From Terriglobales bacterium (lineage in GTDB: Bacteria; Acidobacteriota; Terriglobia; Terriglobales; Acidobacteriaceae): a DNA stretch of 35,203 bases. The notes beneath the pieces were generated by a model. It was not told where the DNA came from. It saw nothing but the letters and a program-made list of their open reading frames with translations, and made no database searches. Every line of letters begins with the position of its first letter. Position 1 is the first letter of the stretch. Location: contig DASSIZ010000010.1 of NCBI GenBank assembly GCA_035691485.1, positions 1 to 35,203 of the forward strand. The letters run 5' to 3'. Of the stretch, positions 1 to 35,203 are shown piece by piece. The position numbers and the translations under genes are program-made.

Positions 1-78
1 TGCAAGTATCTTTGATCACAACAGTAACCCTTATTTGAGTGCTCCTTATTTGAGCGCACTTCAGAGCCGCTGCCTTCA

Positions 79-345
79 TCAACGGCGATGGTTCACGAAT
101 GCGACGGCGCGCCAACGTCTGGACCTCAACCGCTCCAATGAGAGGATGAACAAAATCAGCATAGCAGCATTCGCGATCAGAGCTACGTTGGGAGCGATCG
201 CGACCGGCAGGATCGAACCGAATACGCCCGCAATCGCGAGGAACACGGGAACCCAGAGATGGTTATCAGGCCAATCGAAAGAGACAAACACTGCGATTGC
301 CCCTACCCAAATAACAAGCAGCAATAAGATCAGCATCCCGGGCAC
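79..345 (-). CDS. small hydrophobic membrane protein, unknown function
   Basis: An 88-residue protein made almost entirely of hydrophobic stretches: one segment at about residues 4-23, then a longer run at about 31-68 that could form two more helices, and a basic C-terminal tail (RLRSRRWR). It is probably an inner-membrane protein with two or three helices. The first codon is GTG with GAGG about 7 nt upstream; an ATG three codons later is an alternative. I do not recognise a family. It lies left of the tRNA-derived attachment site at 1117-1163, so it may belong to the integrated element rather than to the ancestral chromosome. Reality of the gene is moderately supported by the start signal and the coherent membrane profile. 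Confidence 0.45.
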   Translation of the reverse strand: MPGMLILLLLVIWVGAIAVFVSFDWPDNHLWVPVFLAIAGVFGSILPVAIAPNVALIANAAMLILFILSLERLRSRRWRAVAFVNHRR

Positions 346-735
346 TTAAATACCTCACTTGTCCTGCTCAATATCCTGCATGTTTGATCGAAAATCTGGT
401 CAGAATTGACCGGTACGGCAGGAAGGTGGCAGGGCATTAGTGATTCAGCGCGCTGGCTCGTGATCCCTCGAAAGACATGCCGGGCCGTCCCCCCGTGTTG
501 GGAACCGCATCCCGGAATTCTGACGAGCTGCGCAAGGCAAACCCAATGCCGTGGATGCGGGCGGTAGCCTTGCCTGACCAGCACAAACACTGCTCGGAGC
601 TGCTATGGCATGTGTGTTGCGAACGCGAATCGGGTGCGCCGGTTCGCTGGCAAGAAGTTCAACTGCACAGCGTTCAGCTAGAGGACAAGTTAATAGCAGA
701 TCTCGGACTGGAGCAGATCGCCGACACCGGAATCT
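346..735. other. stretch without a recognisable gene, upstream of the recombinase stub
   Basis: Several overlapping open frames exist on both strands, but none has recognisable motifs, a convincing ribosome binding site or a coherent composition. The DNA just upstream of the recombinase remnant does not encode the expected H-x-x-R region in any frame. It is most likely decayed or rearranged DNA of the same integrated element. Confidence 0.4.
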
Positions 736-960
736 ATGACTGGCAGAACACGGTATATCGAAGCCGGCGGCGATCCGCTCACGCTGGCGAGATTGATGGG
801 CCATGAAGACCTGAAGACCACGCAAAGGTACGTACACCTTAGCAAGGGGCACCTCGCCAAGTCGCAACAGATCGTGGAGCGTTTCCGCTTGGAACAGGAG
901 TTCGCTGAAGCCGAGCAAGATGCATTGCGCGCTGGCAACGTGAGCACGACGCCGGCGTAA
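736..960 (+). pseudogene. tyrosine recombinase/phage integrase, C-terminal remnant
   Basis: The last ~70 residues of a tyrosine recombinase: GGDPLTLARLMGHEDLKTTQ followed by RYVHLSKGH. This contains the family's final catalytic histidine (LMGH) and the nucleophilic tyrosine (TTQRYVH). The catalytic H-x-x-R segment that should precede it by about 25 residues is absent from all upstream frames, as are the DNA-binding and core-binding domains. A complete integrase has 300-400 residues, so this is a 5'-truncated, non-functional piece. The ATG at 736 has no clear ribosome binding site, and only from about 757 is the homology obvious. It points toward the tRNA-Met fragment 157 bp downstream, which fits a decayed int-att end of an integrated element. 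Confidence 0.8.
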
Positions 961-1116
961 GTTACCCCAGGGAATTTTGTCACATGCGAAAAGCAGATTG
1001 CCACATCTCGCCACATCTTGACACGTGCCGACACAACTGCGGTAAGTGGCCGGCGAGCTATCGGTTAGAGGCGAAATGGCACAACGAAAACGGGTTAGCT
1101 AAGATGCCCGAAAAAC

Positions 1117-1163
1117 GACTCATAATCCATTGGTCCCAGGTTCAAATCCTGGCGGGCCCACCA
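1117..1163 (+). other. 3' fragment of a tRNA-Met(CAU) gene: attachment-site scar
   Basis: This is a correctly spaced 3' half of a CAU-anticodon tRNA: anticodon loop CTCATAA (1119-1125), 3' anticodon stem, 5-nt variable loop, T arm CCAGG-TTCAAAT-CCTGG (1136-1152), 3' acceptor strand CGGGCCC, discriminator A and encoded CCA (1161-1163). The 5' half is missing: upstream bases keep only two or three of the five anticodon-stem pairs, and no GGGCCCG acceptor strand lies at the right distance. Such 3' fragments are what remains of the displaced chromosomal attB half after an element integrates into a tRNA gene. The orientation puts the element to the left and ancestral chromosome to the right. Confidence 0.8.
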
Positions 1164-1468
1164 AGAAATTTTTCGGTAAGTCTCGAAGCACGACGCCTTA
1201 GTAGTATCAGGCGAATCTTGGGTCGATCGGGGAGTGATGCAGGCGTACCCTGCATCTTGACTCAATCGTGACTGGGCCGGCCCTGTTTTGCGACAGAGCA
1301 GGCGGATCAGAGCTCCGAGCATCACGCTGAATCACCTGCAGCTCGCTTTGCCATATCTATGCGGCATAAACTGCAACCATCATTTTCCATGCGGACATCC
1401 GGCCGCTTCGGGGCAAAGCGGCAAGGATGGGGCGACCGTCTAGAATTGAGATGATAGGAAACAGACCT
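1164..1468. other. intergenic stretch after the attachment site
   Basis: No convincing coding region. A minus-strand frame reading through here contains ARQDLNLGPMDYES, which is only the antisense translation of the tRNA fragment and a well-known spurious peptide. I see no promoter or terminator that I can defend beyond the ribosome binding site of the gene starting at 1469. Confidence 0.4.
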
Positions 1469-1876
1469 ATGACGTCGCGTGTGGCAATGCTGTTCGCCGT
1501 GTTCTTGGCGATGGTGTCCGCGAACTCGGCGCAGGGGGACAAGGATGGATGGAAAACGGGGCGAATCTCCACCGTCCGGGTGCTGGAACGGGCCGAGGAC
1601 GGAGGTTCGGTGACGCCGCCCGTCGAGGACAACGGCACGCATATAAGGGGCAGAGGCTATGGCGCCATTGCCTATGTCGTGTTGAAAAGCGGCAAGGATA
1701 CTTACCAGACGCAATACGCCGGTGGAGATCCGGGCGCGCTGGAGCCGCTGCGGGGCCGGACAGTCCAGTTCCGTATTGCAGGCAGCAAACTCTACCTGAA
1801 GCGCACCACCGGCGAGCCTCTTGAGCTGCAAATCCTGCCCGCCAGACGGCCGCCGGCGGAAGTTCCTCACAATTAG
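1469..1876 (+). CDS. secreted hypothetical protein
   Basis: 135 residues. The chosen ATG gives a clear Sec signal peptide (MTSRVAMLFAVFLAMVSANS, cleavage near SAQG) and has AGGAAA about 8 nt upstream. An in-frame ATG at 1427 would put 14 residues in front of the signal peptide and is unlikely. The mature part begins with a WKTGRI segment, has a central YVVLKSGKDTYQTQYAGG stretch, and ends with basic, proline-containing residues. The later part (GRTVQFRIAGSKLYLKRTTG) alternates polar and hydrophobic residues as a beta-rich fold would. I do not recognise the family; similar small exported proteins are common in Acidobacteriota. It is probably monocistronic, facing the convergent Asp-box gene. 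Confidence 0.65.
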   Translation: MTSRVAMLFAVFLAMVSANSAQGDKDGWKTGRISTVRVLERAEDGGSVTPPVEDNGTHIRGRGYGAIAYVVLKSGKDTYQTQYAGGDPGALEPLRGRTVQFRIAGSKLYLKRTTGEPLELQILPARRPPAEVPHN

Positions 1877-1985
1877 CAACAGGCGATCCCTTCGCGGGGG
1901 CGGGGATGTACAAGTGTCCGGGAAGGCCACGGCTATAGCCTGTGTATGGGCGCGCAATTCACTGGCTGAAGCGAATCGCTTCCTA

Positions 1986-2039
1986 GCGGGCGCTAAAGCC
2001 CGATTTTATTGGCTGCACGGCAGCGCGACTGAAATCGTG
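1986..2039. repeat. paired imperfect palindromes, REP-like intergenic repeat
   Basis: Two adjacent imperfect inverted repeats lie between convergent genes: CGGGCGCTAAAGCCCG, then GCGCGACTGAAATCGTGC. They have the GC-rich xxxTAAAGxxx / xxxTGAAxTxxx look of short extragenic palindromes. No other full copy is in the window. Confidence 0.4.
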
Positions 2040-2044
2040 CCCAC

Positions 2045-2074
2045 AAAAAAAGGAGCAGGCTTTGGGCCTGCTCC
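2045..2074 (-). terminator. rho-independent terminator of the Asp-box gene
   Basis: Read on the minus strand: a perfect 9-bp stem GGAGCAGGC / GCCTGCTCC (2052-2060 with 2066-2074), a 5-nt loop, and then a run of seven T (2045-2051). It lies about 20 bp after the stop codon at 2096. Confidence 0.9.
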
Positions 2075-2095
2075 CGAGCAACAACAGGTTAGGGT

Positions 2096-4747
2096 TTACG
2101 GCTGGGCTGCGGGCGCGACCACGCTCTTCACCACGATGTTGTCTACGGACACACCGCAGGCGGTATGGGTCGGCCGGACGTTGGTGCAGATGCCGCTGCT
2201 GTCCTGCGCGTACTCGAAGCGCAATTGCACCGTGCTGCCCGCCATGCCGGGAAGCCGCAGGCGGACATGCTGCGGGCCATTGGAGAATCCGGCCCACATG
2301 GACATGTCCCCGTTGGGGAAGTAGTTTGCACTGGAGCTACGGGGTTCATGCTTGGGCATGCTCTGGATGGCTCCGGTGGTGAACTCGTCGGCAAAGGTTT
2401 CCAGCAGATTGGAACGCGTCAATCTTCCCGCCGTGCTGTCGAAAATGCGCAGGAAGAAGCCGTCGTAGGCGAGGATGTTGTAGAACGGGTCGTCTTCCGT
2501 GTCGTAGCAGACGTCCATGTCAATGGTGACCCAGGTGGCGTTCGACGGAATGGAGAACGTGGGAGATAACAAGCGCTCCCAGCGTCCCGGGCTACCGCCG
2601 GCCGGGCCGTCATTGGCGTTGATGTGGAAGGCTGCGTTGGAGGAACCGCAGAAGTTGTTGCGCGTGGTCCACGGAACGGTGTTTTGTCCCGCCCCGTGAG
2701 CTGCGCTCCATCCGGCCGGCAAGGCGCCGGGCGCCACGCCGTCAAAATTCTCGGACAGCAGCACGGTGGAGACGGGCGAGCCGGTGAGCTGCGTGTATTT
2801 CAGCACATCGTCGGCATGCTCGGCGCTGCGGATGGTGAACACCAGCTCGATGGGCGTTCCGGGCACGAATCCGGCCGTCGTCTGGATAACAAACGGCGTC
2901 TTGTTGGCGCCGGTCTGTCCCGGATCGAGGTTGGGAATCGGGGAAAAGCCCTGGACGATGTTGACGTTGTCCGTGGTTGTGGCCAGCGAGGCCGTGGCGC
3001 CACGCACCTTGTCGGCGTTGAGCGGGTTGGTGACGTAGTTGCGGAAGATCGCGTTGAGCGTAACGGTCTCGTTCGGGTCGATGAAGCCGTTCCCACCGCT
3101 GTCGGTGGCAGCGACGTTCATCAGGTCAAGAGTTGTTGCCTTGAACTTGTGATCGGCTTCGGGCCGGCGGACGAAGGTGACGTCCGGCACGGTAAAGCTG
3201 GTGGACCCAGGCTCGCCGTCGGCGAAGCCAGCGGGAGGCCTATAAGTGTAGGCAAAGGTGGCAAACAACTCGCCGCCCTGCGCCACCGCCTGATTGTAGT
3301 CGCCGAGGTTTGGTTGTCCGGTATCGTTGCCCCAACCGGCGTGGAAGGTGCGATCGGAGAGCTGCAGCGGCTGCTTCCAGCTCGTTCCGCCGTCATCCGA
3401 GTAGGTGGTGGTGACCTGAGTGAGATCGCCCGTCGCGGCGGGTCCTTGGTCGTAAAAGAAAACCCAGACCCTGCCGGTGGTCGAGTCGACCGTGACCCAG
3501 GGATACCACTGCGAGCGGTCATTGCCCGGCCGGCTGTTGAGGATGATCGGGGTCGAGAAGTGCAGGCCGTTGTCGGTGCTGCGGGTGAAATAGATGTCGT
3601 CGCCGTCCTGCAAATTGTTGTTGCCATAGACGACGTAAACCGCGCCGCTCTTCTGGTCCACCGCCATGGCGGGGGAATTGTTAGGGCGGTCGTTGCCGAT
3701 CTCGTAGTCGGAGGCGAAGAAGATGCCGTTGCCCAGTTCCAGAGGCGTGTGCCAGGTAGCGCCGTTGTCCACGGAGCGTGCAAACGCGATGCTCTGGAAA
3801 TAGAAGCCGGTGAACCTTCTCCAAGCGACGTAGGCATTGGTGCCGTTGCCGGCAAAGCGCGGGATGGAAGACTGGCCGTCCTCAGCAATGGCAGAGACAA
3901 TTTTCCCGGTTGACCAGGTGGGCGGATTGGCGGTCAGGATGTTGTCGGAGTAGGTGGTCCTGATCTCGACACCGCCGGGGGCGGCCGGGGTGAAGTTGCT
4001 CCAGCTCATGATGACGCGCCCGGTGGCGGTATCCACGTCTATGAACTCCTTGTCGGCGGCATCACGGGGCGAGCCGCTCCCCGACAGCAGCCCGTTGGGA
4101 TTGGTGGCGGCGGTCACCTCGAACGGTCCCGTCCAGGTGTGGCCGCAGTCGGTGGAGCGATGAACGCTCATGGTCTGCACCGTGCGGGTGGCGGAGAACT
4201 TCTTGACCATGATCGACGAATAGACGAAGTTGCACGCACCCAGGTACTTTATATCGGGATCGCCGAAGACCTGCGGGTACTTGGTGGTGCCGATGATGTC
4301 GGTACCCGGCGTGGGCAGTTGTCCGCCGTCAACGAAGGTCTTACCGCCGTCGTCGGAGTACATGAAGCCGGAAACCGAGGTCGGGTTCAGGCTGAAGCCA
4401 CGGGTATCATTGAAACCGATCACGATGTGCTGGCCGGTGCTGTCAACTGCGATGGAAGTTTCGGCCTGGCCGCCGGCGATGACAACATCGTCATCGCCGC
4501 AATCGGCGGGATTGTCACATCCAATTTTGTCGAAACTGTTGTTGCCGGAGACAGTGGGCAGAACAAATCCCTTCGCCTCCAAGGCGGCGTTGACTTTCGC
4601 GGCCGCCTCGCCCATGGCCGACATGCGTCCATCAGCGCTCTGGGCCTTACCACTGTTAATATTTGGTTTCTTCTGCGCCGCGGAGATTCCGCACAGCGCA
4701 AGCAGCAACACGCATACCACGGACAGGGCCTCGATACGTTGAAACAT
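2096..4747 (-). CDS. secreted Asp-box (BNR/sialidase-like) repeat protein
   Basis: 883 residues with an N-terminal Sec signal peptide (VVCVLLLALCGISAAQ). At least five Asp-box motifs (S/T-x-D-x-G-x-x-W/F) follow: SDDGGKTF near residue 121, STDCGHTW, SVDNGATW, STDNGLHF and SDDGGTSW, spaced as in six-bladed sialidase-type beta-propellers. After about residue 560 come an Ig-like linker (NAIFRNYVTNPLNADKVRG) and a C-terminal jelly-roll-like domain starting LLSENFDGVAPGALPAGWS. The fold is typical of exo-sialidases and related secreted proteins, but Asp boxes are structural, so no enzymatic activity can be claimed. The start was chosen at the ATG with AAAGGAGTC just upstream; a longer reading to 4900 would bury the signal peptide. 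It is monocistronic with its own terminator. Confidence 0.85.
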   Translation of the reverse strand: MFQRIEALSVVCVLLLALCGISAAQKKPNINSGKAQSADGRMSAMGEAAAKVNAALEAKGFVLPTVSGNNSFDKIGCDNPADCGDDDVVIAGGQAETSIAVDSTGQHIVIGFNDTRGFSLNPTSVSGFMYSDDGGKTFVDGGQLPTPGTDIIGTTKYPQVFGDPDIKYLGACNFVYSSIMVKKFSATRTVQTMSVHRSTDCGHTWTGPFEVTAATNPNGLLSGSGSPRDAADKEFIDVDTATGRVIMSWSNFTPAAPGGVEIRTTYSDNILTANPPTWSTGKIVSAIAEDGQSSIPRFAGNGTNAYVAWRRFTGFYFQSIAFARSVDNGATWHTPLELGNGIFFASDYEIGNDRPNNSPAMAVDQKSGAVYVVYGNNNLQDGDDIYFTRSTDNGLHFSTPIILNSRPGNDRSQWYPWVTVDSTTGRVWVFFYDQGPAATGDLTQVTTTYSDDGGTSWKQPLQLSDRTFHAGWGNDTGQPNLGDYNQAVAQGGELFATFAYTYRPPAGFADGEPGSTSFTVPDVTFVRRPEADHKFKATTLDLMNVAATDSGGNGFIDPNETVTLNAIFRNYVTNPLNADKVRGATASLATTTDNVNIVQGFSPIPNLDPGQTGANKTPFVIQTTAGFVPGTPIELVFTIRSAEHADDVLKYTQLTGSPVSTVLLSENFDGVAPGALPAGWSAAHGAGQNTVPWTTRNNFCGSSNAAFHINANDGPAGGSPGRWERLLSPTFSIPSNATWVTIDMDVCYDTEDDPFYNILAYDGFFLRIFDSTAGRLTRSNLLETFADEFTTGAIQSMPKHEPRSSSANYFPNGDMSMWAGFSNGPQHVRLRLPGMAGSTVQLRFEYAQDSSGICTNVRPTHTACGVSVDNIVVKSVVAPAAQP

Positions 4748-5482
4748 AAATGACTCCTTTATTGTTTTTTCCCTTTTCACTGGCCGGCTGATTGAAAAGC
4801 GCCGGCATGCAGATTTACGGGAATGAGGAGAACCGCCGGCGACCGATTTGACCACCCGCGAGAGAAAGAGAAAACTGGATTGCGTCGTTCGCGTTCGCAT
4901 GAGTTGGGTACAGAAAGCGCCGACGGACTTCAGGGGGGAGAAGGACGTATTCCCTTATTGCCTGATTCCTTTATTGCCTGATCCTTCAGCGGGGCTTGCT
5001 CAACTCTTGGGAGAGCGAACGGCATGCTAGCCCAACCAGGAGCTATATGCAACGCGGGAAAGCCGCGCCCCGAATAGCCTTTCCGGCTACGCCATCTTTG
5101 TGCTTGACGCCCGGCGGCTGGGCGGGGTCGACAACTGTGACCGGAGGCAGCCGCGTTTGCTGACACATGCAACGCTCGCTGTCCTTTTTTGTGTTCGGTG
5201 CTGCGGGCGAAACTGGAAAATTTGCCTGATTGGCGAAATACCGGAAGGTCAGGAGTTCCTCCCAAGCGCAGGTGGGTCACAGAAGTGTTCTGCACGGGAA
5301 GCCAGAACTCGCCCAGCGGACGACCGCCTTGGAGAGGTCGCCCGCAGTCTGTGGCGCATCAGGCGTGGCAGGGCACCGCGTCGGAAGTCCGCTAGCCGGC
5401 GGCTAGCCGTACGATCGTGGTCCAGTGGCGCACCTGGACCGGACCATGCTCGTTAGGTCTGACGGCTTTCGTCCTTCAATAG
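4748..5482. other. 735-bp gene-poor region with GC-rich structure and a short direct repeat
   Basis: No open frame here has a recognisable family, composition or start signal. Notable sequence: two tandem copies of TTATTGCCTGATtCC (about 4953-4982), and a GC-rich stretch at about 4990-5140 with many short complementary segments, for example GCCGCG near 5060 with CGGCGG near 5112. The stretch may hold a structured RNA or degraded DNA. I could not match it to a known riboswitch. Confidence 0.4.
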
Positions 5483-5632
5483 TTAAACCACCGTCCTGCG
5501 GCCGCTCAGCAAGTTGATCAGCAGCACGATCACGGCTACGACCAACAGCAGGTGTATCAGACTGCCAGCCACGTGAAATCCAAAGCCCAGCAGCCACAGT
5601 ACCAGCAGAATCACAAATATGGTCCAGAGCAT
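5483..5632 (-). CDS. DUF5670 / lmo0937-family two-helix membrane protein
   Basis: A 49-residue protein below normal gene-calling size. It starts MLWTIFVILLVLWLLGFGFH and continues with a second hydrophobic helix (HLLLVVAVIVLLINLL) ending in SGRRTVV. The MLWTI...LWLLG start, two helices joined by a short glycine-containing turn, and a basic C-terminal end are the signature of the lmo0937/DUF5670 family of tiny membrane proteins. These are often found beside stress genes, and their function is unknown. AAGGAGAA sits about 4 nt before the ATG. It follows the DUF892 gene on the same strand with a 79-bp gap, so the two may be cotranscribed. Confidence 0.85.
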   Translation of the reverse strand: MLWTIFVILLVLWLLGFGFHVAGSLIHLLLVVAVIVLLINLLSGRRTVV

Positions 5633-5711
5633 AAACTTCTCCTTCCAGCGATTGAGAAACGGCGTTTTCTAAATCGAGAACTGCGTTTTCGCGCAGCCGG
5701 TAGTTTCCGTA

Positions 5712-6206
5712 TTACGCGGCTTTCCTGGCCTGCACGTTGATGGACTTCGCAAGCGTCGTCAGCTTCTCGTCGGTTGTCTTTTCTTCCTCGAGCGTTTCCC
5801 GCAGGAGCTTGGCGGCGTTCGTATCTCCGAGCAGCTCGGCGTAGGTGCGCACGCAACCGTAGCCGGCGATTTCATAGTGCTCGACGTGTTGCGCCGCCGC
5901 GATCAGCCCGGCATCCAGTACTTCCGCATCCGCGTCTTGCTGGATCAGCTCTTTGCCTTCCTCGATCAGACCTTCCATGCCCTTGCACTTCTTTCCCCTG
6001 GGACTTTCATCGAGTTCCTTGAAGATTTTCTCCAGCCGTTGGACCTGGTTCCGGGTTTGTTCAAGGTGCTCCTCAAAACCGGCCTTCAATTTCGGGGAAG
6101 ATGCCGCCTTAATCATCTTCGGCAAAGCTTTCAGAATCTGGTTCTCCGCCGAATACAGGTCTTTCAATTCCTCAACGTACAGCTCACGCAGCGATTCCAA
6201 TTCCAT
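5712..6206 (-). CDS. DUF892 / YciE-type ferritin-like protein
   Basis: 164 residues, all-helical. It opens MELESLRELYVEELKDLYSA followed by ENQILKALPKM, the hallmark start of the DUF892 (YciE/YciF) family. Conserved acidic and histidine positions occur in EEHLEQT and in AAQHVEHYEIAGYG, where ferritin-like proteins bind metal. Length matches the family (about 160-170). Family members are associated with osmotic, oxidative and general stress; the exact role is unsettled. The ATG at 6206 has GGAGG about 6 nt upstream and gives the family's usual N-terminus. Upstream in-frame codons would add 38 unlikely residues. It precedes the DUF5670 gene and is divergent from the GNPGQQQ-repeat protein. Confidence 0.92.
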   Translation of the reverse strand: MELESLRELYVEELKDLYSAENQILKALPKMIKAASSPKLKAGFEEHLEQTRNQVQRLEKIFKELDESPRGKKCKGMEGLIEEGKELIQQDADAEVLDAGLIAAAQHVEHYEIAGYGCVRTYAELLGDTNAAKLLRETLEEEKTTDEKLTTLAKSINVQARKAA

Positions 6207-6366
6207 TTCCCGCCTCCGTAAAAAGTGTTCCCACTTACGAAGGCCCGGCTGAATCCGAGGTTGTATCGAAGCATTTGTCGAGCCGGCAGCTCTCGAATCG
6301 GTGCAACCTCGAAGATGCAATTAGCACCAGAGTTAAAAGTGCAGTCCAGAAAACGGGGAAAACAAC

Positions 6367-6579
6367 ATGGAAGATCGCAAGCAAGGCAATCCAGGGCAGC
6401 AGCAGGGGAATCCGGGGCAGCAGCAGGGGAATCCGGGGCAGCAGCAGGGCGGCCAGAATCGGCCGGACCAGCAGAACCGCAAGCCCGGCGAAAACCAATC
6501 CGACCAGCAGCAGCAACGCAAACCAGGCCAGGGCAGCGGACAGCCCGGCCAGGACAAGAATCGCGAAGACGTTGCTTAG
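6367..6579 (+). CDS. low-complexity G/N/P/Q-rich small protein
   Basis: 70 residues, almost entirely Gly, Asn, Pro, Gln, Lys and Arg, with three tandem copies of the heptad GNPGQQQ near the N-terminus, then KPGENQSDQQQQRKPG and a charged end. No hydrophobic core, signal peptide or membrane segment; probably intrinsically disordered and hydrophilin-like. GGGGAAAA lies about 6 nt before the ATG. The antisense strand of the repeat encodes a hydrophobic leucine-rich frame, but that is a by-product of the CAG-rich repeat. The setting among DUF892, DUF5670 and YtxH proteins suggests a stress or desiccation role (inference only). Confidence 0.55.
   Translation: MEDRKQGNPGQQQGNPGQQQGNPGQQQGGQNRPDQQNRKPGENQSDQQQQRKPGQGSGQPGQDKNREDVA
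6382..6448 (+). repeat. 21-bp tandem repeat, about three copies
   Basis: Three near-identical 21-bp units (core AATCCGGGGCAGCAGCAGGG) encode the GNPGQQQ heptads. The second and third copies are identical and the first differs by single bases, indicating recent duplication by slippage. Confidence 0.85.
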
Positions 6580-6591
6580 AGAAACCACGAG

Positions 6592-6614
6592 CCCCCTCCT
6601 TTTTCAGGAGGGGG
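6592..6614. terminator. perfect hairpin between the GNPGQQQ gene and the YtxH gene
   Basis: A 9-bp perfect stem CCCCCTCCT / AGGAGGGGG with loop TTTTC, 12 bp after the stop of the repeat protein. The 3' side is followed only by TTCCTT, so as a terminator it is weak. It could equally be an RNA-stability hairpin or a dispersed palindrome. It lies 23 bp before the YtxH start codon. Confidence 0.5.
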
Positions 6615-6637
6615 TTCCTTGCGACCAAGGGGGAACG

Positions 6638-6850
6638 ATGAAGAATTTTCTTGCAGGACTAGGGATCGGGGTCGGCTTGGGCGTGCTGTTTGCGCCTATG
6701 CGCGGCGACGACGCGCGGCAGTTGATTGCCAAGCGCGCCGGCGAAATGGCCGACACCGCTCGGGATCAATATCAGCAGGTACGTGACAAGACGCAAGCGA
6801 CGATGAGCGCCCTTCGCGAAGACACGCTAAGGACCGGCACGGAACGTTAA
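6638..6850 (+). CDS. YtxH-domain small membrane-associated protein
   Basis: 70 residues: a glycine-rich N-terminal helix (MKNFLAGLGIGVGLGVLFAP followed by MRGDDAR) and then an amphipathic, charged helical tail with alternating Lys/Arg and Asp/Gln. This is the usual YtxH/gas-vesicle-like small stress protein organisation, where the GxxxGxxxGxLxAP motif inserts in the membrane. AAGGGGG is 4-5 nt before the ATG. The frame is open much further upstream, but that region is the repeat gene read in another frame, so the short form is correct. YtxH homologues are stress-induced in Firmicutes; the role here is inferred from family and neighbours. Confidence 0.8.
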   Translation: MKNFLAGLGIGVGLGVLFAPMRGDDARQLIAKRAGEMADTARDQYQQVRDKTQATMSALREDTLRTGTER

Positions 6851-6880
6851 TCCTTCAAACCTGATTTCTGTTTCTGCGGC

Positions 6881-6903
6881 GCGGCCACCAATCGCGTGGC
6901 CGC
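6881..6903. terminator. bidirectional hairpin between convergent genes
   Basis: Perfect 8-bp stem GCGGCCAC / GTGGCCGC with a 7-nt loop, located between the ends of the YtxH gene (+) and the nucleotidyltransferase gene (-). No T-run on either side, so intrinsic termination is uncertain. Confidence 0.45.
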
Positions 6904-6917
6904 TGCCGGCTACCCGG

Positions 6918-7664
6918 TTACAGGCTGAGTCGCCCGGCATTCAAGTCCGCGGCGGCTTGCGCGACATGCTCCGGCTTGCCAAGATCGCGCCAGTAGGCGT
7001 CCGTCAGAAGTCCCTGGATCTTTTCTCCCTCCCCCGAGAGTCGCAAATAAACCGGAATAATCGGAAACGCGCCTTCTTCGTTGATGCGCGACAGCAGTCG
7101 TGGCGAAACCACATGGATGCCAGCAAACGCCAGCGGCCGCGCCAGCGATGAGTTCCGAACCAGTTCGGCATTGCCATCGCGTCCCGCCTGGCGCCCGCAG
7201 AGTTGCATCTGCTGATCGAAAAGCAGGTACCGCGAAGTTGGCCGCTCCTGGACTGCCAGAGTGACCAGAGCGTCATGCTCAGCGTGGAAGTTCACCATGC
7301 GGCGGAGGTCTACCCTGCTGATCACGTCCACGTTATGCACGATGAATGGCTGTTCCCGGCCGGCCGCATCCTCCAGAAAAAACCAGGCGGCTTTCTTCAA
7401 CCCGCCGCCGGTGTCAAGCAGCACGTCTTCGCGCGAAATCTCGATGCGCATACCGAAATTTTCGCGCGCATGCAGGTACTCAATCACCATGTCCGCATAA
7501 TGATGCACGTTGACGATGACTTCGCGGACACCGAAGCTGCGCAGGCGGCTGAGCGTAATTTCAAGCAGCGCGCGCCCGCCGACCTCCACCAGCGCCTTAG
7601 GCCGGTCGTTGGTGAGCGGCCGCAGGCGCGTCCCCAGCCCGGCCGCGAATACCATCGCCTTCAT
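6918..7664 (-). CDS. murU: nucleotidyltransferase, MurU-like (sugar-1-phosphate uridylyltransferase)
   Basis: 248 residues. The N-terminus carries the nucleotidyltransferase signature MVFAAGLGTRLRPLT with the conserved Lys of RPKALVEVGG. VHNVDVI (residues ~102-108) holds the metal-binding Asp of the active site. Size and sequence fit MurU, which makes UDP-MurNAc from MurNAc-1-phosphate and UTP in the anhydro-MurNAc salvage route that bypasses de novo UDP-MurNAc synthesis. The start codon overlaps the stop of the preceding kinase gene by 4 bp (ATGA), so the two are translationally coupled. That kinase is AmgK-like, the known partner of MurU, which supports this assignment over a generic mannose- or glucose-1-phosphate nucleotidyltransferase. 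Confidence 0.82.
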   Translation of the reverse strand: MKAMVFAAGLGTRLRPLTNDRPKALVEVGGRALLEITLSRLRSFGVREVIVNVHHYADMVIEYLHARENFGMRIEISREDVLLDTGGGLKKAAWFFLEDAAGREQPFIVHNVDVISRVDLRRMVNFHAEHDALVTLAVQERPTSRYLLFDQQMQLCGRQAGRDGNAELVRNSSLARPLAFAGIHVVSPRLLSRINEEGAFPIIPVYLRLSGEGEKIQGLLTDAYWRDLGKPEHVAQAAADLNAGRLSL

Positions 7665-9088
7665 TCTCCGGACTCTTCCAACGCAAGATGCCGCACCTGC
7701 ACATCCAAGCCATTGCGTTCGCGTAGATGCTTGCCCAGTTGTTCGGCCATGTAGACCGAGCGGTGCCGGCCGCCGGTGCAGCCGAAGGACACCATCAGGT
7801 TCTTGAAGCCACGGCTCTGATAATTGCCGATGCTGGCGTCCACCAGCGACTTCACGCTGGCGAAATACTGGCGCGCGCTCTCCTGCTGTTCCAGGTATTC
7901 GATGACCGGGGCGTCCTTTCCGGTGAGTGGCCGGAAACGCTCGTCGCGTCCGGGGTTGGGAATGCTGCGGGTATCGAAAACAAATCCTCCGCCGTGGCCG
8001 GTGTCATCCTTCGGCAGCCCGCGATGAAATGAAAAGCTGAAAATCCGCACCTGCAGCTTGTCGGAACTCAACGACACCGTCTGCAACCGGTCGGAACCCA
8101 GCATCGCCTGGAACGCCTTGGTGAGTTCCGGCAAAGGAACCGGCAACTCGGCATTGTGCAGCAGCCAGCGGATGTTTTTCAGTGCGTACGGCACGCTTTG
8201 CAGGAAATGCGGTTTGCGCTCGTAAAAGCCGCGGAAGCCGTAGGCGCCAAGGGCCTGCATGATGCGAACGTACACGTACGCGTAGTAATGGTGCATGAAC
8301 GCATCGCGGCCGACGTCAGCATAGCGGGCGAGGTTGTCGAGGTATTCGTCGAGCAATTGCTGCCGGACTTCCGGCGGCAGGTCGGCCTTGGCGTCGTACA
8401 ACAGCGAAGCTACGTCGTACTGCAATGCGCCCTTGCGTCCGCCCTGGTAGTCGACGAAGTACGCCTCTCCGTCGCGCAGCATTACGTTGCGCGATTGAAA
8501 GTCGCGATAGAGAAAATAATCGCGCGGCGCGCTCAGCAGAAATTTGGTCAGCCGCCCAAAATCATCTTCCAGCGCCTGCTCATTGAAGGGAACACCGGCC
8601 AGCCGCAGAAAATAATATTTGAAATAGTTCAGGTCCCAATGGATGGACTGGCGATCGAAACTGCCGCGCGGATAGCAGACCTTGTAATTGAGATCGCGGC
8701 CGGCTTCGACTTGGAACCGGGGCAGTATCGCGATGACCTTGCGATAGGCGTCCATCGCTTCGCGGCCAATCTCGCTGCCGTTGCGATGGCGGCTGAGGAA
8801 TTCAAACAGGGTGACGTCGCCCAGGTCTTCTTCCAGATAAGCGCCACGCGACAAATCCTCCTCGTAGATTTCCGGTACCGGCAAGCCATGGCGCCGAAAA
8901 TGATGCGAAAATTCCAGGAAGGCCGCGTTCTCTTCCTTCACCTCGTACAGAATGCCGATGGCGCTGGTCTTTTCTGCCGCCAGCCGGATGATGCGGCGGC
9001 CGGAGCCGCCGAGCTGTCCTTGCAGCGGCTGAACCCGCATCACTGCGGTATGAAAATGCTGCTCAAAAAGCTTGTCGAGAATGTCCAT
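7661..9088 (-). CDS. AmgK-like sugar kinase fused to a RapZ C-terminal domain
   Basis: 475 residues in two domains. Residues ~1-340 form an aminoglycoside-phosphotransferase-type kinase: Brenner-like motif YRDFQSRNVM (catalytic Asp and metal-binding Asn) and the DFG-equivalent FVDYQGG. AmgK, the family member usually next to MurU, phosphorylates MurNAc/GlcNAc at C1. Residues ~350-475 match the C-terminal domain of RapZ: VFDTRSIPNPG, RPLTGKDAPVIEYL and the hallmark SFGCTGGRHRSVYMAEQL. In E. coli RapZ this domain senses glucosamine-6-phosphate and binds RNA. The usual P-loop N-terminal domain of RapZ is absent, replaced by the kinase. The ATG at 9088 has AGGG just upstream; an ATG at 9121 is possible. 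It is coupled by a 4-bp overlap to murU. Confidence 0.85.
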   Translation of the reverse strand: MDILDKLFEQHFHTAVMRVQPLQGQLGGSGRRIIRLAAEKTSAIGILYEVKEENAAFLEFSHHFRRHGLPVPEIYEEDLSRGAYLEEDLGDVTLFEFLSRHRNGSEIGREAMDAYRKVIAILPRFQVEAGRDLNYKVCYPRGSFDRQSIHWDLNYFKYYFLRLAGVPFNEQALEDDFGRLTKFLLSAPRDYFLYRDFQSRNVMLRDGEAYFVDYQGGRKGALQYDVASLLYDAKADLPPEVRQQLLDEYLDNLARYADVGRDAFMHHYYAYVYVRIMQALGAYGFRGFYERKPHFLQSVPYALKNIRWLLHNAELPVPLPELTKAFQAMLGSDRLQTVSLSSDKLQVRIFSFSFHRGLPKDDTGHGGGFVFDTRSIPNPGRDERFRPLTGKDAPVIEYLEQQESARQYFASVKSLVDASIGNYQSRGFKNLMVSFGCTGGRHRSVYMAEQLGKHLRERNGLDVQVRHLALEESGE

Positions 9089-9163
9089 GAAACCCTGATC
9101 ACGCGGCCGATGCCCGGCCATCGGCGCTGGTTACGTGAGTGAATACAAAGACCTGGCGTCGTG

Positions 9164-9187
9164 AGCGGCGGAACAAATTCCGCCGCT
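9164..9187. repeat. dispersed palindrome, copy 1
   Basis: Perfect 10-bp inverted repeat AGCGGCGGAA / TTCCGCCGCT with loop CAAA, followed by ACACC. A diverged copy with the same layout is at 11071-11094. The pair suggests a short extragenic palindromic repeat family. Confidence 0.6.
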
Positions 9188-9356
9188 ACACCATCGCGCC
9201 TACTAAAGATACCATCCGAAGGTTCTGAAAATGCGGCTTGGAGACCGGTAAATCCCGGCCCCGCCTACCATCGGACAAAACTGCTTTTTTTCATCCCACG
9301 CATCGAAAACTTGCGTTCGCGTTCGGGGTCCGTGCGCCTTATATTGCACAGTAAGA

Positions 9357-9440
9357 ATGTCTGTCTGCCTCGAAAGCATCGGCGCGGTAGGCCGCACGAT
9401 TGCGTGCCTTGTAAGCCGCGTCATGGCGGAGGGCGGGTAA
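9357..9440 (+). CDS. candidate leader peptide of ilvE
   Basis: A 27-codon frame (MSVCLESIGAVGRTIACLVS, then RVMAEGG) between a TATATT box and the terminator preceding ilvE. Eight of 27 codons are Val, Ile or Leu, with a cluster ending TIACLVSRV near the stop. The stop codon adjoins GGGCGG, which can pair with the terminator's 5' arm. The ATG is only 11 nt after the presumed -10, the same geometry as the his leader in this window. There is no good Shine-Dalgarno sequence and the codon enrichment is modest, so this is a hypothesis. Confidence 0.35.
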   Translation: MSVCLESIGAVGRTIACLVSRVMAEGG

Positions 9441-9461
9441 AGTTAACACAGTAACAACCCC

Positions 9462-9492
9462 AAACCCACCGCCCGATCAGCGGTGGGTTTTT
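9462..9492 (+). terminator. terminator hairpin upstream of ilvE, probable attenuator
   Basis: 10-bp perfect stem AAACCCACCG (9462-9471) / CGGTGGGTTT (9481-9490), 9-nt loop, then T to 9492. It stands 34 bp before the ilvE start with no plus-strand gene upstream for it to end, as expected of an attenuator. GGGCGG at 9431-9436 can pair with CCGCCC at 9469-9474, which overlaps the stem's 5' arm and could act as antiterminator. Confidence 0.75.
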
Positions 9493-9526
9493 CATTCGTA
9501 CGGACCGCAGTACCAGGAACGATTTT

Positions 9527-10531
9527 ATGCCAGCGACTTCGAAGTACATCTGGATGAGCGGCAAGCTCGTCCGCTATGAAGATGCCACGGTTCACTTCAT
9601 GACGCCTGCCCTGCACTACGGCATCGGCGTCTTCGAGGGAATCCGCTGCTACTCGACAGCCTCCGGTCCAGCCATCTTTCGCCTGCAGGACCACATGCGG
9701 CGACTGCTGGACTCGGCGCGCGTGCTCGGCTTCCGCGACCTGCCTTTTACCTTCGAGCAATTATGCGAGGCGGCAAGAGAGGTGGTCGCGGCCAACGGCT
9801 TCCATGAATGCTACATCCGGCCGCTCATCTACCTGGCGGAGGGTGGCTGGAACCTCACGCTCGATACCGGCGTTCCCCATGCCGCCATCGCGGTCTGGAA
9901 ATGGGAGACCTACTTCGGAGAAGAGGCGCTGGAGCGCGGGGTGCGGGCCAACGTCTCTTCCTTCACTCGTCACCATTCCAACGTCATGATGACGAAGGCG
10001 AAGATTTCGGGTAACTACGCCAACTCCGTGCTCGCCCGCACCGAGTCGCTGCGCCTCGGCTTTGAAGAGGCCATCATGCTCGATCCGCAGGGATACGTGG
10101 CGGAATGTACCGGAGAAAACATTTTCCTGGTGCGCCGCGGCGCCTTGCACACACCGCATGCGGCCGCCATCCTGGAAGGCATCACCCGCGACAGCCTCAT
10201 CGTGCTTGCGCGCGCTCTCGGGCTCAGAATCGTCGAGGAGCCGGTCTCACGCGACCAGCTCTACATTGCCGACGAGGTCTTCGTCTGCGGCACCGCGGCC
10301 GAGGTCATCGCGCTGCGCGAAATTGACGGCCGCACCATCGGCTCCGGTAAAGCCGGACCGGTCACGCGCGTGCTCCAGCGCGAATACGCCGACGCCATCC
10401 ACGGCCGGCATTCGCTTTCAAAACTTTGGCTGGATCCGGTGCCGGTGGACCGCTCGCATGCGCGCGAAGCCCCTCTGTTCAACCGTCCCGCTGGTGAAAA
10501 CAGGCCGGAGTTGCAGGCCGACGGCGATTAG
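9527..10531 (+). CDS. ilvE: branched-chain amino acid aminotransferase
   Basis: 334 residues, a PLP fold-type IV aminotransferase. It catalyses the last step of leucine, isoleucine and valine synthesis (and the first of their breakdown) by transamination with glutamate. Family features: [18 protein letters not shown] near residues 25-42, [11 protein letters not shown] with the probable PLP lysine at K159, EECTGEN-equivalent AECTGENIF, and the C-terminal [11 protein letters not shown] motif. Length is as usual (300-340). The ATG at 9527 gives the standard [11 protein letters not shown] start. It overlaps the convergent msrB gene by 4 bp at the 3' end. The terminator directly upstream suggests regulation by attenuation. 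Confidence 0.95.
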
Positions 10532-10968
10532 CCTGCCTTCTTCTCTTCCGACGATGCGGGCTTCTCTCCGGAGGAGGAAGGCACCAGCTTCAGCGCCGCC
10601 GAGTTGATGCAGTGGCGCACGCCGGTGGGCCTTGGCCCATCGGGGAAGACGTGGCCGAGGTGAGCGTCGCAGCGGGCGCAGCGCACTTCGGTCCGTGTCA
10701 TGCCGAAGCTGCGGTCAGTGTTGGTGGCGACGCTCTCCTCTTTCGCGGGCGCGTAGAAACTCGGCCAGCCTGTTCCTGAGTCGAACTTGGTTTCCGAGCT
10801 GTAGAGCGGCTCACCGCAACAGACGCAGGTGTACATTCCCTTGTCCTTGCTGTTCCAATACTCGCCGGTAAACGCCCGCTCGGTTCCGTGTTCGCGCGTC
10901 ACGTGATACTGCTCCGGCGTAAGCTGCTTCCGCCATTCCGCTTCAGCTTTTTCGATTCTGTCTGCCAT
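10528..10968 (-). CDS. msrB: peptide-methionine (R)-S-oxide reductase MsrB
   Basis: 146 residues. Reduces methionine-R-sulfoxide in proteins in the cytoplasm. Visible features: N-terminal [20 protein letters not shown], the zinc-binding CxxC pairs CVCC and CARC, the substrate-loop [20 protein letters not shown], and the catalytic cysteine in [11 protein letters not shown]. It uses cysteine at the catalytic site, so unlike its neighbour it is not a selenoprotein. The ATG at 10968 gives the normal MsrB N-terminus ([12 protein letters not shown]); the upstream ATG at 11007 adds 13 residues and neither has a strong ribosome binding site. A Ser/Glu/Lys-rich tail ends the protein. It is convergent with ilvE and divergent from the OsmC gene. 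Confidence 0.95.
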
Positions 10969-11070
10969 GACACTGTTATGGATGCGCCGGGCGGGCAATT
11001 GGCTCATCGGATATTCGTCCGACGGGCGTGCAGGTCTGCACGCAAGCCCCCCTGGGGCGGGCCGCGCCGG

Positions 11071-11094
11071 CTCGGCGGAATGAATTGCGCCGCT
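11071..11094. repeat. dispersed palindrome, copy 2
   Basis: CGGCGGAA / TTGCGCCG with loop TGAA, one mismatch in eight, followed by CTGCACC. Same organisation and flanks as 9164-9192 (GGCGGAA-4nt-TT-CGCCGCTxCACC). Confidence 0.5.
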
Positions 11095-11167
11095 GCACCT
11101 GACTGCAAATCGGTTGAATCCAGCCGCCGCCCGACGCCTCCAATAAACGGACGAGTGGAGGTCTGCA

Positions 11168-11659
11168 ATGGGGGATGTCGTCTACGTATCCAACGTGAAG
11201 ATCACGCGCAAGTCAGGACCGCTGCGCGTGGCTGAACTTCCCGGCGAAGCCCAGCCGGTGAGCTTCAGCGTGCATGGCGCCATCGCTAAACATTACGGCA
11301 TCGACACCGCGCGCCTGAAGGAATCGCACTCCGCCACCATCGACTACGTCATCGCCGCGCTCGGCGGTTGAATGCTCGGCACCTTTGCGGGCGCGCTGGA
11401 TGCGCGTCAAATCGATGCCAAGAACGACCGCCTCACCGCCGAGGTCAGGGGCGAAATCGAATCCGAAGACGGCGTGCTCGTCATCCGGCGCGTGCACGTT
11501 CGCTTTCAACTCAAGGCCGCGGGAAACGTGCGCGACACGGTGGAGCGTGTGCACTCCGTCTATAAGGACAAATGCCCGGTCTATCGCTCTCTGCGGCCGG
11601 CCTTCGAAATCACGTCGGCGTACGAGCTTGTGGCCGACGGAGGCGTTGGGACTTCCTGA
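11168..11659 (+). CDS. OsmC-family peroxidase-like selenoprotein (in-frame TGA = Sec68)
   Basis: One 163-residue gene interrupted only by an in-frame TGA at 11369-11371. The first part ([20 protein letters not shown] to [12 protein letters not shown]) and the second ([13 protein letters not shown] to [15 protein letters not shown]) are the two halves of a single OsmC-family protein, in the same frame with no base lost. OsmC proteins detoxify organic hydroperoxides with two cysteines. The family's first one sits in GG-C-LxGTFxGAL, and here TGA takes that exact place. The second, in KCPVYRS, is C136. SECIS-like hairpin: 7-bp stem 11390-11396/11402-11408 with loop TGGAT, 25 nt after the TGA. GGAGG lies 6 nt before the ATG at 11168. 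Alternative: a pseudogene with a Cys-to-stop change, but no other decay is visible. Confidence 0.85.
11372..11412 (+). promoter_or_regulatory. candidate bacterial SECIS element of the OsmC-family gene
   Basis: Hairpin GGCGCGC / GCGCGTC (one G-U pair) with a 5-nt loop TGGAT at 11397-11401, beginning 25 nt after the TGA. Known bacterial SECIS elements lie directly downstream of the UGA with a small apical loop at roughly 16-37 nt and a G among the first loop bases; all three hold here. SelB binding is not shown. Confidence 0.65.
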
Positions 11660-11661
11660 TT

Positions 11662-13119
11662 TCAAGGGCGCTCCGGCTCAGCATGCGGTTCGTCGAACGG
11701 CCATTCCCGGCGCCGTAGCGAACGCACCAGGTACACCACGGTTCCCGCGATCAGCAGGATCACTGCGTAGCGCACTTCTTTCAGGAAATTTTTTCTTTCC
11801 ACCAGGACGAATACGAAACCCGCGGTGGCCAGCAGCGCCGGCAAAGGGTAGAGCCACATTCGAAACGGCCGCGGCAGTTCCGGGCGTTTCACCCGCAGCA
11901 CAATGACTCCCACCGTCTGAAATAAAAACTGAATCATGATGCGAATTACAACCAGGGCGGTGATGATGTCCGCCAGCCGCAGGAAACATGCCGCGATCGC
12001 GACCGCGCCCAACGCGAGCAGCGAGACATACGGGAACCTTCCTTTGGCGTGCACGCGCGCGAACGCCCGGAAGTAATTGCCGTCAACTGCCGCCGCGTAC
12101 GGCACGCGGGAATATCCGAGCAGGAGCGAGAACACTGATGCGAATGCCGTCCACATGATCAGGGCGGTCACTGCACGCGCCGCCCATGGCCCATAAACTC
12201 GCGCCATGAAGGTGGATGCCACGTAGAAATGCGTACTCGATCGCGCCGCGGCATCCAACTCCCGCCACGGCAGCACGCCCAGCATGCTGATGTTCATCAC
12301 CACGTACATGCAGGCGACCAGAACGATCGAGAGCAGCAGGGCACGCGGGATGGTGCGCCCCGGATCCTTCACCTCGCCACCGAGAAAGCAAATGTTGTAA
12401 TAACCCCAATAGTCGTACGTCGCCACCAGCATCGCGGCGCCGAGGCCGAGAAAGAAATCGTGGTTCAATCGGAAGGCGCCGGGTGGAAAGCTGAATGCTT
12501 GCGCCGCGTTGAAGTGGGTGAGTCCGGCAAAAATAATCCAAAGCACCGTGCCAATCACGCCTACCCACAGAAAGCGCGAGATCCAGCCGACCGCCGTAAT
12601 TCGCCGGTACAGCAAGATCACGGCGGCAATGACCGCGCCGATCGCGACAAACGTTCCCGCGTTCACTACCACTTGCGCTTCCAGCGGCCCGAGCACCGGC
12701 AGGACGATCCGGAAGTGCCGGCCGGCAAGGGTGCGCTCCAGCGCCGGCCAATAATAGCTTCCGTACTGTGCCAGACCGATGCAGCCGGACGCGATCGACA
12801 ACGGCGCGCTGAACGACAGCTGCCAGATGAACAGGAAAGAGAGCATACGGCCCAGCCGCTTGGGCCCGTAGATTTCTTTCAGATAACGATAGGACCCGCC
12901 CGACCCGGGCAGCGCCGCGCCCAGTTCCGCCCATACCAGCCCGTCGCAGATGGCGAAGAACGCGCCCAGGATCCAGCCCAGCATGGCCTGCGGCCCGCCC
13001 ATGGCGCTGACGATCAGCGGCATGGTGATGAACGGCCCCACGCCGATCATGTCGATCATGTTCAGCGCGGTCGCGTTCGCCAGCCCGACGCCGCGGATCA
13101 GCTCGCGATCATTTTCCAT
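11662..13119 (-). CDS. APC-superfamily amino acid permease
   Basis: 485 residues with about 12 hydrophobic helices. N-terminal MENDRELIRGVGLANATALN, then GVGPFITMPLIVSAMGG and ELGAALPGSGGSYRYLKEIY are the helix 1-3 signatures of the APC family (proton-coupled amino acid or polyamine uptake; unwound helix 1 substrate site). The substrate cannot be read from sequence. The ATG at 13119 has GGAG 5 nt upstream and fits the family start; a start at 13134 has none. The end of helix 12 is followed by RSLRRREWPFDEPHAEPERP, a cytoplasmic tail. It follows the PIG-L gene on the same strand after 40 bp and may be cotranscribed with it, and converges on the OsmC gene. Confidence 0.92.
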   Translation of the reverse strand: MENDRELIRGVGLANATALNMIDMIGVGPFITMPLIVSAMGGPQAMLGWILGAFFAICDGLVWAELGAALPGSGGSYRYLKEIYGPKRLGRMLSFLFIWQLSFSAPLSIASGCIGLAQYGSYYWPALERTLAGRHFRIVLPVLGPLEAQVVVNAGTFVAIGAVIAAVILLYRRITAVGWISRFLWVGVIGTVLWIIFAGLTHFNAAQAFSFPPGAFRLNHDFFLGLGAAMLVATYDYWGYYNICFLGGEVKDPGRTIPRALLLSIVLVACMYVVMNISMLGVLPWRELDAAARSSTHFYVASTFMARVYGPWAARAVTALIMWTAFASVFSLLLGYSRVPYAAAVDGNYFRAFARVHAKGRFPYVSLLALGAVAIAACFLRLADIITALVVIRIMIQFLFQTVGVIVLRVKRPELPRPFRMWLYPLPALLATAGFVFVLVERKNFLKEVRYAVILLIAGTVVYLVRSLRRREWPFDEPHAEPERP

Positions 13120-13159
13120 TCGCTCCGGCCGCACCCGGCATGGTGCCGCCGCTCACTTT

Positions 13160-15865
13160 CTACTGTGACGCGCTCGCGCTCAACAGGTTGACGAACAGCC
13201 GCACTGCCCCCGGAACTCCTGCCGGCAACTGGCGGAAAAACGCGTAACCGGTGTAGATGTACAAACCCTTGCCATAAGGGGCCACCAGAAGCCCGCCCTC
13301 GCGCTCCGGTTCGCCGGGGTCATGCGAGGCCAGCAGCGGCTTGAAGTGCGGGTCCCAGGAGCTCATGAAATACAGGCCTCGCTCCTGCACCCAGCCGCTG
13401 AAGTCCGCCATCGGGATCGGGTTCGGAGTATGGAAAATCGGGTTGGAGGGGTCCAGGATCCGCACCGGCGCCTCTTCCACCGTCACACGTTCACTGCTCA
13501 GCGTGGCCGGATAAGGCGTAAAGTGCCCGCCATTGAACACGCCCACCGACGCGTTGTACTGCACGACCAGTGTGCCGCCGTTGTTCACGTAATCCAGCAG
13601 GCGTTGGTTGTAAGCGCGCACGTCGGTGCGCACGTCGTAGGCGCGAATGCCGAGCACGACCGTGTGATACCGGCTGAGATCGCCGCTCACCAGTTCGGCG
13701 GGCGAAATCATGTCCAGGTGCACCCCAAGGTCCTGCAGCAGGGAGGGGATTTCGTCGCCTGCACCCATGATGTATCCGACGCGCAAGTTTTCCGGCACGG
13801 TCACATTGACGGCGCTGAGCTTCTGCAAGGCCGGATAGTAATAATAGAAATCCCCGATATCGTGGCGCCCGATCACATCGTAGCCTTCCCGGTACTGCTT
13901 GCCGTCGTAGTCGAGGACGGCGCTCATCGGGTAAACGCCCTCTTGCAATGGCGGCGACTGCACGCTGAATGTGAAATTCTTGTACTCCTGATCCGCCGAA
14001 AAATTGGCGGCCTGCGATGCCGGCGTCACCTGCCAACCCGCGGGCGCTTGCAGGTGGATGTTGCTGCGAGCCGCGCCGTTGACGTCATTGCGCACACCCA
14101 CCGTAATGCCAAACGGACCGCGGCGCTGCGTCGAAATCACCCGCACCGGCGGATCAATTTCAATGGAGAGCGGCGGGCCCACCGCGAGCGGCCGCTCCAA
14201 TTGTCCGTACGTCGGATCCACCCACTTCACTTGCACCGGCACCGTAACTTCGCTTTCGACTCCCGCGATCTCATAGACTGCGCGCGCGATCACCGGGGGC
14301 GGCGGCAGCGGCAACGTGGCGTATTGCGGATCATCGATCTTGTATACAGCCTGCTGCGAATTATCGCGATGCCAGTACGGCCGGGTGTACGACGCGTTCT
14401 CAGGCACAGTCACCCGAAACTGTGTCGACGCCTGTTGATTCGTCTTAAGCTGCCCCATTTGTTCCGTGATTTTTGCCGGTTCGCTCTTCCACTCGGATGG
14501 CACACTGAGCTCCATATATTTGGCGTTAATCGCCTGGCCGCCACGGTTGTACAGGCGCGCCGTCACTGTGAACGTCTGGCCCGGTACAGCCATCAGAAAT
14601 GTCTGTTCCTGGCGAAAGAATCCGAAGAATGTCTGCTCGTGCTCTGGGTCTACCGACGCCTGCAGTAGCAGGCCCAGCGCAATGTTGATGGCCTGCTGCA
14701 GTTGCTGTTGCTTGGCATCGAGTTCGAATTGAATTTGATCACGATGGCGGCAACCGGCGTCTCCCCGGTTCGTGCAGCCGATGTTCTGCGCGCGCCCAAG
14801 CTCCGCGTGAACCGTCCGCACCTTCTGCAGAGCTCTTGCCAGCAGTTCAGCTGTCACCGAGGGATCCGTCGGGCGATACCCGGCTTCCGCTTGCGCGATC
14901 AGATGATCGACTTCGGCAAGACCTGCCCGCAGAAATGGTGCATTCTTCTCCTGCTCCCCAAGCCGTGAAGCCAGCCCTGGCAGCGTCGTGTCAATGCCGT
15001 CGAAAAAACTTTTTTCCTCGCCGTGCGGCTGCGGCAGAACGGTGTCCGCCAGCTTGTAGGTGCGAAAAATGTCTCCGGCCGGATTGTAGAAGCCGCCGAC
15101 TCCCTGCGACATCTGGTGCTTCAATCCCTCGGTGGCAAACTGCGCGTAGGACATGCCGAGAATCGGGTCGTAGGTCCCGGTGTTCAGCTTCAACGTCGCG
15201 CCTTCCTCGCCGCGCACGTTCCCGATGTACAGCTTCTTCGCTTGCCAAGGCTGCAGCCCCTCGCGAATCTGCTCCGGAAAACGATTCGCATCGGCGGCAG
15301 CATGAAACGCTTCCCGTGACAGGATCCCCGCAGCCTGGTGATTTCCGTGGCCGTCGCGGCTGCTGCCGTCGAAGCGCGACACGATCACGTCAGGCCGGAA
15401 GGTGCGGATCACGCGCACCATGTCAGCCAGCGCGATGTTGTGCCCGCCCCATTTCTCAAATGTCTCCTCTGCCGTTTTCGAATATCCGAAATCCGCCACC
15501 CGCGTGAACCGCTGTTCCACGCCGTAAAAGCGGTCCGCTTCCAGCAGTTCCAGCGTGCGCAGGATTCCGAGTTCATCCAGCAGCGCGGCCCCGAACTTGT
15601 TCTGTCCGCCTTCGCCACGGTTCAGCGTCAGCATCATCGCCTCGGTACCCTGCCCGCGCGCTTCATACGCCAGCATGCTGCCGTCGTCATCGTCGGGATG
15701 CGCCGTGGTGTGGAGCAGGCGCGCCGTGGTGCGAAGCCGGGCGAACATCTGCGCCAGCGCGTCGGACCCGTGGTCTTGCGCGGGAATTTCCTGCGCACTG
15801 ACCCCGCAGATGAACACCAGTGCCAGAACAAAGTACGCCAGACCGGACCGCCAGCCGTGGGCCAT
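13160..15865 (-). CDS. secreted PIG-L family deacetylase with C-terminal amidotransferase-like domain
   Basis: 901 residues, exported (signal peptide FVLALVFICGVSAQ). Residues ~45-220 form a PIG-L/LmbE zinc deacetylase domain: TTAHPDDDDGS (metal-binding HPDD) and RDGHGNHQAAG (H-x-x-H). Family enzymes remove acetyl groups from GlcNAc-containing substrates. Two beta-sandwich regions follow (NEW3-like sentences such as NDVNGAARSNIHLQAPAGWQ). The last ~220 residues (VGYIMGAGDEIPSLLQDLGV, HTVVLGIRAYDV, LLDYVNNGGTLVVQY) look like a class-I glutamine-amidotransferase or ThuA-like fold. The start codon has GGAGAG about 5 nt upstream. Members of this multi-domain type are common in Acidobacteriota and Bacteroidetes; the substrate is unknown. 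It is 75 bp downstream of hisA but probably independent of it. Confidence 0.9.
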   Translation of the reverse strand: MAHGWRSGLAYFVLALVFICGVSAQEIPAQDHGSDALAQMFARLRTTARLLHTTAHPDDDDGSMLAYEARGQGTEAMMLTLNRGEGGQNKFGAALLDELGILRTLELLEADRFYGVEQRFTRVADFGYSKTAEETFEKWGGHNIALADMVRVIRTFRPDVIVSRFDGSSRDGHGNHQAAGILSREAFHAAADANRFPEQIREGLQPWQAKKLYIGNVRGEEGATLKLNTGTYDPILGMSYAQFATEGLKHQMSQGVGGFYNPAGDIFRTYKLADTVLPQPHGEEKSFFDGIDTTLPGLASRLGEQEKNAPFLRAGLAEVDHLIAQAEAGYRPTDPSVTAELLARALQKVRTVHAELGRAQNIGCTNRGDAGCRHRDQIQFELDAKQQQLQQAINIALGLLLQASVDPEHEQTFFGFFRQEQTFLMAVPGQTFTVTARLYNRGGQAINAKYMELSVPSEWKSEPAKITEQMGQLKTNQQASTQFRVTVPENASYTRPYWHRDNSQQAVYKIDDPQYATLPLPPPPVIARAVYEIAGVESEVTVPVQVKWVDPTYGQLERPLAVGPPLSIEIDPPVRVISTQRRGPFGITVGVRNDVNGAARSNIHLQAPAGWQVTPASQAANFSADQEYKNFTFSVQSPPLQEGVYPMSAVLDYDGKQYREGYDVIGRHDIGDFYYYYPALQKLSAVNVTVPENLRVGYIMGAGDEIPSLLQDLGVHLDMISPAELVSGDLSRYHTVVLGIRAYDVRTDVRAYNQRLLDYVNNGGTLVVQYNASVGVFNGGHFTPYPATLSSERVTVEEAPVRILDPSNPIFHTPNPIPMADFSGWVQERGLYFMSSWDPHFKPLLASHDPGEPEREGGLLVAPYGKGLYIYTGYAFFRQLPAGVPGAVRLFVNLLSASASQ

Positions 15866-15939
15866 CTTCTCTCCTCGGAAAACTCTCGGAACACACGAGT
15901 ATAAAGAAGATGAGCCGGCGGGGACGGGCGCTTCACAAA

Positions 15940-16614
15940 TCAGGCTTTCATGCGCCCGGTATAGATGGCCATTCCGACCACTGCGTCAACCTCGATCGCG
16001 TCCAGCGCGTCGACCTCTTCCTGGGAGCGGATTCCGCCGGCGACGATCAGTTTGCGCGAGGTCGCCCCGCGCAATTCGCGCACGACGTCCATCGGGATTC
16101 CTGCCATGAGGCCCTCGCTGTCGATATGGGTGTAGAGAAATCCGCCGCAGTACGGTTCGACCTCACGCATGAGCGTGACCGGCGTCACCTCCGCCAGTTC
16201 GCGCCACCCCCGGACCGCCACTTTTCCTCCGCGCGCATCGAGCGCCGCGATCACGCGGTCGGCGCCGGCGCGGTGCGCGAGTTCGGCGGCAAACGCGGTG
16301 TTCACCTTGGCGCCTTGCACCAGCGCGGAACCGACAATCACACGGCGGGCGCCTGTTGCCAATGCTTCCTGCGCCGCCTCGACGCTGCGAATTCCACCGC
16401 CGACCTGGCAGGGCAGGCGCGAAGTGAAATGCGCCAGCAATTCCCGGTTGCTGCCCTTCCCCATGGCGGCATCGAGATCGATCAACTGCACAATTGGATA
16501 GCCGGCGAAGCGTGCAATCCAGGCATCGAAATCCGAAAACTCCAGCGCCTTGCGCTCGCCCTGGACCAACTGGACGATTTTCCCGCCCATGAGATCGATG
16601 GAGGGGATCAGCAC
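15940..16614 (-). CDS. hisA: HisA, ProFAR isomerase
   Basis: 224 residues, a TIM barrel that isomerises ProFAR to PRFAR, the fourth step of histidine synthesis. The N-terminus [19 protein letters not shown] has the catalytic Asp (IDL) and LIDLDAAMG follows; the second half repeats with TDHIDSEG-like [13 protein letters not shown] (second catalytic Asp) and [11 protein letters not shown] phosphate loop. The GTG at 16614 gives the standard start and lies inside the end of hisF (7-bp overlap). A longer in-frame reading to 16905 is the antisense-frame extension into hisF and is not real. It is slightly short for the family (~240). Last gene of the operon. Confidence 0.95.
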
Positions 16615-17372
16615 GGAAACCTCACCGGCACGGAGGCGGCTTGCAATTCCTGCTTTAGCTGGCGAATGTCGTGAATGCCGAAGTGGAAAATCGAAGCCGC
16701 CAGGGCAGCGTCGGCGCGCCCGCTGCGGAAGACTTCCACGAAATGCGCCACGCACCCGGCGCCCCCGGAGGCGATCACTGGAATCGAGACACTGCTTTCG
16801 ATCGACGCCGTCAGCACGCAATCGAACCCTGCCCGGGTCCCGTCGCGGTCCATCGAGGTCAGCAGGATTTCGCCCGCTCCCCGCTGCTCCGCCTCGCGGG
16901 CCCATTCTGTTGCCGTGCGGTCCACCGGTGTTCTTCCGCCCGTCACATAGACCTGGTGATGGCCGTCACCCTTAGACTTGGCATCGATGGCGAGCACCAC
17001 CGCCTGCGATCCGAAACGAGCGGCAATCTCGGTGATCAGTTCCGGTCGTTGCACCGCCGCGGAATTGATTGCGATCTTATCGGCGCCGGCTTCAAAAACC
17101 GCCTCCGCTTCCTCCAGCGATCGGATTCCCCCGCCCACCGTGAACGGCACGAACAACTCGCGCGCCGTCCGGCGCACCGTCTCCAGGAGCGTTCCCCGGC
17201 GCTCATGCGTGGCGGTGATGTCGAGCAGCACAACCTCGTCGGCGCCGCCTGCGGCATGTGCCGCCGCCAGTTCCGCCGGGTCGCCGGCATCGCGCAGATC
17301 AAGAAAGCGCGTTCCCTTCACCACGCGTCCCGCATCCACGTCCAGGCAGGCGATGATTCTCTTGGTCAGCAT
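16608..17372 (-). CDS. hisF: HisF, imidazole glycerol phosphate synthase cyclase subunit
   Basis: 254 residues, normal length. It starts [20 protein letters not shown] (catalytic Asp11-equivalent in CLDV), then [41 protein letters not shown] (second catalytic Asp) and VIASGGAG. It combines PRFAR with ammonia supplied by HisH to make imidazole glycerol phosphate and AICAR. Its start overlaps the end of hisH by 7 bp and its end overlaps hisA by 7 bp, which supports translational coupling. Confidence 0.97.
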
Positions 17373-17956
17373 TGCAGGAAATTCCCCAGCAGCTGCAGCC
17401 CTGCTGCGCCCGATTTTTCCGGGTGAAATTGCACGCCGAAAATATTGTCACGCTCGACCGCTGCCGCGAATTCACCGCCATATTCGGTGCTTCCCACCAT
17501 TCCCTCGCCGGCGGGCGCGCGGTACGAATGCGTGTAATACACGAAGAATTCCGGATCGACTCCGCGCAGCAGCCGCGAGTCGGCGGTGTGGCGCACCGTG
17601 TTCCATCCCACATGCGGCGCCTTCACAATTGCCGGAAACCGCGCACAGTATCCGGCAAACGCTCCCAGCCCCTGGACGCTCGCCGCTTCTTCGCTTCCCT
17701 CGAACAGCCATTGCATGCCGACGCAGATTCCGAGGAACGGTCTGCCCTGCCGGATCGCATCCTGGATCGCGGCGCGCACGCCGGATTGTTCCAGCACCTC
17801 GGTGGCGGAAAAATTCCCAACCCCTGGCAGCACCAGCCGCGCCGCCCGCCGCACCACGTCCGGGTCGCTGGTGATCTCGCTCACACACCCGAGGTGCGTA
17901 AAAGCCTTCTGCACCGAGGCGAGATTTCCGGCCTTGTAATCGATGATGGTGATCAC
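17366..17956 (-). CDS. hisH: HisH, imidazole glycerol phosphate synthase glutaminase subunit
   Basis: 196 residues, class-I glutamine amidotransferase. [18 protein letters not shown] start, nucleophile Cys in [17 protein letters not shown], and the His-Glu pair in [10 protein letters not shown]. It hydrolyses glutamine and channels ammonia to HisF. The GTG start at 17956 shares four bases with the hisB stop codon (GTGA) and has GAAGGGG just upstream; a longer start would add 18 residues absent from the family. Confidence 0.96.
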
Positions 17957-18540
17957 AGTAGCCCCTTCGTGCTGGGAAGCATTCGCTGCAATCGCCGGTC
18001 GCGGGAGCACGCCACGCGCAGCGCCCGCGCGAAGGCCTTGAACAGCGCCTCAATCTTGTGATGGCTCGAGCGCCCGTACATCACCTTCAAGTGCACGTTG
18101 GCACGCGCGCCGCGAGCGAATCCCTCGAAAAAATCGTGCACCAGCTCCGTCTGCAGGTCACCGACAAGGCGCGCCCGCACCTTCGTCTCGACTGCCGCGT
18201 GCGAGCGTCCGCCGAGGTCCACCGCTGCCAGGCCCAGCGTTTCGTCCATCGGCATCAGGAAATAGCCTGCGCGCAAGATCCCGCGCTTGTCCCCGAGCGC
18301 GCTGTCGAAGGCTTCCCCGAGCGCGATGCCCGCGTCTTCCACCGTGTGGTGCTGGTCGACATCGAGATCGCCGGAAGCGGAGACCTCGAGGTCAAAACCG
18401 CCGTGCCGCGCAAACAATTCCAGCATATGGTCGAGAAAACGAATCCCGGTGGAGATACGATAGCGTCCGCTGCCATCCAGTCGCAGCACGATGCGAATGT
18501 CGGTCTCGTTCGTCTTGCGATGCAGCCTTGCCGTCCTCAT
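17953..18540 (-). CDS. hisB: HisB, imidazoleglycerol-phosphate dehydratase
   Basis: 195 residues, monofunctional dehydratase without the histidinol-phosphatase domain found in enteric HisB. Manganese-binding repeats are visible: [32 protein letters not shown] and the second half [16 protein letters not shown] followed by [17 protein letters not shown]. It converts imidazole glycerol phosphate to imidazole acetol phosphate. ATGA overlap with the hisC stop. A separate histidinol phosphatase must exist elsewhere, since none is in this operon. Confidence 0.97.
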
Positions 18541-19607
18541 GCCGGAACCTCAGCCCCGCGTCGTTGCTGCGCGTACTCGCGAAGCGCCGCAATCAACCGG
18601 TCGGTGTGCGCCTCCGTGCCGATGGTGATGCGCACACACCCGCCGCAGCCGGGGTCGCTGTTGCGGTCGCGCACCAGGATGCCGCGTTGCCGCATGGCCG
18701 AAATGAAGTTTTCGCGCGCCGGGCCGAATCGCACCAGCACAAAATTCGCGTGGCTCGGCCAGAACGGCATGCCCAGCGCCGCGAGTTCTGCTTGCAGACG
18801 GTCGCGTCCCCGCCGCACTGCTTCCACGTATGCGGTCACGTATTCGCGGTCCGCAAGCGCCGACGGCAGGCATGCCAGCGCCACCCCGTTCACGTTGTAC
18901 GGTGATGCGATCCGCCTCACAAATTGCATCTGCCTCGCCGGCCCCGCGAGTACGCCTGCGCGCAGTCCTGCCAGTCCATAGGCTTTCGAAAATGTCCTGG
19001 CGACGAACAAGTTTGCCCGCCGGCTGATTTCCCCGATCAGGCTTTCGCCATAAAAATCGAAATACGCTTCGTCAATCAGAATCGCCGCCTCGTTCGCAGC
19101 GTCGGCAATCGCGAGCAGTTCTTCCCGCGCTGCCACCGCGCCGGTCGGATTGTTGGGGTTCGCAATCGCGATCAGGCGCGTGCGCGGCGTAACCTGCGCC
19201 ATGATGCCGCCAGCCGGAAAGCGGAATCCTTCCGCCGCAACTGCCTTGACCGTTGCGCCGGTCGCCGACGCCGCCACTTCGTACATGCCGAACGTCGGCA
19301 CGGCAATGATCGCTTCGGCGTCAGTCTGCAGGTACGTCTCACAAAGCAGATGAATGGCTTCGTCCACGCCATTCGTGAGCATCACTTCCTCAGGCGACAA
19401 TGCCAGCCACTGCGCGACCGCGCGCTCCACCGGCTCGCGCTCCGGGTAGCGTGCCAATTCCTCTGAGGTGAGGCTGCGCAGTCGCTCCAGCACTCGCGGC
19501 GAGCACCCTTCCGTGTTCTCGTTGAAATCCAGGCGCAGCCCGCTGCGACCACTCAGCGGCGGGTGATATTGCTTGACGCGCTCGAGGTTGGCGCACGGCT
19601 TAAGCAT
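18537..19607 (-). CDS. hisC: HisC, histidinol-phosphate aminotransferase
   Basis: 356 residues, PLP fold-type [21 protein letters not shown] start region, [20 protein letters not shown] substrate loop, LIDEAYFDF, and the PLP-binding lysine in [15 protein letters not shown]. It transaminates imidazole acetol phosphate with glutamate to give histidinol phosphate. Its first eight bases overlap the end of hisD and its stop overlaps the start of hisB. Confidence 0.97.
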
Positions 19608-20847
19608 GAGCGCACCTCGTCCGCACCGAGTCGGCGTGCGCCCGGAGGCCCTCTGCCGTGGCCAGCGTTTCGATCACCGATGCCGCGCGCTCCAACCCCT
19701 GGCGCGAGACTTCCTGCACGCTGATGATCTTCACGAAATCCATGACGCTGAGCCCGCCGCGAAAGCGAGCCGAGCCTCCCGTCGGCAGCACGTGGTTCGG
19801 GCCGCACGCGTAATCGCCAAATGCCTGCGGCGAATAGTCGCCCACGAACACTGAACCTGCGTTGGTGATCTTGGCCACATCATCGCGTGATACCGTGATG
19901 TGCTCGGGCGCGATGGCATTGGCGATCTCCAGCGTCTCTGCTTTCGACCGCGCCACCAGGATCAGCCCGTTCCCTCGCAAAGCTTCCTGGGCGGTGCGAT
20001 TTCCGCGCGCTGATTGCCGCACAGTTCTGGCCACAGCTCGCGCCATCGCCGTATCGGACGTGATAAAGATGGCCAGCGCTTCCGCATCGTGCTCGGCTTG
20101 AGCCACAAGGTCGGCCGCGATGAATTCCGGCGTGCCGTCATCGCTCACGATCACAACCTCGGTCGGTCCCGCCAGCATATCGATGGCGCACTGGAAAGCG
20201 ACCTGCCGCTTGGCCTCGGTGACAAACTTGTTCCCCGGTCCCACGATTTTGCTGACGCGCGGAACGCTTGCCGTTCCGTAGGCGAACGCCGCGATCGCCT
20301 GTGCGCCGCCCATCCGGTAGAACGAGTCCACTCCGAGCAGGGCCGCTGCCGCCAGTGTTTCAGGCGCCGGACGCGGCGATGCCACCGCGATTTGCGGTAC
20401 TCCTGCAACCTGAGCCGGGATGACCGTCATGAGCAGCGATGACGGCAAAGGATAACGCCCTCCCGGCACGTAACAACCGACCGAATCGATGGGACGTATC
20501 ATTTGCCCGACTTCAACTCCGGGCTGGATCTGGCGCGTGAATTCTCGCGGCAGCTGCCACTCGCAAAATTGCCGGATGTTCCGGGCTGCAACTTTCAGGG
20601 CGGCGCGAAATTCCGACGCCACCCGATCCAGCGCCTCGTGCATTTCGGCGCGGCTGACCCGAAGCTCGGCGTCGCGCTCCAGGCCATCCCATCGCTCGGC
20701 ATACCTACGCAGGGCGGTATCACCGCGACGCCTGACATCCGTCACGATGCGGCGTACTCTGGTTGCGACAGCCGGATCCGCTTCCAGCGCGCGTGCAGCC
20801 AGTCGCTCCACTTCCCGCTTCACTGCTCGACCACGCACGGTGCGCAT
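19600..20847 (-). CDS. hisD: HisD, histidinol dehydrogenase
   Basis: 415 residues. Oxidises histidinol to histidine in two NAD-dependent steps (last enzyme of the pathway). Conserved blocks in order: VGCYVPGGRYPLPSS, GGAQAIAAFAYGT, KIVGPGNKFV, DMLAGPTEVVIV, AQAEHDAEA (zinc and catalytic region) and IAPEHITV, then GPNHVLPTGGSARF. The start at 20847 ([11 protein letters not shown]) shares one base with the hisG stop (TGATG) and gives the normal length; the frame is open upstream only inside hisG. Confidence 0.97.
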   Translation of the reverse strand: MRTVRGRAVKREVERLAARALEADPAVATRVRRIVTDVRRRGDTALRRYAERWDGLERDAELRVSRAEMHEALDRVASEFRAALKVAARNIRQFCEWQLPREFTRQIQPGVEVGQMIRPIDSVGCYVPGGRYPLPSSLLMTVIPAQVAGVPQIAVASPRPAPETLAAAALLGVDSFYRMGGAQAIAAFAYGTASVPRVSKIVGPGNKFVTEAKRQVAFQCAIDMLAGPTEVVIVSDDGTPEFIAADLVAQAEHDAEALAIFITSDTAMARAVARTVRQSARGNRTAQEALRGNGLILVARSKAETLEIANAIAPEHITVSRDDVAKITNAGSVFVGDYSPQAFGDYACGPNHVLPTGGSARFRGGLSVMDFVKIISVQEVSRQGLERAASVIETLATAEGLRAHADSVRTRCAHA

Positions 20848-21716
20848 CACACCACCACCTTGTTCAGCGGATACTCGACAATTCCCTGCGCATTCGCCGC
20901 CTTCAATCGCGGGAGCACGTCGCGCACCACCGCCTCTTCGATGATCGTGTTCACCGCTACCCATTCCTCGTCAGCGAGAGCGGAGATGGTCGGGCGCTTC
21001 AGCGCGGGCAGCACGGCGAGGACCGCCGCCAGGTCCGACTTCTGCACGTTGAGCATGAGCCCCACCCGTCCTTGCGCCGCGATTGCGCCGCAGAGCATCA
21101 GCGCGATGTTCTGAATTTTCTGCCGCTTGGCTTCGTCCTGCCAGGCGCGTGTGTTGGCGATGAGCTGCGTATTCGATTCCAGTACCGTGTCCAGGATCCG
21201 CAACCGGTTCGCGCGCAGCGAATTTCCGGTCTCCGTAACCTCGACGATCGCGTCCGCCAGCATCGGCGGCTTCACCTCGGTCGCTCCCCAGGAAAACTCC
21301 ACCTTGACTGGGATTTTTCTTGTCTCGAAATAGGCGCGCGTCACGTTCACCAGTTCGGTCGCGATGATGCAATCCGCCAGGTCTTCCGCGCGACGGAAGG
21401 GCGAATCTTCCGGCGCGGCCAACACCCACCGCACTTTGCCGCGGCTCTGCTTTGCGTACACCAGGTCCGCGACCGATACCACTTCCAACCCGCTCTCGAT
21501 CACCCAGTCGCGCCCGGTGAGGCCGGCGTCCAGAGCGCCGTGTTCCACGTAGCGCGCCATCTCCTGCGCCCGGATGAGCATGCACTCGATCTCCGGATCG
21601 TCGGTCGCCGGGAAGTAAGAGCGCCCGTTGGCATAGATCTTGAAACCGGCGCGGTCGAACAACTGGATGGTGGCATCCTGCAAGCTGCCCTTGGGAATGC
21701 CCAGCCTCAGCTTCAT
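20847..21716 (-). CDS. hisG: HisG, ATP phosphoribosyltransferase (long form)
   Basis: 289 residues, the long hexameric form with its own C-terminal regulatory domain, so no HisZ is needed. [19 protein letters not shown] start, [16 protein letters not shown] loop region [20 protein letters not shown], and the regulatory domain from about residue 215 ([20 protein letters not shown], ending [10 protein letters not shown]). It catalyses the first, committed step of histidine synthesis, condensing ATP with PRPP, and in this form is feedback-inhibited by histidine binding to the C-terminal domain. 4-bp overlap with hisI upstream. Confidence 0.97.
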
Positions 21717-22057
21717 CGCGCACCGCCTTGGCCGGTCATGGCCAGGGGCCGCGTGAAGCAGGAGCGCGTTCCTTCGTGGCAGACCTTTCCCTCGCCTTCC
21801 ACGTGCACCCGCACCAGCACCGAGTCCTGGTCACAGTCGGTCGTGATCGAGGTCACCTTCAGGCGGTTGCCGGAAGTTTCGCCCTTCATCCACAGCTTGC
21901 CGCGCGTGCGGCTGAAGAACGTCGCGTAACCGGATTCCAGCGTGCGCCGCAGCGCCTCCGGGTTCATGAACCCCAGCATCAGCACCTCGCCGCTGGAGTC
22001 ATCCTGCACCACGGCCGGCGCCAGTCCCTGCATCTTGTCGAAATCGATTTGCACCAT
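21713..22057 (-). CDS. hisI: HisI, phosphoribosyl-AMP cyclohydrolase
   Basis: 114 residues, first gene of the operon. [37 protein letters not shown], the zinc/magnesium sites in [13 protein letters not shown] and the CHEGTRSCF end are diagnostic. It opens the purine ring of phosphoribosyl-AMP. There is no fused HisE domain, so the pyrophosphohydrolase step must be encoded elsewhere. ATG at 22057 has GAGGAG 2-3 nt upstream, a tight spacing; a TTG at 22069 is an alternative. It lies directly behind the attenuator terminator. Confidence 0.95.
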
Positions 22058-22078
22058 GTCTCCTCGCAAAAATGAGAA

Positions 22079-22103
22079 ACCCGCCGACTTTGTGTCAGCG
22101 GGT
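22079..22103 (-). terminator. attenuator terminator of the his operon
   Basis: Minus-strand stem ACCCGCTGAC / GTCGGCGGGT (22094-22103 with 22079-22088; one C-A mismatch), loop ACAAA, then TTTCTCATTTTT. It sits between the leader peptide and hisI. Its 5' arm CCGCTGACAC (22092-22101) is perfectly complementary to GTGTCAGCGG (22145-22154) in the end of the leader-peptide frame, giving a 10-bp antiterminator. Confidence 0.92.
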
Positions 22104-22130
22104 CCGGTCTTTCCAAAATTGCCTAGTGGC

Positions 22131-22202
22131 TTAAGCCCAGGCCTCCGCTGACACGTTGTCGCCGTGGTGATGGTGGTGATGGCGATGGGTCAGCGAAGTC
22201 AT
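22131..22202 (-). CDS. hisL: his operon leader peptide
   Basis: A 23-codon frame encoding [14 protein letters not shown] then DNVSAEAWA: seven His codons, six of them consecutive (codons 8-13). A ribosome stalled on these codons when histidyl-tRNA is scarce leaves GTGTCAGCGG (codons 17-20) free to pair with the terminator's 5' arm, allowing transcription of hisIGDCBHFA. A ribosome reaching the stop masks it and the terminator forms. The ATG is about 4 nt after the predicted transcription start, so translation is effectively leaderless. An in-frame ATG at 22217 lies inside the -10 box and cannot be used. Confidence 0.92.
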
Positions 22203-22212
22203 ATACGTCACA

Positions 22213-22240
22213 ATCATACGTGACAAAGAGGACGTGTCAA
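22213..22240 (-). promoter_or_regulatory. sigma-70 promoter of the his operon
   Basis: TTGACA (22240-22235), 16-bp spacer, TATGAT (22218-22213). Predicted start near 22206. An inverted repeat GTCAC-8 nt-GTGAC (22207-22224) straddles the -10 box and could be an operator. Confidence 0.85.
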
Positions 22241-22269
22241 ATAAAAACCGCAACGGCGGCCAAAGTTGC

Positions 22270-22283
22270 GTGACTGGCGTCAC
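22270..22283. promoter_or_regulatory. CRP/FNR-family-like inverted repeat upstream of the his promoter
   Basis: GTGA-ctggcg-TCAC has the core of the TGTGA-N6-TCACA box. Its centre is about 70 bp before the predicted start, a classic activator distance, and it lies wholly in the intergenic space after the stop of the preceding gene (22295). One site only, so chance remains possible. Confidence 0.4.
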
Positions 22284-22294
22284 AATCCTGCCGG

Positions 22295-23626
22295 TTACGG
22301 CCGGACCGACCACGTCGTGCCTCCGTCATTCGTGCTCCATGCCTCGCCCGACGCCGTCCGCACCGACCCGTGCTGCGCGTCCGTGAATTCCACGCCGACG
22401 ATGTCGGACTCCAGCGCGGCATCTGCGGACTTCACCGCAACCCTGGACCAATTTCTTCCATTGTCCGCCGAATGGTACAGCGTACCCGCTTTGCCTCCGG
22501 CCCAGATATCGCCGTCTCTGGACGAAAGGGCCCGCAAGGCTGGCCACGAGGCGGCCACGCGCACCGCTTGCCAGGTCCGTCCTGCATCCAGCGACCTTTC
22601 CAGTGCGCCTTCCGACGAAAGCCTCCACTGCGGAGACAGGCTCACCGCCGATCTCATCATGGCGCCGGCCAGGGGGGGTGAAGACGCCTGCACAGCTTCG
22701 CCGGCCACCGCGGATGTCGCATCACTCGTTGCCCGACGCGGCATGGATTGTGGCTTTGCCGGCGCAGCAGTCACCTCCGACTCACGCTGCTTCCTTTTTT
22801 CCTGCTGTATCTCTACCGCATCTGTTTCCGCGGCGACTCCCACCACTTCATTGGCACTCGCCGGCGGTGGCGGGGGCGCAACTGCCAACTGCTTCTGATT
22901 CGGCGGCGACACCATCGCGCCGACGGCCCCACTTGCGCCTGCGGCGGCCTGCGCCCGCAATCCCGCGGCCTGCCCGTCTCTCATCGGCATGGCCCCATCC
23001 GCTTCCAGGGGCGTCTCCCGTGGCTTGAGCGCCTTGGCCATTGAAGCAGGAGCCGGAGCGCTCGGCGCCGCGTTCATCGTTTTGGTGTCCAAGCCGGCCT
23101 CGGCAACCACATCTTTTTTTGTCTCGGATTTTGTCGTGGGCTTTTTGTCGGAGCTTTCTGCTCGCCTATGCGCGTCCGCTCTCTTGTTCTCTTCTCTTGC
23201 TTGCGCTCGTTCAGCGACAGGAGCAGCCTCTCTTTGCGTGGCTGATTCGACCGGTGTTTTTTCCGGCTCGGCCGGCGTTGCCACTGGCGATGTCGCGGTT
23301 GGTTTCGAGAACTCCACTTGCCGCGATTTCTGCACCACCACCGCCGCCGCAACTACCACCACGGCAGCCGTCACTCCTGCCCAGCGCAACATCGGCCAGC
23401 GGGCCCATTGCTTTGTCGCTGGAGCCGTGGCTGTTGCCGCTTCCGGCATCGCGATGGCGACAATTTCACGGCACAATGCACACGTGCTCAAGTGTGCGAG
23501 CACCTGTTCGTGCTCGCGCCCGGTCAGCGCTCCTTCCGCAAATGCGGCCAGCAGGTTGGCTTCCGGATGATCTCCGGACGGCGACTGCTTCATTCTCTGC
23601 CGCACGAATTCGGGTACTTTGCTCAT
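22295..23626 (-). CDS. anti-sigma-factor-like zinc-finger membrane protein with YCF48/BNR-like sensor domain
   Basis: 443 residues. N-terminal zf-HC2-type finger with H45-x3-C49-x2-C52 (HLSTCALC), as in ECF anti-sigma factors. One transmembrane helix at about 76-93 (AGVTAAVVVVAAAVVV). A long low-complexity Ala/Pro/Lys/Glu linker (about 95-320) follows. The C-terminal ~110 residues repeat the YCF48/Asp-box pattern: RSLDAGRTWQAV, HSADNGRNWSRV, STNDGGTTWSV. The expected layout is a cytoplasmic sigma-binding finger and a periplasmic propeller-like sensor. It starts 11 bp after the sigma gene, which supports a sigma/anti-sigma pair. The ligand of the outer domain is unknown. Confidence 0.85.
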   Translation of the reverse strand: MSKVPEFVRQRMKQSPSGDHPEANLLAAFAEGALTGREHEQVLAHLSTCALCREIVAIAMPEAATATAPATKQWARWPMLRWAGVTAAVVVVAAAVVVQKSRQVEFSKPTATSPVATPAEPEKTPVESATQREAAPVAERAQAREENKRADAHRRAESSDKKPTTKSETKKDVVAEAGLDTKTMNAAPSAPAPASMAKALKPRETPLEADGAMPMRDGQAAGLRAQAAAGASGAVGAMVSPPNQKQLAVAPPPPPASANEVVGVAAETDAVEIQQEKRKQRESEVTAAPAKPQSMPRRATSDATSAVAGEAVQASSPPLAGAMMRSAVSLSPQWRLSSEGALERSLDAGRTWQAVRVAASWPALRALSSRDGDIWAGGKAGTLYHSADNGRNWSRVAVKSADAALESDIVGVEFTDAQHGSVRTASGEAWSTNDGGTTWSVRP

Positions 23627-23637
23627 TTCCTTGGTTC

Positions 23638-24648
23638 CTACTCGCCCCCATTGGCGCGTTCACTTCCAGTAGAGAACGCGGACGAAGGCGAATCTTGCGC
23701 CAGCCGCGCGCGCACGTTCACCTGCAAATCACGGACATCCGCCTGCAGCGCCTCATCCGCCTGCCGCTTGCTCATCCCTCGAGCCGTCAACCCGCTGCGA
23801 ATCCGCTTGCGCAACCCGGCGGTGATTTTTTCCAGCTTGCGGCTGATGGTGGACTCATGGACACGCAGCACGCGCCCGATCTCCGCCAGGGTTCGCCCAT
23901 CCAAAAAATACGCTGCCAGCACAAATCTATCTTCAATACTCAATTGCGCCAGGGCCTCGTCGGTCGCCGCTTCCAGCCGCGAATCCAGTTCAACCATCGC
24001 CACCGGTTCCGGCGCGGCGAACTGCATTCCCGCTTCGTCCTTCTCTTCCAGGCTCACCAGGCGGCGTTGCGTGCGATATCGCTTGACGAACTCCTGCGCC
24101 AGCACCGCGCGCAGCCAGCCTTCCAGCGACCCGCGCCCGGTGTAGGAGTCCAGCTTCGAAACCCGCTTCCCCTCGCGTTCCGTCGTCCCATAGAGGTCCG
24201 CATAGAGAGAATTCGCCAGTTCGCGGCCGGTCGCGTCATCTTTAGTAATGCCCAGAGCTGCCTCGTAAAGTTTCTCGCGAAACCTGGCCATGAACTGTTG
24301 CCACGCGCCCTCGTGACCTGCGGCGCACGCGCGTGCCAGCGCCAGTTCTTCCACCCGCAAACTGGAAATCAGCTCTCGGGTTTCTTCGGCGCCTGCATCC
24401 GCCGGCAAGTACTGAGCGGCGATCCTCTCCAGGATGCTCTCGAACTCCGCCTTCGTCGTGGAATATCCGGCGGCGCCGCTTCGTTCGAAAAGTTCCTCGA
24501 TCAACGGTTGCAGGCCGGCGAGGCGCGTGCGGGCGAGCGCGGATTGGGAACTGCCGCTCATCACGATGGCTGATGGTAGCAAATTGCCGCCTGCCGCGTT
24601 GTTCGCCTGCGAGCTCATTTTTTCTGCAAGCGTCCGATGCCGCGCCAT
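23638..24648 (-). CDS. sigma-70 family RNA polymerase sigma factor
   Basis: 336 residues. Region 2-like helix bundle at about 110-205 (ARACAAGHEGAWQQFMARFR to YTGRGSLEGWLRAVLAQEFV and KRYRTQRR), then region 4 near the C-terminus (LSIEDRFVLAAYFLDGRTLA, EIGRVLRVHESTISRKLEK) forming the -35 helix-turn-helix. An N-terminal extension of ~100 residues is longer than in classical ECF factors (~180-200). The ATG at 24648 has GAAGGA just upstream; starts at 24618 and 24561 lack one. It is followed after 11 bp by the zinc-finger anti-sigma-like gene, so the pair probably forms a signalling unit, and is divergent from the ARPP-1 gene. Confidence 0.85.
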   Translation of the reverse strand: MARHRTLAEKMSSQANNAAGGNLLPSAIVMSGSSQSALARTRLAGLQPLIEELFERSGAAGYSTTKAEFESILERIAAQYLPADAGAEETRELISSLRVEELALARACAAGHEGAWQQFMARFREKLYEAALGITKDDATGRELANSLYADLYGTTEREGKRVSKLDSYTGRGSLEGWLRAVLAQEFVKRYRTQRRLVSLEEKDEAGMQFAAPEPVAMVELDSRLEAATDEALAQLSIEDRFVLAAYFLDGRTLAEIGRVLRVHESTISRKLEKITAGLRKRIRSGLTARGMSKRQADEALQADVRDLQVNVRARLAQDSPSSAFSTGSERANGGE

Positions 24649-24707
24649 TCTTCCTTCGAGCAGAGGCCCCCGTCGTTCAAAGCCTGCTCCAGCTAGGGAG
24701 AACGCTC

Positions 24708-25769
24708 ATGTTTCGCAAGCTTGCAGCTTTTATTTTCGTCGCCGCCGTGTCCGTTGCCGCGACCTTTGCCGGCGAAGTCCATGCCGGCTACAAGGTCCTG
24801 GCGCCCATCAGCCACGGCAATTTGACCATCTTTCCCGTCGTGGCTTCCGGCACGCATGACACCTCCGACTTCCTCACGCTCGATGAAGGTCTCCGCTCAG
24901 GCGAAGTCGTCGTCACCGAAGCCGGACGCATTCAGCCGCTGATGCGTCGCCACGTCTGGCCCAATCCCTCCGGCGGAGGCGAGGTCAACCGCCTCGTGCT
25001 GGTCAACAATTCCAATCGGCCACTGCTATTGCTGGCGGGGGAGATCGTCACCGGCGGCAAGCAAGACCGTGTGATCGGCAAGGACCGCATCGTTCCCGCG
25101 AAGAGCGACCCGATTGACCTTAGCGTCTTCTGCGTTGAACCCGGGCGCTGGACCGACGTCAGCCCCAACTTCAAAGGCATGTCGTCGCAGATGGCCCAAC
25201 CCAGTGTGCGCCGCAAGGCCATGGCCGAGAAAAACCAGCAGGCGGTCTGGGATTCGGTTCGCTCCAGTAACGAAGCGGTGGCGCAAGCAGCCCCGCCGGG
25301 CGTTGCCGGCGCAATTGGCGGCACTACTTCCTACGCTCGGGTGATGGACAACTCCGAGGTCAAGAAGCAGGTTGATGAAATCGCCGCGCCGATGCAGCGC
25401 GAATACCAGGGCTTGCTCCATGAGTTGCGCGCCCGCAACGCGGTCGGCGTCGTCGCCGCCGTCAACGGCCGCATTCTCTGGGCCGACGTCTTCGCCAGCA
25501 CCGCGCTGCTGGAGAAATACTGGCCCAAGCTGGTGCGTTCTTACGCCGCTGAAGCCTATGTCGTGCACGCCTCGTCCTACTCGAAGACGGACACGCGTGC
25601 CGCGCAGGATTTTATCGACAATCTCGAAGGCCGCCGTCAGGTGTCCGAGGTCGAACCCGGTGTCTTTCGCCATACCGAAATATCCGGCGATGGCTTCAAG
25701 GTGTTTGAGCTGACCTCGTTGCTGCCGAAAACCGGCTTCGACCTGCACCTCGCCAAGGCCGCCGAATGA
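24708..25769 (+). CDS. secreted ARPP-1 / DUF6569 domain protein
   Basis: 353 residues with a signal peptide (MFRKLAAFIFVAAVSVAATF). The body matches the ARPP-1 (DUF6569) domain: LTLDEGLRSGEVVVTEAG, the strongly conserved LVLVNNSNRPLLLLAGEIVT and GGKQDRVIGKDRIVP, and DLSVFCVEPGRW. The later part is helical and ends SLLPKTGFDLHLAKAAE. Its biochemical function is unknown. ATG at 24708 has AGGGAG 7 nt upstream; the frame is open further upstream only across the divergent sigma gene. The 59-bp divergent spacing with the sigma factor makes shared control possible. Confidence 0.85.
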   Translation: MFRKLAAFIFVAAVSVAATFAGEVHAGYKVLAPISHGNLTIFPVVASGTHDTSDFLTLDEGLRSGEVVVTEAGRIQPLMRRHVWPNPSGGGEVNRLVLVNNSNRPLLLLAGEIVTGGKQDRVIGKDRIVPAKSDPIDLSVFCVEPGRWTDVSPNFKGMSSQMAQPSVRRKAMAEKNQQAVWDSVRSSNEAVAQAAPPGVAGAIGGTTSYARVMDNSEVKKQVDEIAAPMQREYQGLLHELRARNAVGVVAAVNGRILWADVFASTALLEKYWPKLVRSYAAEAYVVHASSYSKTDTRAAQDFIDNLEGRRQVSEVEPGVFRHTEISGDGFKVFELTSLLPKTGFDLHLAKAAE

Positions 25770-25895
25770 TGAACCGTCTTCACTTTGGCCGTGCCTCGAA
25801 CATTTTTCGTTCCTGTGCCGCGGCGAAAAAGCGACGCTGGGTTTTTGCAACCTTTCCCGCCGCTCGCGCTCTAAAAAGTTAGTCAGGAGGCAATT

Positions 25896-26225
25896 ATGTC
25901 CGAACTTGCGAGCCTAACCTGCGTGCCTTGCCGCGGCGGCATCCCGGCCTTAAAGGGAAACGAGCTGAACGAGATGAAGCGCAAGCTGCCCGGCTGGGAA
26001 GTGGTCAATGAGCATCATCTGCACAAGGCTTTCACCTTCCCTGACTTCGTGAAAGCTCTAGCGTTCGTCAACCGTGTCGGCGATCTCGCCGAGCAGCAAG
26101 GCCATCATCCCGACATTCTTCTCACCTGGGGCAAGGCTGAGATCACCATCTGGACGCACAAGATCGACGGCCTCACCGAGAGCGACTTCATTCTGGCAGC
26201 AAAGATCGATCAACTCTATAAATGA
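25896..26225 (+). CDS. phhB: pterin-4-alpha-carbinolamine dehydratase
   Basis: 109 residues. The family motif with paired histidines is present: EQQGHHPDI, preceded by KAFTFPDFVKALAFVNRVGDLA and followed by WTHKIDGLTESDF. It dehydrates 4a-hydroxytetrahydropterin during tetrahydrobiopterin recycling and may act in molybdopterin or folate-related metabolism where no aromatic hydroxylase exists. The N-terminal CVPCRGG extension is typical of bacterial members. AGGAGG lies 7 nt before the ATG. A hydroxylase partner is not in the window. Confidence 0.93.
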   Translation: MSELASLTCVPCRGGIPALKGNELNEMKRKLPGWEVVNEHHLHKAFTFPDFVKALAFVNRVGDLAEQQGHHPDILLTWGKAEITIWTHKIDGLTESDFILAAKIDQLYK

Positions 26226-26231
26226 GGGACT

Positions 26232-26284
26232 GGTGGTTGGTGGCTGGTTGGAGATTTAGCGTTAACCACTGAGGGCCCAACCAC
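26232..26284. other. inverted repeat between convergent genes
   Basis: GTGGTTGG (26233-26240) and CCAACCAC (26277-26284) can form an 8-bp stem with a long loop, within a GGTGGTTGGTGGCTGG low-complexity stretch. A bidirectional transcription barrier is possible, but there is no T-run. Confidence 0.3.
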
Positions 26285-26318
26285 TCACTGCTAACTCCTA
26301 CCTACGAACTACCGGTTT

Positions 26319-26924
26319 TCACACGTGCCCGTTTCCACCCGACTTCCTTCTCGCCTTGACCGCACGCCGCAGACTCGGCAGCAGGGCTTCGTAGTATTCG
26401 ACCACGGCCTCCACCCGCTTCGGCTCCGACCGCATCCCCAGCAGCTTTTGCTTGAAATCCAAGTCGAACGGCATCGCACCCGCGATCATGAATGAGAGTT
26501 CCTTCTCATCCGGCGACGGCGTGTCGGCCGCCGCACCCATCAGGGCCAGCGCTTCCGCATGAATCTCGATCAGGCGCCCATTTTTTTCCTTGGCCGGCGG
26601 CTCAGGATCGTCCACGAAATAGAGCACTTCGCCACGATAGAAGCTGCGCTCGGTATTGATGTCCATCACCTCGAAGCGCTCGCGCCCCTCGGTCACGATG
26701 TCCATCCGGCCGTCCTCGTACTGCTTGGTGACGGCCACGATTTCCGCCGCGCAACCCACGCTGGCCAATCCCTGCTCGGTCGCCCGCACCACGCCGAACT
26801 TTTCTTTCGATTCCAGCAATTCGCCGATCATCTCCCGGTAGCGCGGCTCGAAAATGTGCAGCGGCAGCGCCACATTCGGGAACAACACCACATCGAGCGG
26901 GAACAAAGGCAACAAGCGACTCAC
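26319..26924 (-). CDS. Lon N-terminal (LAN) domain protein
   Basis: 201 residues. SRLLPLFPLDVVLFPNVALP then LHIFEPRYREMIGELLE is the standard opening of Lon substrate-binding-domain proteins, followed by GCAAEIVAVTKQYEDGRMDI and ERFEVMDI. There is no AAA+ ATPase or protease domain, so it is the stand-alone form, whose function is not established (it may deliver or bind substrates). The GTG at 26924 gives the exact family start; an ATG at 26951 would add nine residues. TACAAT just upstream of the GTG resembles a -10 box, which would make the GTG form leaderless. Divergent from the radical SAM gene. Confidence 0.88.
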   Translation of the reverse strand: MSRLLPLFPLDVVLFPNVALPLHIFEPRYREMIGELLESKEKFGVVRATEQGLASVGCAAEIVAVTKQYEDGRMDIVTEGRERFEVMDINTERSFYRGEVLYFVDDPEPPAKEKNGRLIEIHAEALALMGAAADTPSPDEKELSFMIAGAMPFDLDFKQKLLGMRSEPKRVEAVVEYYEALLPSLRRAVKARRKSGGNGHV

Positions 26925-27009
26925 GCTCGCATTGTATCGCGTGCGCAGCATCGGTTTGCGATACGATAAACACAGGTCTGGCACACGCGCCGTGCGTGTG
27001 CGGAATAAC

Positions 27010-28452
27010 ATGTCCGCGGTGCGCGTTCTCCTGATTTCGACGTACGAATTGGGTCGCCAGCCCTTCGGCCTGGCCTCCCCCGCGGCCTGGCTGCGCGCCG
27101 AGGGCGCCGAGGTCTCCTGCCTCGACCTATCCCAGCAGGAGCTTGATCCGCTGGCGGTTCGCTGGGCCGAGCTCATCGCCTTCTACCTTCCCATGCACAC
27201 CGCCACGCGCATCGCGCTGAGCGCCATCAAGAAGGTCCGCGCTCTGAATCCCGAAGCCCAACTGTGCGCTTACGGCCTGTATGCGCCGCTCAACGCCGGC
27301 CTGCTTCGGGCCGCGGGCGTTGCCGCTGTGTTTGGCGGCGAGTTCGAACCCGCTCTGGCCGAGACCGTTCGCAGCATCGCCGGCAATGGTCGCCGGATTC
27401 CGCCACAGGACAAGCCCCAGGTATCGCTCGACCGCCTGCAATTCCGCGTTCCTGACCGCACCGGGCTTCCCCCGCTTGAGAAATACGCGCGCCTCGTCAT
27501 GCCCGACCGCTCCCTGCGCATCGTCGGCTACACCGAGGCCAGCCGCGGCTGCAAGCACCTCTGCCGCCACTGCCCGATCGTTCCCGTCTACAAGGGAAAA
27601 TTTCGCGTCGTACAACCGGACATAGTGCTCGAAGACATTCGCCGCCAGGTCGCCGCGGGGGCAGAGCACATCACTTTCGGCGATCCTGATTTCTTCAACG
27701 GGATCAACCACGCCCTCGACATCCTGCGCGCCCTCCATCGCGATTTCCCGCAGCTCAGCTACGATGTGACCATCAAGGTCGAACACCTGCTGCAGCACGC
27801 CAAGCACCTCCCGTTATTGCGCGACACCGGCTGTGCCTTCGTTACTACCGCCGTCGAATCACTCGACGACCGCGTTCTCTCTATTCTCGACAAGAGCCAC
27901 ACGCGCGCCGATTTTCTGCGACTCGTCCCGCTCTTCCGCCAGGCCGGCCTTACGCTCGCGCCCACCTTCGTCGCCTTTACGCCCTGGATCACACCCGCAG
28001 GCTATGCCGACCTTCTCGACACCATCTCCGATCTTGACCTGGTCGAGAACGTCTCGCCGGTGCAACTCGCCATCCGGCTGTTGATTCCCGCCGGCTCGCG
28101 GCTGCTGGAATTAGCGGAGGTTAGTGACATCGTCGGTGAGTTCGATCCCGTCGCGCTCAGCTATCGCTGGCAGCATCCCGACCCGGGCATGGACGAGCTC
28201 CAGCAAGATATCGAACGCCGGGTGCAGACGCTGACCGCCGGCGGGCACAGCCGCCGAAGCATCTTCGAGGACGTTCGCCGCCTCGTGGGATCGCGACCAG
28301 GTTCCGCCCCGGCCGGCCATTCCATTGCCCAGGCCCCGCCTGTGAGTCTGCCCGCGCCGCCCGCCATGGCATCACGAGCCACTGTGCCCTACCTCACCGA
28401 GCCCTGGTACTGTTGAGCCGAACCCACCACGGGGCAGTTGGCCCCGTTCTGA
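27010..28452 (+). CDS. CUAEP-tail radical SAM selenoprotein (in-frame TGA = Sec469)
   Basis: 480 residues if the TGA at 28414-28416 is read as selenocysteine. The N-terminus (VRVLLISTYELGRQPFGLAS) looks like a B12-binding-type Rossmann domain. The radical SAM cluster motif is C181-x3-C185-x2-C188 (CKHLCRHC), with TFGDPDFFNG and AVESLDDRVLSILDKSHTR downstream. The tail PYLTEPWYC then runs TGA-GCC-GAA-CCC, i.e. C-U-A-E-P, and continues TTGQLAPF to a TGA stop at 28450-28452. A radical SAM family named for a CUAEP/CCAEP tail is known; its reaction is not. A 7-bp perfect hairpin with loop AGTTG follows the TGA. The ATG at 27010 has only a weak GGAAT ribosome site. Confidence 0.9.
28417..28447 (+). 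promoter_or_regulatory. candidate bacterial SECIS element of the CUAEP gene
   Basis: ACGGGGC (28429-28435) and GCCCCGT (28441-28447) form a perfect 7-bp stem with a 5-nt loop AGTTG that starts 19 nt after the TGA. The geometry and the loop G match bacterial SECIS elements. No T-run follows, so it is not an intrinsic terminator. Confidence 0.75.
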
Positions 28453-28812
28453 ATTCCTTCCGATCTCGTTTGCGATGGTACGGTCCGCATGTCACCACTT
28501 CGTGCGATACCCACCAAAGTGCCCTCTATGCGATTTGGTATCCCGCCTGTGACAATTTGGATTTCATCCCAGCCGCAAGCCGGCAACTGCTTGGAAACAA
28601 AGCAGGCAGGGATGGAACGCGAACTGCCTAACATTTTTACAATTCCAGGGTCTTGCTCCGCCTATTCATATCGGCATCTTGGGGCGTCGTAGAGTTCTAG
28701 TCAGGCACGAAATCTCTGGTCATCCGAGTCGATGGGTGCGCTGCCGGGTGCCCATGGCACTATCGTGTCCCACCACCTTGACCTCCGTCGCCCAAACTGG
28801 AGGGAACTACCC
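28453..28812. other. 360-bp intergenic region before the TonB receptor gene
   Basis: No coding region that I can support. It contains a perfect short palindrome GTGCC-CAT-GGCAC around 28748-28760 and the ribosome binding site GGAGGGAA of the receptor gene. No promoter stands out. Confidence 0.4.
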
Positions 28813-31800
28813 ATGCCACTCGTAAGAACTCCTGTTCGATTCATGCTGGTTGTCGCCTGCATCGTCCTGCTGACGGCAACCTTCGCATTCTCCCAAGTCG
28901 GTGCCACCGGTATCGACGTCGTAGTCAGAGATCCGAGCGATGCTTTCGTCTCCGGTGCTTCCATCAAGATCTACAACGTGTCGACCGGCGTGCTGGAACG
29001 CCAGATGACCACCGGGAGCAACGGAGAAACGGTTGCCACTCTCCTGCGCCCCGGGACCTATCGCGTCGAGGTCACCGCCGCGGGATTCAAGCGGTACGAA
29101 GTCATCGTGGAAGTTCGGATCGGCGAAACCGTGAAGCAAGCTGCCAAGCTGGAAATTGGTACCGGCAACGAATCGATCACGGTGGAAGCGGCGCCTTCCC
29201 TGGTCAATACCGAAAGCGCCACCACCGGACAACCGATCGACTCCCGAACGTTGGAAGAATTGCCGCTAGCCTCGCCCAATTTTCTCTTCCTGTTGACTCT
29301 CTCCACCGGCACGGCGGGCGAGATGCCCGATGTGCGCGCCTCTACCCGCGGCAACATCGACATCAACGTCAATGGCGGTCGCACCACCAACAACGCCTTT
29401 TCCTTGGAAGGCATCAACGTCAACGACCTCAACCTGGCGCACTTCGACAACGTACCGCTGCCCAACCCGGATGCGGTGCAGGAATTCAAGACCGCCACCT
29501 CGCTCTACGACGCTTCGCAGGGCAGCAAGGGCGGCGGAGCGCTAGGGGTGATCATGAAGACCGGCAGCAAGCAATGGCACGGCGATGCTTATTGGGACCA
29601 CCGCAATGACGCGTTCAATGCCAACGAGTGGTTCAACAAGCGGTCAGAAGCCCTCGCCGGGAAACCTAACGATCCCGGACGGCTGCTGCAGAATGTAGGC
29701 GGCTTTAGCCTGGGCGGACCGGTCCCCATTTTGAAAGGCTTCATCTTCGGCAACATGCAGACCGTCCGCGCCCGCAACGGCGTATCCACCTCGGGATCCG
29801 TGACCAGCGTGATCACGCCCGTATTCCCCACCAATGCCGATGGCACCACTTCGGCCGCGCTTTTGGCAGGCGCGGGCTTTGCGCCTAGTGCCAGCAAAGT
29901 GGATCCTACGGCGCTGAATATCCTGAACCTGAAGAACAACTATTGGTTCGGAACCTATGCTGTGCCCCGGCTTGGCCAATCCGGCTGCCCGACGAGCGCC
30001 ACCACGACGACTTTTACCTGCCGTTTCAGCCGCATCACGCCCATTCGCGACGATCAATACAGCATGTCGTACGAGCGCGGTTTCCGTGACAACAAAGACA
30101 AACTCCGGCTGACCTGGTTCTGGGACAACGGCAATTATGCCACGCCATTCGGAACAGCCAGCACCCTGGCCTTCCCGCTGGCCAACGAGCTGCGAAACCG
30201 CTTTGCCTCTATCGGTTGGAACCACCAGATCAGCAATCGCCAGTTGAATGACTTCCACTTCGGGTTCAGCCGCTTCAATGCGGTCACCGGAAATCCGACG
30301 GACACCGTCAACTTGGCCGATGTGGGCGCCACCCGACCCAACATCTCTACCGTACCCGGAATTTACCAGATCACCATTACCGGCGCCTTCAGCATGGGCA
30401 CCGGCGTGAACGACCAGCGCGGCACCGTGCAGAACTCCTTCACCGTGGGCGACACCTGGTCCATCGCCATGGGCAAGCACACCTTCAAAGCCGGCGGCGA
30501 GGTCGTGCGATACGAGATCAACCGCTTCAACAAGTTTGCCTTGCGCGGCTCGCTGGGCTTTGACAACTTCAGCAACTTCGTGCAAGGGATCATCAACAGC
30601 GAACAGTCGGCGGTGGGTGATCCGCAGCGCTACTTCCGCGACACCGACTACGCCTTCTTCTTCCAGGATGACTGGAAGCTGCGTCCACGTTTGACGGTGA
30701 ACCTGGGCTTGCGCTGGGAAGGTCTGGGTTGGGCGCATGATACCAAGCTCCGCACCAGCATCATCGACCCAGGGCAGATCATTGCCAACGGCCCCGGCGC
30801 CGATCCGCTGTTATTCCCCTCGGCCAGCGCCGCGCCCGTGACCGGAACCCCGGGAATTGGGGATTGCGGCGTAAAGAACTGCCTGACCAAGAACTGGGAA
30901 CCGCGCGTGGGCTTTGCCTGGGACGTTTTCGGTAACGCGAAAATGGTTGTGCGCGGCGGCGCCGGCCTCTATTACCAGCGCCTTTCGAACCAAAACCTGC
31001 TGCAGGGGGCTTTGGGGGCGCCTTACTTCGTCCAGATTGTCAATAACAACCCGCAAATCAGCGACCCTACCGTCACCTTGGCCAATCCCCTGGCTACCAC
31101 ACCCGCAGCGGTCGCTGTCGCCACGGCATTCATTCCGCAGGCCTCGCATTTCGCCGGCCTGCGCTATGTCACCGGACTTGGGACCAACTCCAGTCCCTGT
31201 GCTACGACTGCTCCAGCTGTGCTGAGTGTCAACGATCCCTGCGTCGCGCCGATTTTCGTCAATGACAGCGGCGTTAAATGCGCGAACTTCGGCGGTAGCG
31301 CCAGCAACTGCTCCATTAACCTGGCGTCCTTCTCCAGCGTCGACCCCAACGCCAAGGCGCCCTACACCGAGCAATGGAACTTGAGCGTGCAGCGCGATTT
31401 GGGACATGGCTGGGCGCTCGAGGCAGCCTACGTCGGCACTCACAGCGTAGGAGGCCTGGGTATCTGGGATCCTTACCTGCCTCAACTGGTCAGCCCAACC
31501 AGTCCGCTCACCATAAAGGACATGAACGGCAATAGCTACGCCATCACCACAAACACCGTAAACAATGCGCCACTGCGCGACCAGTTGCTGGGATTGGCTC
31601 GTAAGCAAGGATTCCGAGTAGATGGGAATATCGGCTTCTCGACCTATCATTCAGGCCAGGTCACGTTGTCGCATCGTTTTGCGCACGGGTTGTATCTGCA
31701 GGCTGGGTACACACGGTCGAAGAACATCGACAATGTTAGCGGATCACAGAGCACCGACGAATTGAACAATACTCGTGCCGGACAGGCTGGCGCCAACGTC

Positions 31801-32535
31801 CTGAATAACCTGGCTAATTATCAGCAGAACCGGGCAGTGAGCGATTTCGATCGCCCGAATCGGTTCGTGCTGAGCTATAGCTGGGACCTGCCGGTCCCGA
31901 AGAGCGGCATCTGGGGCTCACAGCTATTCCAGGGGTGGACCATCGCTGGGCTGGCTCAATATCAGAATGGCCTGCCCTTCTCCATCACCGACTCATTCAG
32001 CGGTCGGGCCTTTGGCGGCGGCACTGGCACTGGCCTTCTCGTCTGCCGTCCGGTGGCAGAGCAGATCGCCACGCTGCCGGGCTGCACGCCGGGCACAGTC
32101 ACGACGGTGAGTCAGCTGCTGCTGCCCGGATCCGCCGGGGGCCACCCGGACAACTTTATGAATCCCAACTTCGTCAGCGTGGCTCAGGTGGTCGGCCCGT
32201 GCACCAGCCAGAGTCCCACTCGGGGTGCTGGAGTTACCAACACCACCTGTGCCGCGAGCAACGCAAGTGCCCCGACCACTTACGGCAACGTGCCGCGAAA
32301 CGCCTTCCGCGGCCCGTTCCAGCAGGATTGGGACCTGTCCGTGATCAAGCATTTCAAGATTAGCGAGCGGCATAGCTTCCAGTTCCGTGGTGACTTCTTC
32401 AACCTCTTCAACCATCCGGTGCTGTCGACAACGCCGACCTCCGTTGCGCTGTCCTCACCGGCTACTTTTACCCAGTTCACAAACACCGCCATTCCGGCGC
32501 GCATCATCCAGCTCGGCTTGAAGTACAGCTTCTAG
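28813..32535 (+). CDS. Oar-like TonB-dependent outer-membrane receptor
   Basis: 1240 residues. Signal peptide (FMLVVACIVLLTATFAFSQ), then a carboxypeptidase-regulatory-like beta-sandwich (GIDVVVRDPSDAFVSGASIK to VEVTAAGFKRYEVIVEVRIG, about 35-115), a TonB plug (VNVNGGRTTNNAFSLEGINV-type segment at about 200-215, VMKTGSKQWHG later) and a ~950-residue beta-barrel ending LGLKYSF with the terminal phenylalanine needed for outer-membrane assembly. Very large receptors of this type are expanded in Acidobacteriota. The substrate is unknown, possibly oligosaccharides or peptides. The ATG at 28813 has GGAGGGAA 8 nt upstream. Monocistronic, closed by a strong terminator. Confidence 0.93.
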   Translation: MPLVRTPVRFMLVVACIVLLTATFAFSQVGATGIDVVVRDPSDAFVSGASIKIYNVSTGVLERQMTTGSNGETVATLLRPGTYRVEVTAAGFKRYEVIVEVRIGETVKQAAKLEIGTGNESITVEAAPSLVNTESATTGQPIDSRTLEELPLASPNFLFLLTLSTGTAGEMPDVRASTRGNIDINVNGGRTTNNAFSLEGINVNDLNLAHFDNVPLPNPDAVQEFKTATSLYDASQGSKGGGALGVIMKTGSKQWHGDAYWDHRNDAFNANEWFNKRSEALAGKPNDPGRLLQNVGGFSLGGPVPILKGFIFGNMQTVRARNGVSTSGSVTSVITPVFPTNADGTTSAALLAGAGFAPSASKVDPTALNILNLKNNYWFGTYAVPRLGQSGCPTSATTTTFTCRFSRITPIRDDQYSMSYERGFRDNKDKLRLTWFWDNGNYATPFGTASTLAFPLANELRNRFASIGWNHQISNRQLNDFHFGFSRFNAVTGNPTDTVNLADVGATRPNISTVPGIYQITITGAFSMGTGVNDQRGTVQNSFTVGDTWSIAMGKHTFKAGGEVVRYEINRFNKFALRGSLGFDNFSNFVQGIINSEQSAVGDPQRYFRDTDYAFFFQDDWKLRPRLTVNLGLRWEGLGWAHDTKLRTSIIDPGQIIANGPGADPLLFPSASAAPVTGTPGIGDCGVKNCLTKNWEPRVGFAWDVFGNAKMVVRGGAGLYYQRLSNQNLLQGALGAPYFVQIVNNNPQISDPTVTLANPLATTPAAVAVATAFIPQASHFAGLRYVTGLGTNSSPCATTAPAVLSVNDPCVAPIFVNDSGVKCANFGGSASNCSINLASFSSVDPNAKAPYTEQWNLSVQRDLGHGWALEAAYVGTHSVGGLGIWDPYLPQLVSPTSPLTIKDMNGNSYAITTNTVNNAPLRDQLLGLARKQGFRVDGNIGFSTYHSGQVTLSHRFAHGLYLQAGYTRSKNIDNVSGSQSTDELNNTRAGQAGANVLNNLANYQQNRAVSDFDRPNRFVLSYSWDLPVPKSGIWGSQLFQGWTIAGLAQYQNGLPFSITDSFSGRAFGGGTGTGLLVCRPVAEQIATLPGCTPGTVTTVSQLLLPGSAGGHPDNFMNPNFVSVAQVVGPCTSQSPTRGAGVTNTTCAASNASAPTTYGNVPRNAFRGPFQQDWDLSVIKHFKISERHSFQFRGDFFNLFNHPVLSTTPTSVALSSPATFTQFTNTAIPARIIQLGLKYSF

Positions 32536-32553
32536 CCGGGCCGGGGAAAAGCT

Positions 32554-32585
32554 AAGCCGGGCGCGAAAGCGTCCGGCTTTTTTTT
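32554..32585 (+). terminator. rho-independent terminator of the TonB receptor gene
   Basis: 11-bp stem AAGCCGGGCGC / GCGTCCGGCTT (one G-U) with a GAAA tetraloop and eight T, about 20 bp after the stop codon. Confidence 0.95.
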
Positions 32586-32701
32586 CGCAACGAACGGTGC
32601 GAAAACCCGTGCATCCCCGTGTTCCACCCTCCCTGTAACTTTTCCCTCTCCCGGCTCATCCCATGGCATGAAGGTGCTACCATTCATCCAGGTGTGGGGA
32701 A

Positions 32702-33664
32702 ATGCTGATTAAGAAGCCGGAGGAAGTACGCTCGTCGGAAATCACCAGCCAATCGACGTATCTGAATCGCCGGGCTTTCCTGGGCGGCGCGGCCGCGCTG
32801 GCCGGCGCGGCTGTGATCGCGAAGGTCGCCGGCGCGAAAACTCCCTCGCCCGACACCGCTCCTAACGGCCAGAAGCTGTCCGGAGTTATCAAAGGACAGT
32901 TCTCGACCGACGAAAAGCAGACTCCCTACAAGGACATCACCAACTACAACAACTTCTACGAGTTCTCCACGGACAAGTACCAGCCGGCCAACCTGGCCAA
33001 GAACTTCCGTACTCGCCCGTGGACGGTGAAGGTCGAGGGCTTGGTGCAAAAGCCCAAGACCTACGACATCGACTCCCTGCTCAAGTTGGCCACGCTGGAG
33101 GACCGCGTTTACCGGCACCGCTGCGTGGAAGGCTGGTCCATGGTTATTCCCTGGGTTGGCTATTCGTTTAAGAAGCTGATGGACCAGGTGCAGCCGCTGG
33201 GTAACGCCAAGTACGTTGAATTCACCACCCTCAACGATCCGGCGCAGATGCCCGGCGTGCGTTACGGCGTTTTAGACTGGCCTTATACCGAAGGCTTGCG
33301 CCTTGATGAAGCCAGTCACCCTCTCGCCCTGCTGACGGTCGGCTTGTATGGCGAAGTCCTGCCCAACCAGGATGGCGCGCCGGTGCGCATCGTCGTGCCC
33401 TGGAAGTATGGGTTCAAGAGCTGCAAGTCGATCGTGAAGATTCGCTTCACCGACAAGGAGCCGAGGACGGCGTGGAACAAGGCCGCTCCCAACGAGTACG
33501 GCTTCTATTCCAACGTCAATCCGAACGTGGACCACCCGCGCTGGAGCCAGGCTCGCGAACGCCGCATTGGCGAATTTACCAAGCGCCCTACGCTGATGTT
33601 CAACGGCTACGGCGACCAGGTCGCCTCACTCTACACGGGCATGGATTTGAAAAAGTTTTTCTGA
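32702..33664 (+). CDS. msrP: MsrP, molybdopterin protein-methionine-sulfoxide reductase catalytic subunit
   Basis: 320 residues. Tat signal with twin arginine ([20 protein letters not shown]), then [29 protein letters not shown] and the molybdenum-ligating cysteine in [18 protein letters not shown], followed by [18 protein letters not shown] and [12 protein letters not shown]. MsrP (YedY) is a periplasmic oxidoreductase that reduces methionine sulfoxide in envelope proteins with electrons from the quinone pool through MsrQ. GTGGGGAA precedes the ATG. Cotranscribed with msrQ 106 bp downstream. Together with cytoplasmic MsrB and the OsmC selenoprotein it indicates investment in oxidative damage repair. 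Confidence 0.95.
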
Positions 33665-33729
33665 ATGAAAGAGTTTTGGGGGACATTTCCGCTTCGAGGC
33701 TTCCCGCTTTCACCTCTTCATTTTCCGAG

Positions 33730-33777
33730 TGAAACCTGAGACGTGAAACCTTGAACGTAAAACCTGCTAAGTGAAAT
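33730..33777 (+). repeat. 14-bp tandem repeat between msrP and msrQ, about 3.5 units
   Basis: Successive 14-bp units GTGAAACCTGAGAC, GTGAAACCTTGAAC, GTAAAACCTGCTAA and then GTGAAAT. The GTG of the last partial unit is the start codon of msrQ. No ribosome binding site other than this array precedes msrQ. Confidence 0.7.
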
Positions 33778-34406
33778 TGAAGCTACTCAAAGTCGCCGTC
33801 TTTTTTGCTGCTCTCCTGCCACTCGCTCACCTGGGATGGAAGGCATACCGGGGCCTGCTCGGCGCCAATCCGATTGAGGTCATCACCCGCTCCACCGGCG
33901 ACTGGACCCTGATCTTCCTGATGCTCACCCTCAGCATCACGCCCCTGCGCCGTCTGACTGGCCAGCACTGGTTCATCCGCTTCCGCCGCATGCTGGGGTT
34001 GTTCGCCTTCTCCTACGCTTGCCTTCACTTCACCACCTACATCTGGCTGGACAAGTTTTTTGACGTTCACGAGATGGTGAAGGACGTCGCCAAGCGCAAG
34101 TTCATCACCGTCGGCTTCACTGCCTTTGTGCTGCTCATTCCGCTCGCCGTGACCTCCACCCAGGGCATGATCCGCCGTCTCGGCCGCCGCTGGATCACGC
34201 TTCATCGCCTGGTCTACGTCAGCGCCCTGGCCGGCGTCATCCACTACTGGTGGCTGGTCAAAGCCGACGTCCGCAAGCCTGAGTACTACGCCATCCTGCT
34301 CACGCTGCTGCTCGGCTTCCGCCTCATCTCCGCCCAGCGCAAGAAATCCGCAGTGCCTCCTCGCCTTACTAACCAGCGCACTCCGGAAACTGTGGCCGCC
34401 GACTAA
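33771..34406 (+). CDS. msrQ: MsrQ, heme-binding membrane subunit of the MsrPQ system
   Basis: 211 residues, six predicted helices of the ferric-reductase-like family: GDWTLIFLMLTLSITPLRRL, FRRMLGLFAFSYACLHFTTY (heme histidine), LIPLAVTSTQGMIRRLGRRW, LHRLVYVSALAGVIHYWWLV (two more candidate heme histidines). It passes electrons from the quinol pool to MsrP. The GTG at 33771 gives the usual K-L-K-L-L start and lies inside a 14-bp tandem repeat, without a Shine-Dalgarno sequence. C-terminal tail basic then acidic, cytoplasmic. Confidence 0.94.
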   Translation: MKLKLLKVAVFFAALLPLAHLGWKAYRGLLGANPIEVITRSTGDWTLIFLMLTLSITPLRRLTGQHWFIRFRRMLGLFAFSYACLHFTTYIWLDKFFDVHEMVKDVAKRKFITVGFTAFVLLIPLAVTSTQGMIRRLGRRWITLHRLVYVSALAGVIHYWWLVKADVRKPEYYAILLTLLLGFRLISAQRKKSAVPPRLTNQRTPETVAAD

Positions 34407-34813
34407 CAGGCGTTGCTCTCCGCCCAACAGCTAGCCGGCCCCCTTTCCGCTTCGCATCGTGTTACGACCTTCCTCCGTCCCGTCAGTCTGGAGCGCGACG
34501 TTGACGGAGGCGTTGCGATTGTGCTAGTTTGCCGCACTTTGACGCGTGAGTTCCGCGCCGGTTGCCGAGTTCGGCTCCCGTCGCGGGCCCTTGGTCAAAA
34601 TTGTTTCGCGGGCCGACCACTTTGCGTCGAGCTGAATACAGCCGGCTGTTGTGCATGTGGGACGCCCTGTTCCGGGGTGCGATTCCGGTGAGGGGTGCCG
34701 GCGCGATTCCCTGCCAATCTGGAGATCCTTCAACTCTCGGTTCTTTGTAGCGATTCTTTGTTCGCTGACACTCCAGGCCACCAGGTAACCAGTCCTTCCT
34801 AGGAGAGAAAAAA
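34407..34813. other. 407-bp intergenic region / long 5' leader before the last gene
   Basis: No gene. TTGACG at 34501-34506 with TAGTTT 18 bp downstream is a weak promoter candidate, which would leave a ~270-nt leader before the ATG at 34814. The leader is GC-rich with short complementary blocks such as CGCGGGCCC near 34583 and a GGGTGCGATTCC / GGGTGCCGGCGCGATTCC near-direct repeat (34676-34713). No known riboswitch class recognised. Confidence 0.4.
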
Positions 34814-35203
34814 ATGCGACATTCACTGATTTACTGCGTGTTGGTGTTTCTCGTGGCGCTGGGGTTGCCGAGCTTCGCCCAGCAAGCGGCTCCCAGTGGC
34901 GCCAAATCCACCGAACAATATTCGTCGTCTTCGGCCCGCGCCAGCAACGACGAAGTCCAACAATTGCGCACCGAGGTCGCTTCCCAGAGCCAGACCATCC
35001 AGGAACTGAAATCCTTGGTGCAGCAGCTTGCCCAGCGTTTGGACAGCAACGAAGCCCGTGTCCTGCCGGCCAGCGGAACATCAGGCGCGCACATGCAGTT
35101 GCTGACTTACGATCCGCTGGCGTCGTTGCAAGAGACGGAAAAATCCGGGGCTTCTGCCAGCGCTGGGGCCCAGGCCCTTATGCCCGAGAAGAAACCCAAA
35201 CCA
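34814..35203 (+). CDS. secreted coiled-coil protein, probable porin N-terminus (3'-truncated by window)
   Basis: The frame is open to the window end (130 codons). Signal peptide RHSLIYCVLVFLVALGLPSF-AQQ, a Ser/Ala-rich linker, then a heptad-patterned helix (DEVQQLRTEVASQSQTIQEL and KSLVQQLAQRLD). Short N-terminal coiled coils after a signal peptide are typical of trimeric outer-membrane porins of Gram-negative bacteria, including phosphate-selective-porin-like proteins of Acidobacteriota; the barrel would lie beyond the window. AGGAG lies 8 nt before the ATG. The identity is inferred from the layout only. Confidence 0.75.
   Translation, partial: MRHSLIYCVLVFLVALGLPSFAQQAAPSGAKSTEQYSSSSARASNDEVQQLRTEVASQSQTIQELKSLVQQLAQRLDSNEARVLPASGTSGAHMQLLTYDPLASLQETEKSGASASAGAQALMPEKKPKP

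Follow-up and report, generated by a model that had tools for sequence, protein, structure and literature searches.

The window analysed here is an entire contig (C10, 35203 bases) from a genome of 3.84 Mb (completeness 98.54, contamination 2.6). One of its genes, on the forward strand, very probably encodes a selenoprotein with the OsmC/Ohr fold, in which a UGA codon is read as selenocysteine (Sec) at residue 68 by means of a hairpin just downstream. From sequence comparison, we give this reading a probability of about 0.93. The protein belongs, by the same comparison, to an OsmC subfamily with the motif GUxxGT that is nearly all Sec, is found in several phyla, and is absent from the catalogues that were checked.

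The frame of 163 codons has a single interruption, the in-frame TGA (Table 1). The original prediction of two in-phase frames split by one TGA is thus confirmed, and reading through the TGA yields a protein of 163 residues. The Pfam OsmC model PF02566 matches this read-through protein with 50.2 bits (gathering threshold 27.5) over residues 59 to 149, a region that spans the TGA. In an open reading frame list made with table 11 (at least 80 residues), the second half appears alone, as a frame of 95 residues starting at the ATG at 11372. The strong ribosome site that had also been predicted corresponds to the GGAGG listed in the table. Shine-Dalgarno-like sites precede many relatives of the gene in the class, and the clade designated f13 is without one. 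A promoter and terminator scan of positions 10950-11800 found none, and an Rfam scan of the window at the gathering threshold gave no match.

Table 1. Features of the predicted selenoprotein gene and its surroundings in the window
Feature	Position	Strand	Basis
Predicted OsmC-fold selenoprotein gene, 163 aa, Sec at residue 68	11168-11659	+	Frame, PF02566 match, relatives
ATG start codon	11168-11170	+	Sequence
Terminal TGA stop	11657-11659	+	Sequence
In-frame TGA (UGA), codon 68, at the peroxidatic Cys position of OsmC, predicted to be read as Sec	11369-11371	+	TGA/TGC in relatives; aligned with the Cys of 1ukk and 1ml8
Shine-Dalgarno GGAGG, 6 nt 5' of the ATG	11157-11161	+	Sequence
Codon of C136, predicted resolving cysteine, in KCPVYRS	11573-11575	+	Cys in 86/87; aligned with the GCPVSR Cys of 1ukk
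Predicted bacterial SECIS hairpin	11390-11408	+	Six-pair count, codon constraint
Hairpin arms GGCGCGC and GCGCGTC; loop TGGAT (UGGAU)	11390-11396 and 11402-11408; 11397-11401	+	
Methionine sulfoxide reductase B (MsrB), SelR domain PF01641, 185 bits; divergent, adjacent to the Sec-OsmC gene	10528-11007	-	

We searched 399 genomes of one class for relatives, and 100 of them had a match at an E-value of 0.001 or better. From 115 places listed, 90 were extracted and 87 span the Sec site; 25 weaker places lie outside the count, and L108, L109 and L110, gene fragments within longer contigs, were excluded because they lack the codon-68 site. The codon at the site is TGA in 80 of the 87 relatives and TGC in the other seven, with no other codon present, and the TGA form was found in 74 of the 399 genomes. 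Residues G67, G71, T72, L77 and R80 are invariant in all 87 relatives, and H36, T57, D59, R127 and C136 are each kept in 86, the remaining one being a gap.

A second scan covered named genomes, one genome per species, using only the part of the protein after Sec as the query so that TGY at the site was not presupposed. It returned at least 594 pattern matches and at least 408 relatives, of which the best 80 were kept; these overlap the class sample and are biased toward the window's side of the family. TGA occupies the site in all 80 of these best 80 of 408 relatives. Over the class relatives and these loci together, protein similarity is maintained on both sides of the TGA down to 31.5% identity. 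Among the same best 80 of 408, 51 belong to Acidobacteriota, 15 to Gemmatimonadota, four to Myxococcota, three to Thermodesulfobacteriota, two each to Chloroflexota and Calditrichota, and one to Actinomycetota, with two unplaced. As 79 of the 80 loci are labelled as metagenome-assembled genomes, outliers such as the lone Actinomycetota bin may be mis-binned. Viral contigs gave 38 pattern matches, with no relative among them. The relatives therefore agree with the prediction of Sec at this site: TGA falls at exactly codon 68, and TGC is the sole alternative.

An AlphaFold2 model was computed from 31 family members with Cys substituted for Sec, and has a mean pLDDT of 93.3. The nearest solved structure is 2onf (target TM 0.84), followed by 1ukk, 4mh4, 1usp and 1nye; these are OsmC, OsmC-like and Ohr proteins. 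A profile search sets the two cysteines of the Thermus OsmC 1ukk opposite Sec68 and C136, and the TGA also aligns with the Cys of 1ml8. These alignments bear out the earlier claims that the TGA replaces the catalytic Cys of the OsmC family and that the resolving cysteine in KCPVYRS is retained; the residues originally described on either side of the TGA, AALGG and MLGTFAGAL, are likewise present. The domain model, the two redox positions and the predicted fold all place the protein in the OsmC/Ohr superfamily PF02566.

The protein is more distant from the named models within this superfamily. With E. coli OsmC and its model TIGR03562 it shares the fold and, by the alignment with 1ukk, the two redox positions, but it carries Sec in place of Cys and stays below the model's cut-off (20.9 versus 85.8 bits). 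Six of the 31 members match the Ohr model TIGR03561, with a best E-value of 0.0034. NCBIfam NF041052 (OsmC-related (seleno)protein, OsmC_like_Se) describes proteins of the same superfamily, but the window protein reaches 19.1 bits against its cut-off of 95, and the best E-value among the 31 members is 1.1e-7. Across the phylum, NF041052 exceeds its cut-off in one of 297 genomes, by the hit L191. Among seven hits below the cut-off for which a motif was obtained, it reads GC[LM]TTS (CxxT) in four and is different in three.

The catalytic Glu of Ohr proteins sits ten residues before the Cys. At the corresponding place before Sec, the 31 aligned members carry Ile, Leu or Val, and the Ohr Glu, named as Glu51 in the available part of PMC5962072, is absent. 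Asp59 stands instead at minus nine from Sec in 86 of the 87 class relatives. With no acidic residue at minus ten and Asp59 at minus nine, the substrate preference may differ from that of Ohr.

SelB and Sec-tRNA would read the UGA as Sec owing to the hairpin, and this insertion would give the full-length protein of 163 residues. Sec68 would lie in the long central helix, at the place of the peroxidatic Cys of OsmC/Ohr, with C136 at the place of the resolving Cys. From the OsmC/Ohr-like fold and the alignment of Sec68 and C136 with the 1ukk cysteines, we infer a two-residue selenol/thiol redox cycle. In such a cycle, a hydroperoxide would be attacked at its O-O bond by Sec68, giving a selenenic acid that would condense with C136 to a selenenylsulfide, which a cellular dithiol would then reduce. 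Judged by fold, hydroperoxide reduction along these lines is the most likely mechanism, and we hold to it with modest confidence. The original suggestion that Sec would make the protein a more reactive peroxidase may also apply.

The selenoprotein may instead act on another substrate, such as a disulfide, a persulfide or reactive sulfur or selenium species. We regard this as a real possibility, though the less probable one. It would fit the subfamily-specific residues H36, T57, D59, G71, T72, R80 and R127 (each in 86 or 87 of the 87 relatives), the lack of an acidic residue ten before Sec, and the low similarity to TIGR03562 and TIGR03561, but both redox positions are retained, the nearest folds are those of OsmC and Ohr proteins, and the genes flanking part of the family also argue against it. 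Neighbours were compared by tblastn at 167 loci (duplicates included), with flanks of 1.5-3 kb, some of them ending at contig ends. A gene with AhpC/TSA and DsbD-N domains, as scanned on the L172 copy only, has a relative in the flank of 15 of the 167 loci, and in 14 of these 15 it has the same orientation as the selenoprotein gene and precedes it by no more than about 600 bases. The loci concerned are L034, L035, L039, L042, L046, L099, L114, L138, L153 and L172, together with duplicates.

The surroundings of the gene are not conserved as a whole: the largest cluster of flanking genes, the one whose relatives tblastn places at these 15 of 167 loci, occurred in only nine of 120 loci. The divergent MsrB gene of the window suits an oxidative-stress setting. 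Its relatives occur in two of the 167 loci, the window's own and L113, where the gene is downstream; relatives of the permease neighbour occur in three, again including the window's own. A broader proposal is that GUxxGT proteins form an essentially Sec-obligate subfamily of Acidobacteriota, Gemmatimonadota and several other phyla, with Cys exceptional and a chemistry of its own unlike that of the Ohr/OsmC peroxidases. We offer it tentatively, at somewhat less than even odds.

A 7-bp hairpin with the loop TGGAT had been predicted after the TGA. It is present, and is backed by the comparison of relatives and not by its fold alone: folded singly, the window hairpin is no better than shuffled sequences (z -0.77), 44 of 200 of which fold as well. 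Bacterial SECIS elements are hairpins about 16-37 nt past the UGA with a G in the apical loop. The first loop G of the window hairpin is at 11398, 27 bases past the last base of the TGA, and the comparison across relatives agrees with this rule.

Codon and pairing statistics were obtained from 114 non-redundant Sec genes with less than 90% identity to each other, and codon choice was measured against usage in the rest of the same gene. The six core pairs are complete in 98 of the 114 genes and incomplete in 16, while 500 synonymous shuffles within the gene gave all six pairs in a mean of 6.6 and a maximum of 16 genes. The loop begins with TGG in every one of the 114. Among seven Cys genes, none has all six pairs, five have at least five, and five have TGG. 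Whether the stem can pair depends on the free bases in codons 75, 76, 77, 79 and 80, and the five strongest departures from codon usage are at codons 77, 76, 79, 74 (G74) and 80 (R80), with G67 sixth. L77 is encoded by CTG, which supplies the first loop G, in 113 of 114 genes; A76 by GCG in 105 of 112; and A79 by GCG in 99 of 107. Codons 67 and 74 are outside the stem as drawn. Judged by these codon choices, the hairpin is under selection at synonymous positions, a constraint visible only across relatives.

Two further observations concern the region around the hairpin. The Gly codon 67 (11366-11368), directly 5' of the UGA, is GGT or GGC in 108 of the 114 Sec genes, a bias that perhaps reflects UGA context. 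In the distant f13 clade (L078, L083-L088, L094, L101 and L103), GCC CTG GCA replaces GCG CTG GAA. The window-type stem is broken in these genes (e.g. L078, L083 and L088), and single predictions show another hairpin, with the loop GGC, a few bases upstream toward the UGA. The SECIS may thus have slid within the gene in this clade, as far as these predicted structures indicate.

The prediction had been made to depend on selA, selB, selC and selD being present in the source genome, and selA, selB, selD and tRNA-Sec were all found there. The selA gene matches with 547.8 bits, selB with 373.6 bits over profile positions 1-579 of 581, and selD with 361.1 bits; the selD gene itself holds one in-frame TGA. 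A single tRNA-Sec scores 69 bits, above the Rfam threshold, and has the anticodon tca according to ARAGORN. Two formate dehydrogenase alpha genes of the same genome also contain one in-frame TGA each. With selA, selB, selD and tRNA-Sec present, this cell is expected to decode UGA as Sec whatever the nature of the OsmC gene.

Beyond the source genome, selB was searched in 12 genomes, whereas selD and tRNA-Sec were searched in the source genome only. In the class sample, selA (E-values up to 1e-60) is present in 69 of the 74 genomes with the TGA form versus 221 of the other 325 (Fisher p 2.3e-6, kinship ignored). In each of the remaining five TGA genomes selB exceeds its cut-off, so that selA or selB occurs in all 74. 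The six genomes with the Cys form only have no selA and no selB over the cut-off (242.25). In two of them, G102 and G126, a selB match of about 196 bits lies in a 400-residue frame, below that cut-off, and is probably another elongation factor. Genome G098, which has both forms, has selA and selB. Within this sample, the Cys form is thus confined to genomes without selA and selB and to one that also has a Sec copy. A single genus code covers five of the six Cys-only genomes, and the contrast between Sec and Cys therefore represents two lineages at most; three of the six are less than 90% complete. Two analyses bearing on the direction of the Sec/Cys exchange disagree. In a quick tree, the six Cys rows form one clade nested inside Sec. 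In an AU test, a tree uniting all Sec rows was 12.86 log units better than the quick tree, with a p-AU of 0.716.

Readthrough of the UGA by a near-cognate tRNA for Trp, Cys or Arg, with the codon acting as a leaky or programmed stop, would be compatible with the sequence of a single gene. Across the family it becomes very unlikely, since Cys is the only other residue at the site, the TGA form accompanies selA/selB while the six Cys-only genomes are without both over the cut-off, and all six hairpin pairs are found in 98 of 114 TGA genes versus none of seven Cys genes. A reassigned code with UGA as Trp was considered and rejected, since the other residue found at the site is Cys and genomes with the TGA form carry selA/selB.

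A pseudogene or a sequencing error, that is a nonsense mutation or a misread TGT or TGC, is more improbable still: it could draw on the table 11 list, with its second half only, and on the gene remnants L108-L110 in some genomes, but the same TGA in 80 of 87 class relatives and all of the best 80 of 408 named loci comes from many separate assemblies, which read error does not explain, and both the similarity on its two sides and the constrained hairpin codons speak against it as well. Besides the three fragments, two places contain several stops (G104:C16:46654-47117 and G130:C35:14724-15090). Together, the fragments and these places suggest gene loss in some lineages.

OsmC-like selenoproteins have been known since 2005, when three Sargasso Sea sequences with the motif UxxT were described (PMC1088965, as far as its available text goes). 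The corresponding part of the GOS survey (PMC2398784) gives an OsmC-like family with UxxT, with 5, 3 and 161 in its table row. A 2022 review (PMC9312934) and a 2026 inventory of 119 families or subfamilies (PMC13188914) contain, in the portions available, one OsmC entry each, with UxxT. The metagenomic precedent invoked in the original prediction is therefore real, but these sources point to the UxxT family, a different subfamily from GUxxGT. Both have the OsmC domain with Sec for Cys, while the protein described here has G and not T three residues after Sec, a comparison made between reported motifs without sequences. Its motif is UxxG, and G71 and T72 are found in 87 of 87 relatives. The inventory, in its available portion, assigns proteins that share a domain to separate subfamilies when their Sec motifs differ (PMC13188914), and by this rule GUxxGT would be an unlisted subfamily. 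Among the open-access papers found on OsmC together with selenoproteins or selenocysteine, no title deals with the GUxxGT subfamily, and an earlier notice may exist elsewhere. The main text of PMC5029168 mentions neither OsmC nor Acidobacteria.

According to the available part of the deep-Sep paper (PMC12013277), almost all selenoproteins have numerous Cys relatives, and the pairing of TGA with Cys is one main search route. The same part reports three known and no new selenoproteins for one Acidobacteriota genome (PMC12013277). Because Sec prevails so strongly where the subfamily was sampled (80 of 87 relatives in the class and all of the best 80 of 408 named loci), pipelines based on Cys relatives may miss it, and ordinary gene calling is expected to report GUxxGT genes as fragments. 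With the TGA form in 74 of 399 genomes of one class, these genes would be a common addition to the selenoproteome of mostly uncultured bacteria. Since both Sec and Cys forms exist in nature, the contribution of selenium to OsmC chemistry could be tested on them. In G098, the Sec copy and the Cys copy (L033, L092) come from two distant branches of the family.
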